Under the pieces are notes generated by a model, which searched no databases, was not told where the DNA came from, and saw nothing but the letters and a program-made list of their open reading frames with translations. A DNA stretch of 64,000 bases from an uncultured Candidatus Peregrinibacteria bacterium (GTDB lineage Bacteria > Patescibacteriota > Gracilibacteria > Peribacterales > Peribacteraceae), in NCBI GenBank assembly GCA_903854335.1, contig CAINVY010000005.1:124001-188000 (forward strand), given 5' to 3'. Below, piece by piece: positions 1-64,000 of this stretch. Made by a program: the position numbers and the translations under genes. Position 1 is the stretch's first letter; each line of letters begins with the position of its first letter.

Positions 1-57
1 AAATCCGCCCTGCTTCAATCGATCAAGTGCCTGGGGAATGGTTGAGAACGTTTCCAC
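1..57 (-). CDS. ribB: Probable 5' end of ribB/ribBA (3,4-dihydroxy-2-butanone-4-phosphate synthase), cut by the window edge
   Basis: An open minus-strand frame from a GTG at 57 runs off the left edge and reads VETFSTIPQALDRLKQGGF. The pattern of a hydrophobic turn followed by xIxxALxxLKxGxF is typical of the first 20 residues of DHBP synthases, just before their VDDEDRENEG motif, which would lie outside the window. The enzyme would make the four-carbon precursor that RibH condenses with the pyrimidine. Position supports this: ribE and ribH lie upstream on the same strand, with one SLH protein gene between. Only 19 codons are visible, so the call rests on N-terminal resemblance and context. 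Confidence 0.5.
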   Translation of the reverse strand, partial: METFSTIPQALDRLKQGGF

Positions 58-121
58 GGAACATGGATTATATCCATTTCCATGGCGAAACGAAAGAGTC
101 TGCGCCTGAAAATTCCCTGAT

Positions 122-1510
122 TCAGTGCAAAGAAATGGAATACGTTTCCCGCTCCGCCCTCGGTGCCGCATGTCCGATGCCGACGTAGTACGTCCCGACC
201 GGATACACGAATGCCGCATTACACGTCGGTCCCGAGAAGCTCGGGAGACTGACATCGGAAGAAGGCAGGATTCTGCACGTCGGATTCTGGGCACTCACGA
301 GACTCACGGTCATTTGCTTCGGCGTTGTGACCGTGAAGACGTACCAGTCGCTCAGATCGTTCGGGGCGAGCACGCCAACTGATGTCTTCCCCAGAGAGAG
401 AGAAAGCGCCTGCGAGAATCCGTCGTTGCCATCCCCCTTTCCCACTTGAGCGGTGACCGTGTAATTGACATCGGGATTACTCGGCTGAAGTTGCAATTGA
501 TAGTCCCCGGCGCTCATGGCGACGCGGAGGTAGCACGAAGCGTTCTCCTGAAATCCGAGATAGTATTCCGTCGAAATGCCGTTGGCATCGAGATGGTAAA
601 GAATGCAACGAACCGTTCCGGACTGTCCGGCCGTGAGCGAAGCGGTGATATCGGCGACCGCAGGGGCAGAGAGATGAAAACGATACGATGCCGTATCGGT
701 GCCGAGGAAGTGACGATTATCCGTGAAAGGAAAGTTGAGTTGCATGACGTACGCCGACGACGAGCTCGATGCGACAGAAGATGCACTGGAACTGCTTGCG
801 GGAGGGACAACAACTGATCCGCTGGAAGATGATGAGGAAGAACTACTGGAAGAAACATCCACACTGGAAGACGAACTCGACAAGGAAGATCCTTGGAGCG
901 CATTCCAGATATACGCCGCCGCTTCTCCGCGAGAAAGAGGCTCGGACGGCGAGAATAGCGCCCCGGTCTGGCCCACAACCGGCAGAATATGATTCTGATA
1001 GCCAGCGAGAACGTAGCGCGCGAACCACTGTGTGGAAGAGACATCGTTCAATCCGAGTGCGATCACGCCCGCGTTCCAGTCGTCGGGAACGGGAAGGTGA
1101 AGAACATTGAGCGTCATCTTCAGCGCTTCCGCACGCGTCACGGGATGCGCGGGGCGAAAGGAATTGTCCGTGATGTATCCCTGCACGTAGCCATGCATCA
1201 CTGCATCGCACACAAAGGACTCATACCAACTCCCGCTCCCGATATCGGGGAAGCACCCTTTCTGATTCGCATCGGGGGTCTTATTCGCCGCCTTGTAGAG
1301 CATCTTGAGCATCGCCGCACGATTCACCGGATCGAGCGGTCGAAACGTTCCATCCGGATTCCCCGAAACGACCCCCAGTGACGCGAGTCCCTCAATCTCT
1401 TTTTTGTAGAGCGTCGCGTTCGAGACATCGGAGAACGCCGATGCCGCTTGTGCGGTCATCAAGCCGAGAAGCAGGAACGCGGGAACGAGCGCAAAGAGCC
1501 GGGGACGCAT
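122..1510 (-). CDS. Exported SLH-domain surface protein with serine-rich linker
   Basis: 462 aa when started at the ATG at 1510. It opens with a hydrophobic signal peptide ending in AQAASA, followed by three S-layer homology repeats at about residues 25-205 (FSDVSN..., CFPDIGSGSWYESFVCDAV..., LNDVSSTQWFARYV...), each with the usual FRPxxPVxRAEAxKM block. A nearly pure serine linker (about 205-255) joins a beta-rich C-terminal domain that resembles pre-peptidase C-terminal-like domains (DWYVFTV..., GTYYVGI). SLH repeats bind cell-wall polymers, so this is likely a surface-anchored protein. A GTG at 1549 is in frame, but a promoter-like element overlaps it. The gene lies between ribH and the ribB-like start, all on the same strand. 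Confidence 0.8.
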   Translation of the reverse strand: MRPRLFALVPAFLLLGLMTAQAASAFSDVSNATLYKKEIEGLASLGVVSGNPDGTFRPLDPVNRAAMLKMLYKAANKTPDANQKGCFPDIGSGSWYESFVCDAVMHGYVQGYITDNSFRPAHPVTRAEALKMTLNVLHLPVPDDWNAGVIALGLNDVSSTQWFARYVLAGYQNHILPVVGQTGALFSPSEPLSRGEAAAYIWNALQGSSLSSSSSSVDVSSSSSSSSSSSGSVVVPPASSSSASSVASSSSSAYVMQLNFPFTDNRHFLGTDTASYRFHLSAPAVADITASLTAGQSGTVRCILYHLDANGISTEYYLGFQENASCYLRVAMSAGDYQLQLQPSNPDVNYTVTAQVGKGDGNDGFSQALSLSLGKTSVGVLAPNDLSDWYVFTVTTPKQMTVSLVSAQNPTCRILPSSDVSLPSFSGPTCNAAFVYPVGTYYVGIGHAAPRAERETYSISLH

Positions 1511-1535
1511 GGAGGCGGGGAGAAAGTACCGCGAG

Positions 1536-1564
1536 TTTATATTGAACACGAAGTTTGTTCAATA
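1536..1564 (-). promoter_or_regulatory. Inverted repeat and -10 element upstream of the SLH gene
   Basis: A perfect 9-bp inverted repeat TATTGAACA / TGTTCAATA occupies 1540-1548 and 1556-1564 with a 7-bp spacer. On the minus strand its downstream arm runs into TATAAA (1541-1536), a plausible -10 box, and the other arm contains TTGAAC, a possible but closely spaced -35. This would put the transcript start near 1529, 19 nt before the ATG at 1510. It is a candidate operator for an unidentified dimeric regulator. Confidence 0.4.
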
Positions 1565-1649
1565 ATGCGTTGCAAACACCACTTGCAGAACGGAAATTTT
1601 GGTCTTCTCAAATACTCATCCGAAAATACCGATTCCCTGGGTCTTTGCG

Positions 1650-2117
1650 CTATGAACCTATACGCCTCAAGAGAGCTAAAGATTGGAGAACCGACTGCGC
1701 GGCCTGCGCTCCTTGATCGAGGCGTTCGCGCGCTTGCTCCATGGTATCGACGGCGAGGATCTCGAAGGCAAAAGGAATGTGATGCTCCGTTTGCACCCGC
1801 ATAATCCCCTCCGCCGCTTGATCGGCGATGAGTGCTGCGTGGCGCGTCTCGCCCTGCACGATGATGCCGATGCCGATGAGCGCGTCGACACTCTTACGTG
1901 CGGCAAGCGCCGCTCCGATGAGCGGAATTTCGAAGGATCCGAAGACCGGATATTTCTGAATATGATCGGGCGGAATGCCGGCGGAAAGCAGCATTTCCTC
2001 CGCACTCGCGACGAGTCGATCGCACTCCTCCTTATAGAAGGAGGCGTACACGATACCGATGCGCCACTCGCGATCGACAGAACCGGCGAAGGGAGCGGTG
2101 TCGCTGGAAATCTTCAT
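1650..2117 (-). CDS. ribH: 6,7-dimethyl-8-ribityllumazine synthase
   Basis: 155 aa from the ATG at 2117. It condenses 5-amino-6-ribitylamino-uracil with 3,4-dihydroxy-2-butanone 4-phosphate, the penultimate step of riboflavin synthesis. Family blocks visible include the N-terminal RIGIVYASFY strand, VFGSFEIPLIGAALA (the G-[SA]-x-E-[IL]-P motif) and VDALIGIGIIVQGETRHAALIADQAAEGIM, where GETxH carries the catalytic-site histidine region. The start overlaps the ribE stop as ATGA, which implies translational coupling; a longer in-frame extension to 2246 only overlaps ribE and is rejected. The length suits the usual 140-160 aa. C-terminal LRRIGS is slightly longer than in some homologues. Confidence 0.93.
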   Translation of the reverse strand: MKISSDTAPFAGSVDREWRIGIVYASFYKEECDRLVASAEEMLLSAGIPPDHIQKYPVFGSFEIPLIGAALAARKSVDALIGIGIIVQGETRHAALIADQAAEGIMRVQTEHHIPFAFEILAVDTMEQARERLDQGAQAAQSVLQSLALLRRIGS

Positions 2118-2683
2118 GGTCGAGGAGGGAGGAAGTGCCGGATGTACCTGCCGATGATATCCGTTTCGATGTTCACGCTCTCCCCTTTTATGAGCGATCC
2201 AAGCGTGGTTTGCGCGAGCGTCTGCGGGATGAGCGCCAGAGAGCAACGGTTATCATCGAGCGATGCGACCGTGAGTGAAACGCCGTCGATGGTGATGGAT
2301 CCCTTGGGAACGACGAGAGAAAGGAGTGCGGAGGGAAGCGTCAGCGTCAGAATCTTCCCGTCCATCGATGCAACCGTCGCCGTTCCCTCCGCATGCCCCT
2401 GTACGATATGACCGTCGAAACGATCCGTCGCCAGCATCGCGCGCTCAAGATTGATGCGATCTCCTTGCTTGAGACTTCCGAGCTTCGTCTTCTTCAACGT
2501 CTCTGATACAACATCGAACGTCATCGACTCCCGCGAAAACTCCGTAACGGTGAGACACACTCCGCTCACGCAGATGCTCGCACCGATTTTAAGGTCGTCA
2601 AAGTTCGCGGGCCTCTCGCATACGATCTTCGCCTCGCTATTCGAGAGAATCTTCGCCGTCGCTTCAACAATGCCCGTAAACAT
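2114..2683 (-). CDS. ribE: Riboflavin synthase (alpha subunit)
   Basis: 189 aa. It dismutates two 6,7-dimethyl-8-ribityllumazine molecules into riboflavin. The start MFTGIVEATAKI at 2683 is the invariant N-terminus of the family. Two tandem lumazine-binding repeats follow: the first with ASICVSGVCLTVTEF and GDRINLERAM, the second with RFDGHIVQGHAEG, GSITIDGVSLTVASL and GESVNIETDIIGRYI. Nine additional upstream codons are open but not conserved. It lies 31 bp after the DksA-type gene and overlaps ribH by ATGA, so the three are probably one transcript from the promoter at 3140-3167. Confidence 0.95.
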   Translation of the reverse strand: MFTGIVEATAKILSNSEAKIVCERPANFDDLKIGASICVSGVCLTVTEFSRESMTFDVVSETLKKTKLGSLKQGDRINLERAMLATDRFDGHIVQGHAEGTATVASMDGKILTLTLPSALLSLVVPKGSITIDGVSLTVASLDDNRCSLALIPQTLAQTTLGSLIKGESVNIETDIIGRYIRHFLPPRP

Positions 2684-2714
2684 GCGTCCATCGTACCATG
2701 CACAGATCACTTTC

Positions 2715-3113
2715 TTAACGCACCCATTCCCTTTTTCCCCTGGTCAATCTTCGCGGAAGCTCGGATTTGCTCTGACATTCCACACACTGCGTGGCATGAG
2801 GAATCGCCTCCAATCGGCCCACGGGAATCTCCTTCGTGCATGTCACGCACCTACCATACGTTCCCTCCGCGATGCTCCTGATGGCCCTCTCAATATCTGC
2901 AAGTTCAGAGGATTCTCTTTCTATGGAAGCAACATCGATACGAATATCAACACGGTCGTACTCCGGATTGGGCATATCCTCGGAATCGAGAGTCCTTCTG
3001 GCTGCCCCCCGAAGCTCTTCACTCCGTTGTTCGAGAGTCACCTTCAAAGCCGCAAAAGCTTCTTTCCTGTGAGAAATTTCTGGTCTTTCGGGAGCGAGAA
3101 TTGCGCTGGGCAT
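2715..3113 (-). CDS. DksA/TraR-type C4 zinc-finger protein
   Basis: 132 aa with a coiled-coil-prone N-terminal two thirds (ALKVTLEQRSEELRGAAR, IERESSELADIERAIRSI) and a C-terminal four-cysteine finger: CVTCTKEIPVGRLEAIPHATQCVECQ, preceded by GTYGRC. This is the layout of DksA/TraR/YteA proteins, which insert the coiled coil into the RNA polymerase secondary channel or act as general stress regulators. The acidic DxxDxA tip of true DksA is not obvious, so a TraR/YteA-like member is more likely. It heads the riboflavin group under a near-consensus promoter; whether it regulates those genes is unknown. Confidence 0.8.
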   Translation of the reverse strand: MPSAILAPERPEISHRKEAFAALKVTLEQRSEELRGAARRTLDSEDMPNPEYDRVDIRIDVASIERESSELADIERAIRSIAEGTYGRCVTCTKEIPVGRLEAIPHATQCVECQSKSELPRRLTRGKREWVR

Positions 3114-3139
3114 GGAAGATGAGGGTAGAAATTGCGCAG

Positions 3140-3167
3140 ATAATACAACTGAATTTCAGTTTGTCAA
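3140..3167 (-). promoter_or_regulatory. Sigma70-type promoter with palindromic spacer for the DksA-type/rib operon
   Basis: On the minus strand TTGACA (3167-3162) and TATTAT (3145-3140) are separated by 16 bp, giving an expected start near 3133 and a 20-nt leader before the ATG at 3113. The spacer holds a 7-bp inverted repeat AACTGAA-n-TTCAGTT (3147-3161), so a repressor could sit between the two boxes. No Shine-Dalgarno sequence is seen in the leader. Confidence 0.65.
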
Positions 3168-3205
3168 AAGATGGTTTGCCTTATTTGCATTTCGCACCTT
3201 AACCC

Positions 3206-3234
3206 TAGACAAAGCCAAAATATTGTGATAAGCT
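3206..3234 (+). promoter_or_regulatory. Candidate promoter for uvrA
   Basis: TAGACA (3206-3211) and an extended -10 TGaTAAGCT (3226-3234) are 17 bp apart. The predicted transcript would start near 3241 and carry a GC-rich leader of about 54 nt (GGGCTCAGCCC hairpin around 3238-3248). The -10 match is weak (3 of 6), so this is tentative. No SOS-box-like CTGT-N8-ACAG sequence was seen here. Confidence 0.35.
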
Positions 3235-3294
3235 CAGGGCTCAGCCCCGCGCAGCGCGCAGGGCGTATTTGTTGTTATCCCAATTTCCCAATCC

Positions 3295-6180
3295 ATGGAC
3301 AAAATTATCATCAAAGGAGCGCGCATGCATAATCTGAAAAATATCGACGTGTCGATCCCCCGCAACAAGCTCACCGTCATCACGGGACTCTCCGGTTCGG
3401 GCAAATCCTCGCTGGCATTCGACACGATCTTCGCGGAGGGGCAGCGACGCTACGTTGAAAGCCTCTCGGCCTACGCGCGCCAGTTCATCGCGCAGATGGA
3501 GAAACCGGAAGTGGAATCCATCGAAGGACTCAGTCCAGCAATTTCGATCGACCAGAAGACCGCGCCGCGCAATCCCCGCTCCACCGTCGGCACCGTGACG
3601 GAAATCTACGACTACATGCGACTCCTGTGGGCGAAGGTGGGCAGGGTGCACTGCGCGACCTGCGGAAAGATTCTCAGCAAGCAATCCTCGAGTCAGATCG
3701 TCGAGACCATCGCCTCGATGCCGGAGGGGAAGAAGATTTTCCTCCTCGCCCCGATCATCGAAGGACGCAAAGGAGAACACCTACGCATCGTCGATGCGAT
3801 CCGACGTGAAGGATTCGTCCGCATGCGCGTCGACGGACAAGTGGTGACGGTCGACGAAGATCTTCCGCTGGATCCGAAGAAAGCGCACACGATCCAGATC
3901 GTCGTGGACCGCTTGCTCGTGCGCGACCTCGAGACAAAGGACGGGACCGTGAATCCGAACCGCACGCGCCTCGCGGACTCCGTGGAACTCTGTCTGAAGA
4001 AAGGAGAGGGCTCGCTCATCCTCCTCGACGCCGATACGAATGAGGAGACACGCTTTTCCGAAGCATTCGTCTGCCCCGATCATCCGGACGCCGACATCCC
4101 CGAGATCGAACCGCGGAGCTTCTCCTTCAATTCGCCCCATGGCGCCTGCGAAATGTGCCACGGGCTCGGCTCCATCCTCCAAGTGGAAGAATCCGCCGTC
4201 ATCCCCAATCCCCGCCTCTCGCTGGCAGAAGGCGCGATCCACCCGTGGGCAACATCGGCGAGCAGGAACAATTTCATGTCACAGATCCTCGAAGCGCTCT
4301 GCCGCGCCGCCGACATCGATATGGACACTCCATGGGAGAAGCTCTCACCCGCGCAGCAGAAGATCATCCTGCACGGCTACCCGCACCAGATCACCATCGA
4401 CTACCACTCGATGAAGTTCGGCGGCACGTACCAGACAACGTTCGAGGGTGTGATCCCCAATCTCCAGCGTCGCCATGAGGAGACGGACTCGAGCTACATC
4501 CGTATGCAGATCGAGGAGTACATGCAGGAGCTCCCCTGCTCCGACTGCGGCGGCAAGAGGCTGAAGAAGGAAATCCTCGGCGTGGAAGTCGGCACGAAGA
4601 ACATCGTGGAGGGCACGAACATGAGCATCGACGAGGCGAAGACGTTCTTTTCCTCCCTTATCCCAACGACGAAAGATCCCGCCGCCCTCACGACGTACGA
4701 GTACGCCATTGTGAAGAAGGTGCTCTCCGAAATCATCGCGCGCTTGAGCTTTCTCCAGAACGTCGGACTCAAGTACCTCACCCTCTCGCGCTCCGCAAAC
4801 ACGCTCTCCGGCGGAGAGGCGCAGCGCATTCGTCTCGCGACGCAGATCGGCTCGGCCCTCCAGGGCGTCCTCTACGTTCTCGACGAACCCTCCATCGGAC
4901 TCCACCAGCGCGACAATGCGAAACTCATCTCGACGCTGGTACAACTGCGCGACCTCGGCAACACGGTGATCGTCGTCGAACACGATCAAGAGACGATGGA
5001 AGCGGCGGATTTCCTACTGGAGATCGGACCGGGAGCGGGAAAGTACGGAGGCGAGGTCGTGGCGCAGGGCACGCCGGAGGAACTCATTGCGCAATCGCAA
5101 TCCATCACGGGTCAGTACCTCAGCGGGAAGAAATCCATCCCCATCCCAAAGAAACGCCGCAAGGGAAGCGGGAAATCCCTCACCATCCGCGACGCACATC
5201 ACCACAACCTCCAGCACGTCGACGTCACGTTTCCGCTCGGCACGTTCATCGGCGTTTCGGGAGTCTCGGGATCAGGAAAATCCAGTCTCATCCACGGCAT
5301 TCTCGGCCCCGAGCTCCAGCACGTCCTCAACAAAGCGCACACGAAACCGCAGGACGTGGGTTCCATCCAGGGGCTCGAGCACCTCGACAAGGCCATCGTC
5401 ATTGATCAATCCCCCATCGGCCGCACCCCGCGGAGTAATCCCGCCACGTACACCGGCGTCTTCACCGACGTCCGTGACATCTTCGCCACCACTCCCGAAG
5501 CAAAATTGCGCGGCTACAAGCCCGGCCGCTTCAGCTTCAACGTCAAGGGTGGACGATGCGAGGAGTGCGAGGGCGACGGACTGAAGCGCATCGAAATGCA
5601 TTTCCTCCCCGACGTCTTCGTGACGTGCGAACGCTGCCACGGCATGCGCTACAACCGCGAGACGCTCGAGGTCACCTATAAAGGAAAGAACATCTCGGAA
5701 GTTCTCGAAATGACGATCTCCGAAGCTCTGCAATTCTTCGCAGCCATCCCCTCGATCAAAAACAAATTGCAGACGCTCGAAGACGTGGGACTGGGCTACA
5801 TTCACCTGGGCCAGAGCGCCACGACCCTCTCCGGCGGAGAGGCGCAGCGCGTGAAGCTCGCCACCGAACTCACGAAGCGTGCGACAGGCAACACCTTCTA
5901 CATCCTCGATGAGCCCACGACCGGCCTGCACTTCGACGATATCCATCGACTCCTCGACGTGCTGCAGCGCCTCGTTGAAAAGGGCAATACCGTCCTCGTC
6001 ATCGAACACAACTTAGACGTCCTCAAATCCGTCGATCACATTCTGGATCTCGGTCCCGACGGTGGCTCCGGCGGCGGCAAGATCGTCGCCGTGGGAACGC
6101 CCGAAGAAGTGGCACTGCAGAAAGGGAGCTACACGGGAGAGTACTTGAAGAAAGTGCTGGAGAAGAAGCAAGGAAAGTAA
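3295..6180 (+). CDS. uvrA: Excinuclease ABC subunit A
   Basis: 961 aa, the normal UvrA length. It recognises DNA lesions in nucleotide excision repair and loads UvrB. The two ABC ATPase modules are complete: Walker [10 protein letters not shown] (about 31-39) and GVSGSGKSS (about 655), two LSGGEAQR signatures and two Walker B LDEP motifs ([25 protein letters not shown]). Zinc ligands are visible as CATC...CPDH, CEMC...CSDC and CEEC...CERC. The N-terminus [22 protein letters not shown] is standard. No Shine-Dalgarno precedes the ATG. uvrB and uvrC are not in this window. Confidence 0.98.
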
Positions 6181-6192
6181 AGTGATGTGAAG

Positions 6193-6219
6193 GATTCCGA
6201 GGAGAATATCTTCGGAATC
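6193..6219. terminator. Hairpin between convergent uvrA and thioredoxin-like gene
   Basis: GATTCCGA (6193-6200) pairs with TCGGAATC (6212-6219), an 8-bp stem with an 11-nt loop, in the 37-bp gap between two convergent stop codons. It lacks a strong T-run on either strand, so it is at best a weak bidirectional terminator. Confidence 0.35.
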
Positions 6220-6799
6220 ATTCAAGAACCGCCTCCGGCTCATTCCCCCGCTTCCATTTGATCGAGCATCCGATGGCGTTGGCCTCCTGCACATCCGGCA
6301 ATCGACCTGCGAGCAGCGCCGCAATCGCATCGTAGAGCTCGCGCTTCTCGACCTTCTTCGGTTCCTTCCAGTTGTCATCCACCCTCCCCTTGTACTGCAA
6401 GATCCTCGCATCATCGAAGACAAAACAGTGCGGCGTACAGAGCGCGCCGAAGGATTGCGCGACCTCTTGCGTTTCGTCGAAGCAGTATGGGAAGGGGTAG
6501 GACTTCTCCTCGGCCCGAAGCTTCATGTTCTCGAAGGAATCGTCCGGATGATCCGTGGGGTCGTTGCTGTTGATGAGCACGAACTGCACACCCTCTTCGT
6601 CGAAGTGATTGGCCAGCGCGACGAGACGATCTTCGTAGGCCTGCGCGTACGGACAGTGATTGCATGTGAAGATCACCACAAGCACGGCATCGTGAATCAG
6701 GTGCGTCTCGACTGTCATGCCGTCGACAGCTGGAAGCGAAAAATGCGGAAGCGAATCGCCGATGGTGAGCACGGTGGAGTTGGATTGGATGAGGGACAT
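6218..6799 (-). CDS. Thioredoxin-fold protein (AhpC/TSA, peroxiredoxin-like)
   Basis: 193 aa from MSLIQSNSTVLTIGDSLPHFSLPAVDG. The opening GDxxPxFxLPxxDG is the AhpC/TSA signature. VVIFTCNHCPYAQAYEDRL carries a CxxC redox centre after the beta1 strand, and GALCTPHCFVFD is the cis-Pro region. Proteins of this type (redoxin domain, CxHCP variant) are thiol oxidoreductases of uncertain substrate in bacteria. No signal peptide is present, so it acts in the cytoplasm. A 20-codon upstream extension is open but lacks conservation. It is convergent with uvrA and divergent from the NUDIX gene. Confidence 0.85.
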   Translation of the reverse strand: MSLIQSNSTVLTIGDSLPHFSLPAVDGMTVETHLIHDAVLVVIFTCNHCPYAQAYEDRLVALANHFDEEGVQFVLINSNDPTDHPDDSFENMKLRAEEKSYPFPYCFDETQEVAQSFGALCTPHCFVFDDARILQYKGRVDDNWKEPKKVEKRELYDAIAALLAGRLPDVQEANAIGCSIKWKRGNEPEAVLE

Positions 6800-6921
6800 G
6801 GTTGGAAGGAATGGAAAGGCCATTGTATGCCCAATCGAAACATGGGAAAACCAATGCATGACCTTTTTCTGTTATGGTAGAGATGCGACATGTCGCGCCT
6901 CACCCAATGTATTCTGTCTCC

Positions 6922-7398
6922 ATGATCCGCCACTTCACCGCCACGGCCCTGGTCATCGATTCGCGAAAACGCGCGCTGCTGCTGTGGCATAAGCGACTGC
7001 AGAGGTGGATGCCACCGGGGGGGCACGTCGATCCCGACGAGACGCCGGAGGAAGCAGCGCGCAGAGAGTGCAAAGAGGAGACGGGGCTGGATGTCGAGAT
7101 CATCGGTTGCGAGCAGGAAGATCTCTTCTCCGAAAATCCTCACGAGGGGCGGATGTTGAAACAGCCCATCGCGCTCCTGCTCGAGAATATCCCCGAGAGT
7201 AAGGAGCGCAGCGAGGCCGCGCATCAGCACATGGATTTCGTCTACCGCGCAAAACCCCGAGACGAGACGCAGGAACTCTGCCTCCTCGAAGAAGAGGGAA
7301 CGGAACTTCGCTGGTTCACGATCGAGGAAATCACTGCGCTCGATCCATCGAGGGAAATATTCGCGAACGTGCAGCAGTTATTGCGTGAAGCGCTATAA
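6922..7398 (+). CDS. NUDIX hydrolase
   Basis: 158 aa starting MIRHFTATALVIDS. The Nudix box GX5EX7REUXEEXGU is complete as GGHVDPDETPEEAARRECKEETGLD, about residues 37-59. These enzymes hydrolyse nucleoside diphosphates linked to another moiety; the substrate cannot be read from the sequence. An alternative ATG at 6907 adds five residues. The 3' end overlaps the convergent 389-aa gene by 6 bp (7393-7398). Confidence 0.88.
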   Translation: MIRHFTATALVIDSRKRALLLWHKRLQRWMPPGGHVDPDETPEEAARRECKEETGLDVEIIGCEQEDLFSENPHEGRMLKQPIALLLENIPESKERSEAAHQHMDFVYRAKPRDETQELCLLEEEGTELRWFTIEEITALDPSREIFANVQQLLREAL

Positions 7399-8562
7399 AG
7401 GAATCGGTTGAGATTCGATAGTGTCTCGCCTCGCAAACATGGCATGGACGGAATGATGGTGCGCATAGGGCGGTTCCTGTTCATCTTTCCAGACCCAACT
7501 CTTGACGGGCTGATTGTCTCTCAGGACGATCCCGGCCTCTCGCAGTCTGTCCTGCGCATCCGTTATCATCAAACGCGGCAAGGATCCCAGCTCATCAAAC
7601 GCATCATCCTCAAATGTCGTAGAAACATCTGTGATGTGCTGAACCGATGCAAGAGGATTATCCTTCAGTATCTGCTTCGTGGCATTTACAAACACTCCCG
7701 TATTATAATCGGCAAAGACCTGATGAACGGCTTCGAGTATTCTGCGTCTCTGCGTAAGAATGCTTTCGCTGATCCTCTCCGTACCGACTGCGGAATCTGT
7801 CTCCCCCGTCACTTTTCGAAATACTTCCCAAAACTTTGATTCACCGGTCTCTCCTGTCCCGGCAAGCACCATATTCGTTTGTACATAATCAATGGGAAGA
7901 GGTTTTCCACTCATCGAAAGCTTGAGTGAACGATTGAGATTCCAAGAAGCTTGCGGAGGCAGATCTGAGGCGCTTCGAACTTGCTCCGTCGTGGCTCTTC
8001 TCATCTCCCCCATGAGTCTGCCTTCGAGCTCTGCAATAGTGTCTCGCTGCCGCATGGCCAATATGACCTCAAGGAGTTGTACTTCCGAATCAACGCCCCT
8101 CATCTCATCTTCCCAGTATCGCTGATACGCCGTACTCAACCCTCCGGTGATGTCATATTGCATCCAAGACACGTTGGTTGCTCCAGCATTCTGAAGTTGT
8201 AAAACGGCATCTCGAATGACGTTCATTGAAAAATCAACGACTGTGAGATTTCTCAACTTTCCGATACCGACATCCAGAGAAAGCTGATCGAGATCCCTGC
8301 CTTGCATCATGTCAAAACCCGGGCCCATGAGCATCATGCTCGTCTCTTTACGCCTCTTCCCCGTTGTCTCCGTATTACGCCAAAGTGCTGCAAGTGTGGC
8401 TTTTCTCATGTCTCCGAAATGATCGCTCCAATCCTTGGAAAATTTCCCCAAGTTACGACCATAGGTACTTCGCAAATAGGCGTCATAGCCCGTCGCCGTA
8501 TTCTCATAGAGCGGCGCAAGTGGGTCTAAAGCCTGATCTAGACCTGGGTTATTTTCTGGCAT
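7393..8562 (-). CDS. Unknown 389-aa protein, possibly SAM-methyltransferase-like
   Basis: Not recognised. Soluble, no signal peptide or membrane segment. The stretch MMLMGPGFDMMQGRDLDQL...LRNLTVVDFSMNVIRDAVLQLQNAGATNVSWMQYDI resembles the first two strands of a Rossmann methyltransferase (G-x-G replaced by GPGFD, acidic residue ending strand 2, then an aspartate after strand 3). The second half is charged and ends APPYAHHHS-like (PPYAHHHSVHAMF). It follows the RelA/SpoT-family gene on the same strand after 59 bp. Function unknown; the methyltransferase resemblance is only suggestive. Confidence 0.6.
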   Translation of the reverse strand: MPENNPGLDQALDPLAPLYENTATGYDAYLRSTYGRNLGKFSKDWSDHFGDMRKATLAALWRNTETTGKRRKETSMMLMGPGFDMMQGRDLDQLSLDVGIGKLRNLTVVDFSMNVIRDAVLQLQNAGATNVSWMQYDITGGLSTAYQRYWEDEMRGVDSEVQLLEVILAMRQRDTIAELEGRLMGEMRRATTEQVRSASDLPPQASWNLNRSLKLSMSGKPLPIDYVQTNMVLAGTGETGESKFWEVFRKVTGETDSAVGTERISESILTQRRRILEAVHQVFADYNTGVFVNATKQILKDNPLASVQHITDVSTTFEDDAFDELGSLPRLMITDAQDRLREAGIVLRDNQPVKSWVWKDEQEPPYAHHHSVHAMFARRDTIESQPIPL

Positions 8563-8621
8563 GCGAAGAGAAAAGGAGAGTATTTTGCACCTCTATATTG
8601 TTCTTGGCAAGGTGAATATTC

Positions 8622-10556
8622 TCACCGTTTCCTTGTGATGGATTTGACGTTTGGCACTTGGAGAAGAGCATCGTAGAGCTCCGAATACTCCTTGGAGGAA
8701 TTCACTTCCAGTCGAATCTGATAAAGAGCGTCATGCGGAGGAAATGCATACGCTTTGAATTTAGAAATGTTGATGTTGCGCTCAGCAAAACAACGAGAGA
8801 CGTTATAGATCATTCCGGGCTTATCCAGCGTGATGATATCAATATCGATGATCGATGCGCTCTTATTCAAAACGCGAGAGCGCGGAAGAAGATTGAGGAA
8901 TTGCAAAACTCGCTGCAGAAATGTCGGTGTTCCGAGAGATGCTTTGTACAACTCCACAACCTTCCCTACGGCCAGTTGTCCCGTACCAATTTTCTCGAGC
9001 ACCCGATCGAAGGATTCCTCCCCAAGCGCAGCTGTCATCTTCTGTTGCGTAGCGCTCACGTTGAAAATCCACCAGAGCGGAAGCCGCCACTTGCGACACT
9101 CATATTCCAGAATCGATGTTCCCTCGCTCTTCTGTTCCGTTTGAGGAAGGCTCGCGAGAGACTGCTTGAGCGATTCTCGGGCTTCAATGGACTTCGCTTT
9201 CTCCAGCCACAAGACCCGTTGCCTCATCCTCCCCGGATCGCCATCGAGGAGCACAAGTTCCACCGTATCTCCGTCTTGCAATTCGAAGATGGCTTCGCGC
9301 GCCTCACCATTCACGCGGATGCTCTCGAGCGAAGAGAGAAGATCAGGATCGACGGTAAACGCGAAGTCAATGCCCGTCGCATTGCGCGGAAGCGATATGA
9401 CTTCTCCCGCCGACGTGAAGACATTCATGCGATCGAGAACCGTCTCCTTGAGATCCGAGACATAACGATCGCGATCGAACGCAGCGCGATTGAGCGACGA
9501 AAGCGCAGAACGAATGTCCGTATTCTGCTGCCCGGTCCATGCAGAGATCTTGCGATGCGCGACAAAGTTGTACATCTCTTCCGTCTGGATGCAGAGACGA
9601 AGTTCATGATTGCGCGAAAGAAAGATCGTCGTGTGCAAGGCACGATAGCCGTTGGGCTGCGGCGCGCTGATATAATCGCGAAAAGAGAGAGAATGAACGG
9701 GATATCTCGAATGAATGGACCCGAGCACGTGATAGCAATCTTCGGCGGCCGTCGATCCCTCGATCACCAGAACCACCGAGTCGATTCTGTTCGTTTCCTC
9801 CAAACGTTCGATGTTGCCATAGAGGCGCTGGTAGAGTTGATAATCGGTCATCGAAGCAAGGTGTGCATGGACGCGCTTGCTCGTCACGGAGTTGATGTGT
9901 GCGACAAACTCCTCGCGTTCCTTTCGCAACTTCTCACGCGCTTTCTCTATCGCCGCGTTCCACTGCGTATACTCCTCCGGCATGGCGATCGGGAAACAGA
10001 TATCCTCGAATATCCGCTTCCAGTCCCATAGACCGACGACTCGAGCGAAAGGCACATAGATATCCAGCGTCTCTCGCGCGATGCGCGCCTGCTTGTCGGG
10101 ACGAAGCGAACCGATGGTCTGCACGTTGTGCAAACGATCGGCAAGCTTAATCAGAATCACGCGAATGTCTTCGCTCGACACTAAGAGAAGTTTGCGCAGA
10201 GATACGACCTGTCTCAGAGAGGGTTCTCCTTCGTAAATGACTTTCGATAGTTTTGTAACGCCGTCGATGAGCTTGGCAATTTCCTCCCCAAACGTCTCGC
10301 GAATCGTTTCAAAGTCCGTCCTTTCATCCTCGAGAACGTCGTGGAGAAGCGCAACAATAATCATATCCTTCCCTGCTTCGAGCGTCGCGAGATTGATCGC
10401 AACGTGAGCCGGGTGCGTAATATATGGCTCTCCGGAAATACGCAACTGTCCGTCGTGCCACTGCTGAGCGATGTCGAAAGCACGTCCGATGTGTTCTCGC
10501 TCCTTGGCGGAAAGGTACTCCAGCGATGCCAAAAGCTCTTTCTTAAGGTCTTCCAT
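8622..10556 (-). CDS. RelA/SpoT-family (p)ppGpp hydrolase/synthetase-like protein
   Basis: 644 aa with the long RSH layout. The HD hydrolase domain has YITHPAHVA (H48), LLHDVLEDE (H72-D73, E76-D77) and KLADRLHN (D140), all metal-site residues in place. The synthetase-like domain (about 225-335) has FRDYISAPQPNGYRALHTTIF, but the G-loop region reads SKRVHAHLASMTDYQLYQRL instead of the usual GRxKxxxSIxxKM, and the DxxxxR of the next strand reads DSVVLV. TGS (about 380-440) and C-terminal ACT (about 575-644) domains follow. I infer hydrolase function is kept and synthetase function is doubtful. It follows two small minus-strand ORFs that may share its transcript. Confidence 0.88.
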   Translation of the reverse strand: MEDLKKELLASLEYLSAKEREHIGRAFDIAQQWHDGQLRISGEPYITHPAHVAINLATLEAGKDMIIVALLHDVLEDERTDFETIRETFGEEIAKLIDGVTKLSKVIYEGEPSLRQVVSLRKLLLVSSEDIRVILIKLADRLHNVQTIGSLRPDKQARIARETLDIYVPFARVVGLWDWKRIFEDICFPIAMPEEYTQWNAAIEKAREKLRKEREEFVAHINSVTSKRVHAHLASMTDYQLYQRLYGNIERLEETNRIDSVVLVIEGSTAAEDCYHVLGSIHSRYPVHSLSFRDYISAPQPNGYRALHTTIFLSRNHELRLCIQTEEMYNFVAHRKISAWTGQQNTDIRSALSSLNRAAFDRDRYVSDLKETVLDRMNVFTSAGEVISLPRNATGIDFAFTVDPDLLSSLESIRVNGEAREAIFELQDGDTVELVLLDGDPGRMRQRVLWLEKAKSIEARESLKQSLASLPQTEQKSEGTSILEYECRKWRLPLWWIFNVSATQQKMTAALGEESFDRVLEKIGTGQLAVGKVVELYKASLGTPTFLQRVLQFLNLLPRSRVLNKSASIIDIDIITLDKPGMIYNVSRCFAERNINISKFKAYAFPPHDALYQIRLEVNSSKEYSELYDALLQVPNVKSITRKR

Positions 10557-10591
10557 CGAAACGGGATTGTAGCAGAGGGTTGTACGTATAC

Positions 10592-10957
10592 CTACACCGC
10601 GAGCCTTCTCCTAAAACTTCCCGGGCTAGATGTACTATCTCGAGAACTCATTAACCTTCCAACGGTAGTGCGAACCAAGGTTCTAATGGTCGACTCATTT
10701 TCTGGGTCTTCAGCAATCTGCGACTGCTGTAGTCGTGTCCGAATCATTGCTTCTATTTCGCCGACGCTGTCCACGCCAAGAGCACGGATCGGAAGACGCT
10801 CGGGAACGACCCCTTCAAGCTCCGCACTGAGCACAGTACCGATGAGGTTCATCGGAGATGCTCCCTGGGCTTCCGTCTGAGGGGGTCTGTCACTGCTGCC
10901 TGTTTCATCAGATATTGCCAATAGCATAACATGTACAGTTTGTATTATTTTCAGCAT
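10592..10957 (-). CDS. Hypothetical 121-aa protein
   Basis: No family recognised. A polar protein rich in E, R, S and T, with a conserved-looking central part LIGTVLSAELEGVVPERLPIRALGVDSVGEIEAMIRTRLQQS that suggests a helical domain (the GVDSVGEIEAMIR stretch is faintly like a carrier-protein helix, but no proof). It lies 35 bp upstream of the RelA/SpoT-family gene and 12 bp after a 62-codon ORF on the same strand. The start is uncertain: later ATGs at 10927 and 10852 are possible. Confidence 0.45.
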   Translation of the reverse strand: MLKIIQTVHVMLLAISDETGSSDRPPQTEAQGASPMNLIGTVLSAELEGVVPERLPIRALGVDSVGEIEAMIRTRLQQSQIAEDPENESTIRTLVRTTVGRLMSSRDSTSSPGSFRRRLAV

Positions 10958-10969
10958 TAGTCAATATTT

Positions 10970-11158
10970 TCAGTAAATTTTATTCACTTCCGCCTGCGTG
11001 GCAGGTCGCTGAGTGCTTTCGAATGCTTCATGATATTTCCATGAATCATGAACACCGGGAACCCGCTTCTCTCCTCCAGTAATCTTCCAGTATGATGCGC
11101 GTGGGCCAAAGGTCATCCTTGGCTCTTGGAGCAGAAACTCCTTCCTCAATTCATCCAT
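10970..11158 (-). CDS. Possible 62-aa small protein divergent from ileS
   Basis: Reads MDELRKEFLLQEPRMTFGPR... and ends PATQAEVNKIY. Its ATG (11158-11156) and the ileS ATG (11157-11159) share the tetranucleotide CATG, so the two genes would start back to back. The amino-acid composition looks natural and the next minus-strand ORF begins 12 bp after its stop. There is no recognisable domain. It could instead be a chance frame in the ileS leader. Confidence 0.4.
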   Translation of the reverse strand: MDELRKEFLLQEPRMTFGPRASYWKITGGEKRVPGVHDSWKYHEAFESTQRPATQAEVNKIY

Positions 11159-14100
11159 GTTCGACCCCGTCGATCCGAAGCAGCATTTTCCGGCCCTGGA
11201 GCGCGGTATCCTCAAATACTGGCAAGAGGAAGACACGTTCAAGCGCAGCATTCATCAGCGCACGAAACGCGAGACCGGCGCGCGAGCGGGCGACGAGGCC
11301 ATTGAGGAATCCTTCAGCTTTTACGACGGTCCCCCCTTCGCCACGGGCCTCCCGCACTACGGCCACATCCTCGCCGGTACGATCAAAGACGTCATCCCCC
11401 GCTACCAGACGATGCGCGGCAAACGCGTGGAGCGCCGATTCGGATGGGACTGCCACGGGCTTCCCGTGGAGTACGAGATCGAGAAGGAGCACAACATTTC
11501 CTCCAAGAAGGAGATCGAGGAGATGGGGATCGCGACATTCAACGCGCTCTGCCGCAAGGCCGTGCAACGCTACACCAAAGAGTGGCGAACGAGCGTCGAG
11601 CGCATGGGGCGATGGGTCGACATGGATCACGACTACCGCACGATGGATCCCGATTACATGGAGAGCATCTGGTGGGTGTTCAAGCAGCTCTACGACAAGG
11701 GACTCATCTACGAAGGATACAAACCCATGCACATTTGCCCGCGCTGCCAGACGGCGCTCGCGAACTTCGAAGTCATGCAGGGATACAAGGATATTTCGGA
11801 TCTGTCGGTCACGGTGAAGTTTGAACTCGTCGACGAGCCCGGCACGTTCGTCCTCGCCTGGACGACGACGCCGTGGACGCTGCCGGGAAATCTTCTTCTC
11901 GCAGTCGGCAAAGACATCCCCTACGCACTCGTCGAGAGAGCAGGACAGCGATTCATCCTGGCCAAATTCCTCGTCGAGAAAGTGTTCGCCGGCAAGGATT
12001 GTCGGATCGTTGAGGATCTCTCCGCGGCAGACTTGGTCGGCAAGAAGTACCGACCGATCTTCCCTTATTTCGCCGACAAGTTCCCCCAAGCATTTCGCAT
12101 CGTCGCCGCGGATTTTGTCGCGACGGAAGACGGAACGGGTGTCGTCCACATCGCTCCCGGATTCGGCGAGGACGATTACAACTTGGGCAGGCGCGAAGGC
12201 ATCCCGATGCTGCAGCATGTGAAGATGGATGGGACGTTCACTTCGGACGTCTCGGACTTCGCCGGAATGGAAGTGAAGCCGAAGGACGATCCGTCGAAAA
12301 CGGACCGCAAAGTCGTCGAGTGGCTGGAGCAACAGGAGAAACTCTTCGCAAAGGAAACCTTCAAGCACAGTTATCCGCACTGCTGGCGTTGCGACTCCCC
12401 TCTCCTCAACTACGCCACCTCTTCGTGGTTCGTCGCCGTGGAGAAATTCAAAGATCAGATGCTCGAATCAAACGCGGAAACGCAGTGGGTGCCGAGTCAC
12501 CTGCGCGACGGGAGATTCGGCAAGTGGCTCGAAGGAGCCCGAGAGTGGGCCATTTCCCGCAATCGCTACTGGGGAACGCCGCTCCCGATCTGGAGATGTA
12601 TGGAGACGGGGCAGATCGAAGTCCTCGGCAGCCGCGATGATCTCTTGCGACACAAACCCGAACGCTTCACGAAGATCACGGTGCTCCGCCACGGGGAGAG
12701 CCAGGGAAACGTGTCGCCCGTCTACCAAGGGAACGTGCCGGGAACGGATCTGACCATGCGAGGAAAGAAGCAGGCGAAGGAAGCGGCGAAGGTGCTCGGC
12801 GAGCAGGACGTCTCGTGCATCTACGCCTCTCCTCTCGCGCGCACGGAGCAGACGGCGAAGATCATCGCCAAGGAGACAAGCGCATCCATCATCATCGATG
12901 ATCGTCTGCGCGAAGTGTCTTTTGGCGGCTTCGAAGGAAAGCACGTCGATTTCTCCGACCTCGCCCTCACCAAAGCACGCAGAGCGCACAAACTCCAACA
13001 TAATCAGATCGAGAGCATCTTCCACTTCTCGGGCATGGAAACCTGGCCCGAAGTGCAGGAGCGCGTCTCGGGCTTTCTCAGCGAGATCCTCTCCAAGCAT
13101 CGCGGAGAGCACATCGTGATCGTCACGCACGCGGACCCGCTGGTGAACATGAAGCACTTCTTCACAAAGGAGGATCCCGTTAAACTCTCCCACCAACCCT
13201 ATCCCCGCTTCGCCGAGCCCGTCTCCTTCTACTGGGATCATGAGACGAAAGCGCAGATGGATCTCCACAAGGAAACGGTGGACGGCCTCTTGTGGGGAGG
13301 AGGCGAAGCATCGGAAGTGCACCTCACCTGCGTGCGCCACGGAGAAACGGAGTTGAATGCGCAGCGGCTCGCACAAGGCTCAGGTGCCAATGATGACGTC
13401 TCACTGAATGAAACAGGCAGGGAACAGGCGAAGGAAACAGCGGAGAAATTGAGCGAACGCTCCTTCGATCTCATCCTTTCCTCCGACTCCGCACGAGCGA
13501 TGGAAACCGCGAAGATTCTCTCGGATCGCACCGGCGTTCCTCTCGGAGGAGCTCTGCGCATCTTGGGAGAGAGAGATTTGGGGGAATGGTCGGGCCAGTC
13601 TCTCGACACGCTCCTGCAGAAACATGGAGATAGTATCAACTCGAAAACGATCACGTTCCTGAAAACGACTCCCGATCACGGAGAATCCTTCGAAGCCCTT
13701 CTCGCACGCGCGAGGGAAGCGCGTGATCTGCTCCTCAAGAAGTACAACGGAAAACGCATCGTCATTGTCTCGCACAACGGTTTCCTGCGCGCGCTGTGCA
13801 TGGTGACGCAGAATCTCTCTTACGAAACCGCAGCTGTATTGAATCGAAAGAACGGAGAGGCCTTCGAGTTGCCCCTGCGTTCCTCACCCCAATTCCAACG
13901 CATTCCCGACGTCCTCGACTGCTGGTTCGAGAGCGGATCGATGCCGTATGCCCAGTCACACTTCCCCTTCAGCTTTCAGCATTTGCGAGGGCTGAACCGC
14001 ATTCGTTCACGCGTCACTTCCGCCATCAAATCACAGGTATCCAGTAAGAAGGCTCGCAATCCCAAGCTCCCCCCCGGCTTCCCCGCCGACTTCATCGCGG

Positions 14101-15563
14101 AGGGGATCGATCAGACGCGGGGATGGTTCTACACCCTCACGGTGCTCTCGACTGCGCTCTTCGGAAGATCGGCGTTCCAGCACTGCATCGTGAACGGGAC
14201 GGTGCTCGCAGAAGACGGCAAGAAGATGAGCAAGCGTCTGAAGAATTATCCGGAGCCGCTGGAGATCGTGGAGAAGCAGGGAGCAGATGCCGTCCGCTTC
14301 GCCCTCATGAATTCCCCCGCCGTCCGCGGTGAGGATCTCCGCTTCTCCGCGAAGAGCGTCGAAGATGCGTTGCGATCGGTGCTGCTGCCATTCTGGAACG
14401 TCTACGCGTTCTTCGTCACCTACGCGAACGAGGCGAAGTGGGAACCGAGCGAGACGCGCACCCATTCTCCACACCCGCTCGACATGTGGATCCAGGCCGA
14501 AACGCAGGATCTCGTGAATCGCATGACGGAGCAACTCGAGCGCTACGATCTCTCGGCAACGTGCAACGAACTTTCGGAATCAATCGATGCCCTCACGAAC
14601 TGGTACGTCCGTCTGTCGCGTCGACGCTTCGCCGGCAAGAAGGGCGTGCACGCCGGTGAGACGGGCGAAAGTGAACAGGAAGAGGATCAGAAGCAGGCCC
14701 TCCAAACGCTCTACTCCGTGCTCCTCACGATGAGCCAACTCCTCGCGCCGTTCTGCCCCTTCCTCGCAGACGCCATCTACCTAAACCTCACCAAGGAGCC
14801 CCACGGCTCCGTTCACCTGACCGACTGGCCCGCGCCTCGCGAGCTCACGAATACGGAGATGCGGATTCTGAAGAAGACACGTTCGCTCCGCATACTCGTG
14901 ACACTCGGCCTCTCGCTGCGTTCGGAGAAGAAGATCAAAGTGCGCCAGCCGCTACTCAGCGCAACGCTGGTGCTCCCACCCTCGCTTCGCGATGAGCCGT
15001 TCACGGATGAAGAGCTCTCGCTCCTGCAGGAAGAACTGAATGTGAAGCGCATCGACGTGCGGGACGATGCCGCGGGGTTCGCCCATCCGATCGTCCAGGT
15101 GGACGCGCGCAAAGTGGGACCACGACTCGGCGGACGCGTACAAGAAATCATCGCGGCCGGTAAGCGCGGAGAATTCACGGAAGGGAAGGATGGGTCGATC
15201 CTCATCGGCGAAGAGCGCCTCTCTCCCGACGAAGCGAAGATCGTGTACGTCGGAGACGAAGGGCTGGACATCGCCGCAGACAAGGGATTTGTGGTGAGTC
15301 TCGACACGCACATCACCGAGGCATTGCAATTCGAAGGGTGCGGCCGCGACCTCATCCGCGCCATTCAACAGGAACGCAAAGGTGCGGGGATGGCCATCGG
15401 AGATCGCATCGTGCTCTCGATCATCGGCGCCGACGACGTCCTCTCCGCCTGCAAGGACGCCATTCTCCAGGAGACGAACGCGGTGCTGGGAGAAGCGTCG
15501 GGGGAAGATCGTCACGTGGAAATCAACGGAAAGGATGTGATCTTCCGTCTTCAGAAACTCTGA
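11157..15563 (+). CDS. ileS: Isoleucyl-tRNA synthetase with two inserted histidine-phosphatase domains
   Basis: 1468 aa, about 400 longer than usual. Class I motifs are intact: HYGH (67-70) and KMSKR (1023-1027), with the DCWFESGSMPYAQ block of eukaryote-like IleRS. After PIWRCMETGQIEVLGS a first histidine-phosphatase domain (about 504-690) has RHGES (511), SPLARTEQT, REVSFGGFEG and VIVTHAD. The IleRS DLHK motif (702-705) follows, then a second domain (about 721-900) with RHGET (727), SDSARAMET, ERDLGEWSGQ and VIVSHNG, before RIPDVLDCWFESGS. Both phosphatase domains keep the two histidines, arginine and acidic residue of the family. They flank the DLHK element within the catalytic half, so they are true insertions, not a terminal fusion. 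Aminoacylation is expected; the phosphatase substrate is unknown. Confidence 0.96.
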   Translation: MFDPVDPKQHFPALERGILKYWQEEDTFKRSIHQRTKRETGARAGDEAIEESFSFYDGPPFATGLPHYGHILAGTIKDVIPRYQTMRGKRVERRFGWDCHGLPVEYEIEKEHNISSKKEIEEMGIATFNALCRKAVQRYTKEWRTSVERMGRWVDMDHDYRTMDPDYMESIWWVFKQLYDKGLIYEGYKPMHICPRCQTALANFEVMQGYKDISDLSVTVKFELVDEPGTFVLAWTTTPWTLPGNLLLAVGKDIPYALVERAGQRFILAKFLVEKVFAGKDCRIVEDLSAADLVGKKYRPIFPYFADKFPQAFRIVAADFVATEDGTGVVHIAPGFGEDDYNLGRREGIPMLQHVKMDGTFTSDVSDFAGMEVKPKDDPSKTDRKVVEWLEQQEKLFAKETFKHSYPHCWRCDSPLLNYATSSWFVAVEKFKDQMLESNAETQWVPSHLRDGRFGKWLEGAREWAISRNRYWGTPLPIWRCMETGQIEVLGSRDDLLRHKPERFTKITVLRHGESQGNVSPVYQGNVPGTDLTMRGKKQAKEAAKVLGEQDVSCIYASPLARTEQTAKIIAKETSASIIIDDRLREVSFGGFEGKHVDFSDLALTKARRAHKLQHNQIESIFHFSGMETWPEVQERVSGFLSEILSKHRGEHIVIVTHADPLVNMKHFFTKEDPVKLSHQPYPRFAEPVSFYWDHETKAQMDLHKETVDGLLWGGGEASEVHLTCVRHGETELNAQRLAQGSGANDDVSLNETGREQAKETAEKLSERSFDLILSSDSARAMETAKILSDRTGVPLGGALRILGERDLGEWSGQSLDTLLQKHGDSINSKTITFLKTTPDHGESFEALLARAREARDLLLKKYNGKRIVIVSHNGFLRALCMVTQNLSYETAAVLNRKNGEAFELPLRSSPQFQRIPDVLDCWFESGSMPYAQSHFPFSFQHLRGLNRIRSRVTSAIKSQVSSKKARNPKLPPGFPADFIAEGIDQTRGWFYTLTVLSTALFGRSAFQHCIVNGTVLAEDGKKMSKRLKNYPEPLEIVEKQGADAVRFALMNSPAVRGEDLRFSAKSVEDALRSVLLPFWNVYAFFVTYANEAKWEPSETRTHSPHPLDMWIQAETQDLVNRMTEQLERYDLSATCNELSESIDALTNWYVRLSRRRFAGKKGVHAGETGESEQEEDQKQALQTLYSVLLTMSQLLAPFCPFLADAIYLNLTKEPHGSVHLTDWPAPRELTNTEMRILKKTRSLRILVTLGLSLRSEKKIKVRQPLLSATLVLPPSLRDEPFTDEELSLLQEELNVKRIDVRDDAAGFAHPIVQVDARKVGPRLGGRVQEIIAAGKRGEFTEGKDGSILIGEERLSPDEAKIVYVGDEGLDIAADKGFVVSLDTHITEALQFEGCGRDLIRAIQQERKGAGMAIGDRIVLSIIGADDVLSACKDAILQETNAVLGEASGEDRHVEINGKDVIFRLQKL

Positions 15564-15603
15564 ACGTCTCCCCATCCCTAGTACTCCAATCCCCAACCCC
15601 ACC

Positions 15604-15975
15604 GTGCCCCTCCCTCTGCGCATCACCCTCCGCGTCGCCGCTTCCATCACCCTCGTCTGGGCACTGGCGACATATTTGCCCCAGTACTTCATCATCACGG
15701 GAGGTTGGCGCGGCTACGTCGTGGTCGGGCTCCTCCTCGCCATCATGAATATGACGATCCGGCCGATTCTCTCCCTGCTGACCTTTCCGCTGCGGCTCGT
15801 CGCGTCGCTCGTCGCCTTCCTTATCGCCAACGGCATCTTCCTCTGGCTCGCGCTCGAGGCGAGCAAATCACTCGACCCCTCGCTCACCACCTTCCACATC
15901 GCCACGGGTTTCGAGGGATGGGCCGTGGCCATCCTCTGTATCGGAATCACAAACTGGATTCTAAAATTCCTCTGA
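15604..15975 (+). CDS. Phage-holin-like (Phage_holin_4_2 type) small membrane protein
   Basis: 123 aa with four predicted transmembrane helices. The pattern RGYVVVGLLLAIMNMTIRPILSLLTFPLRLVASLVAFLIANGIFLWLA (read across residues 38-85) matches the widespread bacterial membrane family of the phage holin 4_2 type, whose N-x-x-[IV]-[RK]-P and F-P signature is visible. The role in bacteria is not established. It follows ileS after 40 bp and could be on the same transcript. No sign that it belongs to a prophage. Confidence 0.75.
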   Translation: MPLPLRITLRVAASITLVWALATYLPQYFIITGGWRGYVVVGLLLAIMNMTIRPILSLLTFPLRLVASLVAFLIANGIFLWLALEASKSLDPSLTTFHIATGFEGWAVAILCIGITNWILKFL

Positions 15976-16092
15976 AGAAGATAGATCGTGCGTCGTTCGC
16001 CTGCGACTGCAAGACAAACGAGCATCACCTTCGCTGGAACCACGCTTGCCACCAAACTTTCCTCCCTCTGAGAGAAAGGCTATCTTGGGGAT

Positions 16093-17229
16093 ATGCGGAA
16101 ACATCACGCACTCGCTGCCCTCTCCGCCTCGCTCCTCGTCGCCCTCGTCTTTCTCGTCGCGTGGAATATTCAGAATCTTTCGAATTTCCTGACCGCATAC
16201 GTCGGTGGTTCTTCGGATGCGGGCCAGACATTCTCCCCGCTCCTCTCGACCATCCCTCTCAGTACATCCGATTGCAACGCCATCTCCGACGGACTACTGA
16301 GCGCAGCAGCCTACAGAAATCCTGACAACCTTACGAGCGTCTGGGACCGGCTGCTTCCTGAGGAGCGCAATTCCTTCGTGGATCAATGCGGAAAGCACGT
16401 GAACAGTTCGGATAGCTGCATGATACTGCGTCTGAAGCTCTTGATCGCGGGAAGCGCACAACCGGACGTGGAACTCGCGCTGGAAAATGCTCACTGTCAG
16501 GAAGGGAGCAGCAGTTCTCTAAACAGTTCTGTCGAAGTGTCTTCGTCGAGCTCCAGCAGCCCAATAATTTCTTCCAGCAGTTCCTCGAAGGGCGCACAGA
16601 GCAGCGTCATTGAAAATGTGGTGAGCAGCGGACCGGGGAAAACGGAAACCGGATACCTGAGAGTGTTCGGGGGCAAACCCATCTGGAGCAGTCGGAGCAA
16701 TGCGCTCGTATTCCCCGCATCACAGAGCGGCTGCAACCTCGATGTTACACTTGCGACCATCAGCGCCAATCGGGCCTGGGATCCCTCCTGGAATATCCAG
16801 TATCCAAGCGAACAATTATTGCATGTCGCACAGGCATCGTTCGTGAGCAGGATGACGCAAGCGATCTCCGCAAGCGTCGATCAATGCGCGGCATGCGGGG
16901 AGCTGAAATCCCAGATGTCACGCTCCTATCCGTTTCTCTCCACCATCGATTCCGTTCCCGCATCCAATGTCAGCGCCCTCTTCCATGCGATGGTCTTCCG
17001 TCAAATCCTCGCATCAGGTTGCTTCGAAAGCGCGATGAGGAACATGACGGACACGACGCCTCTCATCCCACCATCCGCTTCCCTGCCTCCGCAATCTTCT
17101 TCCGGTTCGGGAAGTGTCTCTTCGGTTTCCTCGTCGATTTCTTCCAGCAGCTCGATCACCTCAACGAGTTCATCTTCCTCGAACAAAAAGAAAAAGGGTT
17201 CCAAAAAGAAGAAGACTAATATGCAATAA
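16093..17229 (+). CDS. Exported serine-rich hypothetical protein
   Basis: 378 aa. An N-terminal hydrophobic segment (ALSASLLVALVFLVAW) acts as a signal anchor. Two serine-rich linkers (about 135-180 and 330-365) flank a globular region with scattered cysteines (SDCNAI, DQCGKH, SCMILR, QCAACGEL). The tail is strongly basic with two lysine runs (NKKKKGSKKKKTNMQ). The serine tracts resemble the linker of the SLH protein at the left edge, which suggests a shared cell-surface architecture. No function recognised. Confidence 0.75.
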   Translation: MRKHHALAALSASLLVALVFLVAWNIQNLSNFLTAYVGGSSDAGQTFSPLLSTIPLSTSDCNAISDGLLSAAAYRNPDNLTSVWDRLLPEERNSFVDQCGKHVNSSDSCMILRLKLLIAGSAQPDVELALENAHCQEGSSSSLNSSVEVSSSSSSSPIISSSSSSKGAQSSVIENVVSSGPGKTETGYLRVFGGKPIWSSRSNALVFPASQSGCNLDVTLATISANRAWDPSWNIQYPSEQLLHVAQASFVSRMTQAISASVDQCAACGELKSQMSRSYPFLSTIDSVPASNVSALFHAMVFRQILASGCFESAMRNMTDTTPLIPPSASLPPQSSSGSGSVSSVSSSISSSSSITSTSSSSSNKKKKGSKKKKTNMQ

Positions 17230-17375
17230 TACAACATTCACGCAAGTTGTTACGCGAATGAACGAATTACACGAAGATAGAGAGAAATGCGCCAGGAAGT
17301 AGCACCTGTAGATTTGGGGCTCGTTCGTGCTGTTGTTCTTTTTTCGAACAATATGATGAGTCAATGCTTCCCCGT

Positions 17376-17403
17376 TTGACGCTGAGAAAGCGAAGCGTAA
17401 AAA
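17376..17403 (+). promoter_or_regulatory. Promoter of first tandem paralogue
   Basis: TTGACG (17376-17381) and TAAAAA (17398-17403) with a 16-bp spacer, followed by the leader TGCTCATTCTTTCTCCCC before the ATG at 17434. The same promoter and leader recur at 17995-18022, upstream of the paralogous gene, which is the main support. Farther upstream, the two copies also share CGCAAGTyGTTAC and GTAGCACCTG, so about 200 bp of upstream sequence was duplicated with the gene. Confidence 0.6.
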
Positions 17404-17433
17404 GTGCTCATTCTTTCTCCCCCCACTCACTCG

Positions 17434-17808
17434 ATGGAAACCGCCAATCAAACACCGGATGTCAATGAGTTCGTGTATGAATTCCTCAAGGCTACGGCTA
17501 ACAGTCCGCATCGTATTGAGATGGATGCTGATTCCTTGAGAGAAGTGAAACAAATCGAAAGTTACTTTACCTTTCGCCCCTCGCATAAAGATGCGAGTCC
17601 GACTCTGACGGATGATGAGAAACTCATGCTCAAGGATCTCTGCAGAATGACTCGTGTTGAGCCTCCACTCCCACTCGATGAAGAAAAGACCGTTCCCCAT
17701 TCAATCTTGAGTAAGTTGGTAGGCAGCATCAGGAGTGCGCTTACTGGACTCATATCGAAGATTACTCCGGCGAGAGAACCCGCTCTGCGACAGGATCATG
17801 TCGCTTAA
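17434..17808 (+). CDS. Small paralogous protein, copy A
   Basis: 124 aa from METANQTPDVNEFVYEFLKAT. An alternative ATG at 17404 is rejected because it lies in the leader shared with copy B. Copies A and B align along their length: EFVYEFLKAT / EIIHAFLERT, EVKQIESYFTFRP / EIQAIESALTHRP and LTDDEKLMLKDLC / LSKDEKRMLMRLC. No membrane segment, no known domain; predicted mostly helical. The preceding gap 17230-17433 holds the duplicated promoter region. Function unknown. Confidence 0.7.
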   Translation: METANQTPDVNEFVYEFLKATANSPHRIEMDADSLREVKQIESYFTFRPSHKDASPTLTDDEKLMLKDLCRMTRVEPPLPLDEEKTVPHSILSKLVGSIRSALTGLISKITPAREPALRQDHVA

Positions 17809-17994
17809 ATCCTGTATCTGAAAGCACAAGACTGCGTTGAAGATACTACTTGCGTGTTCCCGCAAGTCGTTACATCGCTGAACGATCGAGCACTGATTTC
17901 GAGCATTTTGACTATTGCGAGAAGAATAGAACGTAGCACCTGAAGCATATGTTGTTCGATTCTTGAACACTTCGCGGCACAGAAACGATTGTCT

Positions 17995-18022
17995 TTGACG
18001 CATCGAAAACGGGGCGTAAAAG
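17995..18022 (+). promoter_or_regulatory. Promoter of second tandem paralogue
   Basis: TTGACG (17995-18000), 16-bp spacer, TAAAAG (18017-18022), then the same TGCTCATTCTTTCTCCCC leader as copy A and the ATG at 18048. Upstream, ACTTGCG/CGCAAGT around 17847-17866 forms a 7-bp stem that may end the transcript of copy A. Confidence 0.6.
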
Positions 18023-18047
18023 ATGCTCATTCTTTCTCCCCTGCTCC

Positions 18048-18425
18048 ATGAATCATTACGAGGATGAGCATCACTCACCCGATGTCCCGGAGAAGCGCTC
18101 CCCGACTGAAATTATCCACGCCTTTCTTGAGAGGACCGAGCATAGTGCGAATCGGGTGAGAAGTAGAGAAGCAAAGGATTCGACTTGGGAAGAAATACAA
18201 GCCATCGAGTCTGCGCTGACCCATCGTCCCAATCCTGGTAAAGCCCTGTCTAAGGATGAAAAGAGAATGCTCATGCGCCTCTGTGATCCTGATCTTTGCA
18301 ATGCCCTGCCGCCCATTCGTTTCGAAGTCACAGAACCCGCGCATACAGCGCCCGGTCGCATGCAGGAATTCTTCAGAGATGCCCTTAGTCATCTTCTGCA
18401 TCGTTCTCCAGCGGCAAGCCACTGA
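18048..18425 (+). CDS. Small paralogous protein, copy B
   Basis: 125 aa, MNHYEDEHHSPDVPEKRSPTEIIHAFLERT onward. It is the diverged duplicate of the gene at 17434: the same helical segments in the same order, the same LxxDEKxMLxxLC block, and the same promoter and leader. The C-terminal tails differ (MQEFFRDALSHLLHRS here). No recognised domain. Confidence 0.7.
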   Translation: MNHYEDEHHSPDVPEKRSPTEIIHAFLERTEHSANRVRSREAKDSTWEEIQAIESALTHRPNPGKALSKDEKRMLMRLCDPDLCNALPPIRFEVTEPAHTAPGRMQEFFRDALSHLLHRSPAASH

Positions 18426-18471
18426 GATTTTCGTGCATCACAGTGAAGAACTTCTTTGCTAGAATCCCCGC

Positions 18472-18885
18472 ATGACTGCATACAGCTGGTATTCGAAACT
18501 TCGCAAGCCCTCGTGGGCGCCGCCGTCATGGATCTTCGGCCCCGTGTGGACCGTCCTCTACATCGGTATCGCAGTGTCGTTTTGCAGCGTGTTCCTTAAA
18601 GCGGTTGGCGGAACGGTTCCCTGGACGCTGACGATCCCTTTCGCCGTCAATCTCATAGCAAACGTCGCCTTCACTCCGTTGCAGTTCAAATTGAGGAGCA
18701 ACCTGCTTGCCGCTTTCGACGTCCTGATTGTCTTGATCTCGCTCCTATGGGCCATGATTGCCGTCTATCCCTTCGCAACCTGGATCACCTACGCGCAAAT
18801 CCCCTATCTCCTCTGGGTCAGCTTCGCGACATGCCTCCAGCTCACGATCACCTACCTCAACTCCCCACTCGCGAAAAGCAAGTAG
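18472..18885 (+). CDS. tspO: TspO/MBR family membrane protein
   Basis: 137 aa with five transmembrane helices. The family opening WYxxLxKPxWAPPxWxFGPVWTxLY is fully visible, followed by PWTLTIPFAVNLIANVAFTPLQF and SLLWAMIAVYPFATWITYAQIPYLLWVSFATCLQLTITYLN, matching the aromatic-rich TspO fold. TspO proteins bind porphyrins and lipids and act as stress sensors in the inner membrane. It follows copy B after 46 bp. In its helix 2-3 region, Q-F-K-L replaces the more usual N/F-F in the family, a minor variation. Confidence 0.92.
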   Translation: MTAYSWYSKLRKPSWAPPSWIFGPVWTVLYIGIAVSFCSVFLKAVGGTVPWTLTIPFAVNLIANVAFTPLQFKLRSNLLAAFDVLIVLISLLWAMIAVYPFATWITYAQIPYLLWVSFATCLQLTITYLNSPLAKSK

Positions 18886-18915
18886 GGAGCAGATCTTGCA
18901 AGACGACAATGGAAA

Positions 18916-19269
18916 TCAAGGAGCGTTCATAACGTCATCGATCTTCGACGTCATCGCATCGATCCTGGCCTCCTTCTCCTTCATCATATTCTTCTTCCCG
19001 AAGTAGATCTCGATGGCAAGATCCGCCATGGCATCGAGCTTCTTCCCCATCTTCTTCTCCAGACGCTCTTTAATCTTCTCCTTGAGGAGAACTTTCTTGG
19101 CGTGCTTGACCGCATCCTGGAGATCGCCCGCCGGGCAGTTCCCGATTTTTCCGCAACCGCAGGAGCAGAGAGGCATCGCATAGTCATCCTGGCAATGGCA
19201 TGAAGTGCACCCATGATCTTTACAGCATCCTGAACCGCATGGAGAGCCTGAACAGTGATCGTGTGACAT
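18916..19269 (-). CDS. Cys/His-rich metal-binding small protein
   Basis: 117 aa from MSHDHCSGSPCGSGCCKDHGC. The first 45 residues hold eleven cysteines and several histidines in CxC and CC arrangements (SCHCQDD, CSCGCGK), typical of metal-storage or metallothionein-like segments. The rest is a long charged helix (VLLKEKIKERLEKKMGKKLDAMADLAIEIYFGKKNMMKEKEARID). No exact family recognised. A strong 11-bp-stem hairpin sits 38 bp upstream of its start. It is convergent with tspO. Function is inferred as metal binding only. Confidence 0.65.
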   Translation of the reverse strand: MSHDHCSGSPCGSGCCKDHGCTSCHCQDDYAMPLCSCGCGKIGNCPAGDLQDAVKHAKKVLLKEKIKERLEKKMGKKLDAMADLAIEIYFGKKNMMKEKEARIDAMTSKIDDVMNAP

Positions 19270-19306
19270 AGAGGAGAGGGGGGAAAGAAATGGAAAGAAA
19301 TGCATT

Positions 19307-19340
19307 CAGAGTGATGCCAGCCCCGGATAGCATCACTCTG
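19307..19340 (-). promoter_or_regulatory. 11-bp perfect inverted repeat in the leader of the Cys-rich gene
   Basis: CAGAGTGATGC (19307-19317) and GCATCACTCTG (19330-19340) form a perfect 11-bp stem with a 12-nt loop. It lies 38 bp upstream of the ATG at 19269. It could be an operator for a metal-responsive repressor or an RNA hairpin in the leader. No T-run follows on either strand, so it is not an ordinary terminator. Confidence 0.5.
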
Positions 19341-19668
19341 GACACACTCCGTCCTATTCAAGGAAGTACGAACCGAAACAAAAGGAAAGATCAGTGTTGC
19401 AAAGGTCATCCCGGGAATCGAAGAAGCTTCGCTCTCTCACGATCAAAGAAGTAAAAGCGCGGGCGCCGGACGCTTCGAATATCCGGCTGTCGGCATGTAC
19501 AGGAACCGCATCGAGAGCATCCTGCGCACCGGGTGCAAAGTGAGGTTCCACAGAGACATCGATGACTTGCCATAATAAGAAGGGGTGAAAGGAGGTGCCT
19601 CTCGCGGGTTTCCGCGAGGGGCGAGGCGCACTCTAACGTGAATTACAATCGACACTCTGTAGCCTCTG
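19341..19668. other. Gene-free stretch with one GC-rich hairpin
   Basis: No convincing coding frame. At 19595-19631 a strong hairpin is formed: inner stem CTCGCGG/CCGCGAG with a GTTT loop, outer GTGCCT/AGGCGCAC with a bulge. On the plus strand it is directly preceded by GAAAGGAGGTG, which matches an ideal Shine-Dalgarno but has no start codon after it. On the minus strand the hairpin is 38 bp after the VOC-protein stop and may act as its terminator, although its following CACCTCCTTTC is only partly T-rich. Confidence 0.4.
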
Positions 19669-20061
19669 CTACTGCGGTTTCCAGTCTGTCGCTTGCATCA
19701 AGCCAAAGGCGTTGCCTTCCGTATCCACACACCCCGCGAACAGGCCAACGCCTTTGATCTCCATCTTGTTCTGACGGATGGAACCCCCGTTCTTCTCCAC
19801 TGCCTTGGTTGCCGCATCGATATCCGCCACAAGGATCGTGCAATCGTACGTGTAGAGTTTTCGTTCAGGGGTCCTCTGGTACATGCCACCGTTGATGCCG
19901 GGCGTATCACTCTGCCCGGATGTGAGTCCCCAGTAATCCATCCCGCCGTTCTCCGCGGTCATCATGCGCTCGATTTTCCAACCGAATGTTTCCTCATAAA
20001 ATTTCTTGGCACGGCCAAGATCGTCAGCTTGGATCTCGAAGTGAATCACACGATTTGTCAT
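19669..20061 (-). CDS. VOC-family (glyoxalase-like) protein
   Basis: 130 aa starting MTNRVIHFEIQADDLGRAKKFYEETFGWKIE, the typical vicinal-oxygen-chelate opening. The second beta-alpha-beta unit begins YTYDCTILVADIDAATKAVEKNGGSI and ends VGLFAGCVDTEGNAFGLMQ. These single-chain VOC proteins often bind a divalent metal through histidine and glutamate (H8, E10 and the C-terminal half are candidates), and serve as glyoxalases, dioxygenases or resistance proteins. The specific substrate is not evident. Upstream open codons to 20094 are not conserved. Confidence 0.88.
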   Translation of the reverse strand: MTNRVIHFEIQADDLGRAKKFYEETFGWKIERMMTAENGGMDYWGLTSGQSDTPGINGGMYQRTPERKLYTYDCTILVADIDAATKAVEKNGGSIRQNKMEIKGVGLFAGCVDTEGNAFGLMQATDWKPQ

Positions 20062-20320
20062 AGGAGTAGGTGGAAGAAAATGAAAATGCTTCACGCCCTG
20101 TGTTTCGTCCGCAACAGCGCAGACCGAAGCGCCCGCGTATCAGGCGCTCTGGACACCGCGAACTGACGCGTGTCGAGAAACCATGATTCCAGCGCACCCT
20201 TGAACCGACGAATGGGCCGATGTGTAGATCGATAGATGTACATAGAAAGAAGAATGAAAAACAGGCCCACTCTATGACGGAGTGCGGCTACGGCCAGTAG
20301 CCTGGGCTACCGCGCGAGGA

Positions 20321-20974
20321 TTAACTGCTCGGCAAGATTCTCCCCTGCGGATTCACCGTGATCATGCCGCGATGCTTGAGAACTTTGATGGATCGCGTGA
20401 CGGTGACGCGGTTGAGACCCGTGAGTTCCGCAATCCTCTCGTGGGAAAGGGCAAGAGGAACCGAGCCATGGAACCATGAGAAGAGATTGCGCTTCTTGCG
20501 CGCATAGCGATGGAGTTCCCCCAGCACCCGTTCCTGAGCGCTGGTTGTATCCAGTTTCAATCGCTCCTCGTAATCGCGAATGCGCTCCGTAAGTTTTCCG
20601 AGGAGTCGTGCCAACACCTCGGGATGCACGGTAACGACGCGCTGCAGATCCTCGGGTGGGAACATGCAGATGCGGCTCCCCGGCAGCAACTCCGCAAAGT
20701 GGGAGACCTGCTCCATATCCGGGAGAAAATTGCCAAAGAGCATGCCCGGCCCCAGAACATCAAACACCGTCCGCTTCCCTTCCGCGGAGTGATAGAGAAT
20801 GACTTCTCCTTCCTTCACAATAAACACCTTCCGATCATTTCCGTCGAAAGGTGTATAGAGACTTGTGCGCGACTTGCACTGCAAATCCTCCGCATGATCT
20901 GCAATCGTATGAACCTCCTCCTCGGAGATTCCCTCGAAGAGATCGAGGTGCGACATGTACCAGATCTTCTCCAT
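20321..20974 (-). CDS. Crp/Fnr-family transcriptional regulator
   Basis: 217 aa. The N-terminal cyclic-nucleotide-binding-like beta barrel spans about 12-120 (VFIVKEGEVILYHSAEGKRTVFDVLGPGMLFGN), and the long dimerisation helix follows (LTERIRDYEERLKL). The C-terminal winged helix has LSHERIAELTGLNRVTVTRSIKVLKHRGMITV, the Crp recognition-helix pattern. The FNR cysteine cluster is absent, and the cAMP phosphate-binding RxS motif is not obvious, so the ligand is unknown. It is divergent from a zinc-ribbon gene, and paired operator-like repeats lie between the two. Confidence 0.9.
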   Translation of the reverse strand: MEKIWYMSHLDLFEGISEEEVHTIADHAEDLQCKSRTSLYTPFDGNDRKVFIVKEGEVILYHSAEGKRTVFDVLGPGMLFGNFLPDMEQVSHFAELLPGSRICMFPPEDLQRVVTVHPEVLARLLGKLTERIRDYEERLKLDTTSAQERVLGELHRYARKKRNLFSWFHGSVPLALSHERIAELTGLNRVTVTRSIKVLKHRGMITVNPQGRILPSS

Positions 20975-20986
20975 GTAAAGATGTTA

Positions 20987-21059
20987 ATACTCGACACAAG
21001 AAGAAATCCAGAATTTCTACGATATTCTATCGCCGAGTGACGATTGACACGTCGAGTAT
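20987..21059. promoter_or_regulatory. Inverted 9-bp repeats between crp-like and zinc-ribbon genes
   Basis: ATACTCGAC (20987-20995) and GTCGAGTAT (21051-21059) are perfect inverted copies 55 bp apart. Extended, both read GTCGAGTATkAA. The second lies inside the promoter spacer of the zinc-ribbon gene, the first overlaps a TATTAA -10-like box 15 bp upstream of the regulator's ATG. They are good candidates for binding sites of the Crp/Fnr protein itself. Confidence 0.45.
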
Positions 21060-21072
21060 GAATTTTTATAAT
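21044..21072 (+). promoter_or_regulatory. Consensus sigma70 promoter of the zinc-ribbon gene, probably leaderless
   Basis: TTGACA (21044-21049), a 17-bp spacer and TATAAT (21067-21072) match the consensus exactly. The start site is expected near 21079 and the ATG is at 21084, leaving at most a few nucleotides of leader and no room for a Shine-Dalgarno. Confidence 0.8.
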
Positions 21073-21083
21073 CACACTGTTCT

Positions 21084-21323
21084 ATGAATACCAGTTGTCA
21101 GAGTTGCCTAATGCCCTTCTCCAAGGATCCCGGAAAACGGGAATCCGATCTGTACTGCAGTTATTGTTTTCAGAATGGAGCCCTCTGCTATAAAGGGAAT
21201 GACCTCAAGGAATTCCAGCAAGCTTGCTACAAAGGCATGGTCGCCAAGGGCATGAATAAGATCGCTGCGCGCTTCTTCACCTTTCTGGTTCGCTTTGCGC
21301 CACGATGGAGAAAGGCGAAATAG
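21084..21323 (+). CDS. Small putative zinc-ribbon protein (Zn_ribbon_2 type)
   Basis: 79 aa: MNTSCQSCLMPFSKDPGKRESDLYCSYCFQNGALCY. The CxxC-x(16)-CxxC spacing with MPF and YCSYCFQNG matches the short zinc-ribbon family in which such proteins start with CQSCxMPM. The C-terminal half is basic and hydrophobic (IAARFFTFLVRFAPRWRKAK). Its function is unknown. Expression is driven by the perfect consensus promoter just upstream, with a Crp/Fnr-family operator candidate inside its spacer. Confidence 0.75.
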   Translation: MNTSCQSCLMPFSKDPGKRESDLYCSYCFQNGALCYKGNDLKEFQQACYKGMVAKGMNKIAARFFTFLVRFAPRWRKAK

Positions 21324-21336
21324 AACCTGAGACCGC

Positions 21337-21987
21337 TTACTTTACCAAGCGAATGGGGTCATTTTGATTCCGAGCTTGCGACCACTCCTGCAGCTTTCCC
21401 ATCTCTCGCTCGATGGGATCCGCGCGCCTCAGCCGTGCAATCTGCGCCCGGGTGAGAATGGGATAGTGACGAACGGCATCGATGTAGGCGCAGATATCCC
21501 ATAGTTGATTCTCCGTCGTCATCCAGTGTGTGCGATCGAAGCGAGAGAGATCGACGATTCGGGAATACTCACGCAACGTTTTTACTCCATCATCGGTGAA
21601 GTACTCATGGAAGAACGACAGGGCAAGCTCGCGAACGGTTTTGTAAATCGCCTCGCGATAGCGCAGCACTCCGTGATTCGTTTTGCTGATCGCTCCCCAG
21701 CATCCATCGATTTGAAATACGGCGACGACATGATCAAAATCGCGCATGATCGAGCGCAGATCGATCACCAGCGGCCGCCACCCGGCGAGACGCAGCATCG
21801 CGGCCGCGAGTGCCGCACCTTCTATGCAATGGGCGCGCCATTCCCGCAGCACTTGCCGCGGGGAATAACTGGTCGGCTTTTCCCGCTCGAAATTCATGGG
21901 AATCGTATCCAGAAAATCCTGAATTTTGCGCGGGGTGTTGTAGGGGCGGATGATGCGGAGCTCTTCGCGCGTGAAACCGAAATCCAT
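21337..21987 (-). CDS. Transglutaminase-like hypothetical protein
   Basis: 216 aa from MDFGFTREELRIIRPYNTPRKIQDFLDTIPMNFE. The central part has HCIEGAALAAAMLRLAGWRPLVIDL followed by FDHVVAVFQIDGCWGAISKTNH. This places a cysteine at the start of a helix, a histidine in a strand and a downstream polar residue as in the Cys-His-Asp/Asn triad of transglutaminase/papain-like folds. Catalysis is not proven. The extension to 22206 overlaps the next gene and is rejected. It follows the flippase-like gene on the same strand. Confidence 0.65.
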   Translation of the reverse strand: MDFGFTREELRIIRPYNTPRKIQDFLDTIPMNFEREKPTSYSPRQVLREWRAHCIEGAALAAAMLRLAGWRPLVIDLRSIMRDFDHVVAVFQIDGCWGAISKTNHGVLRYREAIYKTVRELALSFFHEYFTDDGVKTLREYSRIVDLSRFDRTHWMTTENQLWDICAYIDAVRHYPILTRAQIARLRRADPIEREMGKLQEWSQARNQNDPIRLVK

Positions 21988-22076
21988 GGAGAGCAGTATA
22001 GCTTGACTCGCGGGAAACGGTGCGCACTTCCGTACTCTCGTCCTCTTTTGTGAAGGGTTCGCCAGGTGCGAAGCGA

Positions 22077-23063
22077 TCACATTTCTCCTCGTGCCAGTAT
22101 CCATCCGGGGATGAGCGGCAACCAGAGCGTAAGACCGCGCAGAAGGAGCGTTCCCGTCAACGCAGCTTCCACCGGCACCCCGAGAAGGGTCAATGTGGCG
22201 GTGCACCCCGCTTCAAAACCTCCGACGCCTCCGGGCAGGAAAGACACGGTCCCCGCAATCGACGCCGTGACGAGTGCAATGAACGCTGTCAGCGGACTGA
22301 TAAAGGTTCCGATGGCATTCATCATCACCCAAAGAGTCCCCGCGTCGAGAAGGAAGATGCCGATGTGGAGGAGAATCGTTTTGGAGAGCAGCACGGGCGA
22401 GAGCACACGCTTGGGTGAAACCTCAGCAGCGGCTTCCATCAGACGCGCGACGAATGTTTGGCGACCCAGCCAGCGAGGAGGAGTCCACGTGAGATGGTTC
22501 AAAAACCACCAGATCGCGAGAGGCACCACCGAAAGCATGACGGCGAAGATCGCGAAAAGGCTGAGGACAAGGAAGGTAGTGTGATGGGACCACCACACGG
22601 CCAAGAGCGACAAGATCGAAACAATGGCGAAGCCCGCCTTGTCAGACAGAACATCGACGAGCAATGCTTCCATCGCGAGCCCAGCAGGAACGCCTCGACG
22701 GCGCATGCCGTGGATGACAAGAAACGAGCCGGTCATCCCGCCTGCCGGCACCAACTGATTCATACTGAGCTGCTCCACGGAGAGGCGTGCGAGCGTCGCA
22801 ATATGCAAACGGCTACCACCGGACAAAGTGACCGCACGCCATACTGCCCCGGCGCACATGTAGGTTCCCAGCTGAAGCAGAATCGCAAGCAAGAGCCACC
22901 ACGGCTTGGCTTGTCTCAGGAGCTCCACGAAGTGTTCCGCCTTCCCAATGTTCATGACCACCAAGACGATGAGAACGATGAGCGTAAGCAAACTGACGAT
23001 CCATCCCCATTTGGAAAAGGGAAGGCGATCATTCTTCTCGACAATGTTCTGCGATGCATCCAT
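22077..23063 (-). CDS. Lysylphosphatidylglycerol-synthase-like membrane protein (UPF0104)
   Basis: 328 aa with about eight transmembrane helices. The family marks are the N-terminal basic segment, LSVEQLSMNQLVPAGGMTGSFLVIHGMRRRGVPAGLAMEALLVDVLSD and the late PGGVGGFEAG motif. Members of this family (the flippase half of MprF, and YbhN-like proteins) move lipids or lipid-linked compounds across the inner membrane. It lacks the C-terminal aminoacyl transferase domain, so lysylation is not expected. It sits upstream of the transglutaminase-like gene with a 90-bp gap. Confidence 0.85.
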   Translation of the reverse strand: MDASQNIVEKNDRLPFSKWGWIVSLLTLIVLIVLVVMNIGKAEHFVELLRQAKPWWLLLAILLQLGTYMCAGAVWRAVTLSGGSRLHIATLARLSVEQLSMNQLVPAGGMTGSFLVIHGMRRRGVPAGLAMEALLVDVLSDKAGFAIVSILSLLAVWWSHHTTFLVLSLFAIFAVMLSVVPLAIWWFLNHLTWTPPRWLGRQTFVARLMEAAAEVSPKRVLSPVLLSKTILLHIGIFLLDAGTLWVMMNAIGTFISPLTAFIALVTASIAGTVSFLPGGVGGFEAGCTATLTLLGVPVEAALTGTLLLRGLTLWLPLIPGWILARGEM

Positions 23064-23138
23064 AGGTGATCGACAGTGTAGCGTCAGTGCGTATGGATTT
23101 ATGCATCATTTGGATGACTATCTTTAGCAAGGATATTT

Positions 23139-23164
23139 CAACAAAGAAGGCCGCTTGCGCGGCC
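23139..23164 (-). terminator. Terminator after the exported DUF-type protein
   Basis: On the minus strand GGCCGC-GCAA-GCGGCC (23164-23149) with a GNRA-like loop is followed by TTCTTTGTTG. It lies 26 bp after the stop of the gene at 23190 and upstream of the flippase-like gene start at 23063. Confidence 0.6.
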
Positions 23165-23189
23165 CCCTGCCTTGCCGATGATGATGGGA

Positions 23190-23831
23190 TTACTGCGCCG
23201 CTGGTGTGCTGCTCGTGGCCGTATTTCCGCCGAAGGGACCATGCCCCATCCAACCACCGTGCTTTTCAGAATGCACCGGCAACGTTACACCGTGTTCCGT
23301 TGCGATCTGCTGGACCGTCTTGCCGCTTTGCATTTCCGTCTTCAGCTGGTCTGCCGTTATGCCAAGCTTCGTAGCGAGAGCAGTGAGATCCGAACCTTGT
23401 CCGAAACCACCTCGATCACCGAAGCCTTCTCCACGACCGCCGCCTAAGGGCATCATGGCCGACTTCAAATCCGGATTCGCCGTGATGGCGCTCTGGATCG
23501 CCGTGCGTTCGTCTTGATTCGCTTTCTGCACCGCAGCCTGGCGCTGTGTGTCATCCGTGATGGATGCGGCAGCCGTCAGTGCTGCTTCGTGCGCTTGCGT
23601 CGCGGTCTTCTCAACCGTAACGATTGCATCAACATTCTTCAGGAAAGCACCGTCCTTGGCAGCCATATCGGAGACCTGTTGCTGCGTCGGGATAGGACGC
23701 GTGAACGATGGAGCATTGGAACTCGTTGTTGCAGGCGTAGCTGCACTGGACACTTCTGCAATGATCGGAATGGCTATGGCGAGTGAGGTGATACCAGCGA
23801 TGGCACCGATCGTATATTTATTGAGCTTCAT
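23190..23831 (-). CDS. Exported hypothetical protein with a YckD-like repeat
   Basis: 213 aa from MKLNKYTIGAIAGITSLAIAIPIIAEVSSAA, a clear signal peptide. A helical region rich in alanine and glutamine (about 45-115) is followed by a glycine/arginine-rich segment (GGGRGEGFGDRGGFGQG) and then LTALATKLGITADQLKTEMQSGKTVQQIATEHGV, a motif seen in several exported bacterial proteins. The tail is histidine/glycine-rich (HSEKHGGWMGHGPFGG). Function unknown; a cell-envelope stress or metal role would be a guess. Confidence 0.7.
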   Translation of the reverse strand: MKLNKYTIGAIAGITSLAIAIPIIAEVSSAATPATTSSNAPSFTRPIPTQQQVSDMAAKDGAFLKNVDAIVTVEKTATQAHEAALTAAASITDDTQRQAAVQKANQDERTAIQSAITANPDLKSAMMPLGGGRGEGFGDRGGFGQGSDLTALATKLGITADQLKTEMQSGKTVQQIATEHGVTLPVHSEKHGGWMGHGPFGGNTATSSTPAAQ

Positions 23832-24014
23832 AGTATGCATTGGAAAAAAGTAGAAGAGGTATTGGTTAACCGTGGACAGTATATGCACGCACGATTAACG
23901 AAGGGTTAAGGTTCACTCTTTCTCGTGATATTGGCTGCTTTAAGGCGTTTAAATTGTTGCTATTCCGGGAGCGATGCCCCCTGGACATCATCAATTCTGA
24001 AGCGACGAAGACTC

Positions 24015-24719
24015 TCACGAATTCTCGCCCTCTTCCTTGCATTGCATGGAGAGAAAATACCGACGACTTTCGATGGAAATATTCCGTCGCTCTCCGCGCA
24101 AATGCGCACTTGCGGCCGCGATGACGTTCGGGTGGCTCATGGGTCCGTTCGCACGAATGATTCCCCCGAGACGAAGCCGGTCCAATGCCTTTCTCCACAT
24201 CCCGCCGAGCAACGTCGCCTCCAACGCATCGGTAGGATGCGCTCTCGCACAATCATCTTTCGCGGATGCTTCGCTCTCTTTCACCCCTTCGGCAAGAATC
24301 GTACACAGGCACTCCGGAAAAATGATCCGATCGAATGTTCCGATATCCGGCCACGCATCGAGAGCATCGAATGCCAGCGTTTCGAAGAAATTCCCCAACC
24401 CTATAATGGCCGGATCTTTATCTGCAACGACGATATTGGCCGAGGGAACGCCAAGCTCTACGAGCAATCGTTCGAGATGAGCCGGAAACGCGCCAACGCT
24501 CAGGAGACGTTTGCCGGGCTGCGAAAGCAACGTCACATCTTCCTGCGTCAGCAATCCCGTCGCGATGTGGTGACTCGGGCGAAAGTGCCAGAAGTACCGA
24601 TCGCTCTGCATGAAGCTGCGATCATCCGCATGGAGATCTTTTCCGAAGAGACGCTCTTCCATTTCTTGCGCCTTCTCAAACAACGGACGCTGCGATTCGC
24701 CGACTTTCTTGTTCTTCAT
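24015..24719 (-). CDS. Hypothetical protein, Rossmann methyltransferase-like
   Basis: 234 aa from MKNKKVGESQRPLFEKAQEMEERLFGK. KRLLSVGAFPAHLERLLVELGVPSANIVVADKDPAIIGLGNFFE looks like strand 1, G-loop, strand 2 with an acidic end, and FDRIIFPECLC like strand 4 of a class I methyltransferase. The G-loop is GAFP rather than GxGxG, so SAM binding is uncertain. Followed by 183 bp before the exported protein gene; divergent from the DUF1003 gene. Confidence 0.55.
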   Translation of the reverse strand: MKNKKVGESQRPLFEKAQEMEERLFGKDLHADDRSFMQSDRYFWHFRPSHHIATGLLTQEDVTLLSQPGKRLLSVGAFPAHLERLLVELGVPSANIVVADKDPAIIGLGNFFETLAFDALDAWPDIGTFDRIIFPECLCTILAEGVKESEASAKDDCARAHPTDALEATLLGGMWRKALDRLRLGGIIRANGPMSHPNVIAAASAHLRGERRNISIESRRYFLSMQCKEEGENS

Positions 24720-24841
24720 GCATGGATACTCAAGAGTGAATGAGGATGTGTCAATATCCCGATGATTCGATTCCCTTCCCCGCTTTGCGAATCGACTCAT
24801 CAATGATCAGGTATACTTCAACCGCCATTCTTTCATTCCCT

Positions 24842-25303
24842 ATGCCTGAGAAATCAACACCGAACACTCTCGCAGAAATACGACGCATGCGGAAGCCCGT
24901 TCACAATGTAAACACGGAACATCGATCGAGGCTCAGTACGCTGGATCGTCTCGCACTCTGGATCACGGATCATATCGGGACAATGGGATTTTTCTTCATC
25001 ATCCTCTGCTGGACGGCCGTTTGGCTGCTATGGAATACCGTCGCACCCGCAGCCGTTCGCTTCGATCCGGCACCGGCATTCGTTCTCTGGCTCTTCATCT
25101 CCAACATGATCCAGATCTTTCTCATGCCTCTTCTTCTCATCGGACAGAATCTTCAAGGAAGACACGCCGAGTTGCGCGCGGAAGCGGATTTTGAGGTCAA
25201 CACCAAAGCAGAGCAGGAGATCGAGGCAATTCTGATGCACTTGGAAAAACAGCACGAAATGATGCTCACGATGCTGCACAAACTCGAAAAGGAGTCGGAA
25301 TGA
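24842..25303 (+). CDS. DUF1003 membrane protein
   Basis: 153 aa from MPEKSTPNTLAEIRRMRKPVHNVN. The domain LSTLDRLALWITDHIGTMGFFFIILCWTAVWLLWN gives the first helix, and FVLWLFISNMIQIFLMPLLLIGQNLQGRHAELRAEADFEVNTKAEQEIEAILMHLEKQ the second plus the conserved basic cytosolic tail. This matches DUF1003, a common inner membrane family of unknown function. The in-frame extension back to 24740 is not conserved. Confidence 0.85.
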   Translation: MPEKSTPNTLAEIRRMRKPVHNVNTEHRSRLSTLDRLALWITDHIGTMGFFFIILCWTAVWLLWNTVAPAAVRFDPAPAFVLWLFISNMIQIFLMPLLLIGQNLQGRHAELRAEADFEVNTKAEQEIEAILMHLEKQHEMMLTMLHKLEKESE

Positions 25304-25340
25304 TCGATGGATCCTGCGATATCGTCAGCATCAGAAATGC

Positions 25341-27104
25341 TCAGCTTTGTCGCTCCTGATGGAGCAACATTTCAACCGCGTGATCGAATGATCCTGCTTG
25401 GATCACCTCCCCTGCATTCACGAAGTAAATCTCATCCGCATTCTCAATCGTGTTAAGTCGATGCGCGATAATCACCCGCGTTGTGTGCTTGGGGAGGTTC
25501 TGCAGGATCTCCTCGAGCAACTTCTCCGTCACCGTATCGATATTCGCCGTCGCCTCGTCCAGGATGAGCACATCGGGATCTTTCAAAACGGCCCTCATGA
25601 ACGCAATGAGCTGCCTCTGCCCCAAACTGATCTCGCCACCGCCGCTGGTCACCGACGTCTCAAGTCCCTTCTCAAAATGAGAAAGCAACGTATCAACGTT
25701 CGCTTTTTGCAGCGCAACGACGATGTCTTCATTCGACAAATGTTTGTATTCGTCATTGCCGTACAAAATATTCTCCCGGACGGTGCCGGAAAAGAGGAAA
25801 GGTTCCTGCAGAATAAATCCGATGTTCTTCGTGCGTTCACTGGGCTCGAAAGATCTGATGTCTTTCCCATGAAGCAGGACTTTTCCCTCAGTCGGGTCAT
25901 ACAAGCGTGCCATCAGCGAAGCGGTTGTGGTCTTGCCGCCTCCCGTGGGACCCACGAGAGCGTACGTCTTTCCTTCCTCCAACGTGAGATTGATGCCATG
26001 CAGTACTTCCTTGCCATCGGGATAGTGGAAATGAACGTTTTCAAGCGCGAGAAGATGTGCGCCCGGAATCGTTTCCCCTCCCGGAATGACGACCATATCC
26101 GATGCGAGGGACATGATGGCCGAGATGCGGTCCCATGCCGCCATGGCCGTCTGAAACGACGACCAGACGGAGGCGAGCTGGCGGAGCGGATCATAGAATC
26201 TCGTCACATAGACGAGATAACTGACCAGGAGTCCTACCGTGAATGCGCCTGCGGTGATCAGATAGATGCCGAAAGCGAGCACGATGAGTTGGGCAAGGTT
26301 GCCGCAGAAACCATAGATGGGCGTGAAGATGTTGTTGGCCACGCCCGCCTTGATCGATGTGGAGTAGTTGGTCTCGTTCGCTTCATCGAATTTCTTGCGG
26401 AAGTAGTCTCGACGATTAAAGGCGACGACCACTTTGAAGTTCGCAAGGCTCTCCTGAATCTCGCCGCTCATTCCGCCAAGTGCTTGCATGCTCGCCGCGT
26501 TCTTCCGCCTGATCCAAGCGGACAGTGCTTGCGTGAGGATGAGCAAACCGAGTGCCGGAACCAAGGCGAATGCGCCAAGCTTGATGTTGATCGTAAGCAG
26601 GAAGATACCCGCCCCGACGATGATGAATGCGTTCGAGACAAACTGTAACAATGCTTGGGAGAAGAATTGATTGAGCTTGTCCGTATCGTTGTTGATGCGA
26701 GAAATAAGGTCACCCGCTTTGTTTTGATTGAAGAAAGCCACGGGCAGCTCTTGCAATTTATGAAAAACCGCATTGCGGAGGCTGAAGAGCAAACGCTGAC
26801 CTACTCCACCCATCAGCATCGTCTGAAAGTAGTTGGCAACGAAGGCAACCAGATAGATTCCAAGCAAGATACCGGCAAAGAGAAGCACGCCTTGGTAGTG
26901 GAATGTCTGGATGTAGGTGTCGATGGTATGGCCGATGAGGAGCGGCGCAAGGAGCGTCAGCCCCGAGTTGAGAGTGATGGCAATGAGCGCAAGAACCAGA
27001 TTTTTTTTCTCGTCCTTGAGAAGCGGCCATAACTTCAGGAGTGCCGAGAGAGCACTTGCCGGCTTTGCCGCATTGCCGTTGGTGTCCGTGAGCGTGTACT
27101 TCAT
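25341..27104 (-). CDS. ABC exporter subunit with a complete catalytic glutamate (heterodimer half 2)
   Basis: 587 aa: six transmembrane helices (about 30-320) and a C-terminal ATPase. Walker A GPTGGGKTT, Q-loop EPFLFSGT, signature ISLGQRQL (non-canonical, LSGGQ lost) and Walker B LILDEATANID with the catalytic glutamate. Its start overlaps the stop of the upstream ABC gene (ATGA at 27101-27104). Pairing of a defective signature here with a DD Walker B in the partner is the pattern of heterodimeric exporters of the BmrCD/TM287-288 type. The substrate is unknown, often drugs or peptides. Confidence 0.93.
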   Translation of the reverse strand: MKYTLTDTNGNAAKPASALSALLKLWPLLKDEKKNLVLALIAITLNSGLTLLAPLLIGHTIDTYIQTFHYQGVLLFAGILLGIYLVAFVANYFQTMLMGGVGQRLLFSLRNAVFHKLQELPVAFFNQNKAGDLISRINNDTDKLNQFFSQALLQFVSNAFIIVGAGIFLLTINIKLGAFALVPALGLLILTQALSAWIRRKNAASMQALGGMSGEIQESLANFKVVVAFNRRDYFRKKFDEANETNYSTSIKAGVANNIFTPIYGFCGNLAQLIVLAFGIYLITAGAFTVGLLVSYLVYVTRFYDPLRQLASVWSSFQTAMAAWDRISAIMSLASDMVVIPGGETIPGAHLLALENVHFHYPDGKEVLHGINLTLEEGKTYALVGPTGGGKTTTASLMARLYDPTEGKVLLHGKDIRSFEPSERTKNIGFILQEPFLFSGTVRENILYGNDEYKHLSNEDIVVALQKANVDTLLSHFEKGLETSVTSGGGEISLGQRQLIAFMRAVLKDPDVLILDEATANIDTVTEKLLEEILQNLPKHTTRVIIAHRLNTIENADEIYFVNAGEVIQAGSFDHAVEMLLHQERQS

Positions 27105-28861
27105 AGTTGGCTGGTACTGCGTTGCGATTGCGCAATCTGAACGTATTCGGGTGAATGCTGCATCAGCTCCGCATGCGTCCCCTGCGCGAGGAGCTCTCCC
27201 TCCATGAGCAAAATGATGTGATCCAGCGATTCAGCGGAAGAGATTTTCTGCGTGATGGAAACGAGCGTGATGTCGGGATAATTCTTTGCAACATTCTCGA
27301 GAATTTTTTGCTCCGTCTGCGTATCGACTCTCGCCGTGAAATCGTCGAGGAGAAGGATTTTCGGATTCAGTGCCAACGCGCGCGCGAGCATGATCCGCTG
27401 CTTCTGACCTCCCGAGAGACTCGTCCCGCGTTCGGAGACAATGGTCTCCAGCTTCTGCGGCAGCGATTCGATAAATTCTTTCAACTCAGCCGTTTCAATG
27501 GCCTTTTGCATGTCCTCTTCCCGCACCGTATCACCGAAGGCGATGTTTTCTCGGAGCGTCATGTTGAAGATGATGCTGTCCTCGAACACGAGTCCTATCT
27601 GGCGATGGAGAGAAGTCGTGTCGAAGCTTTCCAGCGGCTTATTATCGTAGTGTATCGTTCCGATCGTCGGCGGCATCAGCCCCGTGAGAAGGTAAAGGAG
27701 CTGGGTCTTCCCTGCGCCCGTCGGACCGATGACGGCTGTTCTCGTGCGCGCTCTCAGGGAGAAGGACACATGTTTCAGCGCAGATTTCTCCCCGAAAACC
27801 ATCGAAACATTCTGTACATCAATATCACCCTTCAGAAGGGAGGTGTCTGTCCCCTTCTCCTCTTTCTCCTGACTGTCGGTGACATCGGTGATTCGTTGGT
27901 ACGAGGCAGCCGAACGTGCGATGAGATTACTGATAAATCCGATGATAATGATCGGGAAGATGAGGATAGCGACGTAACTGTTGAACGCAGTGAATTGCCC
28001 CAATGTCATGGACCCCGCGATGACGAAGTGACCGCCGAGCGTGAGGATAATCAACGTTGCGATGTTCGCAACAAGCGTGATCACGGGAAGGAGTGACGCG
28101 AACAGCCGGAGGATTTGCAGTCCCAACTGTTTCGCATTGGTATTCGCCTCAAGGAATTTTTCGTACTCGTACTGCTGTGAATTAAGAACACGAATCAACG
28201 CCGATCCGAGGATGCTCTCATTGATGACTTTGTTGAGCCAATCGATGACTTCCTGTGATTTCTTGAAAAGCGTGCGTACCTTTTTGAAGATCATAAAAAA
28301 TGACCCTGCGATGATCGGAAGGATGGCCAGCACGGCGAGAGCGAGTTTCCAATTGATGAGAAGAAGCAGGACGCTTGCCCCGATGATGAGGAACACGGAG
28401 GAAACGATGGAGACGATGGCCTGCGAAACGAACATTTTCACGGCATCCACATCCGACGTCAGATTCGTGAGCAGCTTCGACGGCGTCATTTCCTGCACGA
28501 AGGCATAACTTTGCCTGGAGATCTTTGCGGATGTCTCTCTCCGTATGTCTCGCGCCACGCGCTCCGACGCGTATGTCTGCACAATGCTCTGGAGATATGC
28601 GAAGATGAAAATGGCGAGTGCCGTGCAGAAGAATTCCAGAATCACTGTCGGAAGCACGAGATGCTTCTGCGTATAGGCATCAATACCGTGAGAAATGATT
28701 ATGGGAATCACGAGGTTGAATCCATTGCTCAGCACGGCGAAAAGGACGAGCAGAACGATCCAGCCGGCATAGGATTTCATGAGGCCGACAAGGGAGCGGG
28801 CATGGGGAGCCTGTCGCTTCCGTAAGTCGTTTTTGCCCTCGGGAGAGTGTGCCGCACTCAT
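27101..28861 (-). CDS. ABC exporter subunit with degenerate Walker B (heterodimer half 1)
   Basis: 586 aa from MSAAHSPEGKNDLRKRQAPHARS. Six transmembrane helices precede an ATPase with Walker A GPTGAGKTQ, canonical signature LSGGQKQRIMLARAL and Walker B ILLLDDFTARVD, in which the catalytic glutamate is replaced by aspartate. With the partner at 25341 this yields one consensus and one degenerate ATP site. The start at 28861 overlaps the marR stop by ATGA; the ATG at 28870 is less likely. The marR-ABC-ABC order suggests a drug-inducible efflux operon. Confidence 0.93.
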   Translation of the reverse strand: MSAAHSPEGKNDLRKRQAPHARSLVGLMKSYAGWIVLLVLFAVLSNGFNLVIPIIISHGIDAYTQKHLVLPTVILEFFCTALAIFIFAYLQSIVQTYASERVARDIRRETSAKISRQSYAFVQEMTPSKLLTNLTSDVDAVKMFVSQAIVSIVSSVFLIIGASVLLLLINWKLALAVLAILPIIAGSFFMIFKKVRTLFKKSQEVIDWLNKVINESILGSALIRVLNSQQYEYEKFLEANTNAKQLGLQILRLFASLLPVITLVANIATLIILTLGGHFVIAGSMTLGQFTAFNSYVAILIFPIIIIGFISNLIARSAASYQRITDVTDSQEKEEKGTDTSLLKGDIDVQNVSMVFGEKSALKHVSFSLRARTRTAVIGPTGAGKTQLLYLLTGLMPPTIGTIHYDNKPLESFDTTSLHRQIGLVFEDSIIFNMTLRENIAFGDTVREEDMQKAIETAELKEFIESLPQKLETIVSERGTSLSGGQKQRIMLARALALNPKILLLDDFTARVDTQTEQKILENVAKNYPDITLVSITQKISSAESLDHIILLMEGELLAQGTHAELMQHSPEYVQIAQSQRSTSQL

Positions 28862-29307
28862 ACGGAACATGATGAGAAATACTGAACTATTTTGGCGCTC
28901 AATCGAGAATATTCCTCCAATTCTTTGTCATCGAGTGCGGAAAACGTATCCGCGATGCGCTTGAGGTGACTCTTGCGCAGAAGGTGCATCTGCTTTTTCG
29001 TTTTAGCGGAAAGCTCCATGAGTTGCGACCGTCGGTCATCGGGGTTGTTCTTCCGTTTCAGATGACCATGCTCGACAAGGCCGTCCACCAGCTGGGTTGC
29101 CGCACTGCTGGTGATAGAAAGCTGATGAGCAATATCCTTGATGCTGACATGATCCTTCTGCGCGACGATGCGAAGAACTCCCCACTGCGAATGGGTGATG
29201 CGACGAAGCACAGCATCGGAAGCAATGGCGCTTTTCGCACTGAGCTTGCGCTTAATGGTTTGGAAGCATGCCAATAGTTGTTCGAGAGTTTGAGCTCTTT
29301 TCAACAT
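28858..29307 (-). CDS. MarR-family transcriptional regulator
   Basis: 149 aa from MLKRAQTLEQLLACFQTIKRKL. The winged helix-turn-helix is clear: VSIKDIAHQLSITSSAATQLVDGLVEHGHLKRKNNPDDRRSQLMELSAKTKKQM, including the DxRS wing motif. It is the first gene of a three-gene operon with the ABC exporter, with ATGA overlap. A 13-bp palindrome overlaps its promoter, which fits autorepression as known for the family. Confidence 0.93.
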   Translation of the reverse strand: MLKRAQTLEQLLACFQTIKRKLSAKSAIASDAVLRRITHSQWGVLRIVAQKDHVSIKDIAHQLSITSSAATQLVDGLVEHGHLKRKNNPDDRRSQLMELSAKTKKQMHLLRKSHLKRIADTFSALDDKELEEYSRLSAKIVQYFSSCSV

Positions 29308-29333
29308 CGTCAGTTTGCGAAATACCAAATTAT

Positions 29334-29367
29334 GTAAGTATCTTACCTATTTATCACGCAGGGTCAA
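29334..29367 (-). promoter_or_regulatory. marR promoter with palindromic operator
   Basis: On the minus strand TTGACC (29367-29362), a 16-bp spacer and TAAGAT (29345-29340). The perfect palindrome GTAAG-n3-CTTAC (29334-29346) covers the -10 box. The start is expected near 29333, 26 nt before the marR ATG. A MarR dimer bound here would block polymerase. Confidence 0.55.
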
Positions 29368-29427
29368 GCACGTCATCCAGAAATACGTTGCCGAAATATC
29401 GGCAGATATATCTTCATACATACGTAC

Positions 29428-30477
29428 TCATTTTGTCGCCATCGTGCTGATATCGATCACGAATCGGTACCGCACGTCGGATTTGAGTACACGCTCATAG
29501 GCTCCGTCAATCGCGTCGGCTGCAATGACCTCGATATCGGGACCGATGTTGTGCTGCGCGCAGAAGTCCAACATTTCCTGCGTTTCGCGAATGCCTCCGA
29601 TCACCGAGCCGGCAAAAGACCGACGCTTCAGAATCAGGGTAAATGCATTGACGGATAACGGCTCTGCCGGGGCTCCGACATTGACCAGGACACCATCGAC
29701 ATTAAGCAAGGAAAGAAAGGCATTCAAATCAACCTTCGCACTGACGGTATTCACGATGAGATCGAGGGAACCTGCAAGTTTCTTGAATGTCTCCGCATCG
29801 CTCGTGGCAAAAAAATGATCGGCACCCAGTCGCAAACCGTCGTCCTTTTTCGCGAGCGAATGCGAGAGAACCGTGACTTCGGCGCCCATCGCATGCGCAA
29901 TTTTTACCGCCATATGACCGAGTCCCCCGAGGCCGACCACCGCGACCTTCTTGCCCGGACCGGCACCCCAATGGTGCAACGGCGAATATGTCGTAATTCC
30001 GGCACACAAGAGCGGCGCAGCGACATCGAGTGCGATGCTATCGGGGATGCGGAGTACAAAATCTTCCGTCACAACCATGTGCGTGGAATACCCGCCATGC
30101 GTGCGCTCGCCGAACCTATCGATGGCGCCGTACGTCATCGTGTTTCCCTTGATGCAGTATTGCTCCTCGCCATTTTGGCAGTGCTTGCATTCGCGACAGG
30201 AGTCGACCATGCAGCCGACGCCGACACGATCGCCAACGTTATATTTCGTAACCTCGGAACCGATCTCTAAGACGACTCCGGCAATCTCGTGTCCCGGGAT
30301 AAGAGGAAATGTCTCTTCGCGCCACTCCCCTCGAACGTGATGAAGATCGGAATGGCAAATACCGCAGTACTTGATTTCAATCAATACATCCTTGGCGCTG
30401 AGATCGCGTCGTTGGATCGTGGTTGCCTTGAACGGCTCATTGGTACCAAAGACGGCTCGAGCGTGTGCTGTGATCAT
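29428..30477 (-). CDS. Zinc-dependent alcohol dehydrogenase (NAD(P)-dependent, CAD/YahK type)
   Basis: 349 aa from [26 protein letters not shown]. The catalytic zinc ligands appear in [16 protein letters not shown] (C and H with GHE in [11 protein letters not shown]), and the structural zinc in [15 protein letters not shown]. The Rossmann G-loop is [15 protein letters not shown]. The family reduces aldehydes such as cinnamaldehyde with NADPH. The strand-2 end [13 protein letters not shown] has a serine rather than an acidic residue, consistent with NADP preference. Monocistronic, divergent from a small membrane gene. Confidence 0.93.
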
Positions 30478-30590
30478 GATGGGAAAGGAAAGATTTGAAG
30501 TGTGGGCGATTGTCTCACACAAATGATGTGCTGAAACCAATTATGGGAGGAATTATTTCAACTATGAAAAATAGGACCATACATTCGTGC

Positions 30591-30596
30591 TAGCAT
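30591..30596 (+). promoter_or_regulatory. Extended -10 box, start codon at the expected transcription start
   Basis: TGCTAGCAT provides an extended -10 (TGn plus TAGCAT at 30591-30596) six bases before the ATG at 30603. The -35 region 17 bp upstream is poor. If real, the transcript would begin at or next to the start codon. Confidence 0.35.
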
Positions 30597-30602
30597 TCGC
30601 CC

Positions 30603-30776
30603 ATGAAACCTCTCATACAGTATGTGATCGCTGTCACAGTCGTGTGGACGATCATTCTCTTCGCTGCATGGTTTATGGATGGAGGCGCTCGCTTCAAAAC
30701 CTTCGCAATGGTTTGCGGAGGATTCGCTGTGGGGATGCTCGCCATGTACATCGCAATGCATCTGTATAAGTGGTAA
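30603..30776 (+). CDS. 57-aa two-helix membrane protein
   Basis: MKPLIQYVIAVTVVWTIILF, then AAWFMDGGARFKTFAMVCGG and FAVGMLAMYIAMHLYKW. Two hydrophobic helices connected by a short polar turn with DGGARF. Below the usual length limit of gene finders but well formed, with a plausible leaderless start and a clean gap to the neighbouring genes. No family recognised. Confidence 0.6.
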   Translation: MKPLIQYVIAVTVVWTIILFAAWFMDGGARFKTFAMVCGGFAVGMLAMYIAMHLYKW

Positions 30777-30814
30777 TTCGCTTAACTCACGGCATACGAT
30801 GATGCTTCGCCTCT

Positions 30815-31264
30815 TTAGGAAGCCTCCGAATTCCCCGCGCTTGGATTCGAATCGTTTGGATCCGGACATGCGCCGTCCAAGTTTGCCTGCGCGCTGCAAA
30901 GCGTCCCATCAGTACGCTTGCACATCGGCGTCTTCGTCCCAACCCCCTCCACTTTCCCACCCGTGATCGCACAATAAATCTCTGCGTCATTGTCGTACCC
31001 CGTAATCTTCAATCCCCCTTCCGGACAATTGCCGCGCATGAGCGCCCACTCTTCGCATTGCCGATTGTCTTCGAAGAGACATACGCCGTATTCGCCTGCT
31101 TTGCTTGTTCGGATTTCCAATGTGCCACCTTTTTTGGTGCAATTCACGGAAGCAGGATTGGCGATGCCGATAGAATGTCCATTGTTTGTTCCGTCAGCGG
31201 GAGCATTTTGGCAACCGGCCAGGAGAAGGAGACTTCCGCCAAAGATGAGGAGCAAATTTTTCAT
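30815..31264 (-). CDS. DUF333-type lipoprotein
   Basis: 149 aa. Signal peptide with lipobox LLAGC at residue 18, so it is likely lipid-anchored on the outer side of the membrane. The DUF333 (hemolysin-like) core is ANPASVNCTKKGGTLEIRTSKAGEYGVCLFEDNRQCEEWALMRGNCPEGG, with its conserved NPA, GG, GxYGxC, CEEWA and RGxC. A second, shorter repeat with AEIYCAITGGKV...MCKRTDGTLCSAQ follows. The role of DUF333 is not established. Confidence 0.85.
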   Translation of the reverse strand: MKNLLLIFGGSLLLLAGCQNAPADGTNNGHSIGIANPASVNCTKKGGTLEIRTSKAGEYGVCLFEDNRQCEEWALMRGNCPEGGLKITGYDNDAEIYCAITGGKVEGVGTKTPMCKRTDGTLCSAQANLDGACPDPNDSNPSAGNSEAS

Positions 31265-31343
31265 AGTATTTCACGGAAGAGAATGAACACTTTATTCATA
31301 GGCAATTCTCTTCTCCTCTTCCCTTGGAGTCTACGACAAATAT

Positions 31344-31751
31344 TGGTGGAGATGCCGGGAGTTGAACCCGGGTCCAACGTGTAGCCCGATTGTCCGTACC
31401 GTCATGGACCTTCCATTTCTCGCAGCCGTCAGGAAGGAACAAGGAAAGGCGCGAGGGATGATGCCGGAAAATTCGTGGCCGTCACGACATCAGATGACGG
31501 CACCGTCTCGCTGATGACGCCTCATCCCCGTAGCGAGAATCGGAGGGGAGACGTGTTTCCAAGAGTGGAAACTTAGGCGAAGGCCAGAACCGGGGAGCTC
31601 AGACGAGCCAAGACACCTTCGGCAATGGCGTTTGCTTTGCTAACTAAAGAGTTGGCAAGTATTGGTTGCAACGGTGGGTGACGGGAACTGTTGCCATCCC
31701 GGACGGAGACAGAATCGAACCAGAATCACGCTGTCGAAGCCTGTCATCCCC
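31344..31751 (-). ncRNA. ssrA: Transfer-messenger RNA (tmRNA)
   Basis: 408 nt. The 5' end GGGGATGACAGGCTTCGACAG pairs with the 3' CATCTCC of ...GGTTCAACTCCCGGCATCTCCACCA (CCA encoded at 31346-31344), forming the tRNA-like acceptor. The resume codon is GCA at 31635-31633 and the reading frame runs to TAA at 31575-31573, giving the tag ANAIAEGVLA then RLSSPVLAFA. The 20-aa tag is twice the length of the E. coli one and ends VLAFA. The molecule rescues stalled ribosomes with SmpB (not in this window). It lies 58 bp downstream of a sensor kinase gene on the same strand. Pseudoknots are likely but were not folded. Confidence 0.95.
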
Positions 31752-31809
31752 ACGATGATGCAAAGAAACGGAAGATCCGCATCCTATCACATCCCCGCCC
31801 CCTCCGCGC

Positions 31810-33243
31810 TTAAATGGGAAGAGAAATGAACACCGTCGTCCCCTTCCCCTCCTGGCTCTCGATCCAAATGGATCCTCCTGCGAGCGTGACGACGCCACGC
31901 GCGATGAAGAGACCGAGGCCCACTCCATCGGGATCGAACATGTTGGCATTGGAGCCACGCGTAAACTTTTCGAAGATGCGCCCCTGATCCACAACAGGAA
32001 TGCCATTTCCATGATCCTGCACCTCAATGCGTACAGTATTTCCGTCACGCGTCGTGCAGATCTCAATGTCGGCACCTTTGGAAGAATAGAGGATGGCATT
32101 ATCCACGATCTTCAATAGCGCGCTCCTGATAAGCGAGCGATCGAAACGGAATATTAAGGACTCGCTCGTCTGAAATTTCACATGTAGCTCGCGTTGTCGC
32201 AAGCGAACATCGCATTCATGCAGCACCTCTCGAATCACCACTCCGAGATCCGCCTGTTCGCTGTGATACTGAAGCACTTTGTCCTCGATGGATGCCGCTT
32301 CCTTGACGAGCGAAAGAATTCCCCTCATGCGATAGATACCGCCCTGTGCATCGGTAATATGTTCGATTACGGCATCACGCAACTTCGGAGAATCCACTTC
32401 GTCCTGAAGACTTTCGAGCGAGGTCTGGAAGATCGTCAGAGGTTGCCCCAACTGATGTGATGTGAGGAGGAGAAGACCCGAACGCTCCCTCTCGATCCTG
32501 CGCACCATCACCATACGTCGCTCCACAAAGAGGAGCAGGACGCTCACGCCAACGGAACCGACTCCAAGAAGGAAGAGAAGGAAAAGCGATGTCGAAAACA
32601 CGCGATTGGACAGTGCAAAGTAATCCTGCACGCCCATATCGACACCCAGTACCGCCGTCGCTTCGCCCGTGTCGGATCTGCGGATGGGAGCGTATCCGGA
32701 AATTTCAGCGCCCCACTGGTCCGTGGTGAGAGTATCCGTCGCGGGATGCAGGAACGCCTCGTTACGCAGCCCCGGAGAAGTGCTGACATCGTAGGGCTCA
32801 CCGGGAATGGAGGGCTGCTCGTCCGTATCGAGAATGCCGTTGTGGTTCCTGTCGAGCTCTGTGAACGGAGCAACCATATCCGCATCGGCAACGAAGGCGA
32901 AGGTATTCGGATCCTTCGTCTTGCGCATGATGTACGCGTACCGAATGTTCGGAATACTGCTACGAAGCGTCTCCAATTTCTTGCTCGCTGCGATGACGAC
33001 GGGCGACTTGGCACCCTTCAAGGTATCGACGGAGAGAAAATCCTTCCCGTCGAATTGCATCGCGGCGGTCGCCGCAACATCACGCAATCTCTCCTGCAAT
33101 TCCCCCTGCATCAGGCCTCTTCCTCTCCTGAAGAGATTCGCATCGATGGCAACAATGGAAATGAGTGCAATGATGCACAAGCCGCAGATGGACATGGAGA
33201 GCCATGGCACACGCATTGTCGACGCTCGAAACTTGGTGGTCAT
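31810..33243 (-). CDS. Sensor histidine kinase with EF-hand loop in the sensor domain (copy 1)
   Basis: 477 aa. A first membrane helix (about 15-35), an extracytoplasmic sensor (about 40-210), a second helix (about 216-240), then HisKA with SHQLGQPLT (H263) and a HATPase domain with N-box KIVDNAILYSS (380), G1 DHGNGIP (410), F-box IFEKF and G2 GVGLGLFIA (440). The sensor contains DRNHNGILDTDE (131-142), a complete 12-residue EF-hand calcium loop (D1, N3, N5, G6, L8, D9, E12), next to YAYIMRKTKDPNTFAFVADAD. There is no cytosolic receiver domain and no response regulator nearby. Paralogue of the next gene. A start at M10 is possible. Confidence 0.92.
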   Translation of the reverse strand: MTTKFRASTMRVPWLSMSICGLCIIALISIVAIDANLFRRGRGLMQGELQERLRDVAATAAMQFDGKDFLSVDTLKGAKSPVVIAASKKLETLRSSIPNIRYAYIMRKTKDPNTFAFVADADMVAPFTELDRNHNGILDTDEQPSIPGEPYDVSTSPGLRNEAFLHPATDTLTTDQWGAEISGYAPIRRSDTGEATAVLGVDMGVQDYFALSNRVFSTSLFLLFLLGVGSVGVSVLLLFVERRMVMVRRIERERSGLLLLTSHQLGQPLTIFQTSLESLQDEVDSPKLRDAVIEHITDAQGGIYRMRGILSLVKEAASIEDKVLQYHSEQADLGVVIREVLHECDVRLRQRELHVKFQTSESLIFRFDRSLIRSALLKIVDNAILYSSKGADIEICTTRDGNTVRIEVQDHGNGIPVVDQGRIFEKFTRGSNANMFDPDGVGLGLFIARGVVTLAGGSIWIESQEGKGTTVFISLPI

Positions 33244-33296
33244 ACTGAGGAAGTTCTTGAAAAGAAAGTGAAGAAACGTTTGAGCAAACTTTTCTG

Positions 33297-34724
33297 CTAT
33301 CGTGTCGGCAGACTCACGATCGCAGTCGTGCCTTCATCAAGATGACTGCGTAATGTGACACGACCTCCGATGAGGCCAAAAAGACGCTTCGCCACGAAGA
33401 GTCCCAGCCCATAGCCATTCGGCCTGTGCGTCGGCGCATTCGATCCCCGCTCGAACTTGCGGAAGAGTCTCGGGAAATCCCCGGGGGGAATGCCGCAGCC
33501 ATGATCGATGATTTCCAATATGATTTGTTTTCCACGCTTGCGCGCCGCCACGGTGATCGTGGAATCATTCGGCGAAAATGCGGATGCATTATCGAACAAT
33601 TCATGCACGGCTCTCCGGAGGAAATGCGCATCCGCCTCTAACACAAGATTCTCTTCCACCTCAAACACCACCGATTGATTCTTCTCCTGCAGAACCGCCC
33701 CGATATCGTGCGCGACGCCACGGAGCACCTCACCGAGTTCCACGTTCTGCAGCGTTACATTCAAAACCCCCTCCTCGAGAATCGTCGCAGTGGAGAGAAG
33801 AGAAAGCACAGATTCCATACGTGCAATGCCCTGCTGAAGATTTCCGAGATTCTCTCCAACTACTTCAGAGAGACTCGGGGAATTTTTTTCTTCTGCCAGC
33901 GCCTCCACGGAAAATTTGAAGATCGTCAACGGCTCTCCCAATTGATGCGATGCAAGAAGGAGAAGATTCGTTCGCTCCTCTTCGAGGGTGCGCAGCACAT
34001 CCATGCGCCACTGCAACACCAAGAAGATGGATACCCAGACGACATACACACCTCCGAGCAACACAAGAAACGTCAAAAATTCCGTTCCCAAGTCCCGCGT
34101 CTGTCCGAGAAAATCTTGCGCATTCATATCGATCCCGAGCACCGCCACAACCTTCCCGCTTGATGTTCGAACAGGTGCGTAGCCGGAGATCACCGTCCCC
34201 CACTGATCCGTGGTGAATGCTGTGTCGACCGTCGGACGCAGGAACGCCTCATTGCGCAGCACGGGAAATTTGCTGACGTCATATAGCTGTGCGATCGTCG
34301 GCGCCGCCTCATTCGCTTCGACGTTGCCATCATGGTTATCGTCCAGTTCCTTCTTTGAATCGAGCATGGCACCGTCGGCAATGAACGAGAAGGTATTCGG
34401 ATCGTTCGTTTTGCGCATGAGGTAGACGGACGACACGTTCGTAATGCTGTCTCTCAACCGACGTAACCGATGCACCGTGTCGATGAAGACGGGAGAATTC
34501 GCGTCGGCGGGGCTTCGGATTTGCTGCAGCACATCACCGTTAATCTCCAATGTACCGGCTGCTGCCGCATCGCGCAGACGATCGCGCAATTGCTGCTCCA
34601 CGAGACTGTGACCTCGGTACACGAGAAGAAATCCAAGGAGCAACATGGCTATCGCCACGATGCCAACGAGCACCGACGTGAGGAGGTGCTTCTTCTGGCC
34701 ATCGGAATGGATGTGGATGAACAT
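33297..34724 (-). CDS. Sensor histidine kinase with EF-hand loop in the sensor domain (copy 2)
   Basis: 475 aa with the same layout and clear similarity along the sensor and kinase (SSVYLMRKTNDPNTFSFIAD, FTTDQWGTVISGYAPVR). The EF-hand loop is DDNHDGNVEANE (128-139), all ligand positions filled. H-box SHQLGEPL (H260), N-box ELFDNASAFSP, G1 DHGCGIP and G2 GYGLGLFVA complete the kinase. The 53-bp spacing to copy 1 on the same strand suggests one transcript. Dimerisation of the two as a heterodimer is possible but unproven. Confidence 0.92.
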   Translation of the reverse strand: MFIHIHSDGQKKHLLTSVLVGIVAIAMLLLGFLLVYRGHSLVEQQLRDRLRDAAAAGTLEINGDVLQQIRSPADANSPVFIDTVHRLRRLRDSITNVSSVYLMRKTNDPNTFSFIADGAMLDSKKELDDNHDGNVEANEAAPTIAQLYDVSKFPVLRNEAFLRPTVDTAFTTDQWGTVISGYAPVRTSSGKVVAVLGIDMNAQDFLGQTRDLGTEFLTFLVLLGGVYVVWVSIFLVLQWRMDVLRTLEEERTNLLLLASHQLGEPLTIFKFSVEALAEEKNSPSLSEVVGENLGNLQQGIARMESVLSLLSTATILEEGVLNVTLQNVELGEVLRGVAHDIGAVLQEKNQSVVFEVEENLVLEADAHFLRRAVHELFDNASAFSPNDSTITVAARKRGKQIILEIIDHGCGIPPGDFPRLFRKFERGSNAPTHRPNGYGLGLFVAKRLFGLIGGRVTLRSHLDEGTTAIVSLPTR

Positions 34725-34881
34725 GAAGTTTGTGTTTCTGCACTCCTTCTATTTGCTGTTATTATAGCAGAAATATGACCATAGCTCCAGAGAGGTTTTT
34801 CGAGGAAAAGGAGACGTTTTTGCGCTTCCAGAAGACACAAGCGCTTCTCTTCCCCTCTTCGAAACGCTACACTCTCGCGGC

Positions 34882-36699
34882 ATGCGCCCCCTCACGACCG
34901 ACCAAATCCGCGCCGCGTATCTTGATTTCTTCCACGCGAAGGGACACGCGATCATCGATGGCGCATCGCTCGTGCCCGAGAACGATCCGACGGTCCTCTT
35001 CACGACCGCGGGCATGCACCCGCTCGTCCCCTACCTCCTCGGAGAATCGCATCCCGCGGGGCGACGCCTCACCGACGTGCAACGTTGCATCCGCACACAG
35101 GATATTGATAAGGTTGGCGACGCCTCGCACCTGACCTTCTTCGAAATGCTCGGCAATTGGAGCCTCGGAGAATACTTCAAGGAAGAAGCGATCCATATGA
35201 GCTTCGATTTCCTCACGAAGATTCTGGAAATTCCCGTGGAGAGATTGGCCGTGACCTGCTTCGAAGGAGACGCAGATGCGCCGAAGGATGAGGAGTCCGC
35301 AAAGATCTGGAAGAAGCTCGGCATTCCAGAAGAACGCATCGGCTTCCTGTCGAAGAAGAACAATTGGTGGGGTCCGGCGGGACTGACGGGACCCTGCGGT
35401 CCGGATTCGGAAATGTTCATCTGGGTGGGAGACGGAAGTCCTCAGGGGAATCCGGCAACGCACGAAGCCGAATGGCTAGAAATTTGGAACGACGTCTTCC
35501 TGCAATACAACAAGACCGCGGAGGGCACATTCGAGCTGCTCAAGCAGAAGAATGTGGATACGGGAATGGGGCTGGAGCGAACTGCCGCCGTACTGCAAGG
35601 CGTGAAGAGCGCGTACGACACCGATTGCCTGAAACCCATTCTCGAAAAAGTGCTCTCGCTCTCGACCGCTCCCGACTCCCCCGAGAAAATGCGCCATGCG
35701 CGCATCATCACGGATCACGTGCGAGCCGCAACGAACATCATCGCGGACGGCGTGAAACCATCGAACGTCGATCAGGGATACGTGCTGCGTCGTCTCATTC
35801 GCCGCGCGATTCGCTCCGCTCGTTCCCTGGGTATCGAGGCGAACGGCACGTTCACTTCGAGCATCGCATCGGAAGTCATCACCCGCTACGCGCAACCGTA
35901 CCCGCAGCTGAAAATGCTCGAACAAGACATTCGCGAAGCTCTCTCACGCGAGGAGCAGCAGTTTGCGAAGACACTCCAAGATGGAATCAAGCATTTCGAT
36001 AGAGCCCTGAGCGAAGCCAAAAACTTGATTGATGGCTCGACGGCCTTCCACCTCTACGACACCTTCGGCTTCCCGCTCGAGCTCACGAGAGAGATGGCGA
36101 AGGAGCGGGGGGTGCACGTCGATGAAGTGGGATTTGCAAAAGCGTTCGAAGAACATCAAGCGCTCTCGAGAGCGGGAGCGGAGAAGAAATTCAAAGGCGG
36201 GCTGCAAGACAGCTCCGCGGAAACGACGAAGCTCCACACTGCCACGCACCTCCTCAATGCCGCGCTGCGTCGCGTGCTCGGGGATCATGTCTTTCAGAAA
36301 GGATCGAACATCACAGGCGAGAGACTGCGCTTCGATTTCAGTCATGATCAAAAGATGACCGAAGCACAAATCAAAGAAGTCGAGCATCTGGTGAATGAAG
36401 CGATCGATAAAGATCTCCCCGTGCGGTATCACATCGCCAGTGTCGAGGATGCGAAAAAGGAGGGGGCGATCGGCGTCTTCGAAGCGAAGTACGGCGCGGA
36501 GGTGAAAGTCTACGTCATCGGCGATGAGGGCAATGTCTCCTCCCGAGAAATCTGCGGCGGGCCCCACGTCGCCCGCACCGGAATGATCGGACGCCTCACG
36601 ATCCAGAAAGAGGAGAGCTCTTCGTCGGGGGTGCGTCGCATCAAGGCCGTCGTTTCCGGAGGACCCAAAGAAATTCAAATCGCGGAGCAGATCTCTTGA
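34882..36699 (+). CDS. alaS: Alanyl-tRNA synthetase lacking the C-terminal domain
   Basis: 605 aa against about 870 for most bacteria. The class II core is present: MRPLTTDQIRAAYLDFFHAKGHAII, TTAGMHPLVPYLLGE, DVQRCIRTQDIDKVGDASHLTFFEMLGNWSLG and GPCGPDSEM. The tRNA-recognition helices and the editing domain are also complete (HTATHLLNAALRRVLGDHV with HxxxH, and ICGGPHVARTG with CxxxH). The chain ends right after the editing domain, so the C-Ala dimerisation/tRNA-elbow domain is missing. Charging and mischarge correction should still work. The start at MRPLTTDQ fits the family. Confidence 0.95.
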   Translation: MRPLTTDQIRAAYLDFFHAKGHAIIDGASLVPENDPTVLFTTAGMHPLVPYLLGESHPAGRRLTDVQRCIRTQDIDKVGDASHLTFFEMLGNWSLGEYFKEEAIHMSFDFLTKILEIPVERLAVTCFEGDADAPKDEESAKIWKKLGIPEERIGFLSKKNNWWGPAGLTGPCGPDSEMFIWVGDGSPQGNPATHEAEWLEIWNDVFLQYNKTAEGTFELLKQKNVDTGMGLERTAAVLQGVKSAYDTDCLKPILEKVLSLSTAPDSPEKMRHARIITDHVRAATNIIADGVKPSNVDQGYVLRRLIRRAIRSARSLGIEANGTFTSSIASEVITRYAQPYPQLKMLEQDIREALSREEQQFAKTLQDGIKHFDRALSEAKNLIDGSTAFHLYDTFGFPLELTREMAKERGVHVDEVGFAKAFEEHQALSRAGAEKKFKGGLQDSSAETTKLHTATHLLNAALRRVLGDHVFQKGSNITGERLRFDFSHDQKMTEAQIKEVEHLVNEAIDKDLPVRYHIASVEDAKKEGAIGVFEAKYGAEVKVYVIGDEGNVSSREICGGPHVARTGMIGRLTIQKEESSSSGVRRIKAVVSGGPKEIQIAEQIS

Positions 36700-36735
36700 G
36701 CTTCCCGGGATCAAGGTATTCTGTACACTATCGTC

Positions 36736-37890
36736 ATGTCTCGGCGCTTCTCGCTGATTCTCTGCATTCTCGGCATGACCTTCCCCCTCTTCGCGTACGC
36801 GAAGCAGACGACGACGTGGGACTTCGTGAAGAACAATGCCGGACAATGGAGCGTTCAAGGTTTGGACCAGGTGGAAGTACAATCCAGCGGATTGCATATC
36901 GGCACGGCGCACGACGGAGCGATCCTGCGTGCGCTCGATACTCCGCGAACCCTCGATATCCTGCGCGTTGATTTCGCGAAGACACCTCCGGATCGCATCG
37001 ACGTTCTCTGGCGGGTGAATGATGCGAAGACGGAAGGGTTCCATCAACTCGCATTATCCACACCGATGGCATGGGTAGACGGAAATACCGTCATCGTCGA
37101 TCTCAGTGTCGCACCGGTACACATCGGCGACTGCGCTGTCATCGGATTCGCGTTTCCCGCCGGGACGCAAGCGACGATCCAGCGCATCACGGCAACGACG
37201 TACGCCTGGCCGGAGAAACTATGGGAAGGATGGAAGTCGTTTTGGATCTCCGATAACTTCAGTGCGCGAACGATCAATTTCCTCTGGGGTCCCATCCTCC
37301 GCTTCACCTCGGAGGGAAGAGGAACCCTCTTCCAATACGCGCCTCCTCTGGGATGGTCGGCCAACGTCGTCTTCTATGCGCTGCTGTTCCTTGTAGGACT
37401 CGCGAGTATTCTCTGGTGCATTTTCCATCGCGATAAACATGCATTCCATCGCGGAGCTTTGGCCTTCTTCTCTTTCGCCCTCTGCCTCTGGATTTTCTAC
37501 GATGTGCGCATGGGAACGGAACTGCTCCGGAATGTCGAATCCGAAGTACATTCCTACTTCTTGCAGCCCGTAGGCAGTCGCCAATTTGGCTCCTTTGGAA
37601 ATTTCTATCCCTCTCTCCTCTCCTCCGTCCCCTCTCTAAAACAGAAACCTCGCTTCGTGGCCATCGCGCCGCCCGAAACCATGAGCCGCATTCTCTACGA
37701 AACCTATCCCAGCAGACCGTTGCAGAATGGAGAAAGCATCGAAGGGGTGACGACATGGTTCATCTACCAACAGCCGGACATCACCGTCGATGACAAGGGA
37801 GAATTGCGCTCGGGTACGACCGTACTGGCCAAGGGCGGACATATTCTGCAGCGCTTCGACGCCTCCTCGTTCCTCTACCAAACGCTATAA
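36736..37890 (+). CDS. Exported/membrane hypothetical protein upstream of a glycosyltransferase-like gene
   Basis: 384 aa. Signal peptide MSRRFSLILCILGMTFPLFAYA, a beta-rich extracytoplasmic domain (about 25-150), two membrane helices (VVFYALLFLVGLASILWCIF and ALAFFSFALCLWIFYDV), then another outer domain (about 260-384). The final base of its stop overlaps the ATG of the following multi-helix gene (37890), so the two proteins are probably made together and may act as a pair in envelope polysaccharide or glycoprotein synthesis. No family recognised. Confidence 0.7.
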   Translation: MSRRFSLILCILGMTFPLFAYAKQTTTWDFVKNNAGQWSVQGLDQVEVQSSGLHIGTAHDGAILRALDTPRTLDILRVDFAKTPPDRIDVLWRVNDAKTEGFHQLALSTPMAWVDGNTVIVDLSVAPVHIGDCAVIGFAFPAGTQATIQRITATTYAWPEKLWEGWKSFWISDNFSARTINFLWGPILRFTSEGRGTLFQYAPPLGWSANVVFYALLFLVGLASILWCIFHRDKHAFHRGALAFFSFALCLWIFYDVRMGTELLRNVESEVHSYFLQPVGSRQFGSFGNFYPSLLSSVPSLKQKPRFVAIAPPETMSRILYETYPSRPLQNGESIEGVTTWFIYQQPDITVDDKGELRSGTTVLAKGGHILQRFDASSFLYQTL

Positions 37891-39305
37891 TGTTCGTCAT
37901 TGCCCTCCTCTTCGGCGTCGCCATTCCCTTACTCAACGGATGGCTGCTTCTGCGCGTCCTCGAGTGGAAGACGCCTGTTCTTCTCTCTGCTGAGCGTTGG
38001 ATCATGGGCTTTCTCGTCGGCCTCACCGCTTCGATGTACCTCGCGTTCTTGGCAAACATGATCGGCGTGCCGCTCAATGCCGCGACCTTTCTCCTGCTGC
38101 AACTTTTCCTCTTCCTCATCCTCGCAGGAGTTTCCTACCGGTGGCTGCGTCCGAATCTCTTCGCCGCTGCGAATGCTTCCCTCCCCTCGCTCGATCGCCC
38201 GCTGACGCGTTGGCTCTATGTCATCGGTGTTCTCCTCGCACTCTGGACGGCCCTGCGCATCGTCGCGGGAGGCACGATGCTCCTCTCTCTCCCGCAGGGG
38301 TTCGATGACACATTCAAGAACTGGAATTTTCGCGGCAAGGTAATCTTCCTTGAACATTCCGTCGCGGCGGCGGACAAGGTCGTCCCGAGTTTCAATGCCT
38401 ATCCACCAATCATCCCGCTCGCCAAAGCGTGGTTTACGAGTCTCGCAGGAACGTGGAGTGAACCGCTCGCAAATCTCCCCCATCTCCTCTGGTACGTCTC
38501 CATTCTCGGCATCCTCTTCTTCACGCTGAGACGCATCATGACCCTGCCCTGGGCGTTCCTCGGCGTCTATCTCTTCGTGAGCCTCCCGCTCCCCTTCATC
38601 CATGGATTCTCCGCGTACGCGGAGACGCTCGTCGCCGCGCACTTCCTCCTCACGTGCGTCCTCCTCTTCGCGGCTCTCGGTGCGAAATCCTCCTCTGAAA
38701 GTCTCTCCTTTCTTCGACTCTTCGCTCTCGCCGCCGCCCTCCTCGCCCTGCCCAAGAACGAAGGATTATCCCTCTACCTCCCCTGCATCCTCGTGATTGC
38801 CGCGTTCTTCCTCATGTGGACATGGAGATCGCGCAGCTTCCCACGCTCGACACTGCGGAGCGCCGCGGCTTGGATCGGAGGATTCATCCTTGTGACGGAA
38901 CTTCCCTGGATGGCGTACAAGTGGATTCACTCACTTGGCTTCGGCAACACCACCAACCTCGGATCTGTCAGCGTCCATTTTAATTCCATTGTTCCGTTCG
39001 CTATCGCGATCAATCTCTTCTTCGAGGGAAACTGGCTCCTCTTTTTTCCGCTCTTCATCCTCCTATTGCTCCTCGCGCTCTTGCGTCGCTCCATGCATCT
39101 GCCGCTCGTCGCGCTCCTCTGCTGCTTCCTCCTCCCCTTCCTCGCGCAGTTCCTGCTCTTCACCTTCACGACCTTCTCCACGGAAGCCGTCATCAGCCAG
39201 ACGGGGTATGGAAGAGGCATTGTGCAGCTGATTCCCGTGGGTTGCGCCGCGTTCGTCCTCCTCGCCCATGCGCTCTTCGCATCGAGATCGACACACGAGT
39301 CCTGA
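37890..39305 (+). CDS. Multi-pass membrane protein, GT-C glycosyltransferase-like
   Basis: 471 aa with at least ten transmembrane helices and an extracytoplasmic loop following the first ones (FDDTFKNWNFRGKVIFLEHSVAAADKVVPSFNAYPPIIPLAKAWF). The tryptophan/aspartate-containing loop after helix 4, with DD at its start, resembles the catalytic loop of GT-C/ArnT-type polyprenyl-phosphate sugar transferases. The sugar donor cannot be inferred. It begins at the stop codon of the upstream gene and so is coupled to it. Confidence 0.65.
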   Translation: MFVIALLFGVAIPLLNGWLLLRVLEWKTPVLLSAERWIMGFLVGLTASMYLAFLANMIGVPLNAATFLLLQLFLFLILAGVSYRWLRPNLFAAANASLPSLDRPLTRWLYVIGVLLALWTALRIVAGGTMLLSLPQGFDDTFKNWNFRGKVIFLEHSVAAADKVVPSFNAYPPIIPLAKAWFTSLAGTWSEPLANLPHLLWYVSILGILFFTLRRIMTLPWAFLGVYLFVSLPLPFIHGFSAYAETLVAAHFLLTCVLLFAALGAKSSSESLSFLRLFALAAALLALPKNEGLSLYLPCILVIAAFFLMWTWRSRSFPRSTLRSAAAWIGGFILVTELPWMAYKWIHSLGFGNTTNLGSVSVHFNSIVPFAIAINLFFEGNWLLFFPLFILLLLLALLRRSMHLPLVALLCCFLLPFLAQFLLFTFTTFSTEAVISQTGYGRGIVQLIPVGCAAFVLLAHALFASRSTHES

Positions 39306-39369
39306 CGCCATCCCGGATCCGCCCAGGAAGCACCTTGGTCTGCCTTGGTCCTGACGCTATGCTGGAGCC

Positions 39370-40584
39370 ATGCCCTCTTTCGCCGCGTTCCTCGGTCATC
39401 AGCCGCACATCTCCATCGCCGAACTCTCCGCGAGTATCCGCGACTTCTCGCTCCAGCGCGTCATCCAGAACCGCGTACTCCTCTTCGAGAGCTCGCTTCC
39501 CCTCGATGCCACCAATCTCCGTACACTCGGCGGCACGGTCGTCATCGCGAAACGGATCTCCGAGAACGATCTCACGATCGAAGACGTGCCCGCTCTGCTC
39601 CTCAACGAAATCTCCGGCATCCACGGCAAAGTCACCTTCAGCCTCCGCACCCTCGGTCTTCCGCCCGCTCGCATCAAATCCCTCTACCGCGAATGCAAGG
39701 AATCGATGCGAAAAAAGGGGCGTCCCTCTCGCTACGTCGGTACCGAACGCGCTCCGGCCGCCTCCGTCCTCCTCCACGATGCGGGACTGCTGGATGGATC
39801 GAACGGATGCGAAATCTGCGTGATCGCCGACGAGAATACGATTTGGATCGGCCGAACGGTCGCCGCGCAGGACATCGAGTCCTACGCGAAGCGTGACATG
39901 AAGAAACCGGTCCGCGATACGACGACGGGGCTCCTCCCGCCCAAACTCGCCCAAATCCTTCTCAACTTCGGATCGTGGCTCGCACGCGGCAAAGCCGTAG
40001 GAGAGAGCCAGCTCACGGTCTTTGATCCCTTCACCGGAACGGGCGTGATTCCAATGGAATGTCTCCTCAGAGGATGGAACGTCCTCGCCTCGGATACGTC
40101 CCAGAGAGCGGTGACCGGAACGGAGAAGAATCTCGAATGGCTCCGGAAGGAGAATGACATCTTCAAAAAGGATGTCTGGAGCACGGTGTGGAAGCAGGAT
40201 GCACGCAGACCCTTCGTCCTCAAGCAGCGTCCCGATGTGATCGTCACGGAGACGACCCTCGGCCCTTCCCTCGAAGAACGGGCGTCACTCAAAGATGTTT
40301 CTAAGCTGAAGACGGAGAACGAGAAGCTGCAAGAGGATTTCCTCCGTAACGTCGTGGCCACGCTCCCCGGCGTCCCCGTCGTCGCGACATGGCCCGTGTG
40401 GTATACGAGCAAGGGGCAAGTCCGCCTCGAGAAGGTCTGGGACCGTCTGCACGAAATCGGTTTCCGGCTCGCCATTCCCGCCGCCGTCGATCTCGACATC
40501 ACGGGCCGTCCCACGCTGGTGTATCGCAGGCCGGGGCAGTACGTGGGCCGCGAAATCGTCCTCCTGACGCCCGCAAAAAGATAA
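39370..40584 (+). CDS. Trm11-like RNA (guanine-N2)-methyltransferase
   Basis: 404 aa. The N-terminal half (about 1-180) contains a THUMP-like region; RDMKKPVRDTTTGLLPPKLAQILLNF is the hallmark linker of the UPF0020/TRM11 methyltransferases. The SAM-binding motif is VFDPFTGTGVIPMECLLRG, followed by VLASDTSQRAVTGTEKNLEWL. Motif IV reads VTETTLGPSL rather than NPPY, as in CPR-type TRM11 proteins known to me. The probable target is a tRNA guanosine near position 10. It lies 89 bp upstream of tRNA-Asn. Confidence 0.8.
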   Translation: MPSFAAFLGHQPHISIAELSASIRDFSLQRVIQNRVLLFESSLPLDATNLRTLGGTVVIAKRISENDLTIEDVPALLLNEISGIHGKVTFSLRTLGLPPARIKSLYRECKESMRKKGRPSRYVGTERAPAASVLLHDAGLLDGSNGCEICVIADENTIWIGRTVAAQDIESYAKRDMKKPVRDTTTGLLPPKLAQILLNFGSWLARGKAVGESQLTVFDPFTGTGVIPMECLLRGWNVLASDTSQRAVTGTEKNLEWLRKENDIFKKDVWSTVWKQDARRPFVLKQRPDVIVTETTLGPSLEERASLKDVSKLKTENEKLQEDFLRNVVATLPGVPVVATWPVWYTSKGQVRLEKVWDRLHEIGFRLAIPAAVDLDITGRPTLVYRRPGQYVGREIVLLTPAKR

Positions 40585-40672
40585 TGTGCGCGCCCTAGCC
40601 AAAGAGCAGATTTTGTCTATACTTCCATGCGTTCTTTCCTGTCCGGGTTCTTTTCCCATCATCTCTCTCCGT

Positions 40673-40747
40673 TCCTCGGTAGCTCAGTGGTAGAGCAGGG
40701 CGCTGTTAACGCCAAGGTCGCTGGTTCGAGTCCAGCCCGAGGAGCCA
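40673..40747 (+). tRNA. tRNA-Asn (anticodon GTT)
   Basis: 75 nt: acceptor TCCTCGG/CCGAGGA, D-arm AGCTCAGTGGTAGAGC, anticodon loop CTGTTAA with GTT, T-arm GCTGG-TTCGAGT-CCAGC, discriminator G and encoded CCA. Its 3' half (from 40706) is antisense to the last codons of the serine recombinase gene, so it marks the left edge of the genomic island. Confidence 0.97.
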
Positions 40748-42250
40748 TTCTCCATTTATTATAACAGCACGATTCTCCAGCATTGTTTGGACGATTTTCG
40801 TGTAATCAACGCTGTCTATAGACCTGTTCTTTATGGCAATTCGATCAAAGAAAAGTGAAATCAGGTGACGTTTGAGGTGCGGTGGTGCATCCATGTAGGT
40901 CTGATGCAGGTCATCGGTCAGTTCCATGAAGCGAGCGAAGATGTCTATGTTACTTTTCCGCTTCTGATTGAGTTCAATCAACTGCTGTTCGAGAACTGCA
41001 ATTTCTCTGGAGTATTCGGCAGCTTTCCGTCTGAACGTTTCCGCATCGACAACTCTATCAGCACGATCATCCTCAAGATTGCTTCGCCGTTGTCGTAGCT
41101 TCATCTTCCTGTTCTCAACCTGTCGGATTTGTTTATCGACTCCAGAGTGAGTCTCTACAAGGATTTCCTTTGCCCTTGCAACAATCCTTTCCATGAGCGG
41201 CAAAGTGAATTGAATCTTTCGGAATTGCTCAGCAATCAGCTCTTCCAGAACATCTGCACGAATATTCTGACCGACGTTCGAATGTTTCTTCAGAGTAAGC
41301 GAACAATGGTAGTACGATGCTCCATTCTTCTGGTTGTGGATTTCGGCAGTCATTCGACCACCGCAGATGCCACACTGCAGTGCACTCCTCAGAAAGAATC
41401 TTTCTGAGTGTTTGCGCTCACGATTCGCATGATGGTTGAGTGCTGCCATACGTGCCTGACACGCATCATACGTTGCCTTGTCGATCAACGGCTTGTGATT
41501 GCCTGGATATAGCTGCCCCTTGAACTCCATCATGCCGTAATAAAAAGGAGAATTGATCATGGCAACGAAGCTAGACTTAGGCAGTGCTTTGCCATGACGT
41601 GAGCGTAGGCCTTTGGAATACATGATGCCGTTGAGATCGGTACAGTTGTAACCACCAGTGGCAAGCAGTGAAAACGCCTCAGCCACGAGTGCAGACTGAT
41701 TCTCATCTTGCAGTACCTCGTTGTGCGGGTTGTCCTTCGTACCAGTGTTCTCATTTTTATACCCGATGGGAGCCCATCCAGGCCATTCCCCTTTCTCTAT
41801 TTTTCTCAGCATGGCACGGCTCGTTTTCGCTCCGTAGAGGTTGCTATAGAACTCATTGATGCTCGACATGATGCCATCCATCATTGTGCTCTCTGGAGTA
41901 TCCATCTCTGTGAAAGGCTGATTGACGGCAACGAGACGGCATCCATGTTTCTTGAGAATCTGTTTCACTATTTGATGGTCATGTGCCGATCGTGAGAAAC
42001 GATCTGTTTCTGATACGAGAAAGTAATCAACCTTATTCTCTTTGATGAAATCCAAAGCATCGAGGAATCCTGGTCTCCCTTCAATTGACCTCCCACTCTT
42101 GCCATCATCACGAAACCTTCTGAGGATGGTGATGCCCTTCTGCTCACCATACTTGTCGCACATGACGAGTTGATTCTCGACGGACTTACCCTTTGCCTGC
42201 TCTTCATCACTCACCCTTCCATAGCTTATTCCTGTGCTTACGTTAGCCAT
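40706..42250 (-). CDS. Large serine recombinase
   Basis: 514 aa from MANVSTGISYGRVSDEEQAKGKSVENQ. The resolvase domain has the catalytic serine in YGRVS and DYFLVSETDRFSRSAHD, a recombinase domain with GWAPIGYKN and a four-cysteine zinc ribbon (LQCGICGGRMTAEIHN ... YYHC), then a coiled-coil tail. These proteins carry out site-specific integration and excision. The final residues WLLGLDSNQRPWR are encoded antisense to the tRNA-Asn T-arm, so the C-terminus of the protein is set by the attachment site. The open codons to 42304 are not used: the promoter lies there. Confidence 0.95.
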   Translation of the reverse strand: MANVSTGISYGRVSDEEQAKGKSVENQLVMCDKYGEQKGITILRRFRDDGKSGRSIEGRPGFLDALDFIKENKVDYFLVSETDRFSRSAHDHQIVKQILKKHGCRLVAVNQPFTEMDTPESTMMDGIMSSINEFYSNLYGAKTSRAMLRKIEKGEWPGWAPIGYKNENTGTKDNPHNEVLQDENQSALVAEAFSLLATGGYNCTDLNGIMYSKGLRSRHGKALPKSSFVAMINSPFYYGMMEFKGQLYPGNHKPLIDKATYDACQARMAALNHHANRERKHSERFFLRSALQCGICGGRMTAEIHNQKNGASYYHCSLTLKKHSNVGQNIRADVLEELIAEQFRKIQFTLPLMERIVARAKEILVETHSGVDKQIRQVENRKMKLRQRRSNLEDDRADRVVDAETFRRKAAEYSREIAVLEQQLIELNQKRKSNIDIFARFMELTDDLHQTYMDAPPHLKRHLISLFFDRIAIKNRSIDSVDYTKIVQTMLENRAVIINGEWLLGLDSNQRPWR

Positions 42251-42288
42251 AATCAATTGATTGTAATGGAAATAAAATGGATAACCAA
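42251..42288 (-). promoter_or_regulatory. Recombinase promoter overlapped by a 12-bp palindrome
   Basis: On the minus strand TTGGTT (42288-42283), 17-bp spacer, TACAAT (42265-42260). The palindrome AATCAATTGATT (42251-42262) covers the -10 and the predicted start and touches the ATG at 42250, so a repressor here would shut the gene off. The leader is only about 3 nt. A small ACCCC/GGGGT hairpin lies upstream at 42298-42311. Confidence 0.45.
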
Positions 42289-42619
42289 AGGCTGAAAACC
42301 CCACTCGGGGTCGTGACTTTCACTATCCACTTTTTTGGTCGTAGAACCGGACATCAGAAGCACCATTTTATTGTCCGTTTTGGGGTGGAAATGCCACCTT
42401 TCCTCTATTTTGAGCCATTTTCCATGTTTTCAGGGGTCATGTGAGCATGTGGAGCGGGTGTGCCTGTTACATACTTGAGTTGAGAGAGGTTTGAATGTTG
42501 GTTAGGTAGTTGAGATGGGGTTTGAAAAATCAGGCATGTTATAAGTCAAAAGACGAGGTTCAGGCATAAGCAACACTTCGCAGAAGCGCATCGGTGCTAT
42601 AAGCTGCTCGTATATTTCT
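42289..42619. other. Divergent intergenic region between recombinase and hsdR
   Basis: No gene seen in 331 bp. It contains the hairpin at 42298-42311 and, on the plus strand, an extended -10 TGTTATAAG (TATAAG at 42540-42545) with no good -35, a possible start for hsdR 75 bp upstream of its ATG. Sequence between 42320 and 42500 shows no strong repeat or open frame. Confidence 0.4.
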
Positions 42620-45316
42620 ATGAAGATGCAGCCCAATTCACCAAAAACTTCTGAGTGGCTTACTCGCAAACATCTCATCGACCCGATGCTCAAAGCAGCG
42701 GGGTGGAAGATAGTGCCATTCGAGGAAGGTCGCAGCCTGGACTCCTACGAGGGTTGTGCGGTGGAAGAGTACCCCACTGACAATGGGCCTGCAGACTATG
42801 CTCTCTGTGCACTGGGAAAGGTGCTCGGTGTAGTCGAGGCGAAGAAACTGACACTTGGCCCACAGAGTGTCCTTACTCAGGCAGAGCGTTATTCCCAAGG
42901 TCTGGCTTCGAGCCCTCTGAACTTCCGTGGTTATTATGTGCCATTCTTATATGCCACGAATGGCGAAATACTTTGGTTCCATGACATACGCCCTGAGCAC
43001 TCACGTTCCCGCAAAATCTCCCACTTCCATACACCAGCTGCACTCATAGAACGATTGGAGCAACCATTCGATCAGTCATGCTCTGAACTGTTGAGACTTC
43101 CCAACGACAATCCTCGCCTTCGTCCTTATCAAATCGAAGCGAGTGAGGCTATTGAACATGCCATTGCTGCACACAAGCGACTCATGCTCGTTGCAATGGC
43201 AACAGGCACCGGGAAGACTTTTACGACTGTGAATGAGGTTTACCGTCTCATGAAGTCCGGTGTTGCCAAGCGCGTGTTGTTCCTTGTGGATCGTCGTGCA
43301 CTCGCAGCTCAAACTGTCCGTTCGTTTGCATCATATGATGCTGAACCGGGACTCAAATTCAATCAGGTCTATGAGGTCTATAGCCAGAAGTTTCAGAGGG
43401 AGGACTTTGGCGAGGATGAAAAGTTTGATCCCAAGGTGCTTCCTACGGGGCATCTCATCAACCCGAAGCCTGGACATGCGTTTGTGTACGTCTGCACCAT
43501 CCAACGCATGGCCATCAATCTCTTTGGCCGTGATGCGGTGTGGCAGTCCGAGGATACGATTGATGACGATGCGGACAAACTGGACATTCCTATCCATGCC
43601 TTTGATCTGATCGTTGCGGATGAGTGTCATCGTGGTTACACCTCCTCCGAGGTCTCTGTGTGGCGACAGACCCTCGACCATTTCGATGCAATCAAGATTG
43701 GTCTCACCGCCACGCCTGCCAGTCACACTACTGGGTATTTCCAAGAGAAGGTCTATGAATATCCGTACCTTCGAGCAGTGCGCGAAGGCTTCTTGGTGGA
43801 CTATGATGTAGTGACCGTCAAATCCGATGTGCGCATGAAGGGCGTGTTCTTGAAGGAAGGTGAACAGATTGCTCTCATTGATCCTGAGTCGGGCTCAGAA
43901 CAGTTGGATTTGCTCGAAGACGAGCGCAAGTTTGATGCAACGGAGGTTGAGAGAAAAATCACGGCACCAGATTCCAACCGCAAAGTGTTGGAGGAGATTC
44001 GGAAATACGCGCTGGAACATGAGCAGCAGACTGGTCGATTCCCGAAGATTCTTATCTTCGCAGTGAATGACCTTCCGCATACATCTCACGCAGACCAACT
44101 TGTGGACACAGCTCGTGATATTTTTGGTCAGGGCGACAGTTTCGTGCAGAAAATCACAGGTCGAGTGGATCGTCCTCTTCAGAAAATTCGTGAGTTCCGT
44201 AACCGCGAGAATCCGAAAGTTGTCGTGACAGTAGACATGCTCACTACAGGAGTGGACATCCCTGACTTGGAATTCATCGTGTTCCTTCGTCCGGTAAAGT
44301 CCCGCATCCTCTTTGAGCAGATGATTGGACGAGGCACACGCAAAGGTGAGAGATTCCCCGATAAGTCACACTTCGTCATCTTCGATTGTTTCAATGGAAC
44401 ACTCCTTGAGTATTTCAAGAACGCCACAGGTGTCACAGCTGATCCACCATTACGCGAGAACCTCACCACACCTGAAATCATCGAACACATCTGGCAGAAC
44501 AATGACCGTGACTACAAGGTACGCTGTCTTGTGCGCCGCTTACAACGGATTGATAAGGAGATGACAGGAGAAGGACGAGAACTCTTCACAAGATATTTCC
44601 CTCAGGGTGACCTCGCTTCTTTCGCCCGAGAACTTCCTGATCGTCTCAAGGAAGGCTTCACAGAGACCATGACAGTTCTTCGCGATGCAGACTTCCAAAA
44701 CCTGATTCAACATTACCCACGCCCAAAGCGTGTGTTCATCGTGGCCTCAGAAATAGAAGATAAAGTCGAATCAGGCTGGCTCGTTCGTGGGTCAGACGGC
44801 AAAGAGTACAAACCTGAAGACTACATTGTCGCCTTCTCTCGGTTCGTACAAGAGAACCCCGACCACATTGATGCCATTCGCATTCTCCTTGATCGTCCCA
44901 AGGACTGGAGTTCAGGTGCACTCGTGGAGCTGAAGACCAAGCTCGCTTCCACACCTCAGCGCTTCACGGTGGAGAATCTGCAGAAGGCACATTCAATTAC
45001 CTATCACAAACCTCTCGTTGAGATTATCTCCATGATCAAACATGCAGCCGACGAGCATCAACCTCTCTACACCGCAGAGGAGCGGGTACGTCGTGCATTC
45101 GAGAAAGTTACAGACAAGAAGAAGTTCACTTTCGAGCAGCAGCAATGGCTTGACCGTATCCGCGACCACTTGGAACAAAACTTGAGTATTGATAAGCAGG
45201 ACTTTGAAATCGTGCCACTCTTCATCAACTTCGGTGGCTGGAACAGAGCAAATGGTGACTTCAATGGGAAACTCCTGCCTTTGTTATCTGCCTTCAATTC
45301 CTCCATCGCCAAATGA
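42620..45316 (+). CDS. hsdR: Type I restriction enzyme R subunit
   Basis: 898 aa, EcoEI/EcoKI-like R protein. N-terminal PD-(D/E)XK nuclease with D59 and VVEAKK (E73, K75), DEAD-type motor with ATGTGKT (194-200), ADECH (334-337), GLTATP and EQMIGRGTRKGE (motif VI), then the C-terminal helical domain. It translocates DNA and cuts it far from unmethylated recognition sites. Its stop overlaps the hsdM start (ATGA at 45313-45316). Sequence is more AT-rich than the flanking host genes. All catalytic motifs appear intact. Confidence 0.97.
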   Translation: MKMQPNSPKTSEWLTRKHLIDPMLKAAGWKIVPFEEGRSLDSYEGCAVEEYPTDNGPADYALCALGKVLGVVEAKKLTLGPQSVLTQAERYSQGLASSPLNFRGYYVPFLYATNGEILWFHDIRPEHSRSRKISHFHTPAALIERLEQPFDQSCSELLRLPNDNPRLRPYQIEASEAIEHAIAAHKRLMLVAMATGTGKTFTTVNEVYRLMKSGVAKRVLFLVDRRALAAQTVRSFASYDAEPGLKFNQVYEVYSQKFQREDFGEDEKFDPKVLPTGHLINPKPGHAFVYVCTIQRMAINLFGRDAVWQSEDTIDDDADKLDIPIHAFDLIVADECHRGYTSSEVSVWRQTLDHFDAIKIGLTATPASHTTGYFQEKVYEYPYLRAVREGFLVDYDVVTVKSDVRMKGVFLKEGEQIALIDPESGSEQLDLLEDERKFDATEVERKITAPDSNRKVLEEIRKYALEHEQQTGRFPKILIFAVNDLPHTSHADQLVDTARDIFGQGDSFVQKITGRVDRPLQKIREFRNRENPKVVVTVDMLTTGVDIPDLEFIVFLRPVKSRILFEQMIGRGTRKGERFPDKSHFVIFDCFNGTLLEYFKNATGVTADPPLRENLTTPEIIEHIWQNNDRDYKVRCLVRRLQRIDKEMTGEGRELFTRYFPQGDLASFARELPDRLKEGFTETMTVLRDADFQNLIQHYPRPKRVFIVASEIEDKVESGWLVRGSDGKEYKPEDYIVAFSRFVQENPDHIDAIRILLDRPKDWSSGALVELKTKLASTPQRFTVENLQKAHSITYHKPLVEIISMIKHAADEHQPLYTAEERVRRAFEKVTDKKKFTFEQQQWLDRIRDHLEQNLSIDKQDFEIVPLFINFGGWNRANGDFNGKLLPLLSAFNSSIAK

Positions 45317-46719
45317 CTGACGTTGTCGCCAAACTCTGGGGTTTTTGCCACACACTGCGCCAAGATGGTGTGGACTATGGCGATTACATCGAACAGCTCA
45401 CCTATCTGCTGTTCCTCAAAATGTCATCCGAGAAGGGGCTATCTCTTCCCAAAGGCTGCAACTGGGACTCGCTCAAAGCACTCTCCGGTACTGCTCTCAC
45501 TGAGCATTACATTGATGTTCTGAGAGGCCTTGAGAAGGAAAAGGGACTGCTCGGAAGCATCTTTGCAGGAGCACAGTCGCGCTTCACCAATCCCGTGAAC
45601 CTCAAACGTCTCGTTGACCTGATTGATGAGACAGAATGGACAAGCCTCGGTGTGGATGTGAAGGGTGCGGCCTTCGAGGGACTCCTTGAGAAGGCAGCGA
45701 GTGAAGGAAAGAAGGGGGCTGGACAATACTTCACTCCACGCATTGTCATCCAAGCCATTGTGCAGTGCATGAAGCCCGATCCTCGGAAGGGCAAAGACTT
45801 TGCTATCTGTGACCCTGCCTGTGGTACTGGAGGCTTCCTCGTCTGTGCCTACGAGTGGCTTCTGGAGCAGACAAAGGGTGGAGCAATGGATCGTGAACTT
45901 GCCATAAGAGTGCGCAAGGGAACGTTCTTCGGCCAAGAGCTTGTGCAACGGCCTCGTCGTCTCGCTCTCATGAATTTGTATCTGCATGGCGTGGAGCCTG
46001 AAATCACTCTTGGTGACAGCATCTACGATCCGCCGAATGCAAAGCGTTTTGATGTCATCCTCACCAACCCTCCATTTGGCAACAAGGGAGCGAACCAAAC
46101 ACCTGAGCGTGAGGACTTCACGATTGAGACGAGTAACAAGCAACTCAACTTTATTCAGCATGTGATGACCATTCTCAAGCCTGGGGGAAGAGCGGCAGTT
46201 GTCGTTCCTGATAACTGTTTGTTTGAAGACAAAGCAGGAGAAGTTTTTGAAATCCTGACCGAAGATTGTGATCTCCATACTGTCATACGTCTCCCTAATG
46301 GCACGTTCAGTCCCTACAGTCCTGGGACAAAGACGAACATCATTTTCTTCACAAAGGGACGTGCGACAGAGAAGGTTTGGATTTATGATGGGCGCACAAA
46401 TGTCGCTGGTGTCACAAAGAAAGACCGCAAGCTCACTGTTGAGCACTTCTCGGAGTTTATCAAATGCTACGGCATAGACCCCAGTGGCAGGTCAAAGCGC
46501 AACCCCAAGGATGCGAAAGACGATCGTTGGCGTGTATTTGGGATTGATGAGGTGAGGAAACGAGGATTCAAGATTGATAGCTTCAAATGGCTTAAGGATG
46601 AAGGGCTGCAAGATGGGGATGATCTACCAGAACCCGAGGAGTTGCTGACAAGCGCCATTACAGAACTAGAAGGCGCTGTCGGTGAGTTGAGAAATATTTT
46701 GAAAACACTCAACAAATGA
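45313..46719 (+). CDS. hsdM: Type I DNA methyltransferase M subunit
   Basis: 468 aa. N-terminal helical domain (KLWGFCHTLRQDGVDYGDYIEQLTYLLFLKMSSE), SAM-binding motif DPACGTGGFL (167-176) and catalytic NPPF (252-255, in ILTNPPFGNKG), the N6-adenine methylase signature. GAGQYFTPR is the usual HsdM block. It methylates adenine in the bipartite target set by HsdS. Coupled to hsdR and hsdS by ATGA overlaps. Confidence 0.97.
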   Translation: MTDVVAKLWGFCHTLRQDGVDYGDYIEQLTYLLFLKMSSEKGLSLPKGCNWDSLKALSGTALTEHYIDVLRGLEKEKGLLGSIFAGAQSRFTNPVNLKRLVDLIDETEWTSLGVDVKGAAFEGLLEKAASEGKKGAGQYFTPRIVIQAIVQCMKPDPRKGKDFAICDPACGTGGFLVCAYEWLLEQTKGGAMDRELAIRVRKGTFFGQELVQRPRRLALMNLYLHGVEPEITLGDSIYDPPNAKRFDVILTNPPFGNKGANQTPEREDFTIETSNKQLNFIQHVMTILKPGGRAAVVVPDNCLFEDKAGEVFEILTEDCDLHTVIRLPNGTFSPYSPGTKTNIIFFTKGRATEKVWIYDGRTNVAGVTKKDRKLTVEHFSEFIKCYGIDPSGRSKRNPKDAKDDRWRVFGIDEVRKRGFKIDSFKWLKDEGLQDGDDLPEPEELLTSAITELEGAVGELRNILKTLNK

Positions 46720-47924
46720 AGAAAGAATTATATGTATCGGCAAATCATAGTGATATAAAGTTTTTGAAAATTAGAGATTTTTTGAACATCAAATATGGAA
46801 AGGGATTGAAGGAATCGGACAGAAAACCAGGCAACATCCCCGTGTATGGCTCCAATGGTATCGTGGGTGAACACAGTCAGGCACTCAGCACAGGTAAAAC
46901 GATTATAATCGGCCGGAAAGGTTCTGTCGGAGAGGTACACATTTCAAATGGCCCCTGCTGGCCTATCGACACCACTTACTTCGTTGATGAATTCAAAGGT
47001 CTAGACCCACTTTACGTCTATCATCTGCTACGTAGTTTGAAACTTGGCACTTTGGATACATCAACTGCAATCCCAGGTGTAAACCGAAATCATATATATG
47101 ATAAAGAGGTCAGCCTTCCTTCTTTTGAACAACAAAAAATGATTGTCAAAAAATTGAATGAGTTACTTCCATCAATACGTTCTGCTCAAGAAAAGATTGT
47201 GAGGGCGAGGGCAATTTTGCGCAGGTTTCGACAAGCGGTGTTAGATGCCGCTTGTTGTGGCGAACTCACGACAGATTGTCGTAATCGCTCAGGCATTTCA
47301 GATCAATGGTCTGAGCTAGAGCTGGGCGATGTTATTACTGATCTTGGACAAGGTTGGAGCCCCAAGTGCGAGGTACAACCTTCTTCTTCTCCTGATATGT
47401 GGGGTGTTATCAAGACAACCGCTATCCAGCCAATGAATTTTAGTGAAATCGAAAACAAGAAATTACCAGCGGCTTTGAAACCACGGCAGTCTCTTGAATT
47501 GCATGCAGGTGATTTGCTTATTACTCGTGCTGGTCCTCGCGACAGAGCTGGCGTGTGTTGTTTAGTTCGTTCTGTTCGTCCAAAACTGATCCTGTGTGAT
47601 AAAGCATATAGATTTCACGCAATTGAGGAACGAGCAATTCCTGATTTTATTGAAATCATTTTGAACGCACCCAAGATGCTAATTGAACTTGATAAAATCA
47701 AAACTGGAATATCAGATAGCGGCTTGAATCTAACACAAACAAAATTTCTTTCGTTGCCCATCACTCTTCCAACCATTCCTGAGCAAAAGGAAATTGTGAA
47801 AAGAATACGTTCATATTTTGAAATTGCTGATCGGGTGGAACAATCACTAGCGAAAATAGGCGGATACTGCGAAACAACAACAAGAGCGGTATTGACTCAA
47901 GCATTCGCAGGACAACTATCCTAA
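46716..47924 (+). CDS. hsdS: Type I restriction specificity subunit
   Basis: 402 aa with two target-recognition domains. TRD1 covers about 8-130 (NIPVYGSNGIVGEHSQALSTGKTIIIGRKGSVGEVHI) and TRD2 about 195-340 (LELGDVITDLGQGWSPKCE...LLITRAGPRDRAGVCCLVR). Each is followed by a long spacer helix (LPSFEQQKMIVKKLNELLPSIRSAQEKIVRARAILRRFRQAVLDAA and LPTIPEQKEIVKRIRSYFEIADRVEQSLAKI). It sets the bipartite DNA target. The AT content here is higher than in hsdR and hsdM, a sign of domain exchange or recent transfer. Confidence 0.96.
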   Translation: MKKELYVSANHSDIKFLKIRDFLNIKYGKGLKESDRKPGNIPVYGSNGIVGEHSQALSTGKTIIIGRKGSVGEVHISNGPCWPIDTTYFVDEFKGLDPLYVYHLLRSLKLGTLDTSTAIPGVNRNHIYDKEVSLPSFEQQKMIVKKLNELLPSIRSAQEKIVRARAILRRFRQAVLDAACCGELTTDCRNRSGISDQWSELELGDVITDLGQGWSPKCEVQPSSSPDMWGVIKTTAIQPMNFSEIENKKLPAALKPRQSLELHAGDLLITRAGPRDRAGVCCLVRSVRPKLILCDKAYRFHAIEERAIPDFIEIILNAPKMLIELDKIKTGISDSGLNLTQTKFLSLPITLPTIPEQKEIVKRIRSYFEIADRVEQSLAKIGGYCETTTRAVLTQAFAGQLS

Positions 47925-47984
47925 ACTTCATTTTACTGGAGTCTTGTAATTGCTGTTTATTTCATTGTGTGGCATAGATTGGGT

Positions 47985-49295
47985 ATGAGAATAGCACTAG
48001 TTGGGGTCAATTGGCCGGGGCGCGGAGAAAACGTGGATTTCAATTCACGGAGAACATTTGTTGACTACGACATTGTCATCTGGGATCCAATGATTTTGTT
48101 GCACACATACAATCCCGAGTATCCACGCCACAACCTAATGGACGCAACATCGTATGCCCGTCTTCAGCGCGATCTGAAGCAACACTTCGAAGAATTCGAT
48201 CACATGATGCAACAAGGAAAGTTAGTGGTAATTTTTGTACCTGCACCTTGGTCGTTCCAATACGACCATGCTGGATCTTCCGGAAGAGGAGCAAGATCCA
48301 GCGGAACAATTTTGGAACTATTACCTGTGCTAGATGGTCTGCAAACCGTTGGCTCAGAAGGCGATACTCTCGAAGTCAAAACAGGAATGTTACCTCTCAA
48401 AGAGTTTGGAGAAGCTATTCAGAGTTGGGTTTCGTACAGAGCATTTTTCTCAGAAACGCCGGGGAAACCCTTTATGTTTACAACCGCTGGTAAACCTGCG
48501 GCAACTCTTGTTGCCAAAGATAATGGCTATTTTGTCTTTGCTCCATTTCTTCAGATCAGTGGGAATTATCCTTCCCAGCAATCCGATAGAATCTTTGATG
48601 CGTGTGAAGCTCTCATTACGGCTTTGCCTTCTAGGAGACAAACTTTTTCTCTCCCCAAGTGGGCTGATGAATACAAACTTCTAAAGGAAGTTGATGTTCA
48701 AAATCACCTAGGAGAACTTCAAAAAAAGATAGCAAGCCTCCAAGAAAAGATTGATGCCTCCAATCTTGAGCAACAATCCATTGATAGACAAAAAACTGTA
48801 TTTGCAGGCGGAACCGGACAACTGCTAGTCGATGAGGTGAAAATTCTTCTGGAACAAATTGGATTTACGGTTGAACACGGACCAGAAGGAAGAGATGATC
48901 TGATTCTAAAGTACGGAGAAAGGCCATGTGTTGCTGAAGTAAAGGGGGTTACGAAATCGGCTGGCGAAGGAGATGCAGCTCAGCTCCAAAAATGGATAAG
49001 TGGGTACCATGCTGAACATGGCGAAGAGCCAAAGGGACTGCTTATCATCAATGCCTATAAAGACATACCTCTACAGGAACGAACGCAGCCAGCTTTCCCT
49101 GATCAAATGCTCGATTTTGCGAAACGCATGAGGCAATGTCTCATTACAACTACGCAAATACTGGAACTTGCATTGTATGCTCGTGAAAAACCTGATCAGA
49201 AACAAGCCATAGCGGATGCACTACTTTCAACAATTGGTATTTTTACTGCATTCGAGAACGAGCGCAGGGGTTGCATTCTCAAGGATGCAACCTAG
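47985..49295 (+). CDS. Unknown protein with PD-(D/E)XK-like C-terminus, next to the type I operon
   Basis: 436 aa from MRIALVGVNWPGRGENVDFNSRR. The first ~200 residues look like an alpha/beta domain with strands VDYDIVIWDP, GKLVVIFVPAP and YFVFAPFLQ (faintly like class I glutamine-amidotransferase folds, but no catalytic cysteine identified). A coiled coil follows (LGELQKKIASLQEKIDASNLEQQS). The last part, LVDEVKILLEQIGFTVEHGPEGRDDLILKYGERPCVAEVKGVTKS, has the D...ExK arrangement of restriction-endonuclease folds (RDDLIL, AEVKG). It starts 60 bp after hsdS in the same direction. The start at MRIALVG is preferred over 47967. Function unknown; an accessory nuclease is likely. Confidence 0.65.
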   Translation: MRIALVGVNWPGRGENVDFNSRRTFVDYDIVIWDPMILLHTYNPEYPRHNLMDATSYARLQRDLKQHFEEFDHMMQQGKLVVIFVPAPWSFQYDHAGSSGRGARSSGTILELLPVLDGLQTVGSEGDTLEVKTGMLPLKEFGEAIQSWVSYRAFFSETPGKPFMFTTAGKPAATLVAKDNGYFVFAPFLQISGNYPSQQSDRIFDACEALITALPSRRQTFSLPKWADEYKLLKEVDVQNHLGELQKKIASLQEKIDASNLEQQSIDRQKTVFAGGTGQLLVDEVKILLEQIGFTVEHGPEGRDDLILKYGERPCVAEVKGVTKSAGEGDAAQLQKWISGYHAEHGEEPKGLLIINAYKDIPLQERTQPAFPDQMLDFAKRMRQCLITTTQILELALYAREKPDQKQAIADALLSTIGIFTAFENERRGCILKDAT

Positions 49296-49308
49296 GCAGG
49301 GGTTGAAT
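49265..49308. repeat. Direct CAGGGGTTG repeat and hairpin at the end of the nuclease-like gene
   Basis: GCAGGGGTTGcAT (from 49264) and GCAGGGGTTGaAT (from 49296) are spaced by 32 bp. Between them lies the perfect 8-bp stem GGTTGCAT/ATGCAACC (49269-49292). The first copy and the hairpin are in the last codons of the nuclease-like gene, the second just before the convergent integrase stop at 49316. It could be a terminator pair or a recombination site of the integrase. The hairpin has no T-run. Confidence 0.35.
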
Positions 49309-49315
49309 CCTGGTT

Positions 49316-50242
49316 TCAGTAACTCATTCTCTCGATCCCTTCCTCAAGCTGCTCCACAGTGTGTTGAAGGTAAAGGCTGGTCACATCCAAACTGGAGTGT
49401 CCCAATAGCTGCGATAGCGTTTGTATGGCTGATGGATTTGCTCTGAGGTAGTTCATGGCAAAGGTGTGCCTGAGAGTGTGGCAATGTAGAACAACTCCCG
49501 CCTTTGCAGCATATTTCTTCACAATGAAGTGTGCCCCCATGGTCGTGAGTTCACCTCTCTGACCATTGAGCAGCCTTCCTATTGGTTTCACAGCCTCAAG
49601 GTACTCTGAAAGCAATCGACGAACATTTGGATGGAGAGGCACTCTCCTCTCCTTCCCTCCTTTGGCATGGCGCACGATAAGCAGCCCTTTTCGTTCTGAG
49701 AGCTGAACATCATCTACATTCAGATTCACAGCCTCACTGACACGTAAGCCACTACCTAGCATCAGCTCTATAAGCAGTCGGTCTCGCTGGTTCCCTCGAA
49801 TTTCAACTTCACGGAGAAACTTCCGTGTGTCCTGTGGTGATAGGCATTGAGGGGCAAGGGGCTGACTCTTGAGTTGCCGCACACCCTTGGCGGGATTCGT
49901 CTTCAGAAGTCCTTCCTGAACAGCCATTTCGAGGAACAGCCTCAATGAGACAAGACGGCGGTTGATGGTGCTCACAGCACGTCCATTGCGTCTGGCATCG
50001 TCTCTGAAGTCAGCTACATCCCTCTCTGTCAGTCGCTTGAAGCTGAAAGCCTCCCCATTCTTCTCGCTGAACCAGAACAGGAATGACTTGAGGTCTGCAA
50101 TGATGGCCTCTCGTGAGTTGGCACTGTAATCATGTTCAAGGAGGAGTGTTGCCACACGCACAGCGTCAGCTGAGACGACAGGTGGGAAGTTATGTTTTGA
50201 GATTGTGAGGGGATACACAGGGATTGTGAGGGTGGATTTCAT
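49316..50242 (-). CDS. Tyrosine recombinase/integrase (XerC/D-like)
   Basis: 308 aa. N-terminal SAM-like DNA-binding domain (about 25-115) and catalytic domain with LGSGLRVSEAVNL (Arg I), RHAKGGKERRVPL (Lys), HTLRHTFAMNYLRA (His-x-x-Arg), LLGHSSLDVTSLYLQH (His and nucleophile Tyr). All catalytic residues are present. It is convergent with the nuclease-like gene and lies away from the tRNA, so it may serve an inner element or assist the island. XerH/XerD-type chromosome resolution is less likely because of its island location. Confidence 0.94.
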   Translation of the reverse strand: MKSTLTIPVYPLTISKHNFPPVVSADAVRVATLLLEHDYSANSREAIIADLKSFLFWFSEKNGEAFSFKRLTERDVADFRDDARRNGRAVSTINRRLVSLRLFLEMAVQEGLLKTNPAKGVRQLKSQPLAPQCLSPQDTRKFLREVEIRGNQRDRLLIELMLGSGLRVSEAVNLNVDDVQLSERKGLLIVRHAKGGKERRVPLHPNVRRLLSEYLEAVKPIGRLLNGQRGELTTMGAHFIVKKYAAKAGVVLHCHTLRHTFAMNYLRANPSAIQTLSQLLGHSSLDVTSLYLQHTVEQLEEGIERMSY

Positions 50243-50314
50243 ATAGAAGGAGGGAAGTTGGGAAGAAACCCAAAGGATAAGGAGAATTATTCATTGAGAG
50301 TTAGGGAAACAGAA

Positions 50315-50341
50315 TGCCCCGGCCAGATAATGACCGGGGCA
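50315..50341 (-). terminator. Terminator between the 114-aa gene and the integrase
   Basis: On the minus strand TGCCCCGG-n11-CCGGGGCA forms an 8-bp GC-rich stem followed by TTCTGTTT. It begins 15 bp after the stop of the gene at 50356 and so should end that transcript before the integrase. Confidence 0.7.
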
Positions 50342-50355
50342 TAGTGCTGATAGAT

Positions 50356-50700
50356 TCATTTCTTCGTCTTCAGGCTCTTCAGTTCGGCAATCTTGGCTGC
50401 CAAGAGCTTGTGGGTGATGGCGAGAGCGTCCTTCTTACTACCTGAAGCAAAGGGTTCCGTGTTTGCTGCGATGTAGTCACCACACCATTCAATGAAGGCC
50501 TTGGTTGTACGCCTGCCTGCCTCTGAATGTTCAACATAGTGTTTAGCCCTCACTGTCCCTCGCTTGGAGACGTAGCCCCACCATTTGCTTCCAGCCTTCA
50601 TCTCATTCATTGCAGGAGCAGCAGGGCGAACAGGTTTTGCTTCCACCTTGGAGGGGAAAATTTTACTGAGAGCCGATGGTGTTTGAATCGTCGTATTCAT
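50356..50700 (-). CDS. Hypothetical 114-aa basic protein
   Basis: MNTTIQTPSALSKIFPSKVEAKPVRPAAP onward; pI is strongly basic. The central part KWWGYVSKRGTVRAKHYVEHSEAGRRTTKAFIEWCGDYIAANTEPF has a conserved look (aromatic and basic residues alternating, possibly a small beta domain). The C-terminal helix is rich in lysine. It lies directly upstream of the integrase but separated from it by a terminator. No family recognised; a DNA-binding role is possible. Confidence 0.6.
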   Translation of the reverse strand: MNTTIQTPSALSKIFPSKVEAKPVRPAAPAMNEMKAGSKWWGYVSKRGTVRAKHYVEHSEAGRRTTKAFIEWCGDYIAANTEPFASGSKKDALAITHKLLAAKIAELKSLKTKK

Positions 50701-50764
50701 GGTGAGTTATGGGGAATGGAAGTAGGAAGAGAACAGAGAGGTTCTATGAGGTATCTAGGTGCCT

Positions 50765-50794
50765 AAGAAAAAGCCTCGATCTCGGTCGAGGCTT
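50765..50794 (-). terminator. Rho-independent terminator of the small-gene cluster
   Basis: On the minus strand AAGCCTCGA-CCGAGA-TCGAGGCTT is followed by TTTTCTT, a textbook 9-bp stem plus T-run. It is the only clear terminator downstream of the minus-strand genes at 51092-55609. Confidence 0.8.
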
Positions 50795-51091
50795 GTGTGA
50801 GGTGCAAAGGGGTATTCGGTGCCTTGGGTGTGGTGAATAGGTCATTTTTGGCTTACACAAGCCATTTTATCATGTTTGTCATGCTAATAATGTTTGTTAT
50901 GTCACACTTCTATTCATCAAGCAACAATGTCTTTACGGGTGGGTTTTTGAGGGTGTTGGTTTGATGTAGGTCGGCTTTTGAATAGAATAGACAGTTATCG
51001 CAAACCAGAATGTATTTTGCGTCCAGTATCGCTGGGTACTTCCCTCCTTATACTGTGTACATACACTTTTTGGCTTTGCAGAGAGATAAAT
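50795..51091. other. 297-bp stretch without a supported gene; iteron-like repeats
   Basis: Contains the direct repeats ATGTTTGTCATG (50872-50883) and ATGTTTGTTATG (50890-50901), 18 bp apart, and a small TGGCTT/AAGCCA hairpin (around 50849-50864). An open plus-strand frame at 50978-51211 has no support. The distance from the last minus-strand stop (51092) to the terminator leaves room for a long 3' UTR or a small RNA. Confidence 0.4.
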
Positions 51092-51616
51092 TCAGAATTC
51101 CATTGTAGGCTTAGCCCTAGATTTTTTGTAGAATTCTTGGATGGTCATATATTCCTGATCATGCGTGTAGTGTGGTTGGAGAAAGACTTCTGCGCCTCGG
51201 ACAAGACGTGATAGGAAGTCACACAATCCTCCAACTGTTGCCTCAGGCGGCATCCATCCTCGTTGTCCTAGTGGCACCTTGGTGCCCTCAACCTTGAAGT
51301 AGTCCTTCCCGACCATTTTGTAACAGCGCCCGAAGTATGGAGCGTTGTTGTAGAGACAGAATCCTTTCTCCCCCTCAGAGAAGTCTTCATTACTTACTTG
51401 CTCCATCTGTGCCATGAGGGATAGAGCATTCTTCCAACGCGGTGCACTCCGCACCTCTTCCCATTCAATACTTGGAAGATCACGCATGTTTCTCCTGACG
51501 GTTTCGTACCCTTGAATGCTGCACAAGACCGCCAGCTCAACCTTCGTGAACTGGGCGGTCTTGTACTCATTCTTCGTGACAGTCTTATGGACGAAGAAGT
51601 AATCAGTGTTTCTCAT
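51092..51616 (-). CDS. Hypothetical protein of the island, 174 aa
   Basis: Starts MRNTDYFFVHKTVTKNEYKTAQFTKVELAVLCSIQGYETVRRN. No recognised family. Features: a GEKGFCLYNNAPYFGRCYKMVGKDYFKVEGTKVPLGQRGWMPPEATVGGLCDFLSRLVRGAEVF segment that looks like a compact mixed fold, with two cysteines. It is the last gene of a minus-strand cluster. Start codons upstream (51658) are open but lie in the gap to the previous gene. Confidence 0.55.
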   Translation of the reverse strand: MRNTDYFFVHKTVTKNEYKTAQFTKVELAVLCSIQGYETVRRNMRDLPSIEWEEVRSAPRWKNALSLMAQMEQVSNEDFSEGEKGFCLYNNAPYFGRCYKMVGKDYFKVEGTKVPLGQRGWMPPEATVGGLCDFLSRLVRGAEVFLQPHYTHDQEYMTIQEFYKKSRAKPTMEF

Positions 51617-51661
51617 TGGCAGGAGCACGCTTGGCCGATGGTCGTGGAGAAATACCATCGT

Positions 51662-52171
51662 TCAATCGCGTAGAGGAGCTGGAGTCAAAGGTATGCAATC
51701 CGACAACAGATACTCCTTCAGCCCTGCCAGAAGCGTGAATATCATCATCTTGTCCGCCGCCAAATTGCCGCAGCTTTCCAGCGCAAGCTCGAAGAAACGG
51801 TATTTGAGCATGTATCGGCTTACGATGAATTTGTTGTCTTTCTGATCGCAAATTTGCTCTCTCATGAGAAGAACAGGTTCATCTACTCCGCCAATATTTA
51901 TCTCACGACAGATGGTTGCTTTCTCTTGGAGATGATCTTGATCGTAAGGTAGTTGTCTGTGGATTCTCTCATCCAAGAGGGCACATGCTTCGGCACTCAG
52001 CTGGACGCTGTACGTTGGAGTCAGACGTTTACCATTGAGAAATTCACCAAGCCCACAAGTAATGTGACAAGTGACGTCATTGAGGTCCACAGGCGGCTTC
52101 TTGTCGTATGAATACTTCAGTTTCTTATAGGGCACTTGTTTGCCCACGAGACTCGGCTGCTGCATAGCCAT
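51662..52171 (-). CDS. Hypothetical protein of the island, 169 aa
   Basis: Starts MAMQQPSLVGKQVPYKKLKYSYDKKPPVDLND. Contains CHITCGLGEFLNGKRLTPTYSVQLSAEACALLDERI and ends LLSDCIPLTPAPLRD. No known domain. It is separated from the DUF5659-like gene by 36 bp and from the next by 46 bp. Composition and reading-frame length support a real gene; a start two codons later is also possible. Confidence 0.55.
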   Translation of the reverse strand: MAMQQPSLVGKQVPYKKLKYSYDKKPPVDLNDVTCHITCGLGEFLNGKRLTPTYSVQLSAEACALLDERIHRQLPYDQDHLQEKATICREINIGGVDEPVLLMREQICDQKDNKFIVSRYMLKYRFFELALESCGNLAADKMMIFTLLAGLKEYLLSDCIPLTPAPLRD

Positions 52172-52206
52172 ACAAATAGGGGGAGAAATAGAAATAATAA
52201 AATGAA

Positions 52207-52440
52207 CTACATAGTTGAGAAGAGACGCTGCTTCACGTTCCTTTGTGCGTTGAGGAAGTCGATGATTCTGACCGTTGAGTTGGACCAATACTTGTCCGCA
52301 ATCTCTTGTTCTCCTTCAGGACTCTCCAAGACGAACACCGCCTTCTTCTCTCCCCTATCTACACGCGTCAGTCTGGCTCCGATTGCTACTGCGTAGCAGC
52401 AGATGCCGTAATCTGTTGTTGAGAAGGTCTGCATAGTCAT
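52207..52440 (-). CDS. DUF5659-like small protein
   Basis: 77 aa: MTMQTFSTTDYGICCYAVAIGARLTRVDRGEKKAVFVLESPEGEQEIADKYWSNSTVRIIDFLNAQRNVKQRLFST (read in parts). The pattern FxTTDxxxxxYxxxxGxxLxxVDRGxxKxVFVF...ADxYWSxxxxV...FLNAxRxVKxxLF matches the DUF5659 family, often found in CPR and phage-like islands. Its function is not known. The start M33 of the longer frame is preferred; the upstream codons are poor. Confidence 0.65.
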   Translation of the reverse strand: MTMQTFSTTDYGICCYAVAIGARLTRVDRGEKKAVFVLESPEGEQEIADKYWSNSTVRIIDFLNAQRNVKQRLFSTM

Positions 52441-52453
52441 CGAAACGAAAGAA

Positions 52454-52606
52454 TCAAGAAATACAGGGGTCGGGTGGAGTAAGAGATTCATCAGTGCTGC
52501 TCCTCTTGCTGGGAGGTAGCTCCTTGAGACCCGCAAGAGCCAACAGCAGGTGAGCTGCTTGGTTCACGAATAGCTCTTCAGCCTGTGCACCATCTTCCAT
52601 CTGCAT
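52454..52606 (-). CDS. Possible 50-aa small protein
   Basis: Reads MQMEDGAQAEELFVNQAAHL then LLALAGLKELPPSKRSSTDE SLTPPDPCIS. A helical N-terminal part and a proline/serine tail. It is 13 bp upstream of the DUF5659-like gene and 64 bp after the 277-aa gene on the same strand. No family recognised. Confidence 0.45.
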   Translation of the reverse strand: MQMEDGAQAEELFVNQAAHLLLALAGLKELPPSKRSSTDESLTPPDPCIS

Positions 52607-52670
52607 GGAAGCAATTCTATGAATATCCAAAATCAATATCGGACGATAGAAACTTGAGATATTTGTCCGC

Positions 52671-53504
52671 CTACGACTTTCGCATTTGCTTCACTCTCCG
52701 GATGTGTCTTTCAATAGCTTCAGGGGAGTACGCTCCTTCTGCTGAAGGCGGACGACCATAACTTCCCTCATAGTATTTTCGTACCCGTTGATCGATGTCT
52801 GAATTCTTCGTAAAGCCATGATCAAGTAGGAAGCAAATTATGCTCTCGATAAACAAAGAGCTCTCATGCTTGCCACCCTGAACTAACTCTTTCGGTATCT
52901 TTTTCCGAAGTTGCTTAGTGAACCTTTGCAGAACATCACTCAGTTCTAGAATCTCTTGGATCGTGCTGTTTCCATCACCTTCGATAGTGAATTTCCCGGA
53001 AGCTTCATCGAGAGTAATTATGGTATTACCTGATCTGAATGGTTGTGATCCAATCACTTTCATCGTTGTGCCTAATCTCTTCTCAATTTCATCTTTGAAC
53101 TTGAAGTAAGTTGAGAACTTCTTCTTCTCTCCGGGCTCCCTCTCGCTTGGCAACTCAACAATGCCATACCTGATGAATGCAATGAAGAAGTCGAGCCATT
53201 CATCATTGAAATGAAACTTCTTTAGAATCTGACCATAAACCTTATCTCGAAACAGCATCCCTTCTCTTGTGCCCATATAGCCTTCTGTTCGCTCCTTGGC
53301 TTCTCTTACAGGATCATCAGCTTCAGGATCCTCTCCGATCCCCTCCTCCCTCCTCAACTCCCACATAGCTTCCAAGATTTTGTTACTCGTGAATATCCTC
53401 ATCAGAATTTTATGATACTCAACTGGAATACTCTGATGTTCCTGTATGAAGTCCAGCCATGGGAGATTCATCTTGGGTGCCATATTCATATGCTCAGAAA
53501 TCAA
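52671..53504 (-). CDS. Unknown partner protein coupled to the GmrSD-type gene
   Basis: 277 aa from MISEHMNMAPKMNLPWLDFIQEHQSIPVEYH. No recognised domain. Mostly helical and charged, with FTIEGDGNSTIQEILELSDVLQRFTKQLRKKIPKELVQGGKHESSLFIESIICFLLDHGF in the middle and an Arg/Lys-rich end (IERHIRRVKQMRKS). Its ATG overlaps the stop of the upstream GmrSD-type gene (ATGA at 53501-53504), so the two are made together. This coupling suggests a partner, immunity or targeting role in the restriction system. Confidence 0.65.
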   Translation of the reverse strand: MISEHMNMAPKMNLPWLDFIQEHQSIPVEYHKILMRIFTSNKILEAMWELRREEGIGEDPEADDPVREAKERTEGYMGTREGMLFRDKVYGQILKKFHFNDEWLDFFIAFIRYGIVELPSEREPGEKKKFSTYFKFKDEIEKRLGTTMKVIGSQPFRSGNTIITLDEASGKFTIEGDGNSTIQEILELSDVLQRFTKQLRKKIPKELVQGGKHESSLFIESIICFLLDHGFTKNSDIDQRVRKYYEGSYGRPPSAEGAYSPEAIERHIRRVKQMRKS

Positions 53505-55609
53505 TCACCATTGTCCGCCTGTTTCGCGAATGATTGTTTCACAAGTGCCATTACATCACCCAATTGGTCAGGCGAGGATAGTTCAACCTGTACATCCCCA
53601 TTCCCCCATCGCCCTTTCCCTGTGATGTCCTTACCAAGCTTCTTAGGATCATCCAATTCAGTGAACCTCATGTTCAATACGAGTTGCAGCTGATTTTTTT
53701 GGACTATCACGTCCACAAAGTTCGTATTCATCTTATAAGCGATGTAGAGCTTTAGGATTTCTTCTCGAACAGACGGATCAAGGTTGAGGATATGTGTGCG
53801 CAGCTGTTCAAACAGTTTCAACGTGTCACCTGTCAGATAGTGATGGTCAGCTCGTGTGTAGGTCTTCACTGCCTCTCCCTCCTCTTCAACTGTGTACTGC
53901 TCCAATATAGCTGGATCAACATCAGGGTATCTCCACACCTGTATTGCTTCAGTAGCCAACCTTCCTGCTCGCTTCTTGATTTCATTCTCATTCCAATGTT
54001 CCAGAGAACCTAATCCTTCGTTCAGTCGCAAAGGACTTCCAACAAACCCTACGTTGTGACCTTCTTTGTCCTTCATCCCTCGCTTGTTGATGAATGGAGC
54101 ATCACTGTATTCACTGTTATAGCCAGTGAGAGTGAGATTACCCAGCGTGTGAAGGTAAGTGGCCTGAACTTCCTTCCAGTTCTCGCCTAGCTCTGTTTTC
54201 CATTCCACAGAAAGATTGGGGTTCTGCGGCATGATGTGTTCAATTGTGTAGCCTTCGACATCCACTCTCTCTTTCCGCCCATGATTCTCAATCTTGCGCA
54301 GCCAATACACGCGACTTCTGAAGTTGTAGAGGTCTTTGTCCATCAATGCTCGCTTGAATTCGTTATCATTCGGGAATCGTCTGTAAGAGTCCTTGAGTAG
54401 CATCACAACTTTGAAACTTTCAACGTAACGTTCCTTCTTGAGTTCCTTTGTGAATCCGGCGAAAGTTTTGTTGAGTGAGTTTGTGGGAATACCACAAATG
54501 GCACGCCTGAACACATAGCTCTCAATCAGTCGTAGCATCGCTAAGAAGTCGTTGTGATTGAGAGTTCCTGCAGTGAAGTCATCGTACATTTCCAAGAGGA
54601 GCGGATAGGCAACATCCACCTTCAGTGCGTTGATGTCCGTGAAGGCTGAACGAAGTTCCTTGTCTTCCTCCTGTTCCAATGCCATTGCGACAAAGTATTT
54701 GGAGTACTTATAGATGTCCGTCACGATGTCTCGAATGCTGAGGTTGCGGTTAGCATTCGCATACACTTTGAATGCTTGGTACACCTCCTGAATGCGTGGA
54801 ATTCGCCCTGTTTTCAGAGTGAGATAGTCACGCATGAACTGGTCGAAGAACAGCGTGTAATTGATCTGTCCAAAGTTCTGCTCCATCTGAAACCAGAACT
54901 CCTCGTAGAGTGCTGTCTGCTCCTGTGGTTCCAGCCCCATAAGAACGTAGTTGCGTATTAGGTCTGCTTGGCTCAGTTCCAAACCTGTGGAGTTGAGGCT
55001 TTCGAAGATCAGTTGAGGGTTGTCATGTTCACGGTCGAGGGCAATGTCCACAATGATGAGCTTAGCGACGCCTCTGTAGAGCACATCTGGGTCAATGTTT
55101 GCCTTGGCAATTTGATCCTGAAAATATCGGAAGTTCTCCTCAATGCGACGGGACATTGGCTCCACAAGTTCCTTACCTTCAAAAAGACGGCACAGGGTCG
55201 TCTTGTCGGTCTGTGTAAGGATGAGTTTGTGTCGAAGATCATCCTGCTCCTCACTATTGAACAGGAAGTAGTTATTGAGTTTGCGTTGGTTCATTTCACC
55301 TCCTTCTCCCTTCTGTTGCATCGACTCTCCCAGGGCATACAGAAGGAGCGACAATGTCGTGAGTCTCTGTTGCCCATCAATAACAAGGAGCTGAGGAATG
55401 GAGGCAACCTGATAGATACCTTTCTGGATGTAAACAATGGAACCGATGAAGTGACCTGCAATGGTGTCGTCAGTTGCAGTCTTCACAATGTCCTTCCAAA
55501 GCTGCTCACACTGTGGCTGAGTCCAGCTATAAGTTCGCTGATAGATGGGAATGACGAATTGCTTGGGGCCTTTGAGGAAGTCGAGCAGCTTGGTTTCAGT
55601 GGCTTTCAT
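53501..55609 (-). CDS. GmrSD-type DUF262/DUF1524 nuclease with DUF5655 C-terminus
   Basis: 702 aa. N-terminal DUF262 (GmrS) with IPIYQRTYSW (20-29) and VIDGQQRLTTL (DGQQR, 78-82), the ParB-like nucleotide-binding part. DUF1524 (GmrD) His-Me nuclease region with YTIEHIMPQN (E457, H458) and TLGNLTLTGYNSEYSD. The last ~100 residues (LFEQLRTHILNLDPSVREEILKLYIAYKMNTNFVDVIVQKNQLQLVLNMRF) fit DUF5655. GmrSD/BrxU-type proteins cleave DNA with modified cytosines, so this is probably a type IV restriction enzyme. It heads the minus-strand cluster. Confidence 0.92.
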   Translation of the reverse strand: MKATETKLLDFLKGPKQFVIPIYQRTYSWTQPQCEQLWKDIVKTATDDTIAGHFIGSIVYIQKGIYQVASIPQLLVIDGQQRLTTLSLLLYALGESMQQKGEGGEMNQRKLNNYFLFNSEEQDDLRHKLILTQTDKTTLCRLFEGKELVEPMSRRIEENFRYFQDQIAKANIDPDVLYRGVAKLIIVDIALDREHDNPQLIFESLNSTGLELSQADLIRNYVLMGLEPQEQTALYEEFWFQMEQNFGQINYTLFFDQFMRDYLTLKTGRIPRIQEVYQAFKVYANANRNLSIRDIVTDIYKYSKYFVAMALEQEEDKELRSAFTDINALKVDVAYPLLLEMYDDFTAGTLNHNDFLAMLRLIESYVFRRAICGIPTNSLNKTFAGFTKELKKERYVESFKVVMLLKDSYRRFPNDNEFKRALMDKDLYNFRSRVYWLRKIENHGRKERVDVEGYTIEHIMPQNPNLSVEWKTELGENWKEVQATYLHTLGNLTLTGYNSEYSDAPFINKRGMKDKEGHNVGFVGSPLRLNEGLGSLEHWNENEIKKRAGRLATEAIQVWRYPDVDPAILEQYTVEEEGEAVKTYTRADHHYLTGDTLKLFEQLRTHILNLDPSVREEILKLYIAYKMNTNFVDVIVQKNQLQLVLNMRFTELDDPKKLGKDITGKGRWGNGDVQVELSSPDQLGDVMALVKQSFAKQADNGD

Positions 55610-55753
55610 ATGGCATGTTCATAATCAATACGGCCAGTATATGTGCTGAATGGTCTGGAGCACAGCGAACGTGGTTTGTGGCTTTCCGATCAACAGTTAG
55701 GGCATTTGAGATTCATATTTACTCTCATGTGATGCTTCGTATAATTGTTAGTT

Positions 55754-56440
55754 ATGCAGCTATCTCAAGAGCGAATTCAAGAGCTCAAGGGCATTCTAGA
55801 AAAGGAACACGGCAGAGAATTCTCATGGGATGAGGCAACTGAGGCAGGCAATACTTTGATCGGGCTAGCTGAACTGGCTATTAGCAGCTTTGTGGAAGAC
55901 CAACGCAGAAAGAAGAAGCTGGAAGAGTCGCCCAAAGGCTTTCATCTCGATGGTGACTACAGATGCTTCATCTGCGGTCAGTCAGCTTCGAGAGAACAAT
56001 CATGGTTCGACAAATACGGAATCAAGTGCATGACTTGTCAGGGGGCAATTGATCGAAAGGTTATTCCTGCTTCACTCGCCAAGAATGATGAGAGTTGGTA
56101 CTCAAGATGGGACATTGAGAGTGCATTCAATGTCAAAGGTCATGTGTTGAGGCGATGGGTGAAGGAAGGCGTCCTAAAAGCTCGCACAATTCCGTGTAGT
56201 GATGGAAAGGGTGTCCATGTGCAGCTCTTTCTAATCAAAGACAACAAGGACACATTGCCACCCAAGAAGATGCTCGAGGGTCGCATGGTAAAGGAAACGA
56301 AAGACGGTAAAGATTGGTATCACATGGAACCGTGGTATCGGTTCGTTGACCCTTATGAGTACCTCAAGGGATACAAGATCATGGATCATCTTCGCGTTAC
56401 TGACGGAGGGGAGTCCAAGAAGGAAGACCACGTCAAATGA
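55754..56440 (+). CDS. Zinc-finger and HTH-like protein of CPR islands
   Basis: 228 aa from MQLSQERIQELKGILEKEHGREFSWDEATEAGNTLIGLAELA. After this helical region comes a zinc finger (YRCFICGQSASREQSWFDKYGIKCMTCQ, CxxC-x(20)-CxxC) and then WDIESAFNVKGHVLRRWVKEGVLKARTIPCSDGKGVHVQLFLIKDN, which reads as a MerR/excisionase-like helix-turn-helix. I recall the N-terminal LSxExIxE... EAxExGxxL segment as recurring in CPR accessory genes, but cannot name a family. Likely DNA-binding; perhaps an excisionase or regulator for the island. Divergent from the GmrSD gene. Confidence 0.65.
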   Translation: MQLSQERIQELKGILEKEHGREFSWDEATEAGNTLIGLAELAISSFVEDQRRKKKLEESPKGFHLDGDYRCFICGQSASREQSWFDKYGIKCMTCQGAIDRKVIPASLAKNDESWYSRWDIESAFNVKGHVLRRWVKEGVLKARTIPCSDGKGVHVQLFLIKDNKDTLPPKKMLEGRMVKETKDGKDWYHMEPWYRFVDPYEYLKGYKIMDHLRVTDGGESKKEDHVK

Positions 56441-56576
56441 CTACTGGTAATCGTTGTTGTGCCTTCCTTAGAGCATCAATGTGATTCAGCTTGTGCTCAA
56501 TGCCTCGCCAGTACACATCATCACTGAGAAGCTGTATGAGACCCGTTGAACCGGGGAGCCAACATTCGGATACCAT
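56433..56576 (-). CDS. Possible 47-aa small protein at the island's right end
   Basis: Reads MVSECWLPGSTGLIQLLSDD then VYWRGIEHKLNHIDALRKAQ QRLPVVI. Amphipathic helix content and the W/H-containing YWRGIEHKLNHIDAL stretch look like a natural peptide. It overlaps the 3' end of the preceding gene by 8 bp (convergent). Too short for a firm call; its 5' half covers the tRNA-like CCGGGGAGCCA. Confidence 0.4.
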   Translation of the reverse strand: MVSECWLPGSTGLIQLLSDDVYWRGIEHKLNHIDALRKAQQRLPVVI

Positions 56577-56638
56577 CCCCTGCACACCAACAGCAAACCT
56601 TAATAAATAGTAGAAGGTTGTCTTTCAAGTAAGCATGC

Positions 56639-57184
56639 TCACGCTCCAGGAACGACATTGCGCACTACTTTATCCATTTGAGCAGAAATCTGCGCGGCGA
56701 CACTTGAGGCATGCGGCACGTAGCGAAACGTAAGATCCTCTATGTTTTCCTCGTAGTGAATCGATAACTTGCCCATGGACGTGAGTCCGTAGAGTTCCGT
56801 GTTCAGCTCCACGCGCACGATCTTCTCCAGGTCGATCGCCTGCGTCTCGCATCGGAAGATGAGTGTCTGATCCACAGAAACCAACTTCTTATTCGTCAGA
56901 AGAATACAATCGTACCTCCAATCGATGAGGCGAAAAAGAAATGGTATGAACACGGAAAGGATCCAAAGGACTCCTGCGCCAATCTCCACGTACGTGAGCG
57001 GTGTGGCGATGGCGAGAAACTCATACGCAATACCGGCGATGATGAGCGTCATGACCAGTTGGCGGATAAGACCTAGGAGAAATCGAAACCCCTGATAGCG
57101 AACGAAGAGGACCACTTGCTCACCCGGCGAGAGGAGCCGATCGATCGTCTTCTGCACATTCGTTTCGAGCGCAAAAATCTTCAT
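56639..57184 (-). CDS. PH-domain membrane protein (YdbS-like)
   Basis: 181 aa from MKIFALETNVQKTIDRLLSPGEQVVLFVRYQGFRFLLGL. Two transmembrane helices (about 40-60 and 67-90) are followed by the bacterial PH-like domain WRYDCILLTNKKLVSVDQTLIFRCETQAIDLEKIVRVELNTELYGLTSMGKLSIHYEEN, the usual order of this family. Role unknown, at the inner face of the membrane. The GC content here returns to host level, so it marks the end of the island. Confidence 0.82.
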   Translation of the reverse strand: MKIFALETNVQKTIDRLLSPGEQVVLFVRYQGFRFLLGLIRQLVMTLIIAGIAYEFLAIATPLTYVEIGAGVLWILSVFIPFLFRLIDWRYDCILLTNKKLVSVDQTLIFRCETQAIDLEKIVRVELNTELYGLTSMGKLSIHYEENIEDLTFRYVPHASSVAAQISAQMDKVVRNVVPGA

Positions 57185-57385
57185 GCACAAAGTGTAGCTT
57201 TTCCTCGGCTCAATGGTGAGGCCATTCGCGAAGTTGTCGTCCCGCGCCCACTCAATATCCGATCAATGGATCGTGAAGATCCTGCCTCAGAAGACTGAAG
57301 AGCCTAGAAAGTTCTCACGAACAAGTGTATGCGAAGTTATTGAAATCCATGGCTTTCATAAGCCAAAAATCCATTCGAAGCAAAC

Positions 57386-57413
57386 TGGACAAGCGAACAG
57401 GGTTGCTTATACT
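57386..57413 (+). promoter_or_regulatory. mntP promoter, probably leaderless
   Basis: TGGACA (57386-57391), 16-bp spacer, TATACT (57408-57413). The start is expected near 57420 and the ATG is at 57422, so no Shine-Dalgarno is possible. I looked for a yybP-ykoY riboswitch in the upstream 120 bp and saw none. Confidence 0.6.
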
Positions 57414-57421
57414 CGACCGCA

Positions 57422-57988
57422 ATGTCGATACTCGAAATCACGATCCTCGCCGTAAGTGTATGCTTGGATTCGTTTGCCGTATCGATTTCAAGCGGGATGG
57501 TGCATTGCGCTCATCCGCTGCGCCATGCCCTGAGACTCGGCATATGCTTCGCTCTGTTTCAAACTGTCATGCCCATCCTCGGTTGGCTTGCCGGAATGCA
57601 GATGAAAGCTGTTATTGAAGGAGTAGATCACTGGATCGCCTTCGGCTTGCTCTTCGCCATCGGCGCGAAAATGATCATCGAATCGAGACACGCGCACCCC
57701 GAAAAACCAGTCACAAAAAAGTGTTCCACAAGAATGCTCTGTGGCATGGGTCTCGCTACCAGCATTGATGCTCTGGTAATTGGCATTACGTTCGCATTTG
57801 TTAATACAACGATCCTTCCTGCAGTAGCCATCATCGGAGGGATGACTTTCCTATTCGCATTTACCGGCGTGTATCTGGGAAAAAAGTTGGGAGTCCTTTT
57901 TAAAAAGATGGTGACGATCATCGGAGGAGCTCTATTGATATGCATGGGATTCGAAATCCTCATCGAACACCTCATGTTATCACGGTAA
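57422..57988 (+). CDS. mntP: Putative manganese efflux pump
   Basis: 188 aa with six transmembrane helices. The two internally repeated motifs of the family are present: EITILAVSVCLDSFAVSISSGM with the membrane aspartate, and CGMGLATSIDALVIGITFAF. They are inverted halves of an exporter fold, with D and the SxD pair contributing to metal binding. MntP exports Mn(II) from the cytoplasm. The central loop carries HAHPEKPVTKKCS. It appears to be a single-gene transcript. Confidence 0.92.
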   Translation: MSILEITILAVSVCLDSFAVSISSGMVHCAHPLRHALRLGICFALFQTVMPILGWLAGMQMKAVIEGVDHWIAFGLLFAIGAKMIIESRHAHPEKPVTKKCSTRMLCGMGLATSIDALVIGITFAFVNTTILPAVAIIGGMTFLFAFTGVYLGKKLGVLFKKMVTIIGGALLICMGFEILIEHLMLSR

Positions 57989-58019
57989 ACGGCCGCATTA
58001 CGTCTAGCAACCAAGGTTA

Positions 58020-58047
58020 TTGACTAACCATATAGATATATTATAGT
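58020..58047 (+). promoter_or_regulatory. Promoter of the methyltransferase gene
   Basis: TTGACT (58020-58025), 16-bp spacer and TATAGT (58042-58047), in an AT-rich stretch. The start is expected near 58054, 17 nt before the TTG start codon at 58071. Confidence 0.55.
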
Positions 58048-58070
58048 AATATAAATTCTTCCTCTGCGCC

Positions 58071-58802
58071 TTGGACCAATTCGATCGATTGAAAGAACAA
58101 TGGGCAACCTATACCAATGCCGATGCCATGCGTATGGGCGCGCAGGATCCTGCTCTCATTGCAGTGCTCCTTAATCAAGCACATCGATCTCGGGAAAAAG
58201 TATTTCACGTTCTGGATATTGGTTGCGGTGAAGGAAGATTTTCTCGAAAGATCGTTGAGCTCGGAAACAATATCCGCGTCACGGCATTCGATAGCGCGCC
58301 GCACTCCATCGAAATCGCACAAGGCCAGAAATCTCCCGGCATTGAGTATCACGTTGCCGCAGCGAAAGATTTCCATGTCAAAACCCGGTTCGACGCCGCG
58401 ATTTCTGAAATGGTTCTGCCCTATGCGCAGGATCTTCCTGCTCTTCGTGAAATATTCGCATGCGCACGAAGACATCTGAAGGAAACGTGTGCGTTCTCGT
58501 CCGTGATATTTAATCCTCGCTTCGAGGCGTTCGACACACGAATTGGCAATAGAATGTATTCGAAGAGCGGAGAAAGATCCGCGCGTGTCCATTTCTTAGA
58601 TGAGGTGGGTCAAGAAACATTTTCGGCAGACTGGATGCGTTTCACGGAAACCGAATATGAAGAATCTGCGAAAAGAGAAAAGTTTCGTCATGTTGAATGG
58701 CTTCCCGTAGCACCCACGAGGGAAGCGGAGGAAGCATTCCCTGATGGATATTGGAATGCATACAAGGCACACCACCCCTACGCACTCTTGAAAGCATATT
58801 GA
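58071..58802 (+). CDS. Class I SAM-dependent methyltransferase
   Basis: 243 aa, TTG start (MDQFDRLKEQWATYTNADAMRMGAQD). Motif I VLDIGCGEGRFSRKIVELG, strand-2 acidic residue in VTAFDSAP, and FDAAISEMVLPYAQDLPALREIFACARRHLKETC as strand 4 and the helix after it. The UbiE/UbiG-like fold is clear; the substrate is not evident. No ATG lies suitably upstream, and the promoter found makes this start credible. Confidence 0.88.
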   Translation: MDQFDRLKEQWATYTNADAMRMGAQDPALIAVLLNQAHRSREKVFHVLDIGCGEGRFSRKIVELGNNIRVTAFDSAPHSIEIAQGQKSPGIEYHVAAAKDFHVKTRFDAAISEMVLPYAQDLPALREIFACARRHLKETCAFSSVIFNPRFEAFDTRIGNRMYSKSGERSARVHFLDEVGQETFSADWMRFTETEYEESAKREKFRHVEWLPVAPTREAEEAFPDGYWNAYKAHHPYALLKAY

Positions 58803-58978
58803 ATGATTACGATCGTCGCATTCTATGATGCGAATCCGAAGCCACTTTCGACAACGTGTCGCTGAGATGATCTGATCGAGACACGTCTGGAACCTTCAAT
58901 ATTTGTCGTTCTGTGCTATCAAATGTGCCGTGTGTGTCCTACAATCTCGCGCCTGTTCACTTCTTTCTCTCTCTGCTC

Positions 58979-60430
58979 ATGGATCACGGCGATGTCATCC
59001 TCCGATTTCAGGACGTCTCGTTTCACTACGATTCGCGCAAGCCGATCCTCGCGGAAGCAAGTTTTTCCGTGCGAGAGCATGCGAAGCTGACGATCATGGG
59101 GCAGAACGGCGCGGGCAAGAGCACGATTTTCAAACTCATCACGGGAATGCTCAAGCCCAAGGAGGGAGAAATTCACACGAAGCGGGGCACGACCATCGGC
59201 ATCGCGAAGCAAGTGATCCCACACGCGGATCTGGACAAGACGGTCGAGGAGTTCTTCGCATCAGGATTCAAAGAGAAGAAGTTTGATCTCCCACGACGCA
59301 TTGCCCGCGTCACGGATGCGGTGCACGTGAGGGCGCCTCTGGAGAAGAAGTTGCGTGCGTTCTCCGGCGGAGAAAAAGCTCGCTTGCTCCTGGCCTTCGC
59401 GCTCATCACCGAGCCCGATCTCCTCCTGCTCGACGAGCCGACGAACAACCTGGATGCGCAGGGCATCGATCACCTGACGCAGTTCCTCATCGATTACGAC
59501 AAGACCTGCATCGTCATCTCGCACGATGCGGACTTCCTGAATTGCTTCACGCACGGCGTGCTCCACCTCGATATTCGCACGCACAAGGTGCAGCAGTTCG
59601 TCGGTGACTACTACGACGTCGTCGAGGCGATCCGGCAGCAGATCGAGAATGAGCAGCGGCAGAATGCCCGCATGGAGAAGGACATCCTCGATCGGAAGGA
59701 GAAGATAAACTTCTTTTCGCACAAGGGCGGAAAGATGCGCAAGCTCGCGAGCAAGATGCGCAAGGCGGCGGAGGCGGACGAGGAGAACAAAGTGGAAGTG
59801 CGCCGGGAGGAAAAGACCATTCCGCCATTCACGATTGCTGCGACGGAATTCCCCAAACCCCTCGTCACCATTTCCTCCGTGACGGTGATGCAGAACCACG
59901 AGCCGAAGAAAAAGAAGATCGGGCTCACCGTGCGCCGCCGTCATCGCCTGCTCATCACGGGTCCCAACGGCATCGGAAAGAGTTCACTCCTGGAAGCCAT
60001 GGTCGCGGGAAAGGAGAAAGGCGCCGTCATTACGCACGGCGTCAAAGTCGGCTACTACCATCAGGATTTCTCGGGCCTCGCCATGGACAAGACCGTGTAC
60101 CAAATCCTCGCCGAAGAAATGGAGATCGAGAACAACCAAGCCATCTACAGCACAGCCTCCCGCTTCCTCCTCCCCGGAGACACGGTGCACACCAAAGTGG
60201 AAGCGCTCTCGGAGGGGCAGAAAGGCCTCCTCTGCTTCGCGCGGTTCCTCCTGCAGAAACCGACGCTCCTCATCCTGGACGAACCGACGAATCACATCAA
60301 TTTCCGTCACATTCCTGTGATTGCCGAAGCGATCAACCAGTACAAGGGCGGTCTCATCCTCGTCAGTCATGACAAAGAATTCGTGAGCCAGATCGAAATG
60401 AACGAAGAGCTGGATCTGGGAGCGCTCTGA
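58979..60430 (+). CDS. ABC-F family ATPase
   Basis: 483 aa from MDHGDVILRFQDVSFHYDSRKPILAEASFSV. Two ATPase domains without membrane segments: first with GQNGAGKST, FSGGEKARLLLAFAL, LLLLDEPTNNLD; second with GPNGIGKSS, LSEGQKGLLCFARFLL, LLILDEPTNHIN. They are joined by a charged helical linker (about 210-300, VEAIRQQIENEQRQNARMEKDILDRKE). ABC-F proteins act on the ribosome as translation factors or antibiotic-protection proteins. The second signature is a little divergent. The longer N-terminus from 58913 is not conserved. Confidence 0.92.
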   Translation: MDHGDVILRFQDVSFHYDSRKPILAEASFSVREHAKLTIMGQNGAGKSTIFKLITGMLKPKEGEIHTKRGTTIGIAKQVIPHADLDKTVEEFFASGFKEKKFDLPRRIARVTDAVHVRAPLEKKLRAFSGGEKARLLLAFALITEPDLLLLDEPTNNLDAQGIDHLTQFLIDYDKTCIVISHDADFLNCFTHGVLHLDIRTHKVQQFVGDYYDVVEAIRQQIENEQRQNARMEKDILDRKEKINFFSHKGGKMRKLASKMRKAAEADEENKVEVRREEKTIPPFTIAATEFPKPLVTISSVTVMQNHEPKKKKIGLTVRRRHRLLITGPNGIGKSSLLEAMVAGKEKGAVITHGVKVGYYHQDFSGLAMDKTVYQILAEEMEIENNQAIYSTASRFLLPGDTVHTKVEALSEGQKGLLCFARFLLQKPTLLILDEPTNHINFRHIPVIAEAINQYKGGLILVSHDKEFVSQIEMNEELDLGAL

Positions 60431-60454
60431 TGACAAGTGCGCTACATTCCATCC

Positions 60455-61861
60455 ATGCCCCGCCTGAGGAAAAGCATCACCGTCGAAAGAAAGCTCACGG
60501 GCGCAAAGATTTCCGGCCGCAGTGAGACGAAGAAACGAGCGCTCAAGCGTCTCGTCTCCGCCATCGTGCAACCGGCGAACAATCACGCGGGCGTCATGCT
60601 GACGCCGTGCCAAGAACGCGCGTGGACATTACTGCAAGGCAAAGAAAACGTCTTCCTCACGGGAGCAGCGGGCACGGGCAAGAGTTTTCTCCTGCGAGAA
60701 TTTCTCGAAGGAAAACCTTCGGCTCTCTTCCCCGTCGTCGCTTCCACGGGAGTATCTGCCATCCTCGTCGGTGGACGCACATTTCACAGCTTCTTTGGCA
60801 TCGGCATCATGGAAGGCGGAGCGGAAAGCGCGGCGAGACGGGCGTGCCAAAACAAGCGCGTCCTCACGCGGCTGTGCCGTGCGCAGGGTGTGGTCATCGA
60901 CGAAGTCTCCATGCTCCCCGGAGAAGCGCTGCGTGCCGCCGACCGCGTTGCTCGCATCGCGCGAGGGACGGACGCGCCGTGGGGCGGACTCCAGGTGATC
61001 GCTGTGGGCGACTTCGCACAACTGCCACCCGTCTCGGGTGGAGGCGAGGGGAAGGACTGGGCATTTTTGAGTGATGTGTGGGAGGAGAGCCGTTTCTCCC
61101 CCGCGTTGCTATCCACATGTGTCCGAACCAAGGAACCGGAGTTCCTGCGTGTCCTCAATTTCATCCGCAACGGCATCGTAAACGAAGAGGTGGCAGACTT
61201 CCTCAACGCCCGCATCCTGCCGCCAACACTCGACTTCAGAGGGACACGTCTTTTCCCACACCGCGCGACGGCAGAGTCGCATAACCGACAGAAGCTCGAC
61301 CAACTCCCCTTCGAGGAAAAGATTTTCGATACGCTCTTTGCGGGACGCGAACACTCCATCGCACAATTGCGCCGCACCTGCCCCATCCCCGAGGCGCTCC
61401 ACCTCAAGAAGAACGCGCTCGTGATGCTGCGGAAAAACGATACATCCGGGAAGACGCGCTACGTCAACGGCAGCCTGGGAACGCTTCAGCGCATCGAGCC
61501 GGAATGCCTCACCATCGCGCTCTTTTCGGGCGAGTCCGTGGAGATCGAGAAGACATCCTTCGCTCTCCTGGACGGCAACGGGAGTGAGATGGCGAGCGCA
61601 TGGAATTTCCCCGTGAATCTCGCGTGGGCCAGCACGATTCACAAATCACAGGGAGCGACGCTCGATCGCCTGATGGTAGACCTCGCCTCTCTCTGGGAAC
61701 CCGGTCAGGCCTACGTCGCTCTGAGCCGCATTCGATCCTCCGCCGGTCTCTTCATCGAACGCTGGAATCCGAGCTCCATCATCTGCGAACCCCGCGTGAT
61801 GGAGTATTACCGGACGATGGAAGATGCCATTCCTACATCTCTCGCCAGAGAGAGCGACTGA
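60455..61861 (+). CDS. Pif1/RecD-like SF1B helicase
   Basis: 468 aa starting MPRLRKSITVERKLTGAKIS. Walker A FLTGAAGTGKSFLLREF, DExx-type VVIDEVSMLPGEALRAAD, GGLQVIAVGDFAQLPPVSG (motif III), NLAWASTIHKSQGATLDRL (motif V) and AYVALSRIRSSAGLFI (motif VI) are all present. The QLPPV and S-x-x-x-H-K-S-Q-G blocks are Pif1 traits. It unwinds DNA 5' to 3', often at forks or G-quadruplexes. The basic N-terminal 40 residues may bind DNA. It lies 25 bp after the ABC-F gene in the same direction. Confidence 0.92.
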   Translation: MPRLRKSITVERKLTGAKISGRSETKKRALKRLVSAIVQPANNHAGVMLTPCQERAWTLLQGKENVFLTGAAGTGKSFLLREFLEGKPSALFPVVASTGVSAILVGGRTFHSFFGIGIMEGGAESAARRACQNKRVLTRLCRAQGVVIDEVSMLPGEALRAADRVARIARGTDAPWGGLQVIAVGDFAQLPPVSGGGEGKDWAFLSDVWEESRFSPALLSTCVRTKEPEFLRVLNFIRNGIVNEEVADFLNARILPPTLDFRGTRLFPHRATAESHNRQKLDQLPFEEKIFDTLFAGREHSIAQLRRTCPIPEALHLKKNALVMLRKNDTSGKTRYVNGSLGTLQRIEPECLTIALFSGESVEIEKTSFALLDGNGSEMASAWNFPVNLAWASTIHKSQGATLDRLMVDLASLWEPGQAYVALSRIRSSAGLFIERWNPSSIICEPRVMEYYRTMEDAIPTSLARESD

Positions 61862-61931
61862 AAATCCCATCCATCCGTACGCCCCCCGAACAATCCATTG
61901 ATTTCTAGAAAGTGTCGTGTGTAATGCCCCC

Positions 61932-62234
61932 ATGAAAGAACATCCGGAGTCCCGAGAGCCATCGTTGAGTCCGTACGATATCGTGCTCCTGACGTTCGTA
62001 TATTTCCAAGGGGAGGCTGAGATAGGAGAACAAGCATTGATTCAATGCATGCGTGCGGCTCAATGCCCAAACGAAACGGTTGCGAGAGGAATACTGGGAA
62101 GAATGACTGCGGAAGGGCTCCTCGTTCGAAGAGGCACGAAGCATCAAGTAACGTATCAGCGAACGTCGCATGGAATTGCGCATACTCCGTCTTCCCCTCC
62201 CGGGCCGCCCCATCGGAATGCGTCGAACAATTAA
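61932..62234 (+). CDS. Hypothetical 100-aa protein, winged-helix-like
   Basis: Starts MKEHPESREPSLSPYDIVLLTFVYFQGEAEIGEQALIQCM. The order helix, GEAEIGEQALIQCMRAAQCPNETVARGILGRMTAEGLLVRRGTKHQVTYQ reads like a winged helix with a wing GTKHQVTY. The tail (GIAHTPSSPPGPPHRNASNN) is proline-rich. A regulator role is possible. The start M6 of the longer frame is chosen as the first with normal composition after it. Confidence 0.5.
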   Translation: MKEHPESREPSLSPYDIVLLTFVYFQGEAEIGEQALIQCMRAAQCPNETVARGILGRMTAEGLLVRRGTKHQVTYQRTSHGIAHTPSSPPGPPHRNASNN

Positions 62235-62260
62235 GTCATGACTATGCTAGAATAACCTCC

Positions 62261-62806
62261 GTGGTATTCACGCATGTGATCGCGAGTTGGCACACGTTCT
62301 ACACTGCCGTCACAGAAGCGAGCGCAACGCTCGCGGGGCTCCTCTTCTTTTCGATCACATACAGCGGCTCGGTGATAGAACGACCGGAAAACGATCACCT
62401 GCACCGACTGGCGGAGCAAGCCCTCAGCAACTTCGTCATGCTCATGGTGATCGGTCTCCTCTTTCTCATTCCCAATCAAACTGCCGCAGGACTCGGCATT
62501 CCCATCTTCGCCATTGCCGTATTTTCGACCTATCGTTCGGCGCATCGATTGTGGAAACAGCACAAACACGTTGACAACACACGCTACCTCTACCTGCGAT
62601 TCATCACCTCGCTCGTCTGCTCTCTGATTCTCGTCGGCTTCGCGGAGGATCTCCTGCGGCAAGAATCGGTCACATTCTTCTGGCTCACGGGAGTCGTCAT
62701 CATCTTCATCATCTCCACCTGCAGCGACGCGTGGTTCCTCCTCATGGAAATCCCGCGGGACATCGCGAAGTCCTCGCCCACTCCCAGATCATCGACAAAA
62801 TCTTGA
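62261..62806 (+). CDS. Hypothetical membrane protein with GTG start
   Basis: 181 aa with a GTG start at 62261 (VVFTHVIASWHTFYTAVTEASATLAGLLFFSITYSGSVIERP); the preceding frame has no start with sensible composition. Four to five hydrophobic helices. TEASATLAGLLFFSITYS resembles the N-terminal helix of a family of small membrane proteins also seen in other bacteria (SATxxGLxFVAxxxN), but the match is not firm. Function unknown. Confidence 0.55.
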   Translation: MVFTHVIASWHTFYTAVTEASATLAGLLFFSITYSGSVIERPENDHLHRLAEQALSNFVMLMVIGLLFLIPNQTAAGLGIPIFAIAVFSTYRSAHRLWKQHKHVDNTRYLYLRFITSLVCSLILVGFAEDLLRQESVTFFWLTGVVIIFIISTCSDAWFLLMEIPRDIAKSSPTPRSSTKS

Positions 62807-62864
62807 GACACTTCGTGAGAAGAATCAATATGTATTCATTGAAGCGTTTGATACCATCAGATCG

Positions 62865-64000
62865 ATGGAGAGATACTTTCGCTTGTGGTTCCTTGCTTCT
62901 CTGTGGGTCCTCTCTGCATGCGTAGGTTGGATCCTGGGAAGATTCGGCTTTCACCTCAGTGTGGTACTCGCGTATTTGGCAATACTCTGCCTCGCTGCAC
63001 TCCTACAAATCTTTAGAGATCAGCGAAAGGTTTCGCTGAAACATGCAATGCGCATCTCTGCTCTCTGCGCCCTTTTCTTTGCGCCGTTCCTCCTTGGCAA
63101 TATCGCGGCCAGCCACAATGCATTTCGCGTGAACGAGTGGATGGACAACTCCATCTACCTTTTCAAAACGAAATTGCAACCTGTCCGGTTCTTCAAGGGC
63201 AACGAAGGCAAGGTCACCGTTGATGCGGTGCACCAGAAAAAACTGCAACAGAGCCTCTCAGGGTTACAGCTCTATGACAACAACATGAACAGCAGAATAC
63301 TCGTCGCCTTCAGATTGGGATTGGCAATAGTAGATAAGAAGACGATCCATTTCCTTACGGAGAAAGGAGTAACACTATCGCTTCCATCGCTTCTGCCGGA
63401 TCGTTCCCTTTTGTACTACAGCGAAATGGATGATCGTTTTCATACCACAAACGGGGTACTCACCCGCGCAGTAATACGAAACGACACCCTCTACAAAATT
63501 TGGGAAAGAAAAGTCCCCAAGTTGCACTTGAATCATTGGGGCGATGCCTTTGAGAATCAGATCTACTATCCCGGGAGAGACTTTTCGAGCCTCCCCGATA
63601 CTGTCTCACAAGCAATCGGATACAAGTACGCCACGTGCAAGCAAAACAACGCCGTCCATGACACCATCCGTGTTCTCGATGCCGATACGGGAAAACTCAA
63701 GAAGAATATTCCTCTGCTGCCCATCATTGCATCATTCAAAGACGGAAATGAGGCGATGGTGAAGAATATTTCCAATTGCACAGATCCACTCCACACCAAT
63801 GATATTCAAATTATTAAAGATGACAGGACAGCACACTTCTTCCCCCAGGGAAAAGTGGGCGATATGCTTATCTCCATGAGAAATATCAGTACGATTCTGC
63901 TCCTCGACGGAGACACGCTGCAGGTAAAGTGGCATGTAACGAACAAAACCGTACAGCAGCATTCGCCTCGCATAACCGATTGGGGAACACTGTTGGTTTT
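62865..64000 (+). CDS. Arylsulfotransferase-family protein, 3' end beyond the window
   Basis: Open frame from ATG 62865 to the right edge, at least 378 codons. Starts MERYFRLWFLASLWVLSACV with two membrane helices, then an extracytoplasmic domain. The late part ISTILLLDGDTLQVKWHVTNKTVQQHSPRITDWGTLLV carries the D-x-x-T...V-x-W...QHSPR...GxLLxF pattern of the arylsulfotransferase (ASST) fold, a six-bladed propeller in which a histidine is the catalytic base. It would act outside the cytoplasm, possibly transferring sulfuryl groups or having a related function. The last 100 or so residues are missing. Confidence 0.7.
   Translation, partial: MERYFRLWFLASLWVLSACVGWILGRFGFHLSVVLAYLAILCLAALLQIFRDQRKVSLKHAMRISALCALFFAPFLLGNIAASHNAFRVNEWMDNSIYLFKTKLQPVRFFKGNEGKVTVDAVHQKKLQQSLSGLQLYDNNMNSRILVAFRLGLAIVDKKTIHFLTEKGVTLSLPSLLPDRSLLYYSEMDDRFHTTNGVLTRAVIRNDTLYKIWERKVPKLHLNHWGDAFENQIYYPGRDFSSLPDTVSQAIGYKYATCKQNNAVHDTIRVLDADTGKLKKNIPLLPIIASFKDGNEAMVKNISNCTDPLHTNDIQIIKDDRTAHFFPQGKVGDMLISMRNISTILLLDGDTLQVKWHVTNKTVQQHSPRITDWGTLLV

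Follow-up and report, generated by a model that had tools for sequence, protein, structure and literature searches.

The 64,000-nucleotide stretch of DNA analysed here (referred to as the window) harbors the gene of a type-2-like isoleucyl-tRNA synthetase (IleRS), which hosts two histidine phosphatase (HP) domains, one on either side of its DLHK element. The gene, ileS, is a single unbroken open reading frame with its ATG at position 11157 and its stop at position 15563, and it encodes a protein of 1468 aa. Sequence and structural model together establish the anatomy, the motifs and the fold of this protein as well as the near-universal retention of the catalytic residues among embedded HP domains, and the window gene probably represents a bifunctional synthetase-phosphatase in which the nested HP domains are active. 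The genome to which the window belongs has a size of 1.17 Mb and is 96.6% complete, and its named relatives are Peribacteria/Peregrinibacteria, i.e. they belong to the CPR (Patescibacteria). Synthetases bearing extra domains are well known; we found no description of a phosphatase-bearing IleRS in the open-access literature, and domain databases may carry such architectures uncommented.

Architecture and predicted structure of the window IleRS

The window protein passes the ileS equivalog model TIGR00392 of NCBIfam (841 bits vs a cut-off of 621), and Pfam recognizes tRNA-synt_1 (in three pieces), two His_Phos_1 domains, Anticodon_1 and DUF5915 within it. The initial annotation had read the IleRS motifs HYGH and KMSKR in one frame with two RHGE motifs and had described two insertions flanking DLHK. 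Indeed, we could locate all four motifs at exactly the residues given there, and the matches to Pfam and TIGR00392 confirm that the protein hosting the two HP inserts is a real IleRS (Table 1). The motifs of the CP1 editing domain, WTTTPWTLPGN (235-245) and GTGVVHIAP (326-334), are intact. A second IleRS gene was looked for in the window genome and none was seen, and the ValRS of this genome, encoded by a separate gene with an open frame of 907 aa, is without an HP match. Judged from its sequence, the window IleRS is an essential, ordinary type-2-like host, with an intact anticodon domain and intact sites for charging and CP1 editing.

Table 1 Features of the window ileS gene and of the encoded protein. 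Coordinates refer to the window; amino acid positions refer to the 1468-aa protein.
Feature	Coordinates	Strand	Evidence
ileS, type-2-like IleRS, 1468 aa	11157..15563	+	ORF, Pfam, NCBIfam
HYGH (HIGH-type motif), aa 67-70	11355..11366	+	motif position
CP1 editing domain, ~aa 209-402	11781..12362	+	Z 24.6 vs 1wk8, motifs
RNRYWG, aa 468-473, closes first IleRS segment ahead of site A	12558..12575	+	
HP domain A, ~aa 503-697	12663..13247	+	Pfam; aa 504-701 Z 22.8 vs PhoE 1h2e
DLHK element of IleRS, aa 702-705, separates inserts A and B	13260..13271	+	
HP domain B, ~aa 720-908	13314..13880	+	Pfam; aa 720-911 Z 25.2 vs 4ij6
DCWFESG, aa 921-927, re-entry into IleRS Rossmann fold	13917..13937	+	
KMSKR (KMSKS-type motif), aa 1023-1027	14223..14237	+	motif position
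Anticodon_1 (anticodon-binding domain), aa 1109-1266	14481..14954	+	Pfam
DUF5915, C-terminal, aa 1290-1466	15024..15554	+	Pfam

Scored singly, the two HP domains reach 125 and 135 bits with PF00300 and thus both pass the gathering cut-off of 21.7 bits, and for the whole protein the E value of His_Phos_1 is 1.2e-74. Given these scores and the same nesting in about 100 independent genomes, the HP match is far beyond chance. The catalytic set is complete in domain A (R511, H512, R562, E586 and H658, with RHGE at 511-514) as well as in domain B (R727, H728, R780, E805 and H873, with RHGE at 727-730), so that the conserved Arg, the acidic residue and the second His, which had been noted to follow each RHGE, belong to a full set in either case. 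Compared with insert-free relatives, domain A is placed between the GSxxEL stretch, which follows RNRYWG, and DLHK, and domain B is placed between DLHKxxVD and RIPEVLDCWFESG. In terms of a 1027-position core profile, the two insertions correspond to site A (~485-488) and site B (~504-506), and they fall into what we take to be the CP2-like loop region of the window IleRS.

We modelled residues 1-1110 of the window IleRS with AlphaFold2 using 31 sequences. The model has a mean pLDDT of 80.9 and a pTM of 0.75, with poor confidence at residues 923-969 and in two short stretches adjoining the HIGH motif (near 59-63 and 99-102). Its IleRS part aligns with the type-2 IleRS of Priestia (8c8u; Z 33.3, 657 residues) and also with the yeast IleRS, and the isolated CP1 editing domain aligns with the model as well. 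From the Z scores of domains A and B against known HP structures (Table 1) we conclude that both inserts are predicted to be whole HP folds. In the predicted structure, which the initial annotation had named as one way to check its reading, the fold of the host IleRS is unbroken by the two inserts.

The systems closest to the window protein each share a part of this architecture. The type-2 IleRS structures listed (Priestia megaterium IleRS2, 8c8u; yeast, 8wnd) are alike in fold and motifs of their catalytic, editing and anticodon parts, but they are without a nested HP, whereas the window IleRS has one at site A and one at site B. Members of HP branch 1 (the Hydrogenobacter phosphoserine phosphatase 4ij5, PhoE 1h2e and CobC 6nru) are alike in fold, RHG motif and catalytic residues; unlike these known members, the HPs of the window are nested in a tRNA synthetase and singly remain under the substrate-specific cut-offs. 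A precedent for an enzyme domain borne by an IleRS is given by the NCBIfam model ileS_w_GNAT (NF040702), in which, however, the domain is a GNAT and not a phosphatase; the window protein scores 264 bits with this model vs a cut-off of 1999, and a GNAT match is absent according to Pfam. Finally, the CP1 editing domain of IleRS, ValRS and LeuRS is likewise hydrolytic and embedded in the catalytic core of class Ia synthetases, but CP1 acts on the wrong aminoacyl-tRNA or adenylate and is intact in the window IleRS, whereas the HP represents an additional, unrelated phosphatase fold.

With regard to the surroundings of ileS, a small membrane protein (15604-15975, + strand), which is holin-4-like by eye, is encoded directly after ileS, and it is found beside ileS in most loci of the family. 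A control of ileS by a tRNA or riboswitch element was rejected by an Rfam scan of the whole window, which gave a tmRNA and a tRNA-Asn only. The tmRNA (31344-31751, - strand) carries an unusually long tag peptide of 27 residues according to the ARAGORN prediction. At window positions 40673-42304, the tRNA-Asn and a serine recombinase gene of the opposite strand overlap at the 3' end of the tRNA. Beyond them, the genes of a type I-like restriction subunit (42620-45316) and of an endonuclease of the GmrSD type (53501-55609) follow, and the region resembles a defence island that has integrated at a tRNA.

Distribution and history of the HP inserts

The inserts are conserved in the relatives of the window IleRS, as each of the 50 IleRS examined from its family carries at least one HP domain (two in 41, one in eight and three in one). 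Outside this family, a sample of the class comprised 42 IleRS with one to three HP domains and 21 without. Across the class, the IleRS insertions are located at four sites, which are, besides A and B, site C (~537-540 of the core profile, between DCWFESG and FPADFIAEG) and site D (~668-672 of the core profile, downstream of KMSKS). Among the IleRS with three HP domains, two combine sites A, C and D (L156 and L184) and one combines sites B, C and D (L185), and the IleRS of L119 joins an insert at site A with two tandem copies of the site-B type. HP domains are also present in six ValRS of the families f6 and f15, with one or two domains each at the counterpart of site A, and the HP-bearing ValRS that were scanned (3/3) score over the curated ValRS cut-offs. 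A sample of 380 genomes drawn from the whole phylum comprised at least 45 genomes of other classes in which HP is part of a frame of 863-1281 aa, and the examples of these long frames that were fetched are IleRS and ValRS according to the core profile. In the genomes sampled, the pattern is phylum-wide, multi-site and multi-enzyme.

For 16 genomes of the class every HP match was listed; in these, long-frame HP occurs in IleRS and ValRS only, and no match fell into LeuRS or any further synthetase. As a control, we used 28 genomes with insert-free relatives of the window IleRS, mostly spirochaetes, in which all HP frames have a length of at most 394 aa. From this we conclude that an association with IleRS is not typical of the HP family in general. 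Some close relatives without any HP exist within the families f9, f10, f14, f21 and f22, which indicates that the HP function is dispensable there. In other CPR genomes, HP is also fused to membrane proteins, which are transporter-like and DedA-like by eye (L230, 624-aa frame, and L231, 446-aa frame).

HP is not the only guest of these synthetases. A Nudix domain is present near the start of CP1 in the IleRS of L017 (aa 232-379), L205 (aa 225-367) and L212 (PF00293, 66-86 bits), and by eye also in those of L209-L211. The IleRS of a class relative (L207) contains a GNAT-like insert, and a serine hydrolase is located at site B in L155, slightly under the cut-off in L184 and by eye in L208. In addition, a Y1 (IS200-like) transposase is nested in the IleRS of L203 (aa 335-565; PF01797, 55 bits). 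In L156, the stretch of aa 650-915, which follows the HP at site A, is without a Pfam or PHROG match and shows two HxT-type motifs that are 2H-phosphoesterase-like by eye.

The core tree of IleRS requires a minimum of 18 gain or loss events for site A, 10 for site B, 6 for site C and 7 for site D; it is a quick tree, on which gains, losses and transfer are indistinguishable. Regarding the origin of the pair, the initial annotation had allowed for a duplication as well as for a separate origin of the two inserts. On the HP tree, the A domains of the family represent one clade (support 99), and its B domains join the site-B domains of family f9 (support 95). Since A and B are not sisters on this tree, we rejected a recent tandem duplication as the origin of the pair, and of the two options it is the descent from different lineages that stands.

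The window IleRS and its closest relative are identical by 84% in the core, by 86% in domain A and by 39% in domain B, and the B domain of the window groups in an 8-member clade (100/98) that excludes this relative. These values are suggestive and hint that lineages have replaced or exchanged their site-B domains, which we do not claim, since the sisterhood of the two B domains is compatible with the AU test (p 0.14). The mean identity is 45% for site-B domains, 60% for A domains and 65% for the core, and dN/dS ranges from 0.08 to 0.28 for HP-A vs 0.15-0.17 for the core in three comparisons with the window. By these measures, domain A is under a core-like constraint and domain B is faster-changing.

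Catalytic state, substrate class and competing explanations

All five catalytic residues are present in 157 of the 163 embedded HP domains, at every site including that of ValRS, and the second catalytic Arg is kept in all 163. The decay of catalytic residues in homologues, which the initial annotation had considered as a sign against its reading, was therefore not what we found: the catalytic sets are conserved. In family f10 (L209-L212), the HP-profile matches are weak and the motifs are degraded in some members.

As for the substrate, neither of the two domains, scored singly, passes the cut-off of any substrate-specific NCBIfam model, and the substrates named in the initial annotation thus find no backing. 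The single domains score 91 and 107 bits with the CobC alpha-ribazole phosphatase model TIGR03162 (cut-off 162.9), 95 and 72 bits with the phosphoserine phosphatase PspA model NF045917 (cut-off 350), and 104 and 63 bits with the 2,3-BPG-dependent phosphoglycerate mutase model NF038349 (cut-off 225), and domain B scores 45 bits with the phosphoglycerate mutase model TIGR01258 (cut-off 81.7). A membership in CobC was rejected because the whole-protein score of 188 bits is the sum of two domains, which singly are both below the cut-off. The best structural and family matches of both domains are general phosphomonoesterases. A role in anti-phage defence was rejected as well, since PADLOC gave no match.

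In view of the guests described above, a tolerant landing site has to be taken seriously as a rival of a functional link, though HP dominates strongly among the inserts. According to this explanation, in-frame enzyme domains are tolerated in the exposed loops of IleRS and ValRS, and the HPs are active passengers unlinked to aminoacylation, which would work as a general metabolic phosphatase on a strongly expressed carrier protein. This would agree with the unrelated guests in IleRS loops (Nudix at core position ~213, GNAT at ~216, the serine hydrolase at site B and the Y1 transposase at ~294) and with the frequent gain and loss of HP. Moreover, the nested pair represents the only PF00300 matches of the window genome and could supply it with a general phosphatase. 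However, HP is by far the commonest insert and occupies four sites of IleRS as well as one of ValRS, and it is absent from LeuRS and other synthetases in the 16 genomes with all matches listed, and separate free-standing HP proteins are also present in many genomes, so that the supply of activity alone cannot explain the fusion. Overall, we regard the passenger explanation as rather doubtful.

Unlikely, in our view, is a purely structural or tRNA-binding function, as it had been offered in the initial annotation, in which the HP folds would stabilize the synthetase or touch the tRNA and catalysis would be irrelevant. The inserts do occupy peripheral loops of the catalytic half, and with its weak or degraded copies family f10 may harbor a non-catalytic role, but a scaffold fits poorly with the retention of the five catalytic residues across four IleRS sites and ValRS. 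In addition, family members with domain A only exist, and domain B at least is therefore dispensable for folding.

Among the analyses made, only the gene context points to a link to signalling, in which the HPs would break down signalling nucleotides, (p)ppGpp-related or other, that are made when isoleucine or valine is scarce: a RelA/SpoT-type (RSH) gene with HD/HD_4, RelA_SpoT, TGS and ACT domains adjoins ileS divergently in the window (8622-10556, - strand), and RSH is located beside ileS in further loci (e.g. L085, L090, L093, L094, L099, L110 and L014). Yet no more than 9 of the searched loci, most of which had a flank of ~1.5 kb, show this adjacency, besides two weak partial matches, and neither domain matches a family of signalling-nucleotide phosphatases, the best matches being general phosphomonoesterases. 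We consider such a link improbable.

Highly improbable is the idea that the HPs provide the glycolytic dPGM that a reduced genome would be missing: HP branch 1 includes dPGM, and within NCBIfam domain A matches archaeal-type dPGM best (104 bits vs 225), but every PGM-family cut-off is missed and an iPGM-like (cofactor-independent PGM) protein of 532 aa is encoded elsewhere in the window genome, for which reason we set a missing glycolytic mutase aside. A fusion of unrelated genes by faulty assembly, which the initial annotation had also raised, or by faulty binning, both a danger in error-prone metagenome-type genomes, is refuted by exactly recurring junctions in dozens of independent genomes with the same architecture, several of which are single-contig (e.g. 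G046 and G127).

Proposed role of the nested phosphatases

In the bifunctional synthetase-phosphatase that we favor, a type-2-like IleRS would host two independently folding, catalytically competent HPs flanking DLHK, each of which is expected to hydrolyse a phosphomonoester via the usual phosphohistidine intermediate. With less confidence, we infer that HP may be retained on IleRS (and ValRS) since it encounters its substrate at these synthetases or close to them. The most plausible role would be that of an on-board clearing module and not that of a tRNA-binding spacer, and the targets that it might dephosphorylate include a blocked tRNA end, a phosphorylated inhibitor or a side product. That the association goes beyond a spacer is indicated by the catalytic sets kept in nearly all embedded domains, which a scaffold would not need. 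Only tentatively do we propose that the synthetase itself benefits from the phosphatase in this way. Equally tentative is the more general proposal that IleRS and ValRS of the CPR might repeatedly have gained nested active phosphatases. These would work at the synthetase itself, and their targets would be tRNA ends, inhibitors of a phosphorylated or adenylate-like kind, or side products.

The recurrence of HP at multiple sites of IleRS and in ValRS across the phylum suggests an undescribed second job of a basic translation enzyme. If the clearing role holds true, class Ia synthetases would possess a previously undescribed enzyme layer of quality control or self-protection, and the Nudix, GNAT and hydrolase inserts of some relatives would represent alternative modules of the same layer. 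If HP acts at the synthetase, this would mean a new control or protection of charging in minimal, probably host-dependent cells, and if it is unrelated to the synthetase, these proteins would represent a striking natural experiment in domain insertion.
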